From positions 2,480,001-2,544,000 of the forward strand of contig NZ_JACCBB010000001.1 of the NCBI RefSeq assembly GCF_013409345.1: 64,000 nt of DNA, read 5' to 3'. Source of the DNA: Kineococcus aurantiacus (GTDB lineage: Bacteria > Actinomycetota > Actinomycetes > Actinomycetales > Kineococcaceae). This document shows, piece after piece, positions 1-64,000 of this stretch. Made by a program: the position numbers and the translations under genes. The notes below the pieces were generated by a model. That model ran no database searches. It was not told the origin of the DNA and saw nothing but the letters and a program-made list of their open reading frames with translations. Positions within the stretch are counted from its first letter, which is position 1; the number at the start of each line of letters is the position of its first letter.

Positions 1-228
1 GACGGGCTCACGGGCAGCCAGCGGCTGTTCTTCGGGTGGGCGAAGGTGTGGTGCGGCAAGGTCCGCCCGGCCGAGGTGGAGCGCCGCCTGGCGATCGACC
101 CGCACTCCCCGCCGGAGTTCCGCTGCAACGCGGTCGTGCGCAACCTCGACGAGTTCCACGACGCGTTCGGCACCGCCCCCGGCGACGGGCTGTGGCTGGA
201 TCCGGCCGAGCGCGTCCGCATCTGGTGA
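1..228 (+). CDS. M13-family metallopeptidase, C-terminal end (partial)
   Basis: The reading frame is open from the first base and ends at a TGA at 226-228, giving the last 75 residues of a protein whose start lies outside the window. The segment reads as the C-terminus of neprilysin-type (M13, PepO-like) zinc endopeptidases: SQRLFFGWAKVWC, then a region with RLAIDPHSPPEFRCN (the conserved H-x-P-x-x-x-R-x-N element involved in substrate and zinc-site geometry) and a final W. The terminal tryptophan (VRIW) is typical of the family. The HExxH zinc motif would lie upstream and cannot be checked. It converges on the diguanylate cyclase gene 13 bp away. Confidence 0.85.
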   Translation, partial: DGLTGSQRLFFGWAKVWCGKVRPAEVERRLAIDPHSPPEFRCNAVVRNLDEFHDAFGTAPGDGLWLDPAERVRIW

Positions 229-241
229 CCGCCCCCGCGGC

Positions 242-1810
242 TCAGTCGGCGAGCGCCACCTGGTCGCGACCGCCCTCCTTGGCCTCGTAGAGGGCCCGGT
301 CGGCGGCGAGCAGGAGCTCGTCCGGGGTGCCCCCGTGGTCGGGGGCGGTGGCGACCCCGGCGCTGACGGTGACGCGCAGCTCCTCGACCTCCACGCGCAC
401 CGCGGCGCACGCCACCCGCAGCTCCTCGGCCCGCGCCCGGGCGGCGCGGGCGTCGACGCGGGGCAGGAGGACGACGAACTCCTCCCCGCCGTAGCGGACG
501 ACGTCCTCGGGCCGGGCGTGCGCGGCCAGCGCCCGCGCCACCTCGACGAGGACCTCGTCGCCGACGGCGTGGCCGTGGGTGTCGTTGACGGCCTTGAAGT
601 GGTCGACGTCGAGCAGCACGAGCGACAGCGGCTCCCCGGTGGCGGCGGAGGCGGCGAGCCGGGTCCGCAGGTCGTCGACGAAGCGGCGCCGGTTGCGCAG
701 GCCCGTGAGCGGGTCGCGGGCGGCCTCCTCGGCCAGCTCGGTGCGCAGCGCCTCGATGGTGACCAGCTGCGCGCGCAGCTGCGCGTTGGCGCGTTCGAGG
801 TCCCGCGCGGCCCGGAGCTGGTCGGTGACGTCGCGGGCCACGACGACCCGCCCGAGGTGCCGTCCCCGCTCGTCGCGCAGCCGGCGGGTGCGCACGTCGA
901 CGTCGGTCCCGCCGGGCAGCCGGACGACGACCTCGGCCTCGCCGTCGCCGACGGCCCGCACGAGCGCGGGGTCGGCGGAGCGGGCGAACGGCTCGCCCAC
1001 GACGTCCCCGCCCCGGCGCAGGAGCCGGCGGCCGGCGGGGTTGACGTCGACGAGCCGTTCGCGGGCGTCGAGCACGAACACGGCGTCCGCGACGGTCTCG
1101 ACGACGAGGGACCGGGCGACGGGCACGAGCCGCAGCAGGTCCTGCTGGAGCACGGCGTAGGCGAACAGGACGCCCGTGGCGGCGAAGGCCAGCGGCGTCA
1201 CGTCGACCTCGACGACGTCGCCGAGGAACACGACGGCGAGGTTGGCGGCGAAGGGGACGGCGATCGCGGCGAGCATGGTGGTGGCCTGCCGCCGCAGCAG
1301 GTCGCGGGTGCCGCGGCGCAGCTGCCAGACGGTGGAGGCGGCGCCGAGGACGACGGCGTAGCTGTACGCGGTGTGGACCCAGAACAGCGGCCCGGCGCTG
1401 ACGACGCGCCGCTCGGGGTCGCCGACGTGCTCGACGGTGGCGTGGAACCAGTGCGTCCAGGGGTCGACGAGCACCGCGACCAGCAGCAGCGCCGGTTCGA
1501 CGCACAGGGCCAGGGTGCGGCCCCGGCGGGCCGCGCGTCCGCTGGCGGCGTCGACGAACAGGCGCAGCGCGAGCACGGTGACGCCGACGCCGAGGAACTG
1601 CGGCACGACCAGCAGGTCCAGCCACGGCCGGGGCACGCCGGCGTTGAGCAGCACGACCGCGAGCGCCCACACCGTGACGGCGGCCAGCGCCAGGGTGAGC
1701 GGCACGGCGGCGGGGGTGTCCCGGCGCCGCCGGAAGGTCAGGACGCCCGTGGCCGCGGTGATCGCCGCGGCCACGGCGATGAGCAGCGCGAGCGGTGCCG
1801 TCGACGTCAT
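242..1810 (-). CDS. Membrane diguanylate cyclase (7TM sensor-PAS-GGDEF)
   Basis: This 522-residue protein has about seven hydrophobic helices in residues 1-220, like the 7TM N-terminus of some histidine kinases. A PAS-like segment follows (about 230-340, with DVNPAGRRLLRRGG), then a short coiled linker and a C-terminal GGDEF domain (about 365-520). The signature is RYGGEEF, preceded by DPLTGLRNRRRF and LDVDHFKAVNDTHGH, so catalytic residues for making c-di-GMP from two GTP are present. The allosteric I-site RxxD is shifted: RPED sits one residue closer to GGEEF than usual, so product inhibition is uncertain. ATG start; the gene is followed by the M13 peptidase end, convergent. Confidence 0.9.
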   Translation of the reverse strand: MTSTAPLALLIAVAAAITAATGVLTFRRRRDTPAAVPLTLALAAVTVWALAVVLLNAGVPRPWLDLLVVPQFLGVGVTVLALRLFVDAASGRAARRGRTLALCVEPALLLVAVLVDPWTHWFHATVEHVGDPERRVVSAGPLFWVHTAYSYAVVLGAASTVWQLRRGTRDLLRRQATTMLAAIAVPFAANLAVVFLGDVVEVDVTPLAFAATGVLFAYAVLQQDLLRLVPVARSLVVETVADAVFVLDARERLVDVNPAGRRLLRRGGDVVGEPFARSADPALVRAVGDGEAEVVVRLPGGTDVDVRTRRLRDERGRHLGRVVVARDVTDQLRAARDLERANAQLRAQLVTIEALRTELAEEAARDPLTGLRNRRRFVDDLRTRLAASAATGEPLSLVLLDVDHFKAVNDTHGHAVGDEVLVEVARALAAHARPEDVVRYGGEEFVVLLPRVDARAARARAEELRVACAAVRVEVEELRVTVSAGVATAPDHGGTPDELLLAADRALYEAKEGGRDQVALAD

Positions 1811-1838
1811 CGACGCCTCCGGCCCCCCGCCGGTCCCC

Positions 1839-4568
1839 TCATCGTCCCGGCGGTGTCAGCGGCAGCCGGGGGTGCAGCAGGTGCGCGACGAGGGCGGTCC
1901 AGCCGGTCTGGTGGGTGGCCCCCAGGCCTTCGCCGGTGTCGCCGTCGAAGTACTCGTTGAACGTGATGTGGTCGCGCCACAGCGGGTCGTCGGTGGCCTC
2001 GATGCGCTGCCCGTCGGCGGGGCGGCGGCCATCGACGGGGCGGAAGAGGTTGACCAGGCTGTTGTCGATGAGGTCGGCGGCCTGGACGAGGTTGATGCGC
2101 CGCCCGGAGCCGCGGGGGACCTCGATGGTCAGGTCGTCGCCGAAGAAGCGGCCCAGCGTCCGCAGCTTGTCGGCGACCAGGACGTTGACGGGGAACCAGA
2201 TCGGCCCGCGCCAGTTGGAGTTGCCGCCGAACATCCCGGTGTGCGACTCGCCGGGCTCGTAGACGAGCGAGAAGCTCTGCCCCTGCACCGACGTCCAGAC
2301 CTCCTCCTTGACCGCGGCCGACAGCGACCGCAGGCCGTAGGGGGACAGGAACTGGTCGGGGTCGAAGGCGCGTTCGAGCAGCCGCACGAGGCGGGGCCGG
2401 TCGACGAGCGAGAGGAGCATCTGCCGGCCCTCGGGGGTGGAGCGCGTCAGCAGCGGCAGGGTCAGGTCGGGGCGGCGCTTCTGCAGCCAGCGCAGCCGGG
2501 CCGTGAGGTCGGGGGTCTCCTCGGCGATCCAGGACGGCACGTCGGTGGCGCCGAGGATGGGCAGGAGGCCGACCATGGACGGCACGCGCATGGGTTCGGC
2601 GGTGCCGTCGGGGTGCAGCAGGACGTCGTAGAAGAAGCCGTCCTCCTCGTCCCACAGGCTGGTGTCGGTGGCGCCGAAGCTGGTCAGGGCCTGGGCGATG
2701 GACAGGAAGTGCTCGAGGAACTTCGTCGCGGCGTCCTCCCAGGCGGGGTCGTGCCGCGACAGCTCCAGGGCGATCTTGAACATCTGCTGGCAGTAGAAGG
2801 CCATCCAGCTGGTGGCGTCGGACTGCTCGAGCCGGTACCCGGGCGGCAGCTCGGCGGAGCGGTCGAACAGGCCGATGTTGTCCATGCCCAGGAAGCCGCC
2901 CTCGAAGAGGTTGGACCCGCTGGCGTCCTTGCGGTTGACCCACCAGGAGAAGTTCAGCAGCAGCTTGGTGAAGACGCGGACGAGGAAGCCCTGGTCCCGG
3001 TAGCCGTCGAGGCGGTAGACGTGCCAGGCGGCCCAGGCGTGGACGGGAGGGTTGACGTCGCCGAAGGCCCACTCGTAGGCGGGCAGCTGCCCGTTGGGGT
3101 GCATGGACCACTCGCGGCACATGAGGACGAGCTGTTCCTTGGCGAAGTCGGGGTCGACGTGGGCCAGGGGGATGGCGTGGAAGGCGAGGTCCCAGGCGGC
3201 GAACCAGGGGTACTCCCACTCGTCGGGCATGGAGATGACGTCGGCCAGGGACAGGTGCGTCCAGGCGACGTTGCGGGCGCCGCGGGCCTTGCGCGACTCG
3301 GGGGCCGGTTCGGTCTCGGGGTCGCCGCCGAGCCACTGGCGGACGTCGTAGCGGTAGAGCTGCTTGGTCCACAGCAGTCCCGCGTAGGCGCGCCGGGCGA
3401 TGTGCCGGTCGGAGTCGGACAGGGCGGGGTGGATGACGTGGTCGTAGAACTCGTCGGCCTCGGCCTGCCGGTCGCGCAGGACGGCGTCGTACCCGGGCCC
3501 GAAGGTGCTGCGGCCGGGGGCGTGGGGCGACAGGCGCAGGCGGACCTGGACGGTCTCCCCGGGGGCGACGGAGTCGAAGGAGTACCAGAAGGCGGCCTTG
3601 GTGCCCTCGCGGCGGGGGTTCACGGCGGTGGTGTCCCCGTGCACGATGCGCCGGTCGATGCCGTCCTTGGTGAAGGCGGTGGGGTTGGAGGCGGCTCCGA
3701 AGAGCTCCACGAGGTTGGTCTCGTTCTCGCAGAACAGCACCTCGGGCGAGCCCTCGGCGCTGACGTGGTACCGCCCGAGGTGGCCGTGCTCGCACTCGAC
3801 GTCCTCGAGGCCGCCGACGGCGAGCGTGGGGGGCAGGACCTGCGTCATGGTGCCGCGGCGGCGGTCCCAGCCCCAGGCCCAGGTGTTGCGGAACCAGACC
3901 TGCGGGACGAGGTCCAGGGGGGCGGGGTCGGGTCCGTGGTTGGTCGCCGAGACGACCATGCACAGGTCGTCGGGCCCGGCCTTGGCGTAGGTGACCTCGA
4001 CGTCGAAGAAGCGGTTCTCGTCGAGGACCCCGGTGTCCCCGAGCTCGTACTCGCGCTCGTCGCGCCCGCGGCGGGCGTTCTCCTCGCGCAGCTGCGCGTA
4101 GGGGAACTCGGCCTGCGGGTAGCGGTAGAGCCACTTCATCCAGGAGTGGCTGGGGGTGCCGTCCACGGCCCACCAGTACTCCTTGGCGTCCTCGCCGTGG
4201 TTGCCCTCGCCGTTGGTGAGGCCGAAGAGGCGTTCCTTGAGGAAGGGGTCCTTGCGGTTCCACAGGGCGACGCCGAGGTTGAGGAAGCCGAAGCGGTCGC
4301 AGACGGCCCCCAGGCCGTCCTCGCCCCAGCGGTAGGCCCGGGAGCGCGCCTGGTCGAAGGGGAAGGCGGTCCAGGCGTCACCGGTGGGGGTGTAGTCCTC
4401 CCGGACGGTGCCCCACTGCCGGCCGGAGACGTAGGGCCCCCACAGGCGCCAGGGACCGTCGGCCCCGGGGGACTCGGCCATCCGCGCGTGCTCGGCGCTG
4501 CGGTGCCCCGCGTGCTGGTCGGTGGTGCGGTCGGGCGCCGGCTCGTGGGACTCAGTGGCCTCGGTCAC
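1839..4568 (-). CDS. GH63-type (MGH1-like) glucosidase
   Basis: This 909-residue cytosolic-looking protein belongs to the family of bacterial glucosidases related to GH63 processing glucosidases (the yeast YMR196W-like group). The N-terminus has WRLWGPYVSGRQWGTVREDY, typical of the family start. A beta-rich domain follows, then an (alpha/alpha)6 barrel with AWDLAFHAIPLAHVDPDFA, GNSNWRGPIWFPVN and, near the end, GATHQTGWTALVA, which are recognisable GH63 signature segments. No signal peptide is seen. The start used is GTG at 4568; an internal ATG 29 codons later is also possible. The exact substrate is unknown; an alpha-glucoside is likely. It is transcribed away from rRNA operon 1. Confidence 0.85.
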   Translation of the reverse strand: MTEATESHEPAPDRTTDQHAGHRSAEHARMAESPGADGPWRLWGPYVSGRQWGTVREDYTPTGDAWTAFPFDQARSRAYRWGEDGLGAVCDRFGFLNLGVALWNRKDPFLKERLFGLTNGEGNHGEDAKEYWWAVDGTPSHSWMKWLYRYPQAEFPYAQLREENARRGRDEREYELGDTGVLDENRFFDVEVTYAKAGPDDLCMVVSATNHGPDPAPLDLVPQVWFRNTWAWGWDRRRGTMTQVLPPTLAVGGLEDVECEHGHLGRYHVSAEGSPEVLFCENETNLVELFGAASNPTAFTKDGIDRRIVHGDTTAVNPRREGTKAAFWYSFDSVAPGETVQVRLRLSPHAPGRSTFGPGYDAVLRDRQAEADEFYDHVIHPALSDSDRHIARRAYAGLLWTKQLYRYDVRQWLGGDPETEPAPESRKARGARNVAWTHLSLADVISMPDEWEYPWFAAWDLAFHAIPLAHVDPDFAKEQLVLMCREWSMHPNGQLPAYEWAFGDVNPPVHAWAAWHVYRLDGYRDQGFLVRVFTKLLLNFSWWVNRKDASGSNLFEGGFLGMDNIGLFDRSAELPPGYRLEQSDATSWMAFYCQQMFKIALELSRHDPAWEDAATKFLEHFLSIAQALTSFGATDTSLWDEEDGFFYDVLLHPDGTAEPMRVPSMVGLLPILGATDVPSWIAEETPDLTARLRWLQKRRPDLTLPLLTRSTPEGRQMLLSLVDRPRLVRLLERAFDPDQFLSPYGLRSLSAAVKEEVWTSVQGQSFSLVYEPGESHTGMFGGNSNWRGPIWFPVNVLVADKLRTLGRFFGDDLTIEVPRGSGRRINLVQAADLIDNSLVNLFRPVDGRRPADGQRIEATDDPLWRDHITFNEYFDGDTGEGLGATHQTGWTALVAHLLHPRLPLTPPGR

Positions 4569-4630
4569 CTCACCAGTCTCCCAAGAGACCCCCAGACGTC
4601 GAGTCGTAGGTGATCAGGAGGGACTGATCC

Positions 4631-4643
4631 GTTGCAGCGCAAC
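4631..4643 (+). promoter_or_regulatory. Conserved dyad upstream of rRNA promoter P1 (operon 1)
   Basis: GTTGCAGCGCAAC is a 13-bp dyad (GTTGC-N3-GCAAC) starting exactly 40 bp before the -35 hexamer of P1. The other rRNA operon has GTTGCGGTGCAAC at the same distance, although the surrounding bases differ between the two copies. A protein-binding site is inferred. Confidence 0.5.
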
Positions 4644-4670
4644 AGGTCGCCCGTTCGGGGGGTCGGCGAT

Positions 4671-4700
4671 TTGCCTCCTCGTCGCCTCCCCGTCTAATGT
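4671..4700 (+). promoter_or_regulatory. rRNA operon 1 promoter P1
   Basis: TTGCCT (4671-4676) and TAATGT (4695-4700) with an 18-bp spacer form a plausible sigma-A promoter. Operon 2 has TTGCCT-18-TACTGT at the equivalent position, followed by the same TCTTCATGTCGCC, which supports the call. Confidence 0.75.
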
Positions 4701-4799
4701 TCTTCATGTCGCCGGGAGCAACGGGGCGGACGCCGAGGGTCACAAGCCGGAGGGTCCGACACGGGGCTGGCGACACCGGAAGCCTCGATCGGGGCTGGG

Positions 4800-4829
4800 T
4801 TGCAGTTTGGCCTGGTGTCTGGTTAAGGT
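4800..4829 (+). promoter_or_regulatory. rRNA operon 1 promoter P2
   Basis: TTGCAG (4800-4805), 18-bp spacer and TAAGGT (4824-4829). The sequence is identical in operon 2. Confidence 0.75.
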
Positions 4830-4892
4830 GGGAAAGTTGCCCCTCTTCCGCTGGCCCTCGTCTGGGGGTCGGGTCGGGGTGGGTGCGTCCGG

Positions 4893-4917
4893 TTCTTGAG
4901 AACTCAACAGTGTGCCA
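4893..4917 (+). promoter_or_regulatory. rRNA leader antitermination/processing element
   Basis: TTCTTGAGAACTCAACAGTG followed by TGCCA is the leader motif commonly seen before actinobacterial 16S genes. A related TGTTGAGAACTGCACAGTG occurs in the 16S-23S spacer at 7005-7023. The recurrence suggests a role in transcript antitermination or processing; this is inference from conservation. The remaining leader up to the 16S start holds no gene. Confidence 0.6.
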
Positions 4918-5121
4918 TAAATGTTGATGCCAATGCATTAACCCCCAATGGTTCTCGCTCCTGTGTGGGTGGGGATCGGGGATTCCTTTGGGATTGACCT
5001 CCGCCTCTTTCACGCCAGTGGGGGGTGGAGTTTCGAGTCCAAGGGTCGACTATGAAGTGAAATGATCTACGTGGCTGCTTGGCTGGTCTTCGGGCCGGTT
5101 TGGGTGGTTGCGGATGGTTTT

Positions 5122-10403
<5,282 letters not shown>

Positions 10404-10626
10404 CCACGCACCAGCCACCATCAGGGCCAGTCGTAAGGATTGGTGTGGTGGGTGATGGTGTGGGTGGAGAGTGCAAACAATCTTGATGCTTTGATGAGCA
10501 GTTGCTGCTTGAGTGTTCGCGTCCATTGTGTGGTTCTCGGGAGAGAACCCGCCCACCGCCACTCGTGGTGCATGCGCAGGCGTGCTCGTGTGTGGTGGTG
10601 GGGTGGTTTGGATCCTGGCCTGTGTG
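10404..10626 (+). other. 23S-5S spacer
   Basis: No gene is seen. The first bases (CTACCACGCACCAGCCACCA region) pair with the sequence before 23S to form the processing stalk. A perfect 7-bp hairpin GGTTCTC-GGGA-GAGAACC lies at 10532-10549 and probably marks a processing structure. Confidence 0.7.
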
Positions 10627-10743
10627 GTCCGGTGGTCATAGCGGTGGGGAAACGCCCGGTCTCATTCCGAACCCGGAAGCTAAGCCCACCAGCGCCGATG
10701 GTACTGCTCGGGAGACTGGGTGGGAGAGTAGGTCACCGCCGGC
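10627..10743 (+). rRNA. rrf: 5S ribosomal RNA (operon 1)
   Basis: The sequence contains the typical 5S core GGTGGTCATAGCGGTGGGGA, ATTCCGAACCCGGAAGCTAA, GCGCCGATGGTACTGC and GGGAGAGTAGGTCACCGCC. The terminal stem pairs GTCCGGTGG with CACCGCCGGC. Length is about 117 nt, with ends placed by the terminal stem. Confidence 0.95.
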
Positions 10744-10764
10744 CACTCACTCTTGTGGTGAGAA

Positions 10765-10806
10765 GCGTGTGGGGAGCAGCCCGAATGCGGGCCGCTCCCC
10801 ACACGC
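10765..10806 (+). terminator. rRNA operon 1 terminator hairpin
   Basis: A 13-bp stem (GCGTGTGGGGAGC / GCTCCCCACACGC) closes an inner CCCG-AATG-CGGG hairpin. It begins 22 bp after 5S. There is no U-tract; the stem differs from operon 2 only in the loop. Confidence 0.75.
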
Positions 10807-10825
10807 GTTCGTGCGTCCACGCACG

Positions 10826-10874
10826 ACGACGAAGAGGGCGGTACCCCGCATCGGGGTACCGCCCTCTTCGTCGT
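10826..10874. terminator. Perfect bidirectional terminator hairpin
   Basis: A 23-bp perfect inverted repeat (ACGACGAAGAGGGCGGTACC...) with a 3-nt loop CAT lies between rRNA operon 1 and the convergent monooxygenase gene. It can terminate transcription from both sides. It is absent from operon 2. Confidence 0.8.
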
Positions 10875-10892
10875 TCCCGGCCGTCTCGCCGC

Positions 10893-11942
10893 TCAGGCGG
10901 CGGGGGTCCACCCCAGGTGCGGCGCCACGTGCTCGGCGACCGCGCTCAGGACCCGGCGGTGCACCTCCAGCGAGCCTTCGGCCGGCAGCACGACGACCAG
11001 ACCGTCGGTCTCCCCGACCGCTTCATCGGCCAGCAGTCGCTCGACGATGCCCTCGGGGTCCCCGCTGAGGACGGGGCTGTAGCGGACCGGGAAGGGGGAA
11101 GCCCCGCGCGGCCGCCCGTCGGACGTCATGCCGGAGGTGTAGCCCTCGATGAACTCTTGGTGGGCTTCGGCGTCGTGGTGGTCCAGGAAGGGCAGCACGA
11201 TGCGCCCGGCGGAGACCCGCGCGTCTCGGCGGCCGGCGTGGCCGGCGTCCGCGAAGGCCTTGCGGTAGCTGCGGATCTGGCGGGCCTGCACGATGTCGAA
11301 GGCCTCCCCCGTCTCCTCGGTGTTGAGGGTGGAGACCTGCAGGTCGAACCCCTGCCGCCCGGTGCGGACCGCGGTGGACTCGCTGCCGGCCCCGTACCAG
11401 AGCCGGTCGACCAGACCCGGGGCGTGGGGAGTCATCGTCAGGTCCCCGCCGGCGGGGATGCCCATGTAGGGGGCTGCGGCCTGCGCGATCGGCTCACCGG
11501 CGAGCGCACGGCGGAGCACGTCGATGCGGTGCTGAGCCTCCCCGGCGAAACCCCGCTCGGAGGTGCCGTGCACGGGGTCGAGCGCGGCGGCCAGCGGGGG
11601 GATGCCGTTGCTGAGCCCGAGCTCGAGCCGTCCCCCGCTGAGGAGGTCGACGGTGGCGGCGTCCTCGGCCAGGCGCAGCGGGTCCTCGTAGCGCATGGGG
11701 ATGACGCCGGTGCCCAGGGCGATGCGGGAGGTGACCTGGGACGCGGCGGCGAAGAACGTCATGGGGGAGGACAGGTACGGCTCGTGGTGGCGGACCCGCA
11801 CCCACGCCGAGTCGTAGCCGAGGTCCTCGGCGTGCCGGACGAGCGACAGGCCGTCCCGCAGGGCTCCGCCGGGACCGTCCGAGCCACCCTCGGCGACGAA
11901 GGTGAGGAACCCCAGCTCGAGCCGCCGGCCAGCCGTCTGCAT
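10893..11942 (-). CDS. LLM-class flavin-dependent oxidoreductase
   Basis: A 349-residue protein with the TIM-barrel pattern of bacterial luciferase-like monooxygenases: RLELGFLTFV near the N-terminus, GLSLVRHAEDLGYDSAWVRVRHHEP, then TSRIALGTGVIPMRYEDPLRLAEDAATVD. It probably uses FMNH2 (or F420) to oxidise a small organic substrate; the substrate cannot be told. The start is the ATG at 11942 because GGAGG lies 4 bp before it; a longer frame would put the ribosome site inside the gene. An AT-rich TATAGTTTAAGGTAC element just upstream could be the -10 or an operator of a MarR/HxlR-type repressor. Converges with rRNA operon 1. Confidence 0.85.
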   Translation of the reverse strand: MQTAGRRLELGFLTFVAEGGSDGPGGALRDGLSLVRHAEDLGYDSAWVRVRHHEPYLSSPMTFFAAASQVTSRIALGTGVIPMRYEDPLRLAEDAATVDLLSGGRLELGLSNGIPPLAAALDPVHGTSERGFAGEAQHRIDVLRRALAGEPIAQAAAPYMGIPAGGDLTMTPHAPGLVDRLWYGAGSESTAVRTGRQGFDLQVSTLNTEETGEAFDIVQARQIRSYRKAFADAGHAGRRDARVSAGRIVLPFLDHHDAEAHQEFIEGYTSGMTSDGRPRGASPFPVRYSPVLSGDPEGIVERLLADEAVGETDGLVVVLPAEGSLEVHRRVLSAVAEHVAPHLGWTPAA

Positions 11943-12077
11943 CACGCCTCCAAAGTGTTTGTACCTTAAACTATAGACCACTCCTCAGTGCCGTGCCACT
12001 GCACGGGGAGTGACGAGGCCCACGGAGCTGTGGAGGAGCGGCGAGCCGGACCCCGCCGGGCGGTTACGGTCCCCGCT

Positions 12078-12437
12078 GTGGAGTTCGGCGTCGCGAGCGA
12101 GGAGCTGGTCGCAGCCGCGGGAGTGCTCCGCTCCGACGCGGGACGGGTCTCGGGGACCGAGGCGCAGTGGTCGCGGGCCGCGGAGCAGGTACCCGGGTGG
12201 GCTGTCGGCCGTGCTCGTCGTGCGGCACAGGCCTTCTGCGACACGCTGGGCGCAGCCGCCCGGGACGCCGGGATCGGTCTGCACCGCCTCGGTGACCGCG
12301 TGGCGGCGGCCGCCGGCGAGTACGACTCGGTGGAGCAGCGGCTCGTGCCCGGCCCCCCGCGGCAGGACGCCAACCGGGTGGATTCAGCACCCCCTCGCTT
12401 GATGCCGTCGGGGGGTCCGCCGACACCCTCACCGTGA
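12078..12437 (+). CDS. Small helical protein, possibly ESX/EspC-like
   Basis: A 119-residue, alanine-rich, almost wholly alpha-helical protein with two predicted long helices (about residues 5-50 and 52-95), a W in the first half (EAQWSRAAEQVPGW) and a proline-rich, disordered tail. This architecture resembles small type VII (WXG100/EspC-like) proteins, but no clean WXG turn is present, so the assignment is weak. The GTG start at 12078 is chosen because the homologous-looking part begins with VEFGVASEEL. Its stop codon overlaps the next gene's start by 4 nt (GTGA), so the two are translationally coupled. Confidence 0.45.
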   Translation: MEFGVASEELVAAAGVLRSDAGRVSGTEAQWSRAAEQVPGWAVGRARRAAQAFCDTLGAAARDAGIGLHRLGDRVAAAAGEYDSVEQRLVPGPPRQDANRVDSAPPRLMPSGGPPTPSP

Positions 12438-13474
12438 GTGAAGGAACGCAGGCCGGGCGCACCCCGCCGTTGGCGTCGTCCCCCGTGCGCGGTGCGCGCG
12501 TCCGCGGACTGCTGCACGGCCTGGCGGTCGGTGAGGTCCTCGGGGCCGGTGCCGCCCCCACGGGTGTCCTGACGCACGGGGTGGCGACGCAGCTCGCGTG
12601 CTTCACCGCGGCCGCGAGCATCCGCAGCTGCCTGCGGCACGCCGTGACGGGCTCCGCCGACGGCCGGGCCGACCTGCTCGAGGCCTACCGCCAGTGGGCC
12701 CGCGTGTGGAGCGCCGGGCGCGAACCCTCGGTGGCGTGGCTGGACGAGGTCCCGCTGCTCGCGCACGCGACCGGTGCGGCCGCGGACACCGTGCGAGGCC
12801 TCGCGACGGGCGGCGGCGGGACGCGGCGGGAGCCGGTCACGACGGCGGACGGCTGGCACGCCCTCGCCCGCGCCCTGCCGCTGGCGGCGCAGGTCGGCCG
12901 CGACGCGGCCGGTGCCGTCGAGGTGGCGGTGGACTCGGCCGCCCTCACCCACGGACCGCGCGCCTTCGCCCCCACCGCGCTGGCCGTCCTCGTGGCCGGC
13001 GCGGCCCTGCGCACCGGCGACCCGGTGCAGGCGGTCGCCGACGGCATCACCGCGGCGATCCTGCTCGGGGTCGACTTCGCCGCCGTGTCCGTCGCCGACG
13101 ACGCCGTCCGGGCCGCACGGGAGGCTCCGGGTTCCCCCGTGGTGCTCCGGTCCGGGGCCCCGGACGGCAGCGCGGCCGCCGCGCTGTGGGGGGCCACCTA
13201 CTGCCTGCTGAGCCACCCCGGGCGGACCACGGCCGCGCTCGCCCTCGCGGCGACCGCCCCGGACCCCGTCGCGGTCTCCTGCGTGACCGGTGCCCTGCTC
13301 GGGGCCGCCCACGGCGACGGCGCCCTCCCGCAGCCGGTGCTCACCCGGATCGACCTCGCGTACGTCGTCGACCGGCTCGCGCGCGACCTGGCCCGGGTGA
13401 ACCGGGTGAACCCCGACGGCAGCCGGGAGGCGTCGTCCGACCCCGCGTGGCGGGCCCGGTACGGGATCAGCTGA
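12434..13474 (+). CDS. Degenerate ADP-ribosylglycohydrolase-like protein
   Basis: The 346-residue protein follows the ADP-ribosylglycohydrolase (DraG/ARH) fold pattern: an N-terminal helix with VRGLLHGLAVGEVLGAG (canonical GxxxGDAxG), and a C-terminal helix with VAVSCVTGALLGAAHG (canonical GGDTDTxAxxxGAxxGA). The dinuclear-metal residues are mostly missing: the TDDT segment reads THGVATQLA and the GGDTDT segment reads TAPDPVAV. Compare the intact paralogue at 25300-26673. It is therefore probably catalytically inactive or a binding/immunity-type protein. Coupled by a GTGA overlap to the small helical protein upstream; its 3' end overlaps the convergent GH4 gene by 8 bp. Confidence 0.65.
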   Translation: MSEGTQAGRTPPLASSPVRGARVRGLLHGLAVGEVLGAGAAPTGVLTHGVATQLACFTAAASIRSCLRHAVTGSADGRADLLEAYRQWARVWSAGREPSVAWLDEVPLLAHATGAAADTVRGLATGGGGTRREPVTTADGWHALARALPLAAQVGRDAAGAVEVAVDSAALTHGPRAFAPTALAVLVAGAALRTGDPVQAVADGITAAILLGVDFAAVSVADDAVRAAREAPGSPVVLRSGAPDGSAAAALWGATYCLLSHPGRTTAALALAATAPDPVAVSCVTGALLGAAHGDGALPQPVLTRIDLAYVVDRLARDLARVNRVNPDGSREASSDPAWRARYGIS

Positions 13475-14822
13475 AGACGGCCGCGACCTCGGGGATCGCG
13501 GCCACGTAGCCGTCGAGCAGTTCCCGGGCGACCTCGACGGAGTCGACCAGCGGGTGCAGCGCGAAGGCCCGCAGGGCCTCCGTCCGGTCGCCGTGGACGG
13601 CCGCGGCGATGGTGTGCCGCTCCACGGCCTTCACCTGCTGCATGAGGCCCAGCTGGTGCAGGTCGGGCGCCGCCGTCGACAAGGGGTGCACGCCGTTCGC
13701 GTCCACCGTCGCGGGGACCTCCACGACGGCGTCGTCGGGCAGCCCCGCGATCGTGCCGCCGTTGCGGACGTTGAGGATCATCGTCGAGCGCTCGTCCCGG
13801 CTGATCGCGGCCATCACCGCCAGCGCGACCCCCGCGTAGCCCTGCTGCGACGGGTCGAGCTCGGGCTGGTCCTGGTGGACGGGCGCGCCCTGCTCACCGC
13901 CCTTGGCCTCGGCCATGTAGCTGGCGCTGCGGGCGGTCACGGTCTCGCGCCACAACTGCGCGGCCCCGTCGCCGGCCGTCGCGAGCCGCTCCCAGAACTC
14001 GCCCTGCGTGGCGAGCAGGAACTCCCCGCGGGTCTGCTTCGCCGCCTTGATCGAGGCGACCGCCTCGCGCTGGGAGTAGTAGTAGTGGAGGTACTCGTTG
14101 GGGATGGAGCCGAGCGTGCGCAGCCAGTCGCGGCCGAACACGAGCCCCTCCTCCAGGGCGCCCAGCGCGGCGTCGTCGGCCAGCAGCCGCGGCAGGACGT
14201 CGGTGCCGTCGAACAGCACCCGGCGCATCCAGCCGAGGTGGTTCAGGCCCACGTAGTCCATCTGGACGCGCGTGTGGTCCAGGCCCAGCAGCCCCGCGAC
14301 CCGCCGGCCGAGCCCCGAGGGGGTGTCGCAGATCCCCAGCACGCGGTCGCCCAGCACCGACTGCATCGCCTCGGTGATGATGCCCGCGGGGTTGGTGAAG
14401 TTCAGGAAGTGGGCGTCGGGGGCGAGCTCGCGCACCTGCCGCGCGACGTCGAGCATGAACGGGACGGTGCGCAGCGCGTAGGCCAGCCCCCCGGGTCCGG
14501 TCGTCTCCTGCCCCAGGACGCCGAGGTCGAGCGCGACCCGCTCGTCGCAGCACCGGCCGCGCAGGCCGCCGATGCGGACCGCGGCGAAGATGAACCGGCT
14601 GCCCTGCAGCGCCTCGGGCAGCACCGTCGTGGGGACGAGGCGGGGGGCGTCGGGGAAACCCTCGGCGAGCTGGCGCAGGATCCGCACCATGCCCTCGAGC
14701 CTCGTCGCGTCGACGTCGTGGAGGGCGACCTCGTCGACGCGGGGGCTGCCCGTGTCGCGCAGCAGCGCCTGGTAGACGTAGGGGGTGCGGAACCCCCCAC
14801 CGCCGAGGATGCACAGCTTCAC
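13467..14822 (-). CDS. Glycoside hydrolase family 4, probable 6-phospho-beta-glucosidase
   Basis: A 451-residue protein of the NAD- and Mn-dependent GH4 family, of typical length. It starts with the dinucleotide-binding MKLCILGGGGFRTPYV. NFTNPAGIITEA and GICDTPSGLG carry the cysteine metal ligand, and VGLNHLGWMRR the histidine ligand. These segments match 6-phospho-beta-glucosidases better than alpha-galactosidase or alpha-glucosidase branches. It would cleave phosphorylated disaccharides in the cytoplasm by a redox-elimination mechanism. ATG start. It is divergent from a decayed PfkB kinase, which might once have belonged to the same sugar pathway. Confidence 0.88.
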   Translation of the reverse strand: MKLCILGGGGFRTPYVYQALLRDTGSPRVDEVALHDVDATRLEGMVRILRQLAEGFPDAPRLVPTTVLPEALQGSRFIFAAVRIGGLRGRCCDERVALDLGVLGQETTGPGGLAYALRTVPFMLDVARQVRELAPDAHFLNFTNPAGIITEAMQSVLGDRVLGICDTPSGLGRRVAGLLGLDHTRVQMDYVGLNHLGWMRRVLFDGTDVLPRLLADDAALGALEEGLVFGRDWLRTLGSIPNEYLHYYYSQREAVASIKAAKQTRGEFLLATQGEFWERLATAGDGAAQLWRETVTARSASYMAEAKGGEQGAPVHQDQPELDPSQQGYAGVALAVMAAISRDERSTMILNVRNGGTIAGLPDDAVVEVPATVDANGVHPLSTAAPDLHQLGLMQQVKAVERHTIAAAVHGDRTEALRAFALHPLVDSVEVARELLDGYVAAIPEVAAVFS

Positions 14823-15018
14823 GTCCTGATCGCCTTCCCGCCGTCCTCGACCACCGCCCGGCGCCGCCCGCTCGGGATCACCTCCCGACCGTAACGGGCG
14901 GGCACGGACCCCGCCAGGGTCGGGCGCGGGACCCGCTCACGCCTGCGCACGTCCTGGCTCCCCGCGCGGGCCGACGGCACGATCGCCGCACCACCGGATG
15001 ACGCGCGCAGGAGGGACC

Positions 15019-15752
15019 GTGGCGGACCTCGACGTCCTGCTCGGCGGCCGACTGTTCTGCGACCTGGTGTTCTCCGGTTCCTCCCTGCCGGAGCCGGGGG
15101 CGGAGGTGTTCGCCGACGCCTTCGTCCTGAGCCCCGGCGGCACGGCCGACCGGGCGACTGCGGTGACCGTCGCGGTCACCGACGAGCACGACCGCAGCTC
15201 CACCACCTACGAGGAGGCCGCCACCGAGGTCCCGCGGGAGTGGCCCGGGCAGCTGCCCACGGCCGCGACCTGCCACGTCGGCGTGGCCGGTGAGGTCCCC
15301 GGCTGGGTGGACGCGCTGCGCGCCGCGCGGACCGTGGTGTTCGGCGGTGTCGGCTGGGACGCGAGCCGCGAGTGGTCACCGGCCGTCCTGGACCGGCTGG
15401 CGCACGTCGACGTCTTCGTGCCCGACGAGGTCGAGGCCACCAGCTGCACGCGCACCGACGACGCCCTCGCGGCGGCGCGGGTGCTGGCCGAGCGGGTGGG
15501 CACCGTCGTCGTCACGCGCGGGGCCCGGGGCAGCCTGGCGGTCGACGGCTCCGGGGCGGTCGTCGAGGAACCCGCGCCGGTCGTGCCCGTCGTCGACCCC
15601 ACGGGCGCCGGCGACGTGTTCGTGGCCGGGTTGATGACGGCCACCCGGCTGGGGTGGGGCCTGCGGGACCGGCGGAGGTGCTGCGGTTCCTGCAAGGGAC
15701 CGCACCGCGGGAGGGGTACCGCGTCATCCACGACTGGGCGGTGACGGGGTGA
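15019..15752 (+). pseudogene. Decayed PfkB-family sugar kinase
   Basis: A good ribosome site (GGAGGG, 15010-15015) precedes GTG at 15019, and the product begins like a ribokinase/PfkB kinase (DVLLGGRLFCDLVF). After the conserved GG motif (SPGGTADRA) the frame jumps directly to VTVAVTDEHDRS, losing the usual 50 or more residues of the lid and substrate region. The catalytic DPTGAGDVFVAGL is intact, but about 12 codons later the frame is lost: the natural-looking C-terminus (PAEVLRFLQGTAPREGYRV) is in another frame and ends at 15752, while the original frame ends at 15744. Intact homologues are about 300 residues. A functional sugar kinase is unlikely. Confidence 0.75.
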
Positions 15753-15780
15753 GGACCGCGATCGCCGGGGTCCTCACCCC
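15746..15780. terminator. Terminator-like hairpin between convergent genes
   Basis: GGGGTGAGGACC and GGTCCTCACCCC form a 12-bp perfect stem around an 11-nt loop, between the kinase pseudogene and the convergent glutamine synthetase gene. No U-tract. Confidence 0.6.
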
Positions 15781-15796
15781 GCGGGCCGGGTGAGGG

Positions 15797-17962
15797 TCAG
15801 CGGATGAAGAGCATCTCCTGGTAGGTCGCCAGCGGCCACAGGTCGTCGGCCACGACGGTCTCGAGCTCGTCGGCCGCGGCGCGGACCGCGGTCATGGCCG
15901 GCAGGAGCACGTCGCGGGCGTACGCCGGGCCGTGCCCGGACGGCTCGAACGTCGCCGCCTTGAGGGCCGCCACCGCCTCGCGCAGCGCGGCGATCGGGGC
16001 GGAGGCCTGCTCCAGCAGCGTCGTGTCCGCCTCGACCCCGGCGGCCTTGAGCGCGGCCACGTTCTGCGCGAGCTGCGTCTGGTAGCGGATCGCGGCGGGC
16101 AGGATGCTCGTGGCGGCCATCTCGATCGCCAGCTTCGCCTCGACGGCGATGCTCATCTCGTACTGCTCGACGGCGATCTCGTAGCGGGAGTGCAGCTCCC
16201 GCTCGCTGAACACCCCGTACCGGCTGAACAGCTCGACCGCCTCGGGGGTGGTGAGCTCGGCCAGCGCGTCGACCGTCGTGCGCAGGTTCTTCAGCCCGCG
16301 CGCCTCGGCCTCGACCTTCCACTCGTCGGAGTAGCCGTCGCCGTTGAACACGGCGGCGCCGTGGTCGGTGATGATCTGCTCGAGGACCTTCTGGACGGCG
16401 TGGTGGAACTCGGCACCGTCGGCGAGGCGGGTCTCGAGCTCGGTGGCGATGTGGTCCAGCGCCTCGGTGACGATCGTGTTGATCGTGTAGACGGGCGAGG
16501 CGATCGACTGCATCGACCCCGGCGCGCGGAACTCGAAGCGGTTGCCCGTGAAGGCGAAGGGGCTCGTGCGGTTGCGGTCGCCCGGGTCGGTCGGCAGCAC
16601 CGGGAGGGTGTCGACGCCGATCGTCATGGTGCCCTTCTCCTTCGAGGAGGTCGCACCGCCCTTGGCGACCTGGTCGAAGACGTCGGTGAGCTGGTCGCCG
16701 AGGAACATGGAGATGATGGCCGGCGGCGCCTCGTTCGCGCCGAGCCGGTGGTCGTTGGAGGCCGAGGCCACCGAGGCGCGCAGCAGCCCGCCGTACTTGT
16801 GGACCGCGCGGATGATGGCCGCGCAGAACACGAGGAACTGGGCGTTCTCGTGCGGGGTGTCGCCCGGCAGCAGCAGGTTGCCGACGGTGGAGGACCCGAA
16901 CGAGAAGTTCACGTGCTTGCCCGAGCCGTTGACCCCGGCGAACGGCTTCTCGTGGAACAGCAGTTCCATGCCGTGCTCGCGGGCGACGCGCTTCATGGTG
17001 ACCATGAGCAGCTGCTGGTGGTCGGCGGCGAGGTTGGAGCGCTCGAACATCGGCGCGATCTCGAACTGGCCGGGGGCGACCTCGTTGTGCCGGGTCTTGG
17101 CGGGGATGCCGACCTTGAACAGCTCGCGCTCGGCGTGGAGCATGAACGCCAGGACGCGGTCGGGGATGGCGCCGAAGTAGTGGTCGTCGAACTCCTGGCC
17201 CTTCGGCGGCGTGGCGCCGAACAGCGTGCGGCCGGCGTTGAGCAGGTCCGGGCGCGAGAGGAAGAAGTGCCGGTCGATGAGGAAGTACTCCTGCTCGGGG
17301 CCGGCGTAGGACACGATCGTGCCCGGGTCCTCGTGGCCGAACAGCTTCAGCACGCGCGCGGCCTGGGTGGCCATGGCCTGCTGGGACCGCAGCAGCGGCG
17401 TCTTGTGGTCGAGCGCCTCACCGGTCATCGAGACGAAGACCGTCGGGATGCACAGCGTCCTGCCGTTGGTGTTGTCCAGCACGTAGGCGGGGCTGGTGAC
17501 GTCCCAGCCGGTGTACCCGCGGGCCTCGAAGGTGGAGCGCAGGCCGCCGTTGGGGAAGCTGGAGGCGTCCGGCTCGCCCTGGACGAGGGTCTTGCCGGCG
17601 AACTCGGCGATGGAGCCGCCGTCCTCGTCGGGCTCGAAGAAGCTGTCGTGCTTCTCGGCGCTGGAGTGCGTCAGCGGGTAGAAGACGTGCGCGTAGTGGG
17701 TCGCGCCCATCTCCAGCGCCCAGTCCTTCATGACCGAGGCCACGGTGTCGGCGACGGCGGGGTCGAGCGGCTTCTGCTGCTCGATGGTCGCCACGACCGA
17801 CCGGTAGACGCCCTTCGGCAGCCGCTTGCGCATGACGGCCTTGCTGAAGACGTTCTGGCCGAAGACCTCGCCGGGGGCCTCCGTCGGTGTGAAGGTCGGG
17901 TGCGGGGCCTCGTAGGCGATGACCGCGTCGATCGCCTGCAGGCGTGCTGCGCTGCCGCTCAT
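15797..17962 (-). CDS. glnN: Type III glutamine synthetase
   Basis: At 721 residues the protein has the length of GSIII, much larger than GSI (about 470). Typical GSIII segments are visible: [20 protein letters not shown] near the N-terminus, [11 protein letters not shown] (metal-binding glutamates), [31 protein letters not shown] (ATP/glutamate site), [18 protein letters not shown] and [14 protein letters not shown]. It condenses ammonium and glutamate to glutamine using ATP, as a large homo-oligomer in the cytoplasm. ATG start at 17962. The gene stands alone, with no GlnB or regulator next to it. Confidence 0.97.
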
Positions 17963-18199
17963 GTCGTCCTCCGGACTGTCGTCACGGGCGGACTCCCCGC
18001 CCGCACCCGTCCGCGACGGTAGGGGGGAGGACGACGCCGGGCGTTACGTGCCCGTTTCCGGGACGTTTCGCCTCCCGGGCGGGCCGGGTGGGGGTGGCGG
18101 TGGGGGACCGGGCCCGCGCCGGGGGGTGCCCGCGCTGCGGTCGTGCGAGCCTGTGAGGACACTGGATGCTCCGGTGACCCGATCGAGGAGGTACCCGCC

Positions 18200-19126
18200 G
18201 TGGCCGGTGGACTCGTGGCCCTGCTGGACGACGTGGCGCTCATCGCGCGGGCGGCGGCGGCGTCCGTGGACGACGTCGGGGCGGCCGCGGCGAAGGCGTC
18301 GGCCAAGGCCGCGGGCGTCGTCGTCGACGACACGGCCGTCACCCCGCAGTACGTGCGCGGGCTGACCCCGGACCGGGAGCTGCCGATCATCAAGCGCATC
18401 GCGATCGGCTCGCTGCGCAACAAGCTGCTGGTCATCCTCCCGGTGATCCTGGTGCTCAGCCAGTTCGCCGACTTCCTGCTGACCCCGCTGCTCATGCTCG
18501 GCGGCGCGTACCTGTCCTACGAGGGCGCCGAGAAGCTGTGGGGCAAGATCAGCGGTCACGGGCACGCCGCCGACGACGGGCCCAAGGACGAGAAGACGGT
18601 CGTGTCCGGCGCGGTCCGCACCGACCTCATCCTCTCCGCGGAGATCATGGTCATCTCCCTCAACGAGGTCGCCGACCAGCCGTTCTGGTCCCGCCTGGCC
18701 ATCCTCGTCGTCGTCGGGGTCCTCATCACCGTCCTGGTGTACGGCGTCGTCGGGCTCATCGTGAAGATGGACGACGTCGGGCTGAAGCTGGCCGAACGTG
18801 GATCGGCCGCCCGGGTGCGGTTCGGCCGCGGCCTGGTCGCCTTCATGCCCAAGCTGCTGACGTTCCTCACCGTCGTGGGCACGGCCGCGATGCTCTGGGT
18901 CGGCGGCCACATCCTGCTCGTCGGCACCGACGACCTGGGCTTCCACCCGCTGTACGAGTTCGTCCACCACCTGGAGGAGTCCGCGCACGAGGCGGCCGGC
19001 GCGCTCGGCGGCGTCCTGGGCTGGCTCGTCAACACGCTGTGCAGCGCCGTCGTCGGCCTCGTCGTGGGGGCCGTCATCGTCGTGGTGATGACCCTGACGG
19101 TGCACCGCCGCCGCGCCGCGCACTGA
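18200..19126 (+). CDS. DUF808-family membrane protein (YedI-like)
   Basis: A 308-residue inner-membrane protein of the DUF808/YedI family. The family-typical start GGLVALLDDVALIARAAAAS is preceded by GTG at 18200 with a GAGGAG ribosome site, so the longer upstream frame is rejected. Further conserved parts are VDDTAVTPQYVRGL, RELPIIKRIAIGSLRNKL and GGAYLSYEGAEKLW. About five to six hydrophobic helices follow. Biochemical function is not established. It is divergent from the glutamine synthetase gene and 37 bp before the debranching-type glucosidase, perhaps an operon by proximity only. Confidence 0.88.
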   Translation: MAGGLVALLDDVALIARAAAASVDDVGAAAAKASAKAAGVVVDDTAVTPQYVRGLTPDRELPIIKRIAIGSLRNKLLVILPVILVLSQFADFLLTPLLMLGGAYLSYEGAEKLWGKISGHGHAADDGPKDEKTVVSGAVRTDLILSAEIMVISLNEVADQPFWSRLAILVVVGVLITVLVYGVVGLIVKMDDVGLKLAERGSAARVRFGRGLVAFMPKLLTFLTVVGTAAMLWVGGHILLVGTDDLGFHPLYEFVHHLEESAHEAAGALGGVLGWLVNTLCSAVVGLVVGAVIVVVMTLTVHRRRAAH

Positions 19127-19163
19127 TCCCGGCGCCCGCCCCGGCCGGTGGTTGGATCGGCCC

Positions 19164-21077
19164 GTGGCCGATGACGTCCGTCCCCCGTGGCTGTCCGACC
19201 TCGTCTGCGCGGTGAGCGCACCCACCCAGGTGTGGTGCGGCCCGGACGGGGAGGTCGACGGCGCCCGCGGCGTCGAGGGCTTCTGGCACGGCGACGTGCG
19301 CGTGGTGCGGTCGGCGGTGCTGACGGTCGACGGCGAGCGCGTCACGACGGTGCTCCTCGCCCCCGACGGCGTGGCGGCGGTGTTCACGGCCGCCGTCCCC
19401 CGGCACGTGACCGGGCCCGTCCCCGACCCGGTGGTGCGCGTGGACCGGCGGCGGACCGTGGCGCCCGGCGTGGGGCGCGAGGAGGTCGTCGTGACCTCAG
19501 TGGCACCGGAGCCCCTGCGCTGCGTCGTGTCGGTGACCCTCACGAGCGACCTGGGGCCGATGGACGCCGTCCGCGGCGGGCGGCCCACGCCCGTCCTGGC
19601 ACCGGGGGACGGGCCGGTGTGGAGCGGGGACGGGGTGCGCGCCGAGGTCGTCGCCCCCGGCGCGCGGGTCTGCGTCGCGGGGACCGAGGTGGTGCTCACC
19701 TGGGACGTCGACCTCGCGCCTGGCGCGTCCTGGCGCGGTTCCTGGGAGGTCCGCGCGCACGACGAGCGGGCCGTCGTCGTGGGTCCGGCCTCGCCCGCGG
19801 GGTGGGCGCAGCGGTGGAGCGTCGCGTGCCCCGACGTGCGGCTGGAACGCTGGGTGCAGCGGGCCCTGGCCGACCTGGAGGGTCTGCGGGCCGCGCACGC
19901 CGACCACCCTGACGACGTCTTCGTCGCCGCCGGCGCCCCGTGGTACCTGACGCTGTTCGGGCGCGACGCGCTGTGGACGGCCCGGATGCTGCTGCCCCTG
20001 GGCTGGGAGACGGCCGCCTCCACGCTGCGGGTCCTCGCCGCGTTCCAGGGGGTGCGCACGGACCCCGCGACCGCCGAGGAGCCCGGGAAGGTGCTGCACG
20101 AGGTGCGGCGCGGGACCGCCGAGCACGGCGGCGGGATGAGCCTGCCGCCGGTGTACTACGGCACGGTCGACGCGACGTCGCTGTGGGTGTGCCTGCTGCA
20201 CGAGGCGTGGCGGGCGGGCATGCCGGACGCTGAGGTGGCCGGCCTGCTGCCGAACCTCGAGGCGGCCCTGGCCTGGCAGAGCGGGGTCGGCGAGGGGTTC
20301 CTGCGCTACGCCGACCCCACCGGCCGCGGGCTGGCGAACCAGGGCTGGAAGGACAGCGCCGACTCCGTGCAGTGGCACGCCGGTGGGCTGGCCGACCCGC
20401 CCGTCGCGCTGTGCGAGGTGCAGGCGTACGCGTACGAGGCGGCGCTCGCGGGGGCCGAGGTCCTGGAGCACTTCGGCCGGGACGCTACGGCGCACCGGGC
20501 GTGGGCGGCTCGCCTGCGCACCCGCTTCCGCGACCGGTTCTGGGTGCACCCCTCCGGCGGGCCGTCCCCGGCGAGCTTCCCCGCGATCGCCCTCGACGGT
20601 GCCGGGCGGGCGGTGGACTCGCTGACCTCCAACGTCGGCCACCTGCTGGGCACCGGGCTGCTGGACGCCGAGGAGGCCGCGGTCGTGGCGGCGCACCTGG
20701 CCTCACCGGAGATGTCGGCGGGTTTCGGGTTGCGGACGCTGTCCTCCCGGGCGGCGGGCTTCTCGCCGTTGAGCTACCACTGCGGGTCGGTGTGGGCGCA
20801 CGACACGGCGATCGCGGTCACCGGCCTGGTGCGGGACGGGTTCGCCGACGCGGTGGTGCCGCTGGTCGAGGGGCTGCTCGCGGCGGCCGAGGCGTTCGGC
20901 TACCGGGTGCCGGAGCTGCACGCCGGCGACGCCCGCGACGAGGTCCCGGCACCCGTGCCGTACCCCGCCTCGTGCCGGCCGCAGGCGTGGTCGGCCGCGG
21001 CCGCGGTGGCCGTCGCCGCGGCGTGCGCGCAGGCGCCGGGGTCCGCGCTGCCGGCCGTCACCATCACCGCGCGCTGA
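19164..21077 (+). CDS. Glycogen-debranching-type amylo-alpha-1,6-glucosidase
   Basis: About 637 residues in two parts: an N-terminal beta-domain of the glycogen-debranching N-bis type (residues 1-215, with FWHGDVRVVRSAVLTVDGE) and a C-terminal (alpha/alpha)6 glucosidase barrel. Signature segments are WYLTLFGRDALWTARMLLP, VYYGTVDATSLWVCLLHEA, NQGWKDSADSVQW and HCGSVWAHDTAIA. No signal peptide, so it probably acts on cytoplasmic glycogen or maltodextrin branches. The GTG at 19164 is taken as start; a TTG four codons upstream is possible. Second large alpha-glucosidase in the window besides the GH63-type enzyme. Confidence 0.85.
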   Translation: MADDVRPPWLSDLVCAVSAPTQVWCGPDGEVDGARGVEGFWHGDVRVVRSAVLTVDGERVTTVLLAPDGVAAVFTAAVPRHVTGPVPDPVVRVDRRRTVAPGVGREEVVVTSVAPEPLRCVVSVTLTSDLGPMDAVRGGRPTPVLAPGDGPVWSGDGVRAEVVAPGARVCVAGTEVVLTWDVDLAPGASWRGSWEVRAHDERAVVVGPASPAGWAQRWSVACPDVRLERWVQRALADLEGLRAAHADHPDDVFVAAGAPWYLTLFGRDALWTARMLLPLGWETAASTLRVLAAFQGVRTDPATAEEPGKVLHEVRRGTAEHGGGMSLPPVYYGTVDATSLWVCLLHEAWRAGMPDAEVAGLLPNLEAALAWQSGVGEGFLRYADPTGRGLANQGWKDSADSVQWHAGGLADPPVALCEVQAYAYEAALAGAEVLEHFGRDATAHRAWAARLRTRFRDRFWVHPSGGPSPASFPAIALDGAGRAVDSLTSNVGHLLGTGLLDAEEAAVVAAHLASPEMSAGFGLRTLSSRAAGFSPLSYHCGSVWAHDTAIAVTGLVRDGFADAVVPLVEGLLAAAEAFGYRVPELHAGDARDEVPAPVPYPASCRPQAWSAAAAVAVAAACAQAPGSALPAVTITAR

Positions 21078-21183
21078 CGGCACGCGACCCACGGCGACGA
21101 TCTCGCCCGGACGGGCGGGTCGGGCCGGGTCGTGTCCGAGGCGTCTGCGATGGTCGTCGGGTTCCACAGCGAGGAGAGACCCC

Positions 21184-21831
21184 ATGACCGTCATCGACAC
21201 CGCCGACCCGCTCCCCCGAGCGGTCGCCCGGCGCTACCGGCACCGGTACGCCGTGCTGGACGTCGAGACGACGGGTCTGAAGCCCGAGGCCGGGGACAGG
21301 ATCGTGCAGATCGCCGTGACCTGGCTCGACGCTCGCGGCGTCGTCGAGCGGACCTGGTCCTCCTACGTGGACCCGCTGCGCGACACCGGCGTCGTCCACG
21401 TCCACGGCATCACCGCCGAGCACGTCGCCGGCGCCCCCACCTTCACCCAGCTCGCCCCGACCGTGGCGTCCCTGCTGGCCGGGCGGGTCTTCGTCGCCCA
21501 CAACGCCCGCTTCGACTGGGCCTTCATCTCCGCCGAGATGGCCACCGCCGGCGTCCGGCTGCCCGTGCGGGAGCGGCTGTGCACGTGGAAGCTCGCCCGC
21601 CGCCTGGACCTGCCGGTGGCGAACTTCAAGATGGCCACCCTCGCCGCGCACTGGGGCATCCAGCAGCTGCGCGCGCACGACGCCGTCGACGACACCCGCG
21701 TCCTGGTCGAACTGCTGCGCGAGGAACTGGCTGCGGCGCAGCGGGACCGGGTGGAGCTGCCGGTGGAGCGGGTCGCCCCGCCGACCGTCCTGGAGCGGCT
21801 GCTCAGCCGGCTGCGCCCAGCTGCTGGCTGA
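21184..21831 (+). CDS. DEDDh 3'-5' exonuclease (PolC/DnaQ epsilon-like)
   Basis: A 215-residue stand-alone exonuclease domain. The three Exo motifs are visible: VLDVETTGL (DxE), AHNARFDWAF (second Asp) and HDAVDDT (HxAxxD), which place it in the DEDDh group with DNA polymerase III epsilon. It removes nucleotides from 3' ends using two metal ions. A GAGGAGA ribosome site precedes the ATG. It is a short single-domain form rather than a polymerase proofreading subunit with a linker. Its last 29 bp overlap the convergent NERD gene. Confidence 0.9.
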   Translation: MTVIDTADPLPRAVARRYRHRYAVLDVETTGLKPEAGDRIVQIAVTWLDARGVVERTWSSYVDPLRDTGVVHVHGITAEHVAGAPTFTQLAPTVASLLAGRVFVAHNARFDWAFISAEMATAGVRLPVRERLCTWKLARRLDLPVANFKMATLAAHWGIQQLRAHDAVDDTRVLVELLREELAAAQRDRVELPVERVAPPTVLERLLSRLRPAAG

Positions 21832-22558
21832 CGAAGGCCGCGAACCCGCCCACCAGCAGGGCGACGACGAGGACGACGGTCAGGGCCAGGACGAGCCGCA
21901 CGCCGCGGTCCGGGGCGTCCTGAGCGGGCTCGGGCAGCGCGGGGCTGGTGGCGCCGTCGAGCTGGTCGCGCAGCGCGGCGGTCAGCTCGTCCACCGCGGC
22001 GGCCGACAGCGTGCGCGGCAGGGACCGCAGGTGCCGCGCGAGGTCCTCACGCCCGACGACGACCACCCCCGCCGCCGTCGGCGCCGGCCGTCCCCGCTGC
22101 GCGGCCAGGCACAGCACGCCGCGGGTGGCCGACCGGTGGCGCGGGGGCAGCAGCGCCGCCATGTCGGCGGCGGCGCGGGCGACGCCGTCCAGCGCCTCGT
22201 CGCGCCGGTGCGAGCCCTGCCGCAGCACGCCGTCGCGGACGGTCACCGGCCCCGACCAGTTCTTCGCGTCCACGACGACGACCCCGCCGGGGCCGATCGC
22301 GACGTGGTCGAGGTTGGCCTTCGCCCGGCCCGGCCAGCGCACGTCGTGCAGCAGCCGCCAGCCGTGCGGTTCGAGCGCGGCGAGCGCCTGCGCGACGAGG
22401 CGCTCACCCTCGGCGCCCGCGGTCCAGGCGTGCTGGCGGCGCTCGGCTGCGGCGAGCTTCTCGCGCAGGCCGTCGGTGGCGGGGGCGCGGCGCAGCCGTT
22501 CGACCCGCGCCGTGGCGCGCCGCGCCTGCTCCTGCGCTCCGCCGCCCGCGATCCCCAC
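21803..22558 (-). CDS. NERD-domain protein with C-terminal membrane anchor
   Basis: This 251-residue protein has an N-terminal coiled-coil stretch (about 10-45), a NERD domain (about 45-165) and one hydrophobic helix near the C-terminus (about 220-243). NERD is a nuclease-related fold of the PD-(D/E)xK type. The core reads GAEGERLVAQAL, then LDHVAIGPGGVVVVDAKNW, which holds the catalytic D-x(n)-D-x-K pattern. It is probably membrane-tethered with the nuclease domain in the cytoplasm. The real substrate is unknown. It sits between a 3'-5' exonuclease and an AlbA_2-type regulator. Confidence 0.82.
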   Translation of the reverse strand: MGIAGGGAQEQARRATARVERLRRAPATDGLREKLAAAERRQHAWTAGAEGERLVAQALAALEPHGWRLLHDVRWPGRAKANLDHVAIGPGGVVVVDAKNWSGPVTVRDGVLRQGSHRRDEALDGVARAAADMAALLPPRHRSATRGVLCLAAQRGRPAPTAAGVVVVGREDLARHLRSLPRTLSAAAVDELTAALRDQLDGATSPALPEPAQDAPDRGVRLVLALTVVLVVALLVGGFAAFVSQQLGAAG

Positions 22559-22708
22559 GCACGTGGTGTCGGGAGCGGGGGTGGCGGGGTTGACGGGGCG
22601 TCACCCGTCCGGGGGCTCGGTCCGGTGACGGTGGGCCAGGTGCTGGAGCGGCGATCCGTAGCGTTCGGGTCCGTCCCGGCGAGGCTTCGCGGACGTCGGC
22701 TGCTCGTC

Positions 22709-24229
22709 TCAGGTGGTGGCGCGGTACCGGCGGCGTCTGTCCCGTGGTGGTGCTGTGGCCTCGACCTCGCCCGCGGCGATGAGGTCGTTGAGGTACCGGT
22801 TGGTCATGGCCCTACCCACCCCGAGCGCCCCGGCCAGGTCCTCGGCGTGGTGATTACGACCGTCGCCCAGCAGTTCACGCAGGGCATCCAAGCGATGGGC
22901 TCGGCTGCGGCTCCCGGCAGGAGGAGACGTCCTGCGGCCGGTGGTGGCCGGCTCCCGGTGGAGGGTGGTGCGGAAACGGGTCAGGGAGACGGTGAACTCC
23001 GGCGCGCGCAGACCGTCGTGCGCCATGACCGCCCGCATGACACCGATGCCGCTCCCGCGGTTCTCGCACACGACGTGGTCCGTGCCCGGGAGGGCCACGT
23101 CCGCCAGGAGCAGTGCGAGCCGGCTGTTGCGGCTCGAGGAGACCTCGCCCAGCTCCTCGCTCGTCACCGGCCCGAAGAGCCCACCCGGGCTGATGACGTC
23201 GAGGCGGTCCGGGTACATCTCGACCTGCACCTGCGTGCCGAGGCTGTGCGGACCGTAGTCGCGGTGCATCAGCGCGTTGACCACCGCCTCACGGACGGCG
23301 TCCGGGGGGAACGCGAACCGGTCGGTACGACCGACACCGTCGATCCGAGCGGCGACGGGTGAGTTGCGCAGGACGGCGGCGACGGTGTCCTCGACCATCG
23401 CGGGCAGCGGGCCGGTGAGGGTCTGGCTGTCGAGGAAACGGGGGCCGTCCGCGGGCCCGGCACCCTTCGTCGAGCCCGGGACGTTGATGAACGACACGTG
23501 AGCCTGCGGGTGGAACTGCTGCGGGTAGCTGCCCAGCGTGAGGAGCCCGGCCAGGCTGGGCACGAGCCGTCCCCCCGACGGCACCAGGACGTTGAGCTGC
23601 TGGAGCGCGCGCTCGTCAGGAGCGTCGCGGAAGATCCGCGGTTGCCGTCGGCGGACCCTGCGCAGGAGGGCTGCGACGGCGTCCTCGTCGAGGTCGGAGA
23701 CGTCCGCCTCGGTCGGTGCGGCGTCGTGCCGCGGTTGACCGCGGTTGTCGCGCAACGCCTGTGCCTCGTAGTCGGTGAGGACGCGGTCGCCCTCGTGGGA
23801 GCGGGTGTACGAGCCGGAGCGTTCACCCCGGCTCACGACGAAGCAGGGCTTGGCGTCCGCGGGGAGCTCGGCGACCCGGCCGACGACGACCTGCCCCCCT
23901 TCGGCGTCTTCGACGGCGATGTCCAGGCGGAGCGGCGGGGAGAGTTCGCTCGTCGCGGCCTCGTCGAGCAGTCGTGCTGTCCGGGGAGCGTCGAACCCGG
24001 GGACCACGGCGAAGCCGTTGGCCTCGTCGACGCCCAGGACGACCCGGCCGCCCTGGCCGTTGGCGAACGCGCTCAGGGTGGGGAGCAGGCTCTTCGGCAG
24101 GCCGCCCGCGGCGGCCTTGGCCTCGAGGGTCGCTGTTTCGCCATGACGTCGGAGCGCCGTCAGCAACTCCTCAGCGGTGACACGCTCGTGCACATGTACA
24201 TAGTACATAAGAGCACATATGATGCGCAT
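22709..24229 (-). CDS. AlbA_2/Schlafen-type ATP-binding transcriptional regulator
   Basis: The 506-residue product has an N-terminal AlbA_2 (Schlafen-like, DNA-binding) domain (about 25-165, with ATLEAKAAAGGLPKSLLPTL and FANGQGGRVVLGVDE). A central GHKL-type ATPase domain follows (about 290-420, with REAVVNALMHRDY, ISPGGLFGPV and NRGSGIGVMRAVM), then a C-terminal winged helix (about 445-505). This is the architecture of the RecG-like/HATPase_c_4 putative regulators. The start is uncertain: the ATG at 24229 lies inside an inverted repeat, and ATG 24208 or GTG 24193 are alternatives with no clear ribosome site for any. Autoregulation through the inverted repeat is likely. Confidence 0.8.
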   Translation of the reverse strand: MRIICALMYYVHVHERVTAEELLTALRRHGETATLEAKAAAGGLPKSLLPTLSAFANGQGGRVVLGVDEANGFAVVPGFDAPRTARLLDEAATSELSPPLRLDIAVEDAEGGQVVVGRVAELPADAKPCFVVSRGERSGSYTRSHEGDRVLTDYEAQALRDNRGQPRHDAAPTEADVSDLDEDAVAALLRRVRRRQPRIFRDAPDERALQQLNVLVPSGGRLVPSLAGLLTLGSYPQQFHPQAHVSFINVPGSTKGAGPADGPRFLDSQTLTGPLPAMVEDTVAAVLRNSPVAARIDGVGRTDRFAFPPDAVREAVVNALMHRDYGPHSLGTQVQVEMYPDRLDVISPGGLFGPVTSEELGEVSSSRNSRLALLLADVALPGTDHVVCENRGSGIGVMRAVMAHDGLRAPEFTVSLTRFRTTLHREPATTGRRTSPPAGSRSRAHRLDALRELLGDGRNHHAEDLAGALGVGRAMTNRYLNDLIAAGEVEATAPPRDRRRRYRATT

Positions 24230-24240
24230 GTACTATGTAG
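24194..24240. promoter_or_regulatory. Inverted-repeat operator at the AlbA_2 gene start
   Basis: TACATAGTACAT (24197-24208) and its complement ATGTACTATGTA (24228-24239) are 12-bp arms 19 bp apart. The left arm is part of a larger palindrome ATGTACATAGTACAT (24194-24208). The stretch is AT-rich in GC-rich surroundings and overlaps the possible start codons. Confidence 0.65.
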
Positions 24241-24244
24241 TGGC

Positions 24245-25300
24245 TCACCAGCCGACCCGCCCGTCGAAGAAGTCGTACACCCCCGGCCCCCGCCACAACG
24301 GCACCCCCACCGTCGTCGCGCGGTACAACCCGACGGCGGCCCCGCGAACCCGGGCGGTCTCCACCGGCCAGCGCAGGGGCGCGGCGAGCGTCTGCAGGTC
24401 CGCCTCCGGTCGGGCCAGCAGGTCCCGCACGTGGTCGACGGCCGGCAGGGTCGCGAGCTTGTCGCCGTTGCAGCGCGGGTCGGTGAGGACGAGGTTCCGC
24501 ACGCCGTCGAGGGCGACGCGCGACCACGGCAGGACGTGGTCGACGTCCACCCGATCGGTCAGCGTTCTCCCGCAGTAGAAGCAGCGGTTGCCCTGGAACT
24601 CCCGCAACCCGGGGGCGAGCTTGGCGACGGCGGCGCGGTCGGCGCCGAAGAGGAACGCGTGCAGGTCGGGCACGTCGAGCTCGGCGCGGTTGAGGCGCTG
24701 GACGTCCTCGACCCACCACCGCTGCACCACCGGCTGCAGCAGCGCCGACACCCGCGCCAGCGCCGACGGGACACCGGGGAACAGCTCGACCGCCCACCCG
24801 TGGGCGTCGAGGGTCGCGACGGTCACCTTCTTGCTCAGCCAGGAGTCGTCGAACAGGAACGCGACCCCCGGTTCGCGGCCGCCGGTGCGCTGCAGGGCGA
24901 ACAGCGGTTGCTGCGCCAGCGTGATCGACACTCTGCGGCGCAACCGTTCCCACCGGGCGGGTTCGGCGGACCGCCACTGCGCGAGGGTCGGCAGGCCCCG
25001 GCGCTCGGCGTCGCGGCGCAGGGTGGTGACCTCGTCGAGGAGGGACGACGAACCCTCTTGAGTTCGCGCGTTCTGCCGCAGCACCCCGTGCTCACCGAAC
25101 ACCCGGACCTGCGGCCAGTACGCCTCGACGACGCGGTCGGCGAGGTCCCCGATCGGGACGGTCAGCCCGGCGTCGTCGGGGACCGGGTTCTCCAGGCAGT
25201 GCTGCAGCAGCGCGTCCAGCACGGCCAGCTTGTAGGTCGCGACCCGCCGCCCCGTCGCCAGCAGCTGCGCGAGGCGGGCACCCAGGTCGAGCGGGTCCAC
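24245..25300 (-). CDS. HNH endonuclease family protein
   Basis: A 351-residue protein with a C-terminal HNH nuclease core (about 240-290): CFYCGRTLTDRVDVDHVLPW followed by LVLTDPRCNGDKLATLP. The DVDH, N and final CN-x-x-K positions fit the beta-beta-alpha-metal fold. The cysteines of CFYC and RCN could bind structural zinc. The N-terminal 230 residues resemble no domain I know and may recognise target or partner. The GTG start at 25300 overlaps the TAG stop of the ADP-ribosylglycohydrolase fusion by one base (TAGTG), so both are cotranscribed and translationally coupled. It ends 15 bp before the next minus-strand gene. Confidence 0.85.
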   Translation of the reverse strand: MDPLDLGARLAQLLATGRRVATYKLAVLDALLQHCLENPVPDDAGLTVPIGDLADRVVEAYWPQVRVFGEHGVLRQNARTQEGSSSLLDEVTTLRRDAERRGLPTLAQWRSAEPARWERLRRRVSITLAQQPLFALQRTGGREPGVAFLFDDSWLSKKVTVATLDAHGWAVELFPGVPSALARVSALLQPVVQRWWVEDVQRLNRAELDVPDLHAFLFGADRAAVAKLAPGLREFQGNRCFYCGRTLTDRVDVDHVLPWSRVALDGVRNLVLTDPRCNGDKLATLPAVDHVRDLLARPEADLQTLAAPLRWPVETARVRGAAVGLYRATTVGVPLWRGPGVYDFFDGRVGW

Positions 25301-26673
25301 TACCGCGGCAGCCGGTTCAGCGCCGCCGTGAAGCTGGCGTTCCAGTCGCTGAGGTGCGGCCAGACCGCCGTGACCTGCTCGGTCGCCTCCCGCGCGGACA
25401 CCCCGCGTTCCCGCACCACCCACGCGCGCAGCACCAGCCCGGTCCGCGACGCCCCGGCGTGGCAGTGCACGAGGACGGGCTTCCCGTCGGCGCGCAACGC
25501 GGCGATGTCGTCCAGGACGTCGTCGAGGACGGTGTCCAGTTCGGTGTTGCTGTCGTCGTCGGTGAGGTACGCGAAGCGCTGCACGTCGTGGCCGAACCGG
25601 CCGCCGGTGCGGCACAGCGAGACGACGGCGAAGTCGCGGTCGCTGCGGCGCGCGCCGTCGAGGTCGGCAGCCCACACGCCGTCGGTGACCTCGACCGGGG
25701 TCAGCCCCCGCGTGGGCGGCGGCTCGTGCAGGGCCGCGGTGGACCCGTCCAGGCGCAGCGCCAGCCACTGCAGGTCGCGCAACTCCCACGTCCCCGGGAA
25801 CCCCGGGACCCGGCCGTGCACGGCGGAGCTCCAGCGGATCGGGATGCCCGTCATGCCCGCGCGCGCCCCGGCCAGGGCGCCGGTGACGCAGGCGACGGTG
25901 TCGGTGTCGCCGCCGAGGTCGATCACCAGCCGCAGTGCCTCCTCGAACGTCGTGGAGTTCCGCAGCGCCCACAACGCCGACCCCAGCGTCGGCCACACCG
26001 CGCCGTTGGACTCGGTGGCGTCCGCGGGCGTCCAGCCCGGCGCGCACACCTGCGCCCACTTGGCCCGGTACGGTTCGGCGACCTCGGCCAGGGCGATCGC
26101 GTCGTCGGCGTCGCCGCCGTCGAGCAGCACCCGCAGCACCTCGTGGAACAGCGCGCAGCCCTCCCCGGCGGCGGGGTCGCCGTGGGTGAGGGCGCTGATC
26201 CGGCGGGCCGCGTCCATCGTCGCGGCCCGGCCGTCGCGGGCGAAGAAGACCGCCGCGGGGGTGGTGCGCATGAGCGAGCCGTTGCCGGCCGCGCGGTGCC
26301 CGGCGCGGACGTGCTCGGCCGCCGCGGTGTCCCACGGCAGCCCCGACCCCAGCACCGCCGACGTCTGCACGCCGATGTCCGGTGGCCCGGCCTGCGCCCA
26401 GCGCTGGAACCGGGCGAACACGTCGGCCTCGTCCAGGCCGCCGCGCTCGACGAGGGACTGCGCGAGCAGCAGCGCCATCTGCGTGTCGTCGGTGAACTCG
26501 CCCGGCTCCCAGCCCAGGGACCCGCCGCCGCACATCTCGGTGCGCACCCCGCGGGCGGGGGAGGGGAAGCGGGTGGAGAAGGCGTGCGGGGGGCCGAACT
26601 CGAAGGGGGCGCCGAGGGCGTCCCCGACGGCCGAGCCCACGAGGGCGCCCATCACCCGGTGCTGACGGTCCAC
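25300..26673 (-). CDS. ADP-ribosylglycohydrolase fused to dual-specificity phosphatase
   Basis: Two domains in 457 residues. Residues 1-300 form an intact ADP-ribosylglycohydrolase: GALVGSAVGDALGAPFEFG, EFTDDTQMALLLA and DLGGDTDTVACVTGALAGA carry all metal-binding acids. Residues 325-455 form a tyrosine/dual-specificity phosphatase-like domain with the CX5R loop HCHAGASRTG and an upstream DDD region that could supply the general acid. It may remove ADP-ribose from a target and process a phosphate-containing product; substrates are unknown. GTG start with AGGAGG; promoter region shared with the divergent NUDIX regulator, whose operator-like repeats begin 15 bp upstream of the start. Confidence 0.88.
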   Translation of the reverse strand: MDRQHRVMGALVGSAVGDALGAPFEFGPPHAFSTRFPSPARGVRTEMCGGGSLGWEPGEFTDDTQMALLLAQSLVERGGLDEADVFARFQRWAQAGPPDIGVQTSAVLGSGLPWDTAAAEHVRAGHRAAGNGSLMRTTPAAVFFARDGRAATMDAARRISALTHGDPAAGEGCALFHEVLRVLLDGGDADDAIALAEVAEPYRAKWAQVCAPGWTPADATESNGAVWPTLGSALWALRNSTTFEEALRLVIDLGGDTDTVACVTGALAGARAGMTGIPIRWSSAVHGRVPGFPGTWELRDLQWLALRLDGSTAALHEPPPTRGLTPVEVTDGVWAADLDGARRSDRDFAVVSLCRTGGRFGHDVQRFAYLTDDDSNTELDTVLDDVLDDIAALRADGKPVLVHCHAGASRTGLVLRAWVVRERGVSAREATEQVTAVWPHLSDWNASFTAALNRLPR

Positions 26674-26687
26674 GGTGGCCTCCTTGA

Positions 26688-26734
26688 TTAGCGCAATCCT
26701 GCGACAAGTCGACGTTAGCGCACACCTGCGACAA
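26688..26734. promoter_or_regulatory. Tandem operator-like repeats in NUDIX/ADPRH intergenic region
   Basis: Two 20-bp copies, TTAGCGCAATCCTGCGACAA (26688-26707) and TTAGCGCACACCTGCGACAA (26715-26734), differ at two bases and are 27 bp apart. Each has internal dyad character (TAGCGCA...TGCGACA). They fill the 70-bp gap between the divergent starts, as expected for NrtR-type sites. Confidence 0.8.
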
Positions 26735-26743
26735 CATCGAGCC

Positions 26744-27382
26744 GTGTCCGACCTCCAGTCCTACGTGCGACCCTCCGTCGCCGTCGACACCGTCGTCCTC
26801 ACCGTCGCCCCTGACGCCGGGTTGTCCGTGCTGCTGGTGCCCGGACCCGGCGGGGGGTGGGCCCTGCCCGGCACGTTCCTGCACGAGGGGGAGACCCTGG
26901 CGCAGGCCGTGCTGCGGTCCCTGCGGACCAAGGCGCACGTCGAAGGGCTGCGGCCGCGGCAGCTGCACGTCTTCGACGCCCCCGACCGCGACGACCGGGG
27001 CTGGGTGCTGTCCGTCGCCCACCTCGACGTCGTGCCCTGGGAACGGCTGACTCCCGCGCCTGACGACGTCCGGCTCGTCCCGCACGACCGGACGGGGCCA
27101 CTGCCCTTCGACCACCGCGAGATCGTCGACCTGGGCGTCGCCCAGACCCGGCGCGAGTACGCCGGCGCCCCCGACCCCGCCGGGCTGCTGCCCGGGCGCT
27201 TCACGTTGCGGCAGCTGCAGACGCTGCACGAAGCCGTCGCCGGCCGGGCCCTGCCGCGCGACACGTTCCGGCGCCGCGTCGAACCGGCGCTCCGGGACAC
27301 CGGGCAGCTCAGCAGCGGGACCGTCGGCAAACCCGCACGGCTGTTCGAGCGCCACCCCCGCGGTGATCGAGCACTCCGGTGA
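26744..27382 (+). CDS. NUDIX-HTH transcriptional regulator (NrtR-like)
   Basis: A 212-residue protein with an N-terminal NUDIX-like domain (about 5-135; VDTVVLTV, GWALPGTFLHEGETLAQAVLRSL) and a C-terminal winged helix (about 145-212; FTLRQLQTLHEAVAG, DTFRRRVE, LFERHP). This is the arrangement of NrtR regulators, which bind ADP-ribose or related NAD breakdown products and repress NAD-linked genes. The Nudix box is imperfect (the REUXEE part reads RSLRTKAHVE), as in regulators that bind rather than hydrolyse ligand. The GTG start at 26744 matches the family start. It is divergent from the ADP-ribosylglycohydrolase-phosphatase gene, its likely target. Confidence 0.85.
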   Translation: MSDLQSYVRPSVAVDTVVLTVAPDAGLSVLLVPGPGGGWALPGTFLHEGETLAQAVLRSLRTKAHVEGLRPRQLHVFDAPDRDDRGWVLSVAHLDVVPWERLTPAPDDVRLVPHDRTGPLPFDHREIVDLGVAQTRREYAGAPDPAGLLPGRFTLRQLQTLHEAVAGRALPRDTFRRRVEPALRDTGQLSSGTVGKPARLFERHPRGDRALR

Positions 27383-27408
27383 TCGAGCACTCCGGCGCGG
27401 CCTCGGCC

Positions 27409-28065
27409 TCACCCGTCCAGCAGCCCAAGCTCCAGGGCCCGCAGCACCGCGCGGGTGCGGTCGCGGACGCCCAGCTTCAGCAGCACGGCCGTGACGTGGT
27501 TCTTCACCGTCCCCGGCGCCAGGTGCAGGGCCGCGGCGATCTCCTTGTTCGACCACCCGGCCGCGGCCAGCCGCAGCACGTCCAGCTCCCGCGGGGTCAA
27601 CGGCTCGGGGACCCCCAGGTCGGCGGGTCCGGCCGGCCGGTTCGCGACGGCCCGCAGCAGCCGCTCGGTCAGCGCCGGCTGCAGCAGGGTCCCGCCGTCG
27701 GCGAGGGTGCGGACCGCCGCCAGCACCTGGTCCAGGGTGACGTCCTTCAGCAGGTACCCGCGCGCGCCGGCGCGCAGCGCGGCCAGGACCAGCTCGTCGT
27801 CGTCGAACGTCGTCAGCACCAGCACCGGGACGGTGCTGCCCCTGTCCCGCAACGCCTCCAGCGTCGCGATGCCGTCCCGGCGCGGCATCCGCAGGTCCAG
27901 CAGGAGGACGTCGACGTCGCCGCGGGCCACCAGCTCCAGCGCGTCGTCGCCGTCCTCGCCCTCCCCGACGACCCGCACCGCGTCGCTGAGGGACAGCAGC
28001 CGCAGGATGCCCTGCCGCACGAGCGTCTGGTCGTCGACCACCGCGACCCGCACCGGGCCGTTCAC
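27409..28065 (-). CDS. NarL/LuxR-family response regulator
   Basis: 218 residues: receiver domain (1-120) with VAVVDDQTLVRQG, phosphoacceptor Asp in VLLLDLRMP, Thr in VLTTFDDDE and Lys in YLLKDV; then a LuxR-type helix-turn-helix (155-218) with LTPRELDVLRLAAAGWSNKE and GTVKNHV. It is the partner of the upstream histidine kinase gene, overlapping it by 4 nt (GTGA). The usual target of such pairs is the neighbouring ABC transporter, here divergently transcribed 1.2 kb away. Confidence 0.94.
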   Translation of the reverse strand: MNGPVRVAVVDDQTLVRQGILRLLSLSDAVRVVGEGEDGDDALELVARGDVDVLLLDLRMPRRDGIATLEALRDRGSTVPVLVLTTFDDDELVLAALRAGARGYLLKDVTLDQVLAAVRTLADGGTLLQPALTERLLRAVANRPAGPADLGVPEPLTPRELDVLRLAAAGWSNKEIAAALHLAPGTVKNHVTAVLLKLGVRDRTRAVLRALELGLLDG

Positions 28066-29192
28066 GCCGGGACCTCCAGCTCGGTGCGGAAACCCCGCCC
28101 GGGCGCGGTGCGGAACCGCACGGTCCCCCCGGCACCCTCGACGCGCTCGACCAGGCCCGCCAGGCCGTTCCCGGGGCGCAGGTGGCCGCTGCCGCGACCG
28201 TCGTCGGCCGCTTCCAGGCGCACCCCGGCGGCCGTCGCGACGACGTCGAGGGTGAAGCGGTGCGCCCCCGCGTGGCGCAGGGTGTTCGTCAGCAGTTCCT
28301 GCGCGGCCCGCACCACCACCAGCGCCCGCTCTGGGCCCACCGGCACCTCCTCCCGCACGGTCAGCACCACCGGCAGCCCCGGCGCCCGGCCCACGACCTC
28401 GCGCAGCGCGCTCTCCAGCCCCTGCACCTCCCCGCGCAGGTCGCCCACCACGGTCCGCACGTCGCCCAGCAGGTCCTTGGCGATGCCGCGGGCCCGGTCG
28501 ACGTGCTCGGCGACCGGGCCGTCCGCGCGGTGTGAGGCGACCTCCAGCTCCAGCGCCAGCGCCGTCAGGCCGTGCCCGACGACGTCGTGCAGCTCCCGGG
28601 AGATCCGCAACCGCTCGGCGTCCCGGCTGGAGGCCGCCAGCAGCGCCGACGCCGCCCGCAGCTGCGCGTGCGCCGCGGCCAGCGCCGTCCGCTGCTCGGC
28701 CTGCCGCCGGCCGGCCACCACCAGGACCGCCGCGAACACCTGCAGCGCACCGTAGAGCGTCCCCAGCGCCACGACCTGCCCCGTGCCCAGCCCCGCCCGC
28801 GCCGCGCCCGCCACGACGGCGGCGCTCTGCACCGCGATGAGGACGGCGGTCACGGCGGGGGACAGCGTCAGCGCGGCCGGTACCACCGCCACGACGAAGA
28901 GGATCGCCGTCCAGTTGGCCTGCGGGGCGATCCACCACGCCACCAGCGCGGCCACGACCCCCACCGCCAGCGGCGCCGCGGGCGGCAACCAGCGGGGGCG
29001 GGGGACCAGCCACCCCGACCCGGCGACGTCGTCGACGACGAAGGACAGCGCGAACACCCCGTACGCCACCCACCACCACCCGCGGGTCCCCGGCGGGCCG
29101 TCCCACGCCCCGACCGCCGCCAGGACCCCCACGGCGGCGAGCGCCACGTACCCCGTCACCGCCGCCGCGCGTTCCTGAGCCCCGGAGAACAC
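28062..29192 (-). CDS. NarL-type sensor histidine kinase (HisKA_3)
   Basis: A 376-residue membrane histidine kinase. About five hydrophobic helices occupy residues 10-150 with almost no periplasmic domain, as in DesK-type sensors of membrane state. The dimerisation/phosphoacceptor helix reads RISRELHDVVGHGLTALALE with the conserved His. The ATPase domain ends with DDGRGSGHLRPGNGLAGLVE (G boxes). The GTG at 29192 is taken as start; a frame up to 29267 exists without better support. The gene overlaps the response regulator and is divergent from an ABC exporter, which suggests sensing and removing a membrane-active compound. Confidence 0.9.
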   Translation of the reverse strand: MFSGAQERAAAVTGYVALAAVGVLAAVGAWDGPPGTRGWWWVAYGVFALSFVVDDVAGSGWLVPRPRWLPPAAPLAVGVVAALVAWWIAPQANWTAILFVVAVVPAALTLSPAVTAVLIAVQSAAVVAGAARAGLGTGQVVALGTLYGALQVFAAVLVVAGRRQAEQRTALAAAHAQLRAASALLAASSRDAERLRISRELHDVVGHGLTALALELEVASHRADGPVAEHVDRARGIAKDLLGDVRTVVGDLRGEVQGLESALREVVGRAPGLPVVLTVREEVPVGPERALVVVRAAQELLTNTLRHAGAHRFTLDVVATAAGVRLEAADDGRGSGHLRPGNGLAGLVERVEGAGGTVRFRTAPGRGFRTELEVPA

Positions 29193-29329
29193 GGGGGAAT
29201 GGTAGGAGCCCCGGGCCCTGGACGACCCCTGCCAGGAGTCACGGGTGCAGCCGGTGACCTCCGGCACTTCGGGCGACAGCCCCCGGATCCCTAGCGTCGC
29301 AGGTGGTTGACCACGGAGAGGAGAAACCG

Positions 29330-30034
29330 GTGGACGTCATCGAACTGGACGGGGTCGTGAAGACGTACGGGGACGTGCGCGCCGTCGACGGCCTCGACCT
29401 GCGGGTCCGGCGGGGCGAGGTCGTCGCCCTCCTCGGGCCCAACGGCGCGGGCAAGAGCACCACGTTCGAGCTGCTGCTCGACCTCGTGCGGCCCACCGCG
29501 GGGTCCGTGCGGGTCCTCGGCGGGGAGCCCGGCGCGGCGCGGGCGCGGGTCGGGGCGATGCTGCAGTCCGCCGGGCTGCCCGAGCAGGTCACCGTCCGTG
29601 AACTCGTCCGGCTCGTCGGGCACGCCTACCCCCGGCACCTGCCCGTCGCGGACGTCCTCGACCGCACCGGCCTGACCGCCCGCGCCGGCCGCACCGTCAC
29701 CGCCCTGTCCGGCGGCGAGCGGCAACGGCTGCTGCTGGCCCTCGCCCTCGTCGGGGAGCCGGAACTGCTGCTGCTGGACGAACCGACCGCCGCCATGGAC
29801 GTCCTGGCCCGCCGCGCGTTCTGGGCCCAGGCCCGCGCCGCCACCGCGAACGGGACGACGATCCTGTTCGCCACCCACGACCTCACCGAGGCCGCCGCCC
29901 ACGCCGACCGCGTCGTCGTCCTCGCCGCCGGGCACCGCGTCGCCGACGGCACGCCTCGCGAACTCGCCGGCGACGGCGACCTGGAGACCGCCTACCTCAC
30001 CCTCACCGACACCCCCGTGGGAGACCCGCGATGA
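29330..30034 (+). CDS. ABC-2 type exporter, ATP-binding protein
   Basis: A 234-residue ATPase with Walker A GPNGAGKST, Q-loop region GAMLQSAGLPE, signature LSGGERQRLLLALALVG, Walker B LLLLDEPTAAMD and H-loop ATHDLTE. It powers the membrane protein encoded next, overlapping it by 4 nt (ATGA). The GTG start at 29330 is preferred over 29303 because GGAGAGGAG precedes it. Pairs of this kind next to DesK-like two-component systems commonly export antibiotics or lipids; the substrate is not shown by the sequence. Confidence 0.92.
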   Translation: MDVIELDGVVKTYGDVRAVDGLDLRVRRGEVVALLGPNGAGKSTTFELLLDLVRPTAGSVRVLGGEPGAARARVGAMLQSAGLPEQVTVRELVRLVGHAYPRHLPVADVLDRTGLTARAGRTVTALSGGERQRLLLALALVGEPELLLLDEPTAAMDVLARRAFWAQARAATANGTTILFATHDLTEAAAHADRVVVLAAGHRVADGTPRELAGDGDLETAYLTLTDTPVGDPR

Positions 30035-30840
30035 CCACCACCCTCACCGGTTCCCGGCTCGGTTTCGCCCGCCTGGCCGTCGTCACCGAGGCTCGCGCCG
30101 GGCTGCGCCGCCCCGAGTTCGCCGTCCTCGGCATGACGCTCCCCGTCATCCTCTACGCGATCTTCGGGCTCCCCGACGCCGGGGACGAGCTGCCCGGCGG
30201 GACCCCCACCGGCGTCGTGATGCTCGCCGGGATCGGCTGCTACGGCGCCCTCACCCTCGGCATCGTCGTGTTCGGCGAGGACGTCGCCAAGGACCGCGGC
30301 CGCGGCTGGCTGCGGACCCTGGCCGCCACCCCCGTCCCCACCGGCGCCTACCAGCTCGGCAAGCTCGGCGCCGGGTTCGTCCACGGCCTGCTCATGGTGA
30401 CGGCGCTGTGCCTGTTCGCCGGGCTCGTCGGCGCCGTCTCCCTGACCGCCCGGGAGTGGGTCGTCCTCGGCGCGCTGCTCGTCGCCGGGGTCCTCGCGTT
30501 CAGCCCGCTGGGCTTCGCCATCGCCTACCTCGCCCGGCCCCGCGCCGCCGTCGTCGTCACCAACGTCCTGTTCCTGCCGCTGTCCTTCGTCTCGGGGCTC
30601 TTCGTGCCGCTGTCCGAACTGCCCGACGTCATCGGGCAGGTCGCACGCTGGCTGCCCAGCCACCACTTCGGGCAGGTCGTCCTGCACGCCGTCGCCGACG
30701 ACGCCGACATCGCGCGGCTCACCGGGCTGGGCACGCAGCCGGTGGGGGTGCACGTGGCGTGGGTGCTGGGCAGCGCGGTCCTGTTCACGGTGGTGGCGCT
30801 CGCGGCGGCGCACCGGGAGGCGGTGACGCGGCGGGGGTGA
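30031..30840 (+). CDS. ABC-2 type exporter, membrane protein
   Basis: 269 residues with six predicted membrane helices and the ABC-2 pattern: a long N-terminal coupling region (VTEARAGLRRPEFAVLGMTLP), then GEDVAKDRGRGWLRTLAATPVPTGAYQLGK and, toward the end, LSFVSGLFVPLSELPDVIGQVARWLPSHHF, the typical re-entrant motif of this family. Acts as a dimer with the ATPase encoded just upstream. ATG start in the ATGA overlap. Confidence 0.9.
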   Translation: MTTTLTGSRLGFARLAVVTEARAGLRRPEFAVLGMTLPVILYAIFGLPDAGDELPGGTPTGVVMLAGIGCYGALTLGIVVFGEDVAKDRGRGWLRTLAATPVPTGAYQLGKLGAGFVHGLLMVTALCLFAGLVGAVSLTAREWVVLGALLVAGVLAFSPLGFAIAYLARPRAAVVVTNVLFLPLSFVSGLFVPLSELPDVIGQVARWLPSHHFGQVVLHAVADDADIARLTGLGTQPVGVHVAWVLGSAVLFTVVALAAAHREAVTRRG

Positions 30841-30853
30841 GGACCCCTGCCGC

Positions 30854-32074
30854 TCACCAGTCGTGCACGGTGCCGTCCGCGAGCCGGTTCACCGGCAGGT
30901 ACGCCGGGTCGTACGGGTGCGCCGCGGCCAGCTCCTCGTCGTACTCCACCCCGATCCCCGGCGCCTCGCCGGGGTGCAGGTGGCCGTCGGTGAACGTGTA
31001 GGCGTGCCGGAACACCTCGTTCGTCGTGTCGGTGTGCCCGGAGTACTCCTGGATGCCGAAGTTGTGCACGGCCAGGTCGAGGTGGATCGCGGCGGCCATC
31101 CCGACGGGGGAGATGTCCTCGGGCCCGTGGACGGCGCTCTTGACCTGGTACTGCGCGGCGAAGTCGAACAGCTTGCGCAGCGCGGAGATCCCGCCGAAGT
31201 GCGTCACCGCGGAGCGGGCGTAGTCGATGAGCTGCTCGGTGATCAGGGTCTGGTAGTCGAAGACGGTGTTGAACACCTCGCCCACCGCCAGCGGGGTCGT
31301 CGTGTGCTGGCGGACGACGCGGAACACCTCCTGGTTCTCCGCCGGGGTGCAGTCCTCCAGCCAGAACAGGTCGTACCGCTCGACGTCCTTGCCCAGGCGC
31401 GCGGCCTGCAGGGGGGTGAGCCGGTGGTGGGCGTCGTGCAGCAGCGGCAGGTCCGGGCCGAACTCGTGGCGGACCGCCTCCAGCACGGTCGGCAGGTGGC
31501 GCAGGTAGGCGCCGGTGTCCCAGTCCTCCACGACGGGCACGGCGCGCTGGTCCAGCCGGGTCGGGTTGTGGGCGATCGCCTCCCCGGTGTGGACGCCGTA
31601 CACCTTCTCCAGCCCCGGCACCCCGGTCTGCACGCGGATCGCCTGGTACCCCTCGGCCTGCCGCTGGCGGACGGAGTCGAGGAGCTCGGGGACGTCGCGG
31701 CCGTTGGCGTGGCCGTAGGTGCGCACGCGCTCGCGGGAGGCGCCGCCCAGCAGCTGGTACAGCGGCAGGCCCGCGACCTTGGCCTTGACGTCCCACAGCG
31801 CGACGTCGACGGCGGCGATCGCGGCCATCGTCACCGGACCGCGCCGCCAGTACGCGCCGCGGTACAGCGACTGCCACGTGTCCTCGATCCGGTGCGGGTC
31901 GGTGCCCAGCAGCAGCGGGACGACGTGCTCGCGCAGGTAGGCCACGACGGCCTGCTCGCGGCCGTTGAGGGTGGCGTCGCCCAGGCCGGTGATCCCCTCG
32001 TCGGTGGTGACCTTCAGGGTGACGAAGTTGCGGCCGGGGCAGGTGACGAGGACCTCGACGTCGACGATCTTCAC
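30854..32074 (-). CDS. manD: D-mannonate dehydratase-type enolase-superfamily enzyme
   Basis: A 406-residue protein that reads throughout as the ManD/RspA branch of the enolase superfamily: [73 protein letters not shown] (metal ligand Asp), FWLEDCTP (metal ligand Glu), AVGEVFNT (third ligand Glu) and HFGGIS. ManD dehydrates D-mannonate to 2-keto-3-deoxygluconate; some members act weakly on D-gluconate or have lost activity, so the symbol is provisional. GTG start with GAGGAGA. Last gene of the importer operon, whose upstream regulator is of the uronate (FadR) type. Confidence 0.88.
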
Positions 32075-32097
32075 GGTTCTCCTCAGGGGTTGCGGGC

Positions 32098-32940
32098 TCA
32101 GCCCTTGGTGGCGCCGGCGGTCAGGCCCGCGACGAGGTACTTCTGGCCGAAGACGGCCGCGAGCAGGACGGGGACGGTCATGAGGGTGGCGGCGGCCATG
32201 AGGCCGCCCCAGTCGGTGCTGGCGTAGGAGATGAAGGTGAACAACGTCACCGGCATCGTCTTGGTGTCCTCGTCCGACAGGATCAGCGCGAACATGAAGT
32301 TGTTCCAGCTGGAGATGAACGCCAGCACCGCCGCCGTCGCGGTGCCCGGCGCGGCCAGCGGCAGCGCGATCCGCAGGAACGCGCCGAACGCGGACAGCCC
32401 GTCGGTGCGGGCGGCCTCCTCCAGCTCGACGGGCAGCCCCTCGAAGAACCCGATCATGATCCACAGGATGAGCGGGACGGCGACGAACATGTGGCTGAGG
32501 ACGAGGACGGTGTAGCTGCCGACCAGGCCGATCTGCGCGAACAGGTAGTACCACGGCACGAGCAGCGAGATCGCCGGGACGATGCGCGCCACGAGGACGA
32601 GGGAGCCGGTGCGGTGCATGGCGAACCGCCCGACCGCCCAGGCCGCCGGGACGGCGATGACCGCGGCCAGCGCGGTCGAGACGACCCCGACGATCGCGGA
32701 GTTGCCCATCGAGCGCAGGATCTCCCCGTCGGCCAGGACGTTGCGGAAGTTGTCCAGCGTGGGGGAGAAGACGAGCCCGACGGTCGGGTCGGTGACCTGC
32801 ACGTTGGTCTTGAACGCCGCGGCGACCATCCACACGACGGGGGCGACGATGACCAGGCAGACGACGGTGATGGCGGCCGCGCGCAGCGGCCCCCACGGGG
32901 TGCGTCGCGGTGCGGTGCGCAGGGCGGTGGCGGTGGCCAT
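32098..32940 (-). CDS. Sugar ABC importer permease (MalG-type)
   Basis: 280 residues, six predicted helices. The EAA loop that docks to the ATPase reads [20 protein letters not shown] with the downstream LPLAAPG. An N-terminal helix ([20 protein letters not shown]) and the C-terminal [17 protein letters not shown] are typical of the MalG side of CUT1 importers. Its start overlaps the stop of the MalF-type gene (ATGA). 23 bp separate it from the mannonate dehydratase gene. Confidence 0.92.
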
Positions 32941-33887
32941 CAGGAGACCCTTCCCGAGCGGCGGCGCAGGACGAGGACGACGCCGATGATGACGAGGGTG
33001 AACAGGACGAGGACGGCCGCGGCGAGCCCGTACTCCTGGTAGTCGAAGGTGAGGCCGTAGGCGTACACGTTGAGGGTCTCGACCTCGAAGTCGGACCCGC
33101 CGCCGGCGCCCTTGGTGGCGTAGAGGATGTCGAACGTCTTCAGCGCGTCGACGGCCCGCAGGATCAGCGCCGTGAACAGCGTCGTCGACAGCATGGGCAG
33201 GACGACGAACCGGAACCGCTGCCACGCGCTGGCGCCGTCGACGAGGGCGGCCTCCTCGGGTTCCTCCGGCAGCGTCGACAACCCGGCCAGCAGCAGGATC
33301 GCCATCATCGGCGTCCACTGCCACACGTCGAGCAGCACCAGCACGTACAGGGACTGCGAGACCGACCCGAGGAACTCCTGCCGCGGCAGGCCGACCCCGG
33401 CGAGCAGGTGGTTGGCGATGCCGTTGGTGGGGTCGAGGATGAGCAGCCACAGGATGCCGATCGCGACCGGCGTGGCCAGCAGCGGCACCATGAGGATCGT
33501 CCGCACGAGGCGGGCGCCGGTGAACGCCTTGCGCATGAGCATCGCGATGGCCAGGCCCAGGACCGTCTCGAGGACGACCGCGCCGATCGTGAAGACGGCG
33601 GTGCGGCCCAGCGCGGGCCAGAACCGGCGGGTGTCGCCGAGGGCGTCGGCGAAGTTCTGCAGGCCCAGGTAGCGGCGGCCGGAGTTCACCGCCCCGAAGG
33701 CGTCGGTGAGGCTGAGGTTCAGCGTGAACAGCAGCGGGAAGACGATCATGACGCCGACGAACCCGAGGGCCGGGGCGAGCATGAGCCACCTCAGCCGCCG
33801 GTTCTGCTGCTCGAACGTCTTGGGCCGCTTCCCGCCGGGGCTGACGGTGAGGGGACCGGTCGCGAGGTCCGGGGAGGTCGTCGACAT
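32940..33887 (-). CDS. Sugar ABC importer permease (MalF-type)
   Basis: 315 residues, six predicted helices after a polar N-terminus. Family marks are [26 protein letters not shown], the Asn-Phe docking region [13 protein letters not shown] and the EAA loop [20 protein letters not shown]. Heterodimer partner of the MalG-type protein encoded next. The ATG start overlaps the stop of the substrate-binding gene (ATGA). No ATPase is encoded in this operon. Confidence 0.92.
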
Positions 33888-35173
33888 CAGAACTCCTGCT
33901 GGCGGTTGTCGCGGACGAGGAAGTCGGCGAACTCGGCGTCCGCGTCGGCGGCGACGGGGTCGACGTCCTCGCCGAGGATCCCGGCGACCAGCGGCCGGCC
34001 GACGATGTCGCGGGCCCGGCCCACCTGGATGACCTCCGGGCGGTCGTGGCCGGTGCCGTTGGCGGTGTTGACCCGCATCGCCTCGGCCAGTTCGGGCGGG
34101 AAGGCGGCCGCGGTGGCGGGGTCGTCCCAGACGGACTGGCGGGCCCCGGGGATGCCGGCGGTCTGGACCTCCTTGACGCGGTCGGGTCCGGCGGCCCACT
34201 CCAGGAACCGCCACGCCTCGTCCTGCAGCCGGGAGAACCTGTTCACCGCGAGCGCCCAGGACGGGATGTTGTAGGGGACCGCGCCGGCCGGGCCGGCGGG
34301 GAACGGGGCGAACCCGACGGTGTCCATGACGGTGGAGATCGAGGGGTCGAGGAAGTTGGTGTAGATGGCGTCGGCGTCGACGTAGAACGCGGCCCTGCCC
34401 TGGGCGAAGATCGGCATGGCCTGCTCCAGGCTCATGTTCGTCGCACCGGGTGGGCCGGCCTCGTGCAGCAGGCGGCCGTAGTAGGCGTACGCGGCGCGGG
34501 CCTCGTCGCTGCCGATGCCGGAGCCGCCGTCGGCGGTGGTGAAGTCGCCGCCGAAGGAGAACAGGAAGCTGGACCACTGGCTGACCGCCCCGGCCCGCTG
34601 GCCGCGGCCGACGTACCCGAACGTGTCGCCGTCCGTCAGGGCGAGCGCCTGCTCCAGCAGGTCGTCGAGGGTCTGCGGCGGCGCGGGGACGAGGTCCTTG
34701 CGGTAGTACAGGGCGGGGCGTTCGGTGACGACGGGGACGCTGTGGACGCGGCCGCGGGTGGTCGAGCGCTCGCGGACGGCCTCCTGCACGTCGTCCCAGG
34801 CGAAGGCGGGGTCGGCGACGCGGTCGGTGAGGTCGGCGAGCCAGCCGTTGCGGGCGAACAGGAGCTGGTCCTGCAGGGGGCGGACCATCATGACGTCGAT
34901 GTCCGTGGCGGAGGCGTTGAGCTTGACGTTGTAGCTGCTGCCGAGCTGGTCGGCGGTGAGCATCTGCATGCTGACGCGGCGACCGGACAGCTCCTCGAAC
35001 TCCGGCAACCTCTCCTGGATCGCTTGCGACCAGACGTGGTTGACCGCGGCGATGCGCAGCGGGGTGCCCGGTCCGGCCGGGCCGCTGCCGGAGCCGCAGG
35101 CGGCGAGGGCGGCGGTGCTGCCGGCCGCGGTCAGGAGGCGGCGCCGGGTCAGCGCTGGTCGTGTCGACGTCAT
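33887..35173 (-). CDS. Sugar-binding lipoprotein of ABC importer
   Basis: A 428-residue solute-binding protein of the CUT1 (cluster B) class. The N-terminus has an arginine-rich start (TRRRLLTAAGS) and a lipobox LAAC, so it is exported, perhaps by Tat, and lipid-anchored outside the cell. The mature part includes MQMLTADQLGSSYNVKLNAS, PALYYRKDLVPAPP and GAVPYNIPSWALAVN. The ATG at 35173 is preferred because GAGG lies six bases upstream; another ATG lies two codons earlier. First gene of the importer-ManD operon; the operator at 35204-35230 lies in its promoter region. Confidence 0.9.
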   Translation of the reverse strand: MTSTRPALTRRRLLTAAGSTAALAACGSGSGPAGPGTPLRIAAVNHVWSQAIQERLPEFEELSGRRVSMQMLTADQLGSSYNVKLNASATDIDVMMVRPLQDQLLFARNGWLADLTDRVADPAFAWDDVQEAVRERSTTRGRVHSVPVVTERPALYYRKDLVPAPPQTLDDLLEQALALTDGDTFGYVGRGQRAGAVSQWSSFLFSFGGDFTTADGGSGIGSDEARAAYAYYGRLLHEAGPPGATNMSLEQAMPIFAQGRAAFYVDADAIYTNFLDPSISTVMDTVGFAPFPAGPAGAVPYNIPSWALAVNRFSRLQDEAWRFLEWAAGPDRVKEVQTAGIPGARQSVWDDPATAAAFPPELAEAMRVNTANGTGHDRPEVIQVGRARDIVGRPLVAGILGEDVDPVAADADAEFADFLVRDNRQQEF

Positions 35174-35203
35174 CGTCATCCTCGGGTCAGGTCGGACACC
35201 ACT

Positions 35204-35230
35204 GGTCCAACTGGTCCTACCAGTTGGACC
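35204..35230. promoter_or_regulatory. Perfect inverted-repeat operator for GntR regulator
   Basis: GGTCCAACTGGT and ACCAGTTGGACC are perfect 12-bp arms around 3 bases. The core TGGT-N3-ACCA is the FadR-subfamily GntR site. It lies 31 bp upstream of the sugar-binding lipoprotein gene and just after the end of the GntR gene. Confidence 0.85.
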
Positions 35231-35260
35231 GTAACTGTGCGCCGCCGGTGGGGTCAACCC

Positions 35261-36013
35261 TCAGAAGGGGTGCCGCAGCAGGTTCTCGAGGTGCCGGTTG
35301 GCCATGACCTCCAGCGGCTCGTCGAGGTCCTCGCCGTACGTGCGCAATCCCAGCGCCAGGTGCTCGCGCATGTGGTCCCGCGCCAGGTCCACGTCGTGCG
35401 CGCCGATCGCGGCGAGGATCTCCGCGTGGTGCGGCACCCCCGGCTCGGCGATCGAGGGGTCGGAGTTCGACCGCAGCATCATCTCGAACATCATCGGCCC
35501 GATCGACAGCAGCATGATGCGCAGCACCGGGTTCCCGCTCGCCACCGCGATCGCCTCGTGGAAGCCCAGGTCCGCGCGCGCCATCGCCACCGCGTCCGGC
35601 GCGTCCAGCACCGCCTGGTGCGCCGCGGCCAGCGTCGCCAGGTCCTCCTCGCCCGCCCGCTCCGCCGCGAGCCCGGCGATCTCCACCTCCAGCGGCAACC
35701 GCGCCCGGATGAGCTGACGCACCGTCGGCCGGCTCGCCCGGTACACCGCGTCGAAGCCCCGCGACTCCGCCAGCCCCGGGGAGCTGACGAACGAGCCGCG
35801 CCCCGCCGCGACCTCGATGAGGTGCTGCGCCTCCAGCCGCCGCAGCACCTCCCGCACCACGTTGCGGCTCGCGGCGAAGCGGACCGCCAGCTCCCGCTCC
35901 GACGGCAGCTTGTCGCCCACGGCCAGGACGCCGGTGCGGATCTCGTGCTCGAGCTCGCGGGCGATGCGCTCGGTGAGCAGGCCGCGGTGGGGGGAGACCG
36001 GGGCGGGAGGCAT
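35261..36013 (-). CDS. GntR-family regulator (FadR subfamily)
   Basis: 250 residues: a winged helix-turn-helix (about 10-75; LTERIARELEHEIRTGVLAV, DKLPSERELAVRFAASRNVV, GRGSFV) and an all-helical FCD ligand/metal-binding domain (about 100-240; histidines in LGFHEAIA, GVPHHAEIL and ARDHMREHL). FCD regulators of this type respond to sugar acids such as glucuronate or gluconate. The ATG at 36013 gives the normal family length. Same strand as and directly upstream of the importer-ManD operon; the perfect inverted repeat between them is its probable operator. Confidence 0.92.
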   Translation of the reverse strand: MPPAPVSPHRGLLTERIARELEHEIRTGVLAVGDKLPSERELAVRFAASRNVVREVLRRLEAQHLIEVAAGRGSFVSSPGLAESRGFDAVYRASRPTVRQLIRARLPLEVEIAGLAAERAGEEDLATLAAAHQAVLDAPDAVAMARADLGFHEAIAVASGNPVLRIMLLSIGPMMFEMMLRSNSDPSIAEPGVPHHAEILAAIGAHDVDLARDHMREHLALGLRTYGEDLDEPLEVMANRHLENLLRHPF

Positions 36014-36108
36014 GGGGGCAGCGTAGGGGCCCTCGCGCGCCCGGAGTCGCCGGCGGGGCTGTGGACGGACCGGTCCTCCACCTCCTGCTCCCCGCGTACG
36101 GTGCGGCG

Positions 36109-36579
36109 GTGAGCGCGTGGCAGGAACCCGGCCCCGCCCCACCACCCTCCAACCCCGCCGTCGCCGGGATCATGCGCCGCACCGGCCGCCGCGACACCCG
36201 CCCCGAGCTCGCGCTGCGCCGCGAGCTGCACCGCCGCGGCCTGCGCTACCTCGTCGACACCACCCCGCCGGGCACCAACCGCCGCCGCCGCGCCGACCTC
36301 GTCTTCCGCGGCGCGCGAGTCGCCGTCTTCGTCGACGGCTGCTTCTGGCACTCCTGCCCCGTCCACGTCCACCGGCCCAAGGCCAACGCGACCTGGTGGC
36401 GGATCAAGCTCGCCAGCATCACCGCCCGCGACCGCGACACCGACGCGGCGCTCGCGGCGGCCGGGTGGCACGTCGTGCGCGTGTGGGAGCACGAGCCGCC
36501 GGTGGCCGCCGCGGACCGCGTGCACGGCGTCGTCCACGCCCGCCAGAAATCACCCTCGCGGGCGGTGGCGGGTCCGTAG
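36109..36579 (+). CDS. vsr: Very short patch repair (Vsr) endonuclease
   Basis: 156 residues with the Vsr fold pattern: MRRTGRRDTRPELALRRELH, then RRRADLVFRGARVAVFVDGC carrying the catalytic Asp, FWHSCPVH with the zinc Cys and His, and KANATWWRIKLASITARDRD, then WHVVRVWEHE. The enzyme nicks at T:G mismatches that arise by deamination of 5-methylcytosine. No cytosine-5 methyltransferase gene lies next to it, so it is an orphan here. The GTG at 36109 is chosen as start; divergent from the GntR gene. Confidence 0.9.
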   Translation: MSAWQEPGPAPPPSNPAVAGIMRRTGRRDTRPELALRRELHRRGLRYLVDTTPPGTNRRRRADLVFRGARVAVFVDGCFWHSCPVHVHRPKANATWWRIKLASITARDRDTDAALAAAGWHVVRVWEHEPPVAAADRVHGVVHARQKSPSRAVAGP

Positions 36580-36607
36580 GCTGCCGACCTCACCGTCGAG
36601 GAGGAAC

Positions 36608-37330
36608 GTGTCCCGCTCTCCGATGTCCCGCCGCGCCGCCGTGGCCCTCGCCGTCGCCGGGCTCACCGCCTGCAGCGCCGACCCGCCCGCCCCCGCGTCC
36701 CCCGCGGCCACGACCCCGACGACCCTGTCGTGGACCGACACCCACCTCACCGGCAGCGACGGTTCCCTCACCTGGGACGTGGTGGTGCCCCGCGCCGCGG
36801 GTGCGCCCATCGCGGACGAGCTGAACCGGCGCGTGACCGCCTCCGCGCAGGACGTCGTCGACGCCGCCCGCGCGACCGTGCAGGCCGGCGACCCGCCGCG
36901 CACCCTCACCGGGCAGGGCACCGTCACCACCGACGACGGCCGCACCGCGCAGGTCCTGCTGGAGGTCGTCGACAGCACCGAAGGCACTGCCCACCCCACC
37001 ACCACCGTCGCCTCCACCGTCCTCGACGTGCAGCGCGCCCGCCCCCTCACCCTCGACCTCGTCTTCACCGACCCGCCGGCCGCGTTCACGCAGCTCGCCC
37101 CCGTCGTCGAGGACCTCGCCGCCGCGCAGGGCGAACCCGTCACCACGCCGGAAGGCCTCACGCCGGAGGAGGCGAACTGGGCGACCTGGCAGTCCGGGCC
37201 CGAGGGGATCGCGTTCTCCTTCCAGGACTACCAGCTCGGCGGGCACGGGGTGCGGCGGTACGTCGTGCCGTGGGAGCAGGTCGAGCCGCTGCTCACCGCC
37301 GAGGCGCGGGAACTTCTGGCGCCCGCCTGA
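36608..37330 (+). CDS. Lipoprotein with RsiV-like DUF3298 domain
   Basis: 240 residues: signal peptide with lipobox (AVALAVAGLTAC, Cys about residue 22), a proline/threonine-rich linker, then an RsiV/DUF3298-like beta-rich domain with RARPLTLDLVFTDPPAAFTQ and the closing segment AFSFQDYQLGGHGVRRYVVP, typical of that domain. Exposed at the cell surface, function unknown. GTG start with GAGGAGG. It stands 28 bp after vsr but the link is probably only positional. Confidence 0.78.
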   Translation: MSRSPMSRRAAVALAVAGLTACSADPPAPASPAATTPTTLSWTDTHLTGSDGSLTWDVVVPRAAGAPIADELNRRVTASAQDVVDAARATVQAGDPPRTLTGQGTVTTDDGRTAQVLLEVVDSTEGTAHPTTTVASTVLDVQRARPLTLDLVFTDPPAAFTQLAPVVEDLAAAQGEPVTTPEGLTPEEANWATWQSGPEGIAFSFQDYQLGGHGVRRYVVPWEQVEPLLTAEARELLAPA

Positions 37331-37384
37331 CCCAGGGGTCGTGTCCGAGCCGTCGGGCACGATGCCGTCCGTACATCCCAGGAA

Positions 37385-40300
37385 TCAGGCCGACTGGACG
37401 ACCGTCGCAGCGGCGAAGAAGTCCATGGGCATTTCGTGCCGCAGCTTCCAGGTGATGGCGATCGGACGGTCGCCCCGGTGGCTGACGTAGTCCGCCTGAC
37501 CGAGGAACAGGAACGGCTCAGGCCCCAGGTCCCCGGTCTTGGCGGGGCGCGCGAAGAGCAGGACGTGCGTCCCGTTCTCCCGGTGGTGGAGGTACCGCTG
37601 GCCGGTCACCGAGGCGACGCTGGTCGTCGACTGCGACTCCCAGTGAAACAGCTCACGCGTGAGCGGGTAGTCCCGGTACATCGTGGTCGGTGAGAAGTCG
37701 GCGTCCGACTTGTTGAGCGTGATGAGGAAGGCGTCGGTCTCCAGGTGAGGAGCCCACAGGACTCCCTCGCGGAAGCGTTCCGGCGGTCGCTTGTCGCTGA
37801 TCAAGCCCAGCGCCGCGACAATCTCGTTGCGCGAGTACCGGGCGTGGACAGCGAGTGGTACGTCGTGCAGCGAGCCGGCCAACTCGGCGGTGGGTCGACG
37901 AGCCGTGTCGAACGCGAGGTCGACGACCTGGGACAGCTCGTCGCGCACGGCCGGTTCATCCACCGCACCGGCCAGTCGCGACAGGTGCGCCTCGCTGTAG
38001 CTCCCGGGCACCAGCGAGGCCGTCAGCATGCGGGCCAGCGCTTCCTCGACCGAGCCAGTGGGCTGCTCACCGCGGAGGAGGCGGCGGTAGGTCTCGGCGC
38101 GGGCGCTGTCGTCCACGTGGGCGACGGCAGCAACCCGCTTGAGGAGCTTCGGCTCGAGGTCACCACCATCAGGGACGTCGAGCCCAGCCTCGCGGCACAG
38201 CATCGTCCACGAGCGGTCGCTCCGGAGCACCTCGCGCAACCCGTGACCGGATTCGGCCAGGAAGGTCGCGAGCGCCGTCGTCCCGAGGCTGCGGACCTCG
38301 TTGACAAGCGCCCGCCGCTGCGGCTGCAGCTGTCGCTTGAGGCTGCTGAGCACGCGCTCCTGCACCACGCGGTCGAGCACGATGGAGCAGCCGGTGGGCA
38401 GGAGGGGGAAGCCCTTTTCGACCTGCTGGGCGAGCCGGCCGCGGGCCAACCCGGTCAGCGCCTGGAAGCGCGCGTCGAAGCGGAAGCCTTCGTTCTGGTT
38501 GCCGACGAAGTCCAGCACGGTGAGCACGGCCTTGCCGTGCGCGGTCCGCAGGCCCCGGCCCAGCTGCTGGAGGAAGACGGTGGACGACTCGGTCGGGCGG
38601 AGGAAGAGGGCGGTGTCCACCTCGGGGACGTCGACGCCCTCGTTGTAGAGGTCGACGGTGAAGATCGCGGCGATCTCACCGCGACGCAGCCGCCCCAGCG
38701 CGCTGGTGCGCTCTTGGGTGTCGCTCTCGCTGGAGACGGCGACCGAGGGGATCCCGGCGTCGGTGAAGACGCGCGCCATGTACTGAGCGTGCGCGACGGA
38801 CACGCAGAAGCCGAGCCCCTTGATGGCCTGCGGATCGCTGACGCGCCGCTCCAGCTCCCGCAGGACGATGCGCGCGCGGGCGTCGTTGCCGGTGTACAGG
38901 TTCTCCAGCCCATCGACGTCGTAGCGCCCTCGGGACCACTTCACGGCCGAGAGGTCGACCTCGTCGTTCACGCCGAAGTAGTGGAACGGGACGAGGAGGT
39001 CATCGGCGAGCGCGTCCCACAGTCGGAGCTCGGTGGCGATGCGTCCGTCGAACAGGGCGAGGACGTCCCGCCCGTCACCGCGCTCCGGTGTCGCTGTGAG
39101 GCCGAGGAGCTCCATCGGCTCGAAGTGCTCCACGACGCGTCGGTACGTCGGTGCCGTGCCGTGGTGGCACTCGTCGAGGACGACGACGTCGAAGGCGTCG
39201 GCGGGGAGCGACGCGATGCGCTGAGGCGTCAGCGACTGCACGCTCGCGAAGACGTGACGACCCTCCCGGGGTTCGAGCCCTCCGACGAGGAGCTCACCGA
39301 ACGACCCGTCCGCGAGGACTTGCCGGTAGGTCCGCATCGCCTGCTCGAGCAACTCCTTGCGGTGCGCGACGAAGAGCAGCCTCAGGTCGCGGCCGTGCTG
39401 TCGTCGTAGGTCGCGGTAGTCCAGCGCAGCCAGGACGGTCTTGCCCGTGCCCGTCGCGGCCACGACGAGGTTCCGGTGCCGGCCGTGCAGCTGCCGCTCG
39501 CCGGCGAGCTGCTCAAGCATCTCCTGCTGGTGCGGACGAGGCGTGACTTCGATGGACGACATGTCCACCGGTGTCCCGCTCTTGCCGGTCGCGCCCGCGT
39601 CGCGCAGTGCAGCGTCCAGCCGTGCGGCATCGCGGTCGGGGTCGTAGGTCTCGAAGGTGGGGCTGGCCCAGTAGCTCTCGAACGTGGCGTCGAACTTGTC
39701 GATCAGAGCGGGCGTCGCCACGCTCGACAAGCGGACGTTCCACTCCAGCCCATCGAGCAGTGCCGACCTCGAGAGGTTGGAGGACCCGACGTAGCCGGTG
39801 TGGAAGCCGGTGTTCCGGCGGAAGATCCACGCCTTCGCGTGGAGACGAGTACGCGTGGTCTCGTAGATGACCTTGACGTCGGCTCCGTAGTCGCGGACGA
39901 GGGCGTCGACGGTGCGGCGTTCCGTGGCGCCCATGTACGTGGTGGTGATGATGCGGACCTTGGCGCCTCGATCACGGAGGCGCCGGAGCGGTTCGTCGAG
40001 GAGGCGCAGTCCGGACCACTTGAGGAAGGCGACGATGAGGTCGACGGAGTCGGCGCTCTCGAGTTCGGCGCGGATCTCGCTGCCCAGAGCGGGCTCCCCC
40101 GGGCTGTTCGTCAGGAGGGCGGCCTCGGAGAGAGGGGTGGCGGGCCGCGGGGGTGTGGCCTCCTGCGTCACGGACAGCAGTTGCTGGAACCGTCCTCTCT
40201 CGTCCAGGACCGGCACACCGGTCGGCGCGTCGAGGACGTCGAGGACGCGGCGGACCAGGTCGTTCTGCGCTGCTGTGGACGACTGGCCGTGGAGCGCCGT

Positions 40301-40468
40301 GAGGATGGCGCGACCGAGGTGCGTCGCGACGACGTGGGGAACGTCTTCGTTGCCCACCGGCGCCAGCTGCGGTGATCCGAGCGTGCCCTGGAGTTGGTCG
40401 AGGAGACCCCGGGAGACCAGCTCTTCCCACAACCCCGGGTTCAAGGGAGGACCCTGCGCTGCGGACAT
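37385..40468 (-). CDS. PLD-nuclease/SF2 helicase/DUF3427 protein
   Basis: A 1027-residue protein. An N-terminal phospholipase-D-like domain (about 120-265) carries one HxK motif (RLHAKAWIF...GSSNLSRSAL). A superfamily 2 helicase follows (about 305-640): Walker A AATGTGKTVLAALDYRDL, DECHHGTAPTYRR, LGLTATPERGDG, and the arginine-finger motif QQLGRGLRTAHGKAVLTVLD. The C-terminal third is a DUF3427-type region with HARYSRNEIVAALG, FLITLNKSDADFSPTTMYRD and a final TWKLRHEMPMDFF. Such proteins recur in defence islands as nuclease-helicase effectors. Third gene of a minus-strand cassette, 33 bp after the DUF2075 gene. Base composition is less GC-rich than the neighbours, suggesting transfer. Confidence 0.9.
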   Translation of the reverse strand: MSAAQGPPLNPGLWEELVSRGLLDQLQGTLGSPQLAPVGNEDVPHVVATHLGRAILTALHGQSSTAAQNDLVRRVLDVLDAPTGVPVLDERGRFQQLLSVTQEATPPRPATPLSEAALLTNSPGEPALGSEIRAELESADSVDLIVAFLKWSGLRLLDEPLRRLRDRGAKVRIITTTYMGATERRTVDALVRDYGADVKVIYETTRTRLHAKAWIFRRNTGFHTGYVGSSNLSRSALLDGLEWNVRLSSVATPALIDKFDATFESYWASPTFETYDPDRDAARLDAALRDAGATGKSGTPVDMSSIEVTPRPHQQEMLEQLAGERQLHGRHRNLVVAATGTGKTVLAALDYRDLRRQHGRDLRLLFVAHRKELLEQAMRTYRQVLADGSFGELLVGGLEPREGRHVFASVQSLTPQRIASLPADAFDVVVLDECHHGTAPTYRRVVEHFEPMELLGLTATPERGDGRDVLALFDGRIATELRLWDALADDLLVPFHYFGVNDEVDLSAVKWSRGRYDVDGLENLYTGNDARARIVLRELERRVSDPQAIKGLGFCVSVAHAQYMARVFTDAGIPSVAVSSESDTQERTSALGRLRRGEIAAIFTVDLYNEGVDVPEVDTALFLRPTESSTVFLQQLGRGLRTAHGKAVLTVLDFVGNQNEGFRFDARFQALTGLARGRLAQQVEKGFPLLPTGCSIVLDRVVQERVLSSLKRQLQPQRRALVNEVRSLGTTALATFLAESGHGLREVLRSDRSWTMLCREAGLDVPDGGDLEPKLLKRVAAVAHVDDSARAETYRRLLRGEQPTGSVEEALARMLTASLVPGSYSEAHLSRLAGAVDEPAVRDELSQVVDLAFDTARRPTAELAGSLHDVPLAVHARYSRNEIVAALGLISDKRPPERFREGVLWAPHLETDAFLITLNKSDADFSPTTMYRDYPLTRELFHWESQSTTSVASVTGQRYLHHRENGTHVLLFARPAKTGDLGPEPFLFLGQADYVSHRGDRPIAITWKLRHEMPMDFFAAATVVQSA

Positions 40469-40501
40469 GTTCCCCTCGAGTGTCGACCTGAACGTATTCG
40501 A

Positions 40502-42262
40502 TCACGGTACAGGGGAGCGTCCGCTACGGACTCGCTGACTCTTGCCGTCGTGTGGCGTCAGGTAGCTACGGAGGTGTTCCCGCAGAGCGGGATCGCACAC
40601 GTACACGTACGTTCCCAGGACGCCTCGGGTCAGCAACACGGCGTACGCGTTCTTGACGTACTGCAGGATGTCGTCATCCGTGTACGTGATCCCGCGTTGA
40701 GGATTGTTCTGCATCCCCTTCTTGTCGTGGTAGTTGGATCGGTCGAAGACGATTCGATCGGTCACCGGGTCGAACCGCAGGTCGGGTCCGATGATGACCG
40801 CCGCGATGTTCAGGTCGTAGCCTTGAGTGGTGTGGACCGAGCCCACTTCGAGGACGGAACCCGGCGCGTTGATCCAGTCGACGTCCGTGCTGTTCCAGCG
40901 CAGCTGGCGGTCGCCGATCGTGATGTCGAAAGCGGCGGGGTCCTTCTTGCTCAGCCACGGCCATGCGTACCCTGCGATGGCCCGCGCGAGCCCCACCTCG
41001 GTGTCCTTCTGCTCGACCGTGGTCAGCATCTCGTCGAAGTCATCGAAGAAGCGCAGGTCGTACCCGGGGAACACTTGCGGCTCGACGGCCGTGCCGTTGA
41101 GGACGCGGCGGATGTAGCCGACGTAGTCGGAGCCGGCCTGCACGCGCATCTGCGTGGTCAGCGAGTAGTGCCGCTCGGCTTTCCTCGCCGTTGCGGTGAG
41201 CTGCTCGAGCGCTTCACGTGGGACGTCTGCTGGACGGACCGCCTGGGCAGCGTCGAGCAGGTAGATCTGGTGGCGGCTCACCTCGTTGATCCAGTCGAGC
41301 TGGGTCAGGTTCAAGTCGTCCTTCCCGAAGAGCTTCTCGTTGACCTCTCGGAAGAGCTTGTTCAAGCTGCCGGACGCCAAGCTCGCTCGCTGGTTCAGAC
41401 GATGCGTCTCGTCGACGATCAGCAGGTCGAAGGGGGTGGCCTGAGCCGCCTCGAAAGGCTTCAACACCATGGACGGGTGGAGTCCAGGAGTCTTGCGGAA
41501 GACCTTCTGGATGGACGCGCGCAACGACTGCTGCGGTACGACGAGGCCGATGCGGAAGTCTTTGAGCAGCGCCGGGTGACCTTCCACGAAGAACTCCGAG
41601 AAGAGGGAGTCGCCGTCGACGGGTTCACTCAGGTCGGCGTGCTGGATGTCGCTCAGCAGTTTGATGAGGTAGATGGCGACGATCGTCTTACCGGTCCCCG
41701 GATCGCCCTGGATGACCAGTCGACTGGGGACCTCCTTCTCCAGGTCGTCGAACAGCCCGGTCAGGATGTCCTCGACAGCGATGGCCTGCTCCGGGGTCAG
41801 CGCCTTGAACGGTGACAACTTGAAGAGGTCGCTGTTCTGGATCTCCTGGAGGGAGCGGTCGAAGGCGCCGCGATCCTTCAGCTCGTCGAAGATCTCTTTG
41901 AACGACTTCTGGTAGTCCTCACGGCCGTAGTAGTCGGCGTTGGTGACTCCGTCGTTGCGGTTGAGCACCTCGTACTTGCCGTCACCGGCGAAGAGCCGGA
42001 TGAGGTAGGACTCCAGGTCCAGGCAGACCGACTTGTTGAAGGTCGGGTCTTTGACGACCCGGGCAGTGCGGACCGGCTTCTTCCCCGCGTCGAGGTGCTG
42101 CTTGAGGCGGCCAGCGGCGTTGAGCGATTCACCGACGTAGACCTTGCCGGGCCCTTCGAGCGTGTACACGACAGGCCAGTTGCGGTGCCGTTCGTCGAGC
42201 TTTCCCCAGGCGCTGATGCTCCCGCTGGTGTACGGGACCTCCTCGATCTCAAAGCCGGTCAT
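40502..42262 (-). CDS. GIY-YIG/DUF2075 (Schlafen-type) ATPase
   Basis: 586 residues with an N-terminal GIY-YIG nuclease-like domain (about 28-110; VVYTLEGPGKVYVGESLNAA, RLKQHL, and DLESYLIRLF with the expected Glu). A DUF2075 ATPase/helicase-like domain follows (about 170-580): Walker A VIQGDPGTGKTIVAIYLIK, DExH-like FDLLIVDETHRL, DAAQAVRP, then VGSVHTTQGYDLNIAAVIIG and NAYAVLLTRG, which match UvrD-like motifs. It could cut and remodel nucleic acid in an ATP-dependent way. The ATG start at 42262 lies inside the end of the MazG-like gene (14-bp overlap). Middle gene of the cassette; codon use is notably less GC-biased. Confidence 0.9.
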   Translation of the reverse strand: MTGFEIEEVPYTSGSISAWGKLDERHRNWPVVYTLEGPGKVYVGESLNAAGRLKQHLDAGKKPVRTARVVKDPTFNKSVCLDLESYLIRLFAGDGKYEVLNRNDGVTNADYYGREDYQKSFKEIFDELKDRGAFDRSLQEIQNSDLFKLSPFKALTPEQAIAVEDILTGLFDDLEKEVPSRLVIQGDPGTGKTIVAIYLIKLLSDIQHADLSEPVDGDSLFSEFFVEGHPALLKDFRIGLVVPQQSLRASIQKVFRKTPGLHPSMVLKPFEAAQATPFDLLIVDETHRLNQRASLASGSLNKLFREVNEKLFGKDDLNLTQLDWINEVSRHQIYLLDAAQAVRPADVPREALEQLTATARKAERHYSLTTQMRVQAGSDYVGYIRRVLNGTAVEPQVFPGYDLRFFDDFDEMLTTVEQKDTEVGLARAIAGYAWPWLSKKDPAAFDITIGDRQLRWNSTDVDWINAPGSVLEVGSVHTTQGYDLNIAAVIIGPDLRFDPVTDRIVFDRSNYHDKKGMQNNPQRGITYTDDDILQYVKNAYAVLLTRGVLGTYVYVCDPALREHLRSYLTPHDGKSQRVRSGRSPVP

Positions 42263-42569
42263 GCTTGGTGCTCCTGCCGCGGGCCTTGTCGACGGGGTAC
42301 TTGGCGCGGGTCTCCTGGAGCTTGTCCAGGACGATCCGGCCGATGTCCAAGTCGAGCTTGTCCGCCAGGAGGCAGCAGTAGGTGAGTACGTCGGCGAGTT
42401 CACCCTGGACCCGTGAGAGGTCGGCGTCCCGATGCCACTGGAAGCACTCGAGGAGCTCGGCCGCTTCGATGGTGATGCTCTTGGCGAGGTTCTCCGGTGT
42501 GTGGAACTGATCCCACTCCCGTTCGGCGACCATCGTGCGGATTTGCGCAAGCACGCCCTCGTCAATCAC
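42249..42569 (-). CDS. MazG-like nucleotide pyrophosphohydrolase
   Basis: A compact 106-residue all-helical NTP pyrophosphatase. The metal-binding pattern is EAAELLECFQW followed by ELADVLTYCCLLADKLDLD (ExxE...ExxD), as in the single-domain iMazG/dCTPase (RS21-C6-like) group rather than full-length MazG. It would hydrolyse a (d)NTP to the monophosphate and pyrophosphate, lowering nucleotide pools. GTG start at 42569; a TAGCAT -10-like element 7 bp before it suggests a leaderless transcript. First gene of the three-gene cassette, overlapping the DUF2075 ATPase by 14 bp. Confidence 0.88.
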   Translation of the reverse strand: MIDEGVLAQIRTMVAEREWDQFHTPENLAKSITIEAAELLECFQWHRDADLSRVQGELADVLTYCCLLADKLDLDIGRIVLDKLQETRAKYPVDKARGRSTKHDRL

Positions 42570-43042
42570 GTTTGGATGCTAGTACTCCTCCGCCGCGGTT
42601 GGGACCTCCTCGTCGAGTCCGATCGTGGCTCACCTCCACCACGCTGGCGACCCGATGCCGAGGAAGTCCTGCAGGCGCCATGAGATCGGTTGTTCGACCA
42701 GGGCAAGCTTTTCGCCTCAGGGTCAGTGTTGAACGGCAGGGTGCTCGGTTCGGGTTGCTGTGCTGTTCACGCCGTGATCAGTCGCGAACTTCGAAGACGC
42801 TCCTCGGCTCGCGCGAATACGGTCGTGGGCCTGTGCGGATGACTTGCGAGTGGATACCCGACCACGTCGAGGACTTGAGTTGCGAGCGTGAGCTTTCAAT
42901 GAGCGCCTTTCTGGATCCTGCCTTGACCGTGCTGAGCCTCAACTGGTGCAGGTGCTCGGCATTCACAGGTCGAAGACTGCGGTGGTTGCCCGCATGGTGT
43001 GTGGTTTGGTGGAAGTGGCGTGCTCTCGGCCGTAGGAGCAGC
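42570..43042. other. Intergenic region without a supported gene
   Basis: About 470 bp between the MazG-like cassette and the aldolase gene. Short open frames exist on both strands but lack ribosome sites and recognisable protein features. The stretch is less GC-rich than most of the window and could be a decayed remnant or the edge of the acquired cassette. The TAGCAT promoter-like element of the cassette lies at its left end. Confidence 0.5.
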
Positions 43043-43825
43043 TCATCGTCGTACTACTCCCAGGTGTGCGCTCGCCACCTCCTCCAGGTGCACCAGGTCC
43101 CCTGACACCGTCACCACGTCGAACCCCTCCGCCAGCCGCCGCCGCGCCACCTCCCCGCTCGGCGTGTGGATCCCCACCGGCTTCCCTACCGCGCGCGCCG
43201 CCGCCTTGATCCGCTCCAGCGCCGCGTCGAGCGCCTCGTCGACCGCAGGGTCACCGGGGTAGGAAGCGCCGAGCGCGAGCGAGAGGTCCGACGGCCCGAC
43301 GTACAGCCCGTCGACCCCGTCGATGGCGACGATCTCCTCGACGTTCGCCAGGCCGCCGGCCGTCTCGACCATCACCAGCAGCGGGACGTCGGCGTTGGAC
43401 GCCTCCATCTCGATGCGCAGTTGCGCGCGCATCGGCCCGTAGGACCGCCGTCCCAAGGGCGGGTACTTGGTGTTCTGCACGGCCAGCCGGGCGTCGTCGG
43501 CGGAGTCGACGAGCGGCACGATGACCGCGGCGGCGCCGGCGTCGAGGGCGTGGCCGATCCAGGTGAGGTCGTTGGCCGCGACGCGCACGATGCCGACGGT
43601 CTCGACCGGTCCCAGCCGTGCCCCGGCGTCCACGGCCATCAGCCCGCGCAGCAACCCGTCGTACCCCAGCAGCCCGTGCTGCTGGTCGAGGCAGACGTAG
43701 TCGTAGCCGACGCGCGCGAGGCGCTCGGTGCTGGCGGGGGAGTCCAGCACCACCCAGTAGCCCACGAGGGGTTCGCGGGTGCGGAGCTTGCGGGCGAACT
43801 CGGGGGTGGCCGGCGATGCGGGCAC
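43043..43825 (-). CDS. HpcH/HpaI-family aldolase
   Basis: 260 residues, class II pyruvate aldolase of the HpcH/HpaI family (TIM barrel). Marks: LVGYWVVLDSPASTERLARV, DYVCLDQQHG (catalytic His), DAGAAAVIVPLVDSADDARL, RSYGPMRA, LVMVETAGGLANVEEI (metal Glu) and GLYVGPSDLSLALG (metal Asp). It cleaves or forms 2-keto-4-hydroxy acids with pyruvate. GTG start at 43825 with CAGGAGA; a longer frame is rejected. It is divergent from the four-carbon acid kinase gene and may belong to the same sugar-acid pathway. Confidence 0.9.
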   Translation of the reverse strand: MPASPATPEFARKLRTREPLVGYWVVLDSPASTERLARVGYDYVCLDQQHGLLGYDGLLRGLMAVDAGARLGPVETVGIVRVAANDLTWIGHALDAGAAAVIVPLVDSADDARLAVQNTKYPPLGRRSYGPMRAQLRIEMEASNADVPLLVMVETAGGLANVEEIVAIDGVDGLYVGPSDLSLALGASYPGDPAVDEALDAALERIKAAARAVGKPVGIHTPSGEVARRRLAEGFDVVTVSGDLVHLEEVASAHLGVVRR

Positions 43826-44016
43826 GGGGTCTCCTGACGCGGCGGTGGGTCGGGCGGGTAGCTCGTCACACCGCACCACGCGACGAGGTCGTCGGGCAAG
43901 CAGGAGGAGTGATCAGTTCGCGCATCGTTGCGCAGTCCGCGCACGACGGCTAGCGTGCCAGCCGACCGCTGTGCGCAAGCGCGGAACAGGCGCAGCACCA
44001 TCGACGAGGGGGCACG

Positions 44017-45159
44017 GTGACCGACCTCCTCGTCCTCGCCGACGACCTCTCCGGCGCTGCCGAGTCCGCCGCCGCCCTTCGCGTGCGCGGTTCGCGCAGG
44101 TACGGTCCCGTCCACGTCGCCCTCTGGCCCGCTCCTGTCCCACCCGGTGACGTCGTCATCGACCTGCACTCCCGCCACCTGCCCGCCGCCGACGTCGAGC
44201 ACCGCCTCACCGACGTCCTCCACCACCACCGGAGCCGGACCGTCGTCACCAAGGTCGACAGCCTGCTGCGCGGCAACCTCGTCCCCGTCGTCCGTGCAGC
44301 ACGGAAGACGGTCCTGCTCGCCCCCGCCCTCCCCGTCGCCGGCCGCACCGTCCGCGACGGCCGCCTCCTCGTCGAGGGCCGCCCCCTGGCGACGACGGCG
44401 GCATGGGCGATCGAGGACCGGCCGGCCCCGGACACCGTCGCCGACGCCCTCCCCGGCGTCCCGACCACAACGCTGCCCCTCGACCTGGTCCGGTCGAAAG
44501 ACCTCGCTACCCACCTCGTGCGCATCGATGACGGCACGGTTGTCATCTGCGACGCCGAGACCGACGACGACCTCGACCGCCTCGTCACCGCCGCCTCCGG
44601 CTGCGCCCTCGTCGGCTCAGCGGCCCTCGTCGCCGCGGTCGCCCGGGCCCTGCCCGCCGGGACCCCCGAGGAACCCGAACTCCCACGGGACGCACGGAGC
44701 GTCGTCGTGGTCGTCGGCACCGCCGAACCCGTCGCCCAGCAGCAGCTCCGGGAACTCGAGCGAGCCGGCGCCCCCGTCGTCGACCTGCCCTGCACCGACG
44801 TGCTCGACGGAACCGCCGCGACCCACCTGACGAACGCTGCCCGGAACCCCCTGACCGTCGTCCGCCTCACCGGCCGGGCCGAGGGGCGCTCGCTGTCCCG
44901 GGCGCTGGGCCGGGTCGTCGCCGATGCCGTCGGCCCCGCCGACCTCGTCCTCACCGGTGGGGAAACCGCCCGCCAGGTCCTCGACGCCCTCGGCGTGCCG
45001 TCGCTGCGCGTCGTCGGGCAGATCGAGCACGGTGCCGTCCGCTCCGAGACCCCCGACGGCCGCCACGTCGTGACCCGTCCCGGCAGCTTCGGCGCCCCCG
45101 ACAGCCTGCTCACCATCGTCCGCGCGCTGAACCCCGACCTCCTGAGAGGCACACCATGA
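44017..45159 (+). CDS. Four-carbon acid sugar kinase (DUF1537)
   Basis: 380 residues of the two-domain OtnK/DtnK kinase family. N-terminal domain: LLVLADDLSGAAESAA, TKVDSLLRGN and APALPVAGRTVRDGRLLVEG. C-terminal nucleotide-binding domain: ARSVVVVVGTAEPVAQQQL, LVLTGGETARQVLDALG, LRVVGQIEHGAV. These kinases phosphorylate D-erythronate, D- or L-threonate and related acids. Overlaps the PdxA2-like gene by 4 nt (ATGA), which fits the known kinase-dehydrogenase pair. GTG start at 44017. Confidence 0.92.
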   Translation: MTDLLVLADDLSGAAESAAALRVRGSRRYGPVHVALWPAPVPPGDVVIDLHSRHLPAADVEHRLTDVLHHHRSRTVVTKVDSLLRGNLVPVVRAARKTVLLAPALPVAGRTVRDGRLLVEGRPLATTAAWAIEDRPAPDTVADALPGVPTTTLPLDLVRSKDLATHLVRIDDGTVVICDAETDDDLDRLVTAASGCALVGSAALVAAVARALPAGTPEEPELPRDARSVVVVVGTAEPVAQQQLRELERAGAPVVDLPCTDVLDGTAATHLTNAARNPLTVVRLTGRAEGRSLSRALGRVVADAVGPADLVLTGGETARQVLDALGVPSLRVVGQIEHGAVRSETPDGRHVVTRPGSFGAPDSLLTIVRALNPDLLRGTP

Positions 45160-46154
45160 GCAGCACCCCCGCCATCGCCGTCACGATGGGCGACGGCGCC
45201 GGCGTCGGCCCCGAGGTCGTCGTCGCGGCCCTCCTCGACGAGGAGATCACCCGGAACTCCCGTCCCGTCGTCGTCGGCGACGCCGGCCGACTGCGGCAGG
45301 CTGCGCAGGTTCTCGGTGTCGAGGCCGACATCGTCCCGATCGGGAGCGTCGCCGAGTTCCAGCCCGGCCGGATCAACGTCGTCGACCTCGGCCTGCTCCC
45401 CGAGGACCTGCCCTGGGGGAAGTTGTCGCCCGTCGCGGGCGACGCGGCCTACCACTACGTCCGCGTCGCCAGCGAGATGGCGATGCGCGGGGAGGTCCAG
45501 GCGATCTGCACCGCCCCCCTCAACAAGGAGGCCCTCCACCTCGGCGGGCACGTCTACCCCGGCCACACCGAACTGCTCGCCGACCTCACCGGCACTCCGG
45601 AGGTGTCGATGATGCTGTCGACGCCCACCCTCAAGGTCATCCACGTCACCACCCACATCGGCCTCCTCGACGCCATCGCCAAGATCGAACCCGGCCTCGT
45701 CGAGCGCACCATCCGCCGCGGGCACGCCGCGCTCGTCGCCGCGGGCAACGCGAACCCGAGGATCGGGGTGTGCGCGATCAACCCGCACGCGGGGGAGGGC
45801 GGGCTGTTCGGGTACGGCGAGGAGGCCGAGAAGATCAGCCCCGCCGTCGAAGCCGTGTGGGCCGACGGGATCGACGCCCGCGGCCCGCTGGCCGCCGACA
45901 CGCTGTTCTTCCTCGCCGCCCGCGGCGATTACGACCTCGTCGTCGCGATGTACCACGACCAGGGCCACGGCCCGGTGAAGGTCCTCGGCATCGAGGCGGG
46001 CGTGAACATCACCGTCGGCCTGCCGGTGATCCGCACCTCCGTCGACCACGGCACCGCCTTCGACATCGCCGGCACCGGCACCGTCGACACCCGCAGCATG
46101 GTGGAGGCGATGCGGCAGGCCATCGAGGTCGCCCCCCGCCCCGACGTGGACTGA
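45156..46154 (+). CDS. PdxA2-like 4-phospho-sugar-acid dehydrogenase
   Basis: 332 residues, full PdxA-family pattern: IAVTMGDGAGVGPEVV, ICTAPLNKEALHLGG, YPGHTELLADLTG, HVTTHIGL, INPHAGEGGLFG, AMYHDQGHGPVKVLG and SVDHGTAFDIAGTG, with the histidines that bind the divalent metal. True PdxA makes pyridoxal phosphate from 4-phosphohydroxythreonine. The coupling to a DUF1537 kinase instead indicates the catabolic PdxA2 branch, which oxidises and decarboxylates 4-phospho-threonate or -erythronate to dihydroxyacetone phosphate. ATG start in the ATGA overlap. Confidence 0.9.
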   Translation: MSSTPAIAVTMGDGAGVGPEVVVAALLDEEITRNSRPVVVGDAGRLRQAAQVLGVEADIVPIGSVAEFQPGRINVVDLGLLPEDLPWGKLSPVAGDAAYHYVRVASEMAMRGEVQAICTAPLNKEALHLGGHVYPGHTELLADLTGTPEVSMMLSTPTLKVIHVTTHIGLLDAIAKIEPGLVERTIRRGHAALVAAGNANPRIGVCAINPHAGEGGLFGYGEEAEKISPAVEAVWADGIDARGPLAADTLFFLAARGDYDLVVAMYHDQGHGPVKVLGIEAGVNITVGLPVIRTSVDHGTAFDIAGTGTVDTRSMVEAMRQAIEVAPRPDVD

Positions 46155-46162
46155 GGAGGACC

Positions 46163-46927
46163 GTGTCCTCCGAGATCCGCCGAGCGACCATCGTCGACCT
46201 CGCCCGCACCGACGGCCTCGCGAACGTCGACGCCCTCGCCACCCGGTTCGGGGTGTCCGCCTCCACCATCCGCCGTGATCTCGCGGTCCTCACCGCCGAG
46301 GGCCGCATCGCCCGCACCTACGGCGGGGCCATCGCGCTCGGCGCTTCCGGCGAACCCACGCTGCGGCAGCGGACCGGTGAGGCGCACGCCGCGAAGACGG
46401 CCATCGCCCGCTGGGCCGCCGCGCAGGTCGCCGACGGTGACACCGTCCTGCTCGACGTCGGCTCCACCGTCGGTGCGCTCGCCACGGCCCTGCGCGGCGC
46501 ACGCGGCCTGACGGTCATCACCGCCAGCCTCACCGTCGTGGAGGAACTCACCGACGTCGAGGGCGTCACCGTGGAGTGCCTCGGCGGCCGGTTGCGCCCG
46601 GTGAGCCAGGGTTTCCTCGGTCCGCTCACCGAGGCCGCGCTGGAACGCGTCAGCGCCGACGCGGTGTTCCTCGGCACCGACGGCGTCTCCCCGGACGGGG
46701 AGGTCTGCGAGGCGGACCTGCAGCAGGTGCGGCTGAAGGAACTCATGGCCCGCCGCGCCGCCCACGTCCACGTCCTCGCCCACGGCGCGAAGGTCGGCGC
46801 GCGCCCGTTCCACGCCTGGGTGCAGTTGCCGCTGCCGTGGACGCTGGTCACCGATGCGACGGCCCCGACCGAGCACGTCGAGGCGCTGCGGCATCGAGGA
46901 GTCGAGGTGGTCGTCGTCGACGCGTGA
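46163..46927 (+). CDS. DeoR-family transcriptional regulator
   Basis: 254 residues: an N-terminal DeoR helix-turn-helix (EIRRATIVDLARTDGLANVD, FGVSASTIRRDLAVL, RTYGGA) and a C-terminal phosphosugar sensor domain (DTVLLDVGSTVGALATAL, ITASLTVVEEL, CLGGRLRP, FLGTDGVSPDGEVCEAD). GTG start 8 bp after the PdxA2-like gene with GAGGAGG. Probably represses the sugar-acid genes and responds to a phosphorylated intermediate. Confidence 0.93.
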   Translation: MSSEIRRATIVDLARTDGLANVDALATRFGVSASTIRRDLAVLTAEGRIARTYGGAIALGASGEPTLRQRTGEAHAAKTAIARWAAAQVADGDTVLLDVGSTVGALATALRGARGLTVITASLTVVEELTDVEGVTVECLGGRLRPVSQGFLGPLTEAALERVSADAVFLGTDGVSPDGEVCEADLQQVRLKELMARRAAHVHVLAHGAKVGARPFHAWVQLPLPWTLVTDATAPTEHVEALRHRGVEVVVVDA

Positions 46928-46932
46928 GGTCG

Positions 46933-48633
46933 TCAGCGCGCGGCGAGTTCCCGCACCACGGCCGCCTCGACGGGCCGCGAGAACAGGTACCCCTGCTCCA
47001 CGTCGCACCCCATCTCCACCAGCGCCTGCCGCTGCTCCTCGGTCTCCACCCCTTCGGCGACGGCCCGCACCCCCACCGCGTGCGCGAGCTGCACGCACGC
47101 CCGCACGATCCCGGTGTCCCCGTCGGAGACGCCCAGCCCGCTGACGAACGACCGGTCGATCTTCAGCTCGTCGACGGGGAACCGCTGCAGGTACGTGAGG
47201 CTGGCGTAGCCGGTGCCGAAGTCGTCGACGGACACGCCCACGCCCAGCTCCTTCAACGCGGTCAGGGCCGCCGCCGCGGCTTCCGGGTCGGCGACGAGAG
47301 CGGTCTCGGTGACCTCCAGGACGAGCAGCCCCGCGGGCAGCCGGTGTCGGACCAGGATCGCGGTCACGGCCTCGACGAGACCCGGCGCGGTCAGCTGCCG
47401 CGCGGACAGGTTCACCGACACCTCCAACGTCGGGTGGCTGGGGTCGCGGGCCCAGCGGGCGGCCTGCTTCACGGCGGCTTCGAGCACCCATGCCCCGAGC
47501 GCGCGGACGAGGCCGGACTGTTCGGCGACGTCGATGAACTCCGCCGGCGGCAGCAGACCCCGGGTGGGGTGCTGCCACCGCACGAGTGCCTCGACCCCGC
47601 GGACGCGCCCGTCGCGGAGCTGGACCTGCGGCTGGTACAGCAGCCGGAGCTGCCCGGCGGCGATGCCGAGGCGCAGTTCCCCGAGCAGCCGGAGCCGGTC
47701 CGCGGCGGAATTCGTGGTGGTGGGGTCGTGCACCTCGACGCGTCCGCGACCGCGGACCTTCGCCCGCTGCATCGCCGCCCCGGCGTCCTGCAGCGCCCGG
47801 TCCGCGTCGCCGGTGTCGGCGAGGGCGGCGCCGACGCTGGCCGACGTCACGACCTCCAGCCCGGCGAGGACGACGGGGGCGCTGAGCTCGGCGAGCACCC
47901 GCTCGGCGAGCGCGAGGGCCGCCTCGCCGTCGGTGCAGCGCTCGACGACGACGAACTCGTCGGCGGACACGCGCGCCACGACGGCCCCGTCCCGCAGGGC
48001 CCCGGTCAACCGTGCGGCGACGGTGAGCAGCAGCTCGTCGCCGGCGGCCGCGCCGAGGCTCTCGTTGACGACGGCGAAGTGGTCCAGGTCCACGACCAGC
48101 ACCACGACGGGGCCTTCCAGCGCGGGTCCGAGGTGCTGGGCCAGCCCCGCACGGTTCGGCAACCCCGTGAGGGGGTCCTGCAGGGCCCGGCGCTGCCCGT
48201 CGGCCTCCGCGGCGACGCGCCGGTCCTCGGCCTCCTCGACGCGGCGCAGGGCCGTCACGAGTTCCTGCTCGTGCGCGCGGCGCTCGGGAGCGCTGAAGAC
48301 GATGACCCGCACCTCGGCCTCCGCGCCGTCGTGCGCCGGGACCCGCGTGGCGGTCAGCAGCGCGGGACGTCGCGTCCGGTCCGCACCGACGACGTCGACG
48401 ACGACCTCGCTGACGCTGCCGGTGGTGCCGAGCTGGGGGAGGCTGTGCGTGGACCACAGGATCCGGTCGCCCACGGGGAGCAGGCGCCCGAAGGCGGACC
48501 CGAGCAGCTGCTCGCGGCGGTGCCCGGACCAGGTGAGGAACGTGTCGTTGACGCGGGTGATGCGCCCGTCGTCGGTGGTGGTGAGGTAACCGCAGGGGGC
48601 GTCGTCGAAGAGCGCCTCGAAGGGGCTGCTCAC
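46933..48633 (-). CDS. PAS-GGDEF-EAL cyclic-di-GMP protein
   Basis: 566 residues without membrane helices. A PAS domain (about 5-110; FDDAPCGYLTTTDDGRITRV), a helical linker, a GGDEF domain (about 145-300) and an EAL domain (about 315-560). The GGDEF signature is degenerate (RVSADEF), so cyclase activity is unlikely and the domain may bind GTP as a regulator. The EAL domain keeps VEALVRWQHP, VSVNLSARQL, LEVTET, SVDDFGTGYASLTYL, KIDRSFV and AVAEGVETEEQ, so c-di-GMP hydrolysis is expected. GTG start overlaps by 4 nt the stop of the RsbQ-like hydrolase gene, implying a functional pair. Confidence 0.92.
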   Translation of the reverse strand: MSSPFEALFDDAPCGYLTTTDDGRITRVNDTFLTWSGHRREQLLGSAFGRLLPVGDRILWSTHSLPQLGTTGSVSEVVVDVVGADRTRRPALLTATRVPAHDGAEAEVRVIVFSAPERRAHEQELVTALRRVEEAEDRRVAAEADGQRRALQDPLTGLPNRAGLAQHLGPALEGPVVVLVVDLDHFAVVNESLGAAAGDELLLTVAARLTGALRDGAVVARVSADEFVVVERCTDGEAALALAERVLAELSAPVVLAGLEVVTSASVGAALADTGDADRALQDAGAAMQRAKVRGRGRVEVHDPTTTNSAADRLRLLGELRLGIAAGQLRLLYQPQVQLRDGRVRGVEALVRWQHPTRGLLPPAEFIDVAEQSGLVRALGAWVLEAAVKQAARWARDPSHPTLEVSVNLSARQLTAPGLVEAVTAILVRHRLPAGLLVLEVTETALVADPEAAAAALTALKELGVGVSVDDFGTGYASLTYLQRFPVDELKIDRSFVSGLGVSDGDTGIVRACVQLAHAVGVRAVAEGVETEEQRQALVEMGCDVEQGYLFSRPVEAAVVRELAAR

Positions 48634-49472
48634 GGCAGGTGGGCGAGGATCGCGGCCGCCGTTTGCGCGGGCGCGCTGAGGTGGGGACAGTGCCCGGACG
48701 CGTCGAGAGGCACGAGCGTCGCGTGCGGCACGAGCGCGGCGACTTCACGGACGGCGCTCTCGGGCGCGAGGGCGTCGTCGCGGCTCTGCAGCACGAGAGC
48801 GGGCGTCTGCAGCCGGGTCAGCAGGTCGCGGGAGTCGCTGAGGAACGTGGCTCGGGCGAAGTCGCGGGCCGTGCCGGGGTGCAGCGCGCGGAACGAGGCC
48901 GCCAGCTCGTCCCCGAGCTCGGGCCGGTCGGGGTTGCCCATGACCATGGGACCCACGCCGCTGGTCCAGGAGACGTAGTTCTGGTCCAGGGAGTCCAGCA
49001 GCTCCTCGATGTCGTCGGCGGAGAAGCCCCCCTCGTACCCCGTGGCGGGGTCGTCCAGGTAGCGCGCCGACGGCGCGATCATGACGACGTGGGAGAACCG
49101 CTCCGGGGCCCGCACCACCGCCCGGGCGGCGATGACCGAGCTCACGCTGTGCCCCACGACGACGACGTCGCGCAGGTCGAGCTCCTCGCACACGTCCACG
49201 AGGTCCGCCGCGTAGCCGTCGAGGGTCGAGTACCGCTGCCGGTCGTACGTCGCGGCGTCGAACCCGCCGGCCCCGGCCTGGTCGAGCAGCACGACGCCGA
49301 AGCGGTCGACGAAGGCCGGCAGGACCCGGTCCCAGGAGCGCTGGTCGCCGCCGAAGCCGTGCACCAGCAGCAGGACCGGCCCGTCGGCACGACCCACGAC
49401 GCGCACGCAGTGCCTTGCCGCCGCCGAGCGGGCGGGCAGCACGCCGTCGGCGCTGGCGGCAGGTGTGGGCAC
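48630..49472 (-). CDS. RsbQ-like alpha/beta hydrolase
   Basis: 280 residues, reading like RsbQ of Bacillus subtilis (and the KAI2/D14 group): VLLLVHGFGGDQRSWDRVLP, DQAGAGGFDAATYD, nucleophile VVVGHSVSSVIAARAVV, SARYLDDPATGYEGGF, acid LVLQSRDDALAPESAV and base ASGHCPHLSAP. RsbQ is a small-molecule hydrolase that activates the PAS domain of the phosphatase RsbP in energy stress. Here it precedes, and overlaps by 4 nt, a PAS-GGDEF-EAL gene instead. The GTG at 49472 is start because AGAGGA lies five bases before it. Confidence 0.88.
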   Translation of the reverse strand: MPTPAASADGVLPARSAAARHCVRVVGRADGPVLLLVHGFGGDQRSWDRVLPAFVDRFGVVLLDQAGAGGFDAATYDRQRYSTLDGYAADLVDVCEELDLRDVVVVGHSVSSVIAARAVVRAPERFSHVVMIAPSARYLDDPATGYEGGFSADDIEELLDSLDQNYVSWTSGVGPMVMGNPDRPELGDELAASFRALHPGTARDFARATFLSDSRDLLTRLQTPALVLQSRDDALAPESAVREVAALVPHATLVPLDASGHCPHLSAPAQTAAAILAHLP

Positions 49473-49773
49473 GGCATCCTCTTCCGAACACGGGGGAGTC
49501 GTTCGGCACTGGCTTGACCGATCCACGGGGTCTTCGACGCGTGGCACGCCCGGCTTGAGCGGGTGAACGGGCGACCTCGCCGGTGCCACACCGCCGTGGA
49601 CGGGGGAATGCCTGGCGCGCCCGAGCGTTGTACTCCTCGACGGCGCCCCGCACATGCCCCGGGCTCCAACTCTCGTCGCTCCGAGCGACCACCGTGCCGA
49701 CAGGCGCATCCGGGGTGCCGTCACCCTCATCCACTGCTCGCCACGGGCGCGAGCACGTCCACAGGAGGACACC
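49473..49773. other. Divergent intergenic region
   Basis: About 300 bp between the RsbQ-like gene (minus) and the small gene at 49774 (plus). It must hold both promoters. I found no convincing sigma-A hexamers and no protein-coding signal; apparent frames continuing upstream from both genes are the usual high-GC artefacts. Confidence 0.5.
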
Positions 49774-50037
49774 GTGAAGGGTGATCGGGTCGAGATCGTC
49801 GTCGACGCCACCGGGGACACCCGCACCTACGAGGTCGAGGCGACCCGCGCCGGGCGTCGGGTGGAGATCACCCACGGGCGGGGAGTCGTCGAGGTGACTG
49901 AGGTGACCCGCGGGGGGACCCCCGTGCGCACCGCCCGGTTCATGGCCGGCCGGGTCGTCGCCCTCGTCGAGCACCCGTCCCCACGAGCCGTCGCGGACGA
50001 CGACGAGACCGCACGGCCCCTGCGGATGACCGCCTGA
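49774..50037 (+). CDS. Small beta-rich protein of unknown function
   Basis: 87 residues starting at GTG 49774, preceded by a strong AGGAGG. The first 65 residues look like five short beta-strands: VKGDRVEIVVDATG, TYEVEATRAGRRVEITH, VVEVTEVTRGG, VRTARFMAGRVVALVE. A short acidic tail follows. No signal peptide or membrane helix. No family recognised. The alternating V/E/T pattern resembles small OB- or SH3-like barrels, but this is only an impression. It precedes rRNA operon 2 on the same strand. Confidence 0.65.
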   Translation: MKGDRVEIVVDATGDTRTYEVEATRAGRRVEITHGRGVVEVTEVTRGGTPVRTARFMAGRVVALVEHPSPRAVADDDETARPLRMTA

Positions 50038-50068
50038 CGGTCGTCTGAGCCGTCCGGGCACCTGTTCC

Positions 50069-50081
50069 GTTGCGGTGCAAC
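50069..50081 (+). promoter_or_regulatory. Conserved dyad upstream of rRNA promoter P1 (operon 2)
   Basis: GTTGCGGTGCAAC, 40 bp before the -35 hexamer, exactly as GTTGCAGCGCAAC in operon 1, although most flanking bases differ. Confidence 0.5.
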
Positions 50082-50108
50082 GGGACAGGGCGTCAGGAGG
50101 GCGCGGAT

Positions 50109-50138
50109 TTGCCTCGTGCCCCGGCGGCCACGTACTGT
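50109..50138 (+). promoter_or_regulatory. rRNA operon 2 promoter P1
   Basis: TTGCCT (50109-50114), 18-bp spacer, TACTGT (50133-50138). The -10 differs from operon 1 (TAATGT), so strength may differ. Confidence 0.75.
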
Positions 50139-50236
50139 TCTTCATGTCGCCCCGGCGGGGCGGAAAACCTGAAGCTCACGAGCTGGGGTGGACCGCGTCT
50201 GGTGGGGTGGCGCCGGAAGCCTCGATCGGGGCTGGG

Positions 50237-50266
50237 TTGCAGTTTGGCCTGGTGTCTGGTTAAGGT
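50237..50266 (+). promoter_or_regulatory. rRNA operon 2 promoter P2
   Basis: TTGCAG-18-TAAGGT, identical to P2 of operon 1. Confidence 0.75.
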
Positions 50267-50329
50267 GGGAAAGTTGCCCCTCTTCCGCTGGCCCTCGTGT
50301 GGGGGTCGGTTCGGGGTGGGTGCGTCCGG

Positions 50330-50354
50330 TTCTTGAGAACTCAACAGTGTGCCA
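50330..50354 (+). promoter_or_regulatory. rRNA operon 2 leader antitermination/processing element
   Basis: Same TTCTTGAGAACTCAACAGTG element as in operon 1. A related copy is in the spacer at 52442-52460. Confidence 0.6.
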
Positions 50355-50558
50355 TAAATGTTGATGCCAATGCATTAACCCCCAATGGTTCTCGCTCCTG
50401 TGTGGGTGGGGATCGGGGATTCCTTTGGGATTGACCTCCGCCTCTTTCACGCCAGTGGGGGGTGGAGTTTCGAGTCCAAGGGTCGACTATGAAGTGAAAT
50501 GATCTACGTGGCTGCTTGGCTGGTCTTCGGGCCGGTTTGGGTGGTTGCGGATGGTTTT

Positions 50559-55840
<5,282 letters not shown>

Positions 55841-56063
55841 CCACGCACCAGCCACCATCAGGGCCAGTCGTAAGGATTGGTGTGGTGGGTGATGGTGTGG
55901 GTGGAGAGTGCAAACAATCTTGATGCTTTGATGAGCAGTTGCTGCTTGAGTGTTCGCGTCCATTGTGTGGTTCTCGGGAGAGAACCCGCCCACCGCCACT
56001 CGTGGTGCATGCGCAGGCGTGCTCGTGTGTGGTGGTGGGGTGGTTTGGATCCTGGCCTGTGTG
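55841..56063 (+). other. 23S-5S spacer (operon 2)
   Basis: Same as operon 1: 3' half of the processing stalk, then the GGTTCTC-GGGA-GAGAACC hairpin at 55969-55986. No gene. Confidence 0.7.
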
Positions 56064-56180
56064 GTCCGGTGGTCATAGCGGTGGGGAAACGCCCGGTCTC
56101 ATTCCGAACCCGGAAGCTAAGCCCACCAGCGCCGATGGTACTGCTCGGGAGACTGGGTGGGAGAGTAGGTCACCGCCGGC
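56064..56180 (+). rRNA. rrf: 5S ribosomal RNA (operon 2)
   Basis: Same sequence as the 5S of operon 1, about 117 nt, ends placed by the terminal stem. Confidence 0.95.
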
Positions 56181-56203
56181 CACTCACTCTTGTGGTGAGA
56201 AGC

Positions 56204-56240
56204 GTGTGGGGAGCAGCCCGATCAGGGCCGCTCCCCACAC
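56204..56240 (+). terminator. rRNA operon 2 terminator hairpin 1
   Basis: GTGTGGGGAGC pairs with GCTCCCCACAC around an inner CCC-GATCA-GGG. Only the loop differs from operon 1; the direct repeat ends inside it. Confidence 0.75.
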
Positions 56241-56270
56241 GTATTTGTGGCCTCATCACCCGTGAGGTCG

Positions 56271-56306
56271 AGGGCCAGAACCCCTGATGGGGTTCTGGCC
56301 CTTTTT
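56271..56306 (+). terminator. rRNA operon 2 intrinsic terminator
   Basis: A 14-bp perfect stem (AGGGCCAGAACCCC / GGGGTTCTGGCCCT) with loop TGAT followed by a T-run. Classic Rho-independent terminator, also usable for the convergent ABC gene. Confidence 0.88.
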
Positions 56307-56328
56307 CATTGCCCTCGGAGGACGGCGC

Positions 56329-58074
56329 TCAGCTGTGCTGCGCCGTCCACGCCGCGTGCAGTCGCGAGTACGGCCCACCGGCGTAGGCGAGATCCACGGC
56401 CGGCCCTACTTCGACGACCCGCCCGGAGTCGACGACCACCACGGTGTCGGCCGCTTCGGCCGTCGAGAGCCGGTGGGCGATGGCGACGGACGTACGGCCG
56501 GACAGAACTCCCTCCAGGGCCCGCTGGAGCCGCACCTCCGTCGCGGGGTCCACGGAGGACGTCGCCTCGTCGAGGACGAGCAGGTCGGGGTCGGCGAGGT
56601 GGGCGCGGGCGAGGGCGACGAGCTGGCGCTCACCGGCGGAGAGGCGTTCCCCCCGCTGCCCGACGGGGGTGTCGAGGCCTTCGGGCAGCCCGTCCAGCCA
56701 CGACGTCAGGCCCAGGTCGGCGAAGGCGGCGCGGACGTCGGCGTCGACGGCCCCGGGCTTGCCGCGCCGCACGTTCTCCCCGACCGTCGTGTCGAAGAGG
56801 AAGCCCTCCTGCGGGACGGCGACGACGCGGCGGTGCAGCTCGGCCGACGGCAGGTCGCGGGCGTCGACGCCCGACAGCAGGACCCGCCCGGACACGGGGT
56901 CGACGAGGCGCGTCATGAGCCGGGACAGGGTCGTCTTGCCCGAGCCGGTCTCCCCGACGATCGCGGTCCGCGACCCGGCGGGGAAGTGCAGCGTGACCCC
57001 CGTCAGCACCGTCTTCGCCGTCCCGGGGTAGGAGTACGCGACGTCCTGCAGCCGGACGTCGACGGGGCCGCGCGGCAGGGTGCGGGGCGTCGTGGGCTCG
57101 GGGACCGAGACGGGGGTGTCGATGAGGTCCACGACGCGGCGCCACCCGGCGAGGGCGTTCTGCAGCTCGTTGAGCACCTCCGTGGCCGCCTGCACCGGCC
57201 CCACCCACAGCTGAGCCAGGAACAGGAAGGCCAGCAGCCGGCCGAGCGTGATGTCCCCGGCCAGCCCCAGCAGCGTCCCGACGACGATGACCAGCGCCAC
57301 GACGAGCCCGGACACGAGGACACCGGAGGAGAACGTCACCGCGGTCGCGACCTGCGCCTTCACGGCCTGCTTGCGGTGGGCCTCGATGGCGGCGTCGATC
57401 CGCTTCCAGGACCGTTCGGAGGCGGCGTGGGCGCGGATGACGTCCGCTCCCACCACGGTCTCGGAGATCGCGGCGAGCAGGTCGCCCATCCGCACCCGGA
57501 CCGCCTTGTAGGCGCGCGACACCGGTTCCTGCAGCTTCTGCCGGGCCAGGACCAGCGGCACGAAGCAGCCGATGACGACGAGCGCCAGCTGCCACGAGTA
57601 GACGAACATCAGCGCCGTCGCCAGCAGGACCTGCCCCGCGGACAGGACGAGGACGAGCATGCCCGTCTGCAGGAACGTCGAGATGGTGTCGACGTCGCTG
57701 GTCACGCGGCTCACGAGGGAGCCGCGGCGTTCACCGCTCTGCGTGAGCACCGCCAGGTCGTGCACGTGCCGGAAGGCGCGCACCCGCAGGCTCGCCAGGC
57801 CCGCCTCGGTCGCGCGGAACAGCCGCACGTTGACGATCCACGCGGTCCCGGCGGTGACGAGCACGACGAGGGCCGCGACCGCGCACAGCAGCACGACGCG
57901 CGTCACGTCGGGCCCGCCGGGGGCCTGCACGCCGGTGTCGATGGTCTGCTGCACCGCCACGGGGACGGCGACCTTGCCCAGCGTCGTCGCGGCCGCGATG
58001 GCCAGCGTCACGCCCAGGCCCTCGGCGAACTCGGGGGTGAGCTCGCGGGAACGGGCCAGCACTCCGGTGCTCAC
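56329..58074 (-). CDS. ABC exporter half-transporter, canonical-site subunit
   Basis: 581 residues: six membrane helices (about 20-310) and a nucleotide-binding domain (about 340-580). Walker A VGETGSGKTTL, Q-loop AVPQEGFLFD, signature LSAGERQLVALARAHLADPD, Walker B LLVLDEATSSVDP with the catalytic Glu, and H-loop IAHRLST. The signature has LSAGE in place of LSGGQ. With the other subunit it forms one full-strength ATP site and one weak site, as in heterodimeric multidrug exporters. GTG start at 58074 overlaps the stop of the partner gene (GTGA). Confidence 0.93.
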   Translation of the reverse strand: MSTGVLARSRELTPEFAEGLGVTLAIAAATTLGKVAVPVAVQQTIDTGVQAPGGPDVTRVVLLCAVAALVVLVTAGTAWIVNVRLFRATEAGLASLRVRAFRHVHDLAVLTQSGERRGSLVSRVTSDVDTISTFLQTGMLVLVLSAGQVLLATALMFVYSWQLALVVIGCFVPLVLARQKLQEPVSRAYKAVRVRMGDLLAAISETVVGADVIRAHAASERSWKRIDAAIEAHRKQAVKAQVATAVTFSSGVLVSGLVVALVIVVGTLLGLAGDITLGRLLAFLFLAQLWVGPVQAATEVLNELQNALAGWRRVVDLIDTPVSVPEPTTPRTLPRGPVDVRLQDVAYSYPGTAKTVLTGVTLHFPAGSRTAIVGETGSGKTTLSRLMTRLVDPVSGRVLLSGVDARDLPSAELHRRVVAVPQEGFLFDTTVGENVRRGKPGAVDADVRAAFADLGLTSWLDGLPEGLDTPVGQRGERLSAGERQLVALARAHLADPDLLVLDEATSSVDPATEVRLQRALEGVLSGRTSVAIAHRLSTAEAADTVVVVDSGRVVEVGPAVDLAYAGGPYSRLHAAWTAQHS

Positions 58075-59897
58075 GCGGCGCCCTCCTCGGCGGCCCGGTC
58101 CGCGGCGGCGCGGGCGTAGGCGGTGACGAGTTCGCGGTACCCCTCGTCGCGGGCGGCGACCTCCTCGGCGGGGCCGCGGTCGACGATGCGGCCGTGGTCG
58201 AGGTGGACGACCTCGTCGGCCAGGGCGATCGTCGCGGGGCGGTAGGCGACGACGACGACCGTCGTGCCGATCCCGGTGCGTTCCAACCCGTCGAGCACTG
58301 CCCGTTCCACCGCCGGGTCCAGGGCGCTCGTGGCGTCGTCGAGGACCAGCAGGCGGGGCCGGCGGACGAGGGCGCGGGCGAGCGCCAGCCGCTGCCGCTG
58401 CCCGCCCGACAGGGTGGAACCGCGTTCCCCGACGAGCTCGTCGAGGCCGCCGGGCAGCGAGCGGACGAAGTCGCCGGCGCGGGCCAGCTCCAGCGCCTGC
58501 CACACCTCGTCGTCGGAGACCTCCAGGCCCAGGGCGACGTTGCCGCGGATCGAGTCGTCGAAGACGAACGTGGACTGCGGGACGAGCGCGGCGACGCCCG
58601 CGACCCGCCCCTCGGCGAGGTCGCGCACGTCGACGCCGTTGAGCAGCACGGTCCCGGTGGAGGGGTCGACCAGGCGCACCAGCAGACCGGCCAGCGTCGA
58701 CTTGCCCGCGCCGGTGCCCCCGACGACCGCGACGGTCGTCCCTGCCGTCACCTCGAGCGTCACGTCGGACAGCACCCGCTGCGGCGGGGGGTGGGGGGCG
58801 GCGTCGCCGGCGAGGGGGTCGACGGCGGGCGCGGGGTGCCGGTAGGACAGGCCCGCCACCGACACCGCCAGCGGGCCGCCGGGGGCGAGGTCGCCCGCAC
58901 CCCACGGCGTCGTCGCGTCCTCGCCCAGCACCGCTGACACGCGCGCGTCGCCCGCGACGGTGCGGGGCAGGTCGCCGAGCAGCCACCCGAAGGAGCGGAC
59001 GGGGAAGGCCAGCAGGCTCAGGAGGTAGGCGATCTGCACGAGGTCGCCCACGCCGGTGCGGCCCGAGGCCACCCGGACCGCGCCGACGACGAGGACGAGC
59101 AGGGTGCCCAGCGACGGCAGGGCCTCGATGACGGGGTCGAACGCGCCCCGGGTGCGGCCCGCCGCGACGTTCGCGTCCCGCAGCCGCTCGGCGTCGGCGC
59201 GGAACCGGGTGACCTCCTCGTCGGCCAGGCCCAGCGTCTTGACGACGAGAGCGCCCTCGAAGCTCTCGTGGGCGGTCGAGGACACCTCGCCGCGCAGCTG
59301 CTGGACGGCGACGACCAGCGGGGACATCCGCCGCTGGTAGACGACGTTCGCGGCCAGCAGGGCGGGGACGACGAGCAGGCCGACGGTGGCCAGGACCGGG
59401 TCGGCCGCGACCATCGCGATCCCGGCGAAGACGATGAGGACCGCCGTGCCGAGGGCGAAGGGCAGGACCATCGTCGCCTGCCAGGTGGCCTCCACGTCCG
59501 CGCCGGCCGTCGCGAGCAGCCGGCCCGCGGGGTGGGCGTGGTGCCAGGCCAGCGGCAGGTCCAGGTAGCGGCGGGCCAGGGCCCGGCGGTAGCGGGCCTG
59601 CAGGGCGTAGGTGAACGCCCCGCCGAAGATGCGCCGCAGCAGGACCCCGCCGACGAGGGCGACCGTTACGGACATGAGCGTCGCGCCGGCCAGCCAGGCG
59701 TCGCGGGCGGTGACGGGGGCCGAGCCGTCGAGGGCCGGCACGACGACGTCGGTCGTCACGCGGCCCACGAGGTAGCCGGACAGGGCGTTGCCCACGCCGA
59801 AGACGACCGAGCCGACGATCGCGGTGCGGAAGGGGCGGGGCTCCTCCCGGACGCCGCGGGCCAGGGTTCGCACGCCGTCGAGGAACGTTCCGCTCAC
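58071..59897 (-). CDS. ABC exporter half-transporter, degenerate-site subunit
   Basis: 608 residues: six membrane helices (about 25-320) and a nucleotide-binding domain (about 350-600). Walker A VGGTGAGKSTL and signature LSGGQRQRLALARALVRRPR are canonical. The Walker B reads LLVLDDATSALDP, with Asp replacing the catalytic Glu, and the H-loop reads VVAYRPATI, with Tyr replacing His. So its own ATP site is of low activity, and its LSGGQ completes the active site on the partner. Substrate is unknown, probably a drug or lipid. ATG start at 59897, first gene of the pair. Confidence 0.93.
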   Translation of the reverse strand: MSGTFLDGVRTLARGVREEPRPFRTAIVGSVVFGVGNALSGYLVGRVTTDVVVPALDGSAPVTARDAWLAGATLMSVTVALVGGVLLRRIFGGAFTYALQARYRRALARRYLDLPLAWHHAHPAGRLLATAGADVEATWQATMVLPFALGTAVLIVFAGIAMVAADPVLATVGLLVVPALLAANVVYQRRMSPLVVAVQQLRGEVSSTAHESFEGALVVKTLGLADEEVTRFRADAERLRDANVAAGRTRGAFDPVIEALPSLGTLLVLVVGAVRVASGRTGVGDLVQIAYLLSLLAFPVRSFGWLLGDLPRTVAGDARVSAVLGEDATTPWGAGDLAPGGPLAVSVAGLSYRHPAPAVDPLAGDAAPHPPPQRVLSDVTLEVTAGTTVAVVGGTGAGKSTLAGLLVRLVDPSTGTVLLNGVDVRDLAEGRVAGVAALVPQSTFVFDDSIRGNVALGLEVSDDEVWQALELARAGDFVRSLPGGLDELVGERGSTLSGGQRQRLALARALVRRPRLLVLDDATSALDPAVERAVLDGLERTGIGTTVVVVAYRPATIALADEVVHLDHGRIVDRGPAEEVAARDEGYRELVTAYARAAADRAAEEGAA

Positions 59898-60028
59898 CGT
59901 TGGAGCCTTCCACAGGGAAAGCCCTTGCGCGCGGTCCGGGGCGGCCGCCGGGACGGCCTGTGGACAACTCCCGGGGCGTGCGGGCGGACCCTCGTACGGT
60001 GGGGCTCCGCCGACCGAGGGAGAACGTC

Positions 60029-60958
60029 GTGGAACCGTTGACCGCCGCCGACCGCACGAACGTGCGCCGCGTGGAAGCGGCGTTCGCCCGGTGGCTGAGC
60101 GACGACCTCGGCCTCCTGGACCCCGCCGACCTCGGCGCCCACCTGCACCGGCTGCGCGACTCGCGCCGGGACCTGCTGGCCCGGCGCGGGGAGCAGCGCC
60201 CCGACCGCGTCGTCACCGAGCTGGACCTGCGCGACGTCGGCCTGCTCGTCGAGCAGGCGGGCCGGCAGGCCGAGCTCGACGGCACCGACCGCGCCACCGA
60301 GGTCCGGGCCACGTGCGCCCTGTGGACGCGGTACGTGAACTTCCTGCTCGCCGCGCAGGCGTGGACGGGGGACAGGGCCGCGCTGCCGGACCTGGCGCAG
60401 GTCCTGCAGCGCCCGGCGCGCGGCGGCCTGCTGGGCCGCGGCGCCCACAGCGTGCGGTCCGGGCTGCCCGTCGAGATCACGCCGCTGCGGCGCACGCCGC
60501 TCGTGCGGGACGCCGAGGACGTCCTGCGCGGGCGCGCCACCGGCACCGCCCGGCTGCGCGCGGTGCTGGTGGAGCTGGGCTACCTGCGCCCCGACGGGGG
60601 GCGGGGGCCGCAGTGGGCCGCGTGGGACTCCCCGCGCGACGTGGACGCCGCCTTCGCCCGCCGGCGCCTCGTCGTCGCCGAGGTCGCGCACGCCGTGCGG
60701 CAGGACCCCGGGGCCGGGTACGTCCTGGCGCTGGCGACCTCCAGCCTGCCCGCGGAGGTCGCCCGCGGGGGCCGGGCGCTGGCCGACCTCGTGGGCGCGG
60801 GCCGCCTCGAGGCGCTCGTGCGGGGCGGGGTCGTGCCCTCGCGGGCGCCGTGGCGGATCGTCCGGGGGCTGCAGCCGGCCGTGCACGTCGGCCTGACCCG
60901 GCTGGCCGACGACGGGGTCCTGCACCTCGACGTCACCGACCTGCCGCTGGCCGGCTGA
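60029..60958 (+). CDS. Unknown protein, possible domain shared with the next gene
   Basis: 309 residues, mostly helical, no membrane helix or signal peptide. The GTG start at 60029 has GGGAGA upstream. I do not recognise the family. The N-terminal 130 residues (FARWLSDDLGLLDPADLG, VTELDLRDVGLLVEQAG, LWTRYVNFLLAAQAWTGD) look like the N-terminus of the next protein (FTAWLDENVEV, LTRLTPEDVEALVGRV, IWWQLLTFLGETGRWQG). The C-terminal part (about 200-309) might be a winged-helix or substrate domain. The genes are 57 bp apart on the same strand, so probably cotranscribed. Confidence 0.7.
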   Translation: MEPLTAADRTNVRRVEAAFARWLSDDLGLLDPADLGAHLHRLRDSRRDLLARRGEQRPDRVVTELDLRDVGLLVEQAGRQAELDGTDRATEVRATCALWTRYVNFLLAAQAWTGDRAALPDLAQVLQRPARGGLLGRGAHSVRSGLPVEITPLRRTPLVRDAEDVLRGRATGTARLRAVLVELGYLRPDGGRGPQWAAWDSPRDVDAAFARRRLVVAEVAHAVRQDPGAGYVLALATSSLPAEVARGGRALADLVGAGRLEALVRGGVVPSRAPWRIVRGLQPAVHVGLTRLADDGVLHLDVTDLPLAG

Positions 60959-61015
60959 CCGGACGACCACCGGAGGCGGTGGAGGTGATCAGGGGGGTGG
61001 TGACAGGCTGGGCCG

Positions 61016-62236
61016 GTGGCAGCTGACGAACGGCCCCTGGTGCACGTGTCCCACGCGCTCGGCGAGCGCGCGATGGAGGAGCTGCGCGCTCCCTTCACCG
61101 CGTGGCTGGACGAGAACGTCGAGGTCGACGAGGAGGTGGGGTCCGAGGCCGTCGTCGAGGCGCTGACCGTCGGCGCGGGCGGGCTGCTGACCGTCCGCCC
61201 GGCCGCTCAGCTGACGCGGCTGACCCCCGAGGACGTCGAGGCCCTGGTGGGGCGGGTCATCCCCGCGATGGTCGAGGACGCCGGCACCCCCGAACCGGAG
61301 GAGATGGCCGAGGACTTGGCCGCCATCTGGTGGCAGCTGCTGACCTTCCTCGGCGAGACCGGCCGCTGGCAGGGGTCGGCGAGCGACCTGGAGACGAGCC
61401 TGGTGCTGCTGGCGGGTGAGCCGCCGGAGCCGGCGGAGGTCCTGGCCGCCGCGGCCGAGGACGTCGACGAGGGCGAGGAGGACGAGGCCGTGCTGGCCTC
61501 GTTCCCCGTCCGCGCCGCCCGGGCCGTCCTCGCCCACGTCGGGGAGGGCCTGGAGGTGCCCGACGACGCCGAGCTCGCCGGTGACGACGTCACCGCGGTC
61601 CTGGCCTCCTTCGAGCACCGCATCCCCATCACGGTCGACGCCGACGGCGAGCCGACCGACCTGGAGGACGTGCCGTGGCTGCACCAGGTCGTCCTGCTCA
61701 TGCTGGACCTGGACCTGCTCGACGGCGAGGACGAGACGCTGCTCACCCCGGGCGCCGCCGCGGACGGCTGGCTGGACCCGGCCCCCGAGCCCCGGGAGCT
61801 GCGCCGTCAGCTCGTGGGCCGGTTCATCCTCGAGGACCCCTCCACGCTGGAGGAGGGTTTCTCGATCGCCGAGGCCGTCCTGCCGACGGTCCTGGCGTCG
61901 GCGGTCACCGGGGACCCGTTCGACGACGCGGCCCTCGACGGGCTCGTCGACGGGGCCGCCGCCCTCGGGCCCGCGGCCGGGGTCGCGGTGGAGGAGCTGC
62001 GCGAGCGGCTGTCCGACCTCGGTGTCCTGGGGCTGCTCAGCGAGTCCGCACCGTGGACCGTCGCGCGCGGGTTCTGGCCCGCCCTGGCCGCCGCCGTCGA
62101 CTCCGAGGAGGAGGACGACGTCCTCGGCGACCTGTTCGGCGGCGGGGAGCCGCACTGGTTCGAGAACGTCATGGGGCAGCTCGGGGTCGGCGACGACCAG
62201 GTGCAGCAGATCCGGAACATCCTCGGCGGACGCTGA
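61016..62236 (+). CDS. Unknown acidic protein
   Basis: 406 residues, strongly acidic, predicted helical, no membrane helix. GTG start at 61016. A three-part layout can be guessed: N-terminal domain similar to that of the preceding protein (1-130), an acidic linker (AAAAEDVDEGEEDEAV), and a central/C-terminal part with LEDVPWLHQVVLLMLDLDLL, RELRRQLVGRFILEDPSTLE and PHWFENVMGQLGVGDDQVQQ. No catalytic motif recognised. Convergent with the LuxR regulator, 30 bp away. Confidence 0.7.
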   Translation: MAADERPLVHVSHALGERAMEELRAPFTAWLDENVEVDEEVGSEAVVEALTVGAGGLLTVRPAAQLTRLTPEDVEALVGRVIPAMVEDAGTPEPEEMAEDLAAIWWQLLTFLGETGRWQGSASDLETSLVLLAGEPPEPAEVLAAAAEDVDEGEEDEAVLASFPVRAARAVLAHVGEGLEVPDDAELAGDDVTAVLASFEHRIPITVDADGEPTDLEDVPWLHQVVLLMLDLDLLDGEDETLLTPGAAADGWLDPAPEPRELRRQLVGRFILEDPSTLEEGFSIAEAVLPTVLASAVTGDPFDDAALDGLVDGAAALGPAAGVAVEELRERLSDLGVLGLLSESAPWTVARGFWPALAAAVDSEEEDDVLGDLFGGGEPHWFENVMGQLGVGDDQVQQIRNILGGR

Positions 62237-62266
62237 GGCCCGCGGGGGGACCGGGCGGGGCGGCGC

Positions 62267-63400
62267 CTAGGCGAAGAAGCCCGAGGCGCCGACCGCCTGC
62301 CCCAGCTGCGGGGCGTACTCCTCGGCGAACACCCGGGCGGTGAGCTCACGGCGGCTGCGGACGCCGACCTTGTCGAACACCACCTTCAGGTGGTCCTGGA
62401 CCGTGTACGCGGACAGGTGCAGGGTCGTGGCGATCTCGGCCGTCGACACCCCGCGCAGCACGAGCCGCACCACGTCCTGCTCGCGCGGTGTCAGCCCGAA
62501 CGCCTCCACGAGCAGGGGCAGCACGTCGGCCCGCCCGGCGTCCTCGACGGTCACCGCGAACGTGGGGGCGGCGGCCTGACCGAAGGAGGTCAGGGGGGAC
62601 GCGCTCACGACGACCCACCGGCCGTCGGCCGTGCGCATGCGGACACGGGGCGCCCAGTCCAGCTGTCCCTGCGCGAACCGCCGCGCGGCCCCGACCACCG
62701 ACTGCACGGGCATCGGCAGGGCGCCCCGGCCGAGTTCCGGTCCGCCGAGCTCGGCGATGCGCCGGACCGCGGCGGCGTTCGCGGACAGGACGTCCCCGCG
62801 GTCGGTCACGACGATCACCCCCGGGCCGGCCTCCTCCACGGGGGCCGCCCCGGCCAGCGACGTCACGAGGCTGGCCCGCACCCCGCGCGCCAGCGACGTC
62901 GAGACCGTGCTGACGAACTCCATCTCCGCGGCGTTGAACGTCGTGGCGCGGTCGCCGGTGTCGCGGAACAGCGCCAGGAACGCCCACATCGACCCGTCGG
63001 CGGTCACGGCCGTGCGCAGCTCGTCCGTGACGTCCCACAGCGGGTGGAAGAAGTTCTCGTAGCGGTTGCAGCGCACCAGGTCGCCGGCGGTCTCGCGGTG
63101 GGTCGTCGTGACGCCGCCGGGACGGTCCAGCAGGTCGAGGTAGTCGTAGACGTCCTCGACGACGTACTCGTGGAACGCCCACCGCTCGTCCTGCTCCGGC
63201 GTGACCGTCGTCATCGTCCCGGTCTTCAGCGCGCTGGTCACCAACCGCGTCGCAGGGTCGGTCGTGGCGAAGCAGGCCGCCGCGAACGGGACGGCCCGGT
63301 GCAGGACCTCCAGGCTGGCGGCCACGAACGTGGGCGTGTCCAGGCCCGTCGTGCTGAGGGCGTCGAGCTGCGCGCGGGTGCGTTCCGTCGGCGAGGCCAC
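62267..63400 (-). CDS. GAF/PAS-containing LuxR-type regulator
   Basis: 377 residues: a GAF-like sensor (about 1-180), a PAS-like segment (about 190-300; VIVVTDRGDVLSANAAAVRR) and a C-terminal LuxR helix-turn-helix (about 308-365): FGLTPREQDVVRLVLRG, TAEIATTLHLSAYTVQDHLK, VRSRREL. ATG start at 63400. Divergent from ridA-like and exported-protein genes; two palindromes in the 113-bp gap are its probable targets. Confidence 0.9.
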   Translation of the reverse strand: MASPTERTRAQLDALSTTGLDTPTFVAASLEVLHRAVPFAAACFATTDPATRLVTSALKTGTMTTVTPEQDERWAFHEYVVEDVYDYLDLLDRPGGVTTTHRETAGDLVRCNRYENFFHPLWDVTDELRTAVTADGSMWAFLALFRDTGDRATTFNAAEMEFVSTVSTSLARGVRASLVTSLAGAAPVEEAGPGVIVVTDRGDVLSANAAAVRRIAELGGPELGRGALPMPVQSVVGAARRFAQGQLDWAPRVRMRTADGRWVVVSASPLTSFGQAAAPTFAVTVEDAGRADVLPLLVEAFGLTPREQDVVRLVLRGVSTAEIATTLHLSAYTVQDHLKVVFDKVGVRSRRELTARVFAEEYAPQLGQAVGASGFFA

Positions 63401-63436
63401 GCACCCGAGTCTGCGCCCCGCGGGGACCGGGGGGAA

Positions 63437-63476
63437 CCCCAGAGTTCTGGGGTCGCGGTTCCCCAGGACGCTGGGG
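63437..63476. promoter_or_regulatory. Two palindromic operator-like sites
   Basis: CCCCAGAGTTCTGGGG (63437-63452) and CCCCAGGACGCTGGGG (63461-63476), centres 24 bp apart, lie between the divergent LuxR and RidA genes. Arms are CCCCAG/CTGGGG. Confidence 0.75.
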
Positions 63477-63513
63477 TGTTCCGGCCCCGGGCGGCGGCGG
63501 CACCGTTCCCGGC

Positions 63514-63921
63514 ATGCCCACCACGCAGACCAGCGGGACCACCCGCATCAACCCGAGCAGCTGGAACCTCGCCCTCGGGTTCGACCAGGCCCAGCTCCGT
63601 CCCGCCCCGACCCGGCTGCTGACCTGCGCCGGCCAGGGGTCCGTCGACCGCGACGGGCGCCTCGTGCACGACGGCGACGTCACCGCCCAGATCGCCCTCG
63701 CCGTGGAGAACGTCGAGGACCTGCTGCACCGCGCCGGGATGGACTTCGGCGACGTCCTGCACCTGACCGTCCACGCCACCGACGTCGACGCCGTCCTGGC
63801 CGGGTACGGCCTGATCGCCGAGCGGTTCGCCCCGGCGACCCCGCCCGCCACGCTCGTCGGCGTCGACCGCCTCGCGGTGCCCGGGATGCTCGTCGAGATC
63901 ACCGTCACGGCGGGCCGCTGA
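63514..63921 (+). CDS. RidA/YjgF/UK114-family protein
   Basis: 135 residues, within the RidA range: RINPSSWNLALGFDQAQLRP, LLTCAGQGSVDRDG, DVTAQIALAVENVEDLLHRA, DVLHLTVHATDVDAV, PPATLVGVDRLAVPGMLVEI. The Arg of VDRL lies where RidA has its catalytic Arg, so hydrolysis of enamine/imine intermediates is possible; some members bind other ligands. ATG start. Its TGA overlaps the next ATG by one base (TGATG), so coupled to a likely exported protein. Confidence 0.88.
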   Translation: MPTTQTSGTTRINPSSWNLALGFDQAQLRPAPTRLLTCAGQGSVDRDGRLVHDGDVTAQIALAVENVEDLLHRAGMDFGDVLHLTVHATDVDAVLAGYGLIAERFAPATPPATLVGVDRLAVPGMLVEITVTAGR

Positions 63922-64000
63922 TGTCCCGCCCCACGCGCAGCCAGCTGCTGCGGTCCCTCGCCGCCCTCCCCCTCCTCACCCCGTTCAGGAGCACCCCCGT
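63921..64000 (+). CDS. Start of a probable exported protein (partial)
   Basis: The window ends 26 codons into this gene. The N-terminus MSRPTRSQLLRSLAALPLL has basic residues followed by a hydrophobic stretch, like a signal peptide. Coupled to the RidA gene by the TGATG overlap. Function cannot be told. Confidence 0.5.
   Translation, partial: MSRPTRSQLLRSLAALPLLTPFRSTP

What the first reader, a model, noticed from the sequence alone, without database searches (positions are those of the whole stretch)
37385..42569. Three-gene MazG-like / GIY-YIG-DUF2075 / PLD-helicase-DUF3427 cassette
Three coupled minus-strand genes combine nucleotide-pool hydrolysis (MazG-like), a GIY-YIG nuclease-like domain on a DUF2075 ATPase, and an SF2 helicase with a PLD nuclease-like domain and DUF3427. 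The first two overlap by 14 bp and the third follows after 33 bp. The DNA is less GC-rich than its flanks, and a Vsr gene lies 0.8 kb away. Nuclease, helicase and nucleotide depletion are the usual parts of anti-phage systems. I cannot name a described system with exactly this composition. The defence role is inference.
Basis: partly seen in the sequence, partly recalled or inferred. Interest (0 to 1): 0.78.

Follow-up and report, generated by a model that had tools for sequence, protein, structure and literature searches.

The report
Nucleotide cleaner paired with nuclease-helicase
Two of the three genes, a small nucleotide-destroying enzyme and a DNA-cutting helicase, travel together in many bacteria and look like an undescribed defence module against foreign DNA, while the third gene belongs to a known family of enzymes that cut methylated foreign DNA.

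Summary
The three genes are real and where reported, but are not one conserved three-gene system. Gene 3 (37385-40468) is a SauUSI-type, type IV restriction enzyme (PADLOC mREase_IV, 1075 bits; SauUSI structure 7clg, E=5e-89). The conserved unit is genes 1+2: a DCTPP1-like MazG plus a GIY-YIG nuclease fused to a Schlafen-group-3 helicase. MazG is next to the helicase in 88 of 93 loci chosen by the helicase alone, with one other MazG hit in 1.75 Mb. Loci come from several phyla; catalytic residues are nearly invariant. MazG also lies beside related helicases with no GIY-YIG match (7 of 22). SauUSI is beside the pair in 12 of 93 loci, at 12 separate places of the tree. I propose a modification-dependent nuclease-helicase whose MazG clears modified dCTP from the pool, for self-protection or to deny it to phage. 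The modified-cytosine part is inferred, and one prediction, fewer C5-methylases in hosts, failed (27 of 42 against 18 of 37 genomes). PADLOC 2023 does not cover the pair, and my paper searches did not find it.

The parts
42249..42569 (-). Gene 1: DCTPP1-like all-alpha MazG pyrophosphatase, 106 aa, GTG start; metal ligands E35, E38, E57, D60
   Evidence: Pfam PF12643 58 bits; nearest PDB sequence RS21-C6 / dCTP pyrophosphatase 1, E=1.3e-15; model pLDDT 91.1, nearest folds mouse dCTPase incl. 5-Me-dCMP complex; ligands invariant 88/88
40502..42262 (-). Gene 2: GIY-YIG nuclease domain (about residues 29-105) + Schlafen-group-3 SF1-like helicase (184-559), 586 aa
   Evidence: PF09848 211 bits; GIY-YIG residues and Walker A/B kept in 92-93 of 93; model pLDDT 91.9, pTM 0.90, top Foldseek hit SLFN11 7zel E=4.3e-10 but TM only 0.34
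42249..42262 (-). 14-bp overlap of genes 1 and 2 (likely translational coupling)
   Evidence: an in-frame ATG giving the same 14-bp overlap in 44 of 84 scored loci and a 4-bp overlap in 14 of 84
37385..40468 (-). [quoted passage not shown] H210xK, Walker A 338, DECH 432
   Evidence: PADLOC PDLC03659 mREase_IV 1075 bits; PDB 7clg E=5.1e-89; motifs
36061..36579 (+). Neighbour: Vsr-type endonuclease (not part of the conserved pair; near SauUSI also in L020/L185 and L119/L156)
   Evidence: TIGR00632 98.6 bits vs cut-off 97.85; Vsr near SauUSI
36608..37330 (+). Neighbour: 240-aa ORF of unknown function between Vsr and gene 3
   Evidence: no Pfam match at E<=0.01; tblastn against L020-L031 and L156-L158 found no other copy

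Best explanation
Genes 1+2 are a two-gene mobile defence module. SHOWN: they form a conserved, overlapping pair; both enzymes keep their active-site residues; MazG is of the DCTPP1 type; the module is patchy, and SauUSI recurs beside it. INFERRED: gene 2 loads on invading DNA, translocates with its SF1/Schlafen-type motor and cuts with the GIY-YIG domain, preferring DNA with a modified base, most likely a 5-substituted cytosine. MazG hydrolyses the matching modified dCTP (for example 5-methyl- or 5-hydroxymethyl-dCTP, released by degraded foreign DNA or made by phage). That keeps it out of the host chromosome, which would otherwise become a target, and also denies it to phage replication. In this window the module sits next to a SauUSI-type enzyme that works on the same principle, and no PF00145 cytosine methylase was found in the host genome.
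For: Pair: MazG within 400 bp in 88 of 93 loci, one other MazG hit in 1.75 Mb. Reverse: 7 of 7 close MazG orthologues among 30 inspected loci lie beside a GIY-helicase. MazG-helicase identity matrices correlate (r=0.714, permutation maximum 0.208, n=88). L022 carries a 33%-identical MazG on the other side of a 57%-identical helicase, and MazG also lies beside PF09848 helicases with no GIY-YIG match (7 of 22; L156), so a MazG seems to be re-recruited. MazG's nearest structures include dCTPases bound to 5-Me-dCMP and dm5CTP. Human DCTPP1 has a lower Km for 5-methyl-dCTP (85 uM) than dCTP (152 uM) (PMC4491611, passages); RS21-C6, DCTPP1 and E. coli Orf135 are described as specific 5-methyl-dCTP hydrolases (PMC10742078, passages). 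The most recurrent close neighbour that I could identify is SauUSI (12 loci, 12 changes on the tree). 8 of those 12 loci also have a MutT/NudG-type Nudix gene nearby. C5-methylase, Vsr and GmrSD genes recur less often. No PF00145 methylase in the own genome.
Against: No experiment. Hosts do not lack C5-methylases: 27 of 42 GIY-helicase genomes tested have one against 18 of 37 without, and a C5-methylase cluster lies within 4 kb of the module in 5 loci. Pfam found no modified-base-reading domain in gene 2. DCTPP1's base-contacting His38 appears not to be conserved (extrapolated 3 residues beyond the alignment). DCTPP1 also hydrolyses plain dCTP. 81 of 93 modules have no SauUSI confirmed within 3 kb (some flanks cut by contig ends), so the link to modified cytosine rests on a minority of loci and on homology. 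SauUSI loci in general rarely carry a MazG-helicase pair (1 of 29, and that one without GIY-YIG) or the Nudix gene (4 of 29). Of 8 Nudix proteins scanned, the NudG model was best in 4, generic MutT or Nudix models in 4.
Confidence: 0.37

Rival explanations
1. Abortive or starvation defence: gene 2 senses phage replication intermediates and nicks them, and MazG is the effector that drains dCTP so that phage DNA synthesis stops, like dCTP-deaminase and dGTPase defences (recalled).
For: DCTPP1-type enzymes also hydrolyse dCTP (PMC4491611 passages); MazG metal ligands invariant; overlapping genes in many loci.
Against: MazG here is 106 aa and Pfam shows no regulatory domain; a constitutively active dCTP drain would be expected to harm the host (inference); MazG is divergently transcribed in L090 and L094 and downstream in L022 and L083, so it is not always coupled. 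In the DCTPP1 study dCTP pools did not change visibly while 5-methyl-dCTP did (PMC4491611 passages; human cells).
Confidence: 0.27
2. Pool hygiene and repair rather than defence: the pair removes damaged dCTP (such as 5-OH-dCTP) and repairs DNA that has taken it up.
For: Mycobacterial MazG is reported to clean 5-OH-dCTP (PMC3855555, title and start of abstract in a search listing); Vsr, a mismatch nuclease, lies within 7 kb of the module in 4 of 93 loci, the window among them.
Against: Patchy distribution (5 of 59 relatives, 9 of 396 of the phylum sample), low GC versus flanks, other genes in its place at the same site in G001 and restriction enzymes as neighbours fit mobile defence better.
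Confidence: 0.15
3. The three genes are independent island neighbours: SauUSI is an ordinary type IV enzyme that happens to lie 33 bp downstream of an unrelated pair.
For: In G001 the pair lies about 7 kb from SauUSI; 81 of 93 modules have no SauUSI confirmed within 3 kb; only 1 of 29 other SauUSI loci carries a MazG-helicase pair, and of a different kind.
Against: SauUSI is the most recurrent close neighbour that could be identified, at 12 separate places of the helicase tree and in several orders; in a sample only 50 of 345 genomes of the class have a SauUSI-like gene at all, so repeated close placement by chance is unlikely. A shared liking for defence islands is not excluded.
Confidence: 0.5
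4. Gene 2 cuts RNA (Schlafen-like translation shut-off) and MazG acts on NTPs.
For: The helicase part is nearest in fold to SLFN11, with SLFN14 and Upf1 among the top hits, all at low TM-scores.
Against: Pfam found no Schlafen RNase domain; the nuclease is GIY-YIG, a DNA-cutting family (recalled); human DCTPP1 shows little activity on NTPs (PMC4491611 passages).
Confidence: 0.08

Closest known systems
SauUSI (Staphylococcus aureus type IV restriction enzyme; PDB 7clg)
   Same: Gene 3: same PLD nuclease - SF2 ATPase - DUF3427 order, E=5.1e-89, HxK, Walker A and DExH present
   Different: C-terminal recognition domain only weakly similar (E=0.012 for the C-terminal 238 aa), so the target sequence may differ; 1027 vs 953 aa
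DCTPP1 / RS21-C6 (all-alpha dCTP pyrophosphatase)
   Same: Gene 1: sequence E=1.3e-15, 36-37% identity in the best fold matches; metal ligands and the aromatic pair W47/W73 (here W19/W45) kept
   Different: Shorter; DCTPP1 His38 apparently not kept; DCTPP1 is known as a housekeeping enzyme (recalled), here it is in a patchy module
Schlafen group 3 helicases (PF09848) and human SLFN11
   Same: Gene 2 C-terminal half: PF09848 211 bits, best fold hit SLFN11 at TM 0.34
   Different: No Schlafen RNase domain found by Pfam; GIY-YIG nuclease instead
PADLOC candidate families PDC-S14 and PDC-S41
   Same: Weak partial matches to the GIY-YIG part (E=3e-7) and helicase end (E=6e-4) of gene 2
   Different: Only about 65-95 residues align; no model in the library matches gene 1 (0 families at E<=0.01)
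SauUSI + Nudix (MutT/NudG-type) gene pairs
   Same: Same logic: a nuclease-translocase beside a nucleotide pyrophosphatase
   Different: Unrelated pyrophosphatase fold (recalled); none found beside gene 3 in this window

Membership tests
SauUSI-type type IV restriction enzyme (gene 3) | PLD (HKD) nuclease + SF2 ATPase + DUF3427 in one chain | tested here: met
   Pfam all over cut-off; H210xK, ATGTGKT 338, DECH 432; PDLC03659 1075 bits
SauUSI-type type IV restriction enzyme (gene 3) | SRA-like 5mC pocket (SauUSI Y831, F841, I842, W868; PMC7913695 passages) | tested here: inconclusive
   I916 and W943 align with I842 and W868, L915 with F841; alignment weak (i-Evalue 0.026-0.15); the Y831 region is not aligned
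SauUSI-type type IV restriction enzyme (gene 3) | cuts only modified DNA | not testable with these tools
   needs enzyme assay; consistent with no PF00145 methylase in the own genome
DCTPP1-type MazG (gene 1) | four acidic metal ligands (E63, E66, E95, D98 of DCTPP1; roles recalled, positions counted on the alignment) | tested here: met
   E35, E38, E57, D60, 88 of 88
DCTPP1-type MazG (gene 1) | base-stacking W47 and W73 (role recalled) | tested here: met
   W19 88/88, W45 87/88
DCTPP1-type MazG (gene 1) | base-contacting His38 | tested here: inconclusive
   extrapolated position carries Ile; outside the aligned block
DCTPP1-type MazG (gene 1) | hydrolyses dCTP / 5-methyl-dCTP | not testable with these tools
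   needs enzyme assay
GIY-YIG nuclease (gene 2) | two tyrosines, arginine, catalytic glutamate and asparagine (motif recalled) | tested here: met
   Y33 92/93, Y42 92/93, R52 92/93, E84 93/93, N101 93/93; Pfam score below cut-off in the window protein, over it in distant relatives L113 and L115
Schlafen (prokaryotic Schlafen RNase) | Schlafen RNase domain | tested here: not met
   of Schlafen families only PF09848 matched
Any described anti-phage system in PADLOC 2.0.0 | family models covering genes 1 and 2 | tested here: not met
   0 families for gene 1; only weak partial matches for gene 2
Any system in DefenseFinder | family models covering genes 1 and 2 | not testable with these tools

The most novel reading that the evidence does not exclude
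A new kind of self-protection in restriction: instead of a methyltransferase that marks self DNA, the system carries a pyrophosphatase (DCTPP1-type MazG, or a MutT/NudG-type Nudix for SauUSI) that keeps the forbidden modified nucleotide out of self DNA. The nuclease-helicase can then destroy any DNA that contains it. The same principle would have been assembled repeatedly from unrelated pyrophosphatases and unrelated nucleases.
Probability: 0.26. Interest if true: 0.88.

Novelty: new variant of a known kind. Interest (0 to 1): 0.62.

Why it matters
Type IV restriction enzymes have no modifying partner, and I know of little work on how a cell avoids cutting itself if modified nucleotides leak into its DNA. 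A conserved gene pair, found in several phyla, that couples a nuclease-helicase to a DCTPP1-type pyrophosphatase gives a direct test: delete the pyrophosphatase and look for self-cutting. If only the weaker claim holds, the pair is still a widespread two-gene defence candidate that PADLOC 2023 does not cover and that my paper searches did not find.

Tried and rejected
Rejected: the three genes as one conserved operon. SauUSI is confirmed beside the pair in only 12 of 93 loci. Three members of the 15-locus SauUSI cluster were left out of the 12: L047 (an SF2 helicase without PLD or DUF3427 match), L043 (335 bits, 2.5 kb away, not checked further) and one member not printed.

Rejected as the main argument: general defence-island enrichment. 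I scanned 161 nearest flanking genes (78 + 83; of 164, three over 1200 aa dropped, genes under 150 aa not considered) with PADLOC. mREase_IV led with 9 members; other families among the 25 listed per scan had 1-5, those with 4-5 being helicase families that probably hit the same SauUSI proteins. Pfam was run on the first 78 only. I ran no random-gene control for these tallies.

Failed prediction: hosts of the module are not depleted in C5-methylases (27 of 42 vs 18 of 37). The 42 are part of the 93 loci and span several phyla; the 37 are part of the 54 same-order genomes without a hit, so the groups are not matched. Control G043 later proved to carry a distant GIY-helicase with MazG; G388, counted with the 42, lacks MazG.

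MazG missing in 5 of 93: L026, L031 (most diverged), L047, L073 (match lacks the first 79 residues), L080. A six-frame re-search found none there. Two distant plasmid relatives also lack it within 4 kb (L154, L155). Of the four viral-contig relatives with a long match, two have MazG (L113, L114); L115 has none (its downstream flank is cut) and L116 only a marginal hit (E=0.008).

Bias to note: the start codon nearest the 14-bp position was chosen, so the 44 of 84 counts loci with an in-frame ATG there. The tree is a quick one.
Full report
OBSERVATION. The reported genes are present. Gene 1 is 42569-42249 (-), gene 2 is taken to start at the ATG 42262 (not the TTG 42565 of the mechanical list) and ends at 40502, and gene 3 is 40468-37385. 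The 14-bp overlap and 33-bp gap are correct. GC is 0.636, 0.629 and 0.695 against 0.735-0.742 in the flanks. Domains: MazG-like (PF12643), Schlafen-group-3 helicase (PF09848; formerly DUF2075 as I recall), PLDc_2 + ResIII + Helicase_C + DUF3427. GIY-YIG is below the Pfam cut-off but its residues are conserved (below). Vsr at 36061-36579 is confirmed.

GENE 3 IS OF A KNOWN FAMILY. It matches PADLOC PDLC03659, type IV methyl-directed restriction enzyme, over 15-944 of 945 positions (1075 bits), and the SauUSI crystal structure 7clg at E=5.1e-89. HxK, Walker A and DECH motifs are present. SauUSI cuts DNA with 5mC or 5hmC in the context S5mCNGS (PMC3874153 and PMC12707154, passages). Its C-terminal domain has an SRA fold with a 5mC pocket of Y831, F841, I842 and W868 (PMC7913695, passages). 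W868 aligns with W943 here, but the C-terminal alignment is weak, so the target sequence cannot be inferred. The own genome has no PF00145 cytosine-C5 methylase, as one would expect for a host of such an enzyme.

THE CONSERVED UNIT IS GENES 1+2. By record title they include Actinomycetota, Bacillota, Bacteroidota, Pseudomonadota and Pacebacteria/Nomurabacteria. MazG lies within 400 bp in 88 of 93: 84 upstream on the same strand, 2 downstream on the same strand, 2 upstream on the opposite strand. One other MazG hit occurs in the 1.75 Mb examined. An in-frame ATG giving the same 14-bp overlap exists in 44 of 84 scored loci and a 4-bp overlap in 14 of 84. In reverse, a search with gene 1 gave 51 matches, of which 30 were inspected: 7 of 7 close orthologues (59% identity or more) lie beside a GIY-helicase, and 6 of 23 more distant ones beside a helicase matched by the same profile. 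Pairwise identities of the two proteins correlate (r=0.714, 88 pairs, permutation maximum 0.208). The main outlier, L022, carries a 33%-identical MazG on the other side of a 57%-identical helicase, so a MazG was replaced or re-recruited.

MazG IS ALSO FOUND BESIDE RELATED HELICASES WITHOUT A GIY-YIG MATCH. In a sample of PF09848 proteins (27 matches in 24 of 148 genomes of the class), MazG was within the fetched 1.5 kb in 5 of 5 with a GIY-YIG match and 7 of 22 without. In L156 a MazG is divergent from a Schlafen-g3 helicase with another N-terminal domain (by eye a PD-(D/E)XK-like ExK; not tested), followed by SauUSI and Vsr. Two of four viral-contig relatives at about 26% identity also carry MazG (L113, L114). 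Negative cases: L026, L031, L047, L073, L080, L115, marginal L116, and plasmid relatives L154, L155.

ACTIVE SITES. MazG E35, E38, E57 and D60 are kept in 88 of 88, W19 in 88 and W45 in 87. In gene 2, Y33 92/93, Y42 92/93, R52 92/93, H56 93/93, E84 93/93, N101 93/93, and the Walker residues G186, G189-K192 and D284-E285 93/93. Both enzymes are therefore expected to be active. The gene 2 model is confident (pLDDT 91.9, pTM 0.90); its motor gives SLFN11, Dna2 and Upf1 as first Foldseek hits, at TM-scores of 0.29-0.36 only. The MazG model (pLDDT 91.1) and sequence are nearest to DCTPP1/RS21-C6, the fold hits including complexes with 5-Me-dCMP and dm5CTP.

NEIGHBOURS. Clustering of flanking ORFs gave one larger cluster of scattered positions, whose representative is an ACR_tran/ABC ORF. 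The largest cluster of close neighbours that could be named is SauUSI. Twelve confirmed SauUSI neighbours, the window included, lie 34-2540 bp from gene 2, upstream, downstream or divergent, and need 12 changes on the helicase tree. In 8 of these 12 loci a Nudix gene lies nearby (L023, L050, L056, L071, L075, L084, L089, L097). For the two searched against the PDB the best hits were a MutT protein (5x1x, L056) and a putative CTP pyrophosphohydrolase (3gwy, L084), with MutT2 and the E. coli CTP pyrophosphohydrolase 2rrk also matched. Of eight scanned with NCBIfam the NudG-type model was best in four, MutT or general Nudix models in four, all below the curated cut-offs. Smaller clusters, named from one representative each or from the window gene: C5-methylase 5 loci, Vsr 4 (the window included), HNH 4, GmrSD 3. 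Among 29 other SauUSI loci of the class, 4 have the Nudix gene within 1.5 kb and 1 a MazG-helicase pair.

SAME SITE IN OTHER GENOMES. Within the genus 2 of 11 genomes, G000 and G001, carry the pair. In G001 the stretch between the aldolase-like operon and SauUSI holds other genes (by eye a Fic-family protein and HEPN/nucleotidyltransferase-like ORFs), and the MazG-helicase pair lies about 7 kb beyond SauUSI and Vsr. In G008 the same flank leads to a broken SauUSI copy and an ORF that looks like a transposase (by eye). The site thus looks like a variable hot spot in which the pair moves independently of SauUSI.

MECHANISM. Human DCTPP1 prefers 5-methyl-dCTP (Km 85 uM) over dCTP (152 uM), and its level changes cellular 5-methyl-dCTP but not visibly dCTP (PMC4491611, passages). 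RS21-C6, DCTPP1 and E. [quoted passage not shown]). That Orf135 is NudG, a Nudix enzyme, is recalled. Two pyrophosphatase families with members known for that activity are thus found beside two kinds of nuclease-translocase, one of them (SauUSI) proven 5mC-dependent. My best reading is that the pyrophosphatase keeps modified dCTP out of the host's own DNA, which protects a modification-dependent nuclease system from cutting self, and may also starve phages of the modified nucleotide. The substrate of MazG, the target of gene 2 and any phenotype are all inferred. Against it: no depletion of C5-methylases in hosts (27 of 42 vs 18 of 37, groups not matched), no modified-base reader found in gene 2, DCTPP1 His38 apparently not kept, and SauUSI near only a minority of modules. 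The nearest rival is dCTP starvation.

NOVELTY. No PADLOC 2023 model matches gene 1, and gene 2 has only weak partial matches. Paper searches for DUF2075 + GIY-YIG (0 papers), MazG + GIY-YIG with helicase and phage (1) and alone (3), DUF2075 (5), MazG + defense system + nuclease + helicase (6), Schlafen + phage defense + helicase (3), type IV restriction + nucleotide pool + 5-methylcytosine (2), and two many-term searches of which only the first 20 and 25 of 86 papers each were listed showed no paper that I could recognise, from titles, starts of abstracts and the passages read, as describing the pair. The library lacks most subscription papers and most preprints; a preprint on bacterial Schlafens is cited in PMC12839542 and was not read. 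A 2025 review raises nucleotide-pool monitoring as a possible phage-sensing route and does not contain the words MazG or Nudix (PMC12707154, passages).

Noticed in passing
window 5122-10744 and 50559-56181: Two complete sets of rRNA genes (16S, 23S, 5S), both on the + strand and about 45 kb apart; they coincide with the other low-GC blocks of the window. No tRNA genes were found in the window.
   Followed up: yes
L156 (G470:C3) about 6800-14700: MazG divergent from a Schlafen-g3 helicase with a non-GIY N-terminal domain, then SauUSI, then Vsr: the same partners as the window with a different N-terminal domain on the helicase.
   Followed up: partly
L023, L050, L056, L071, L075, L084, L089, L097; also L125, L127, L128, L137: MutT/NudG-type Nudix hydrolase near SauUSI-type enzymes; possible general partner of DUF3427 restriction enzymes.
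   Followed up: partly
L186 (G008) about 12740-15750: Broken SauUSI copy (pieces in different frames, from residue 452 on) near an ORF that looks by eye like a transposase, next to a flank shared with the window; described only.
   Followed up: no
L185 (G001) 7554-10967: By eye a Fic-family gene and HEPN/nucleotidyltransferase-like ORFs lie between the aldolase-like gene and SauUSI, where the window has MazG-helicase.
   Followed up: no
L155 (Fructilactobacillus plasmid pLS1): A Schlafen-g3 helicase without MazG nearby has cytosine deaminase and cytosine permease genes on one side and an HNH endonuclease and a DNA adenine methylase on the other.
   Followed up: no
L020 2169-6827 and 7071-8330: A 1552-aa ORF and a DUF4143/AAA_14 ATPase (PADLOC candidate PDC-S01) lie between Vsr and the MazG-helicase pair in G001.
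   Followed up: no
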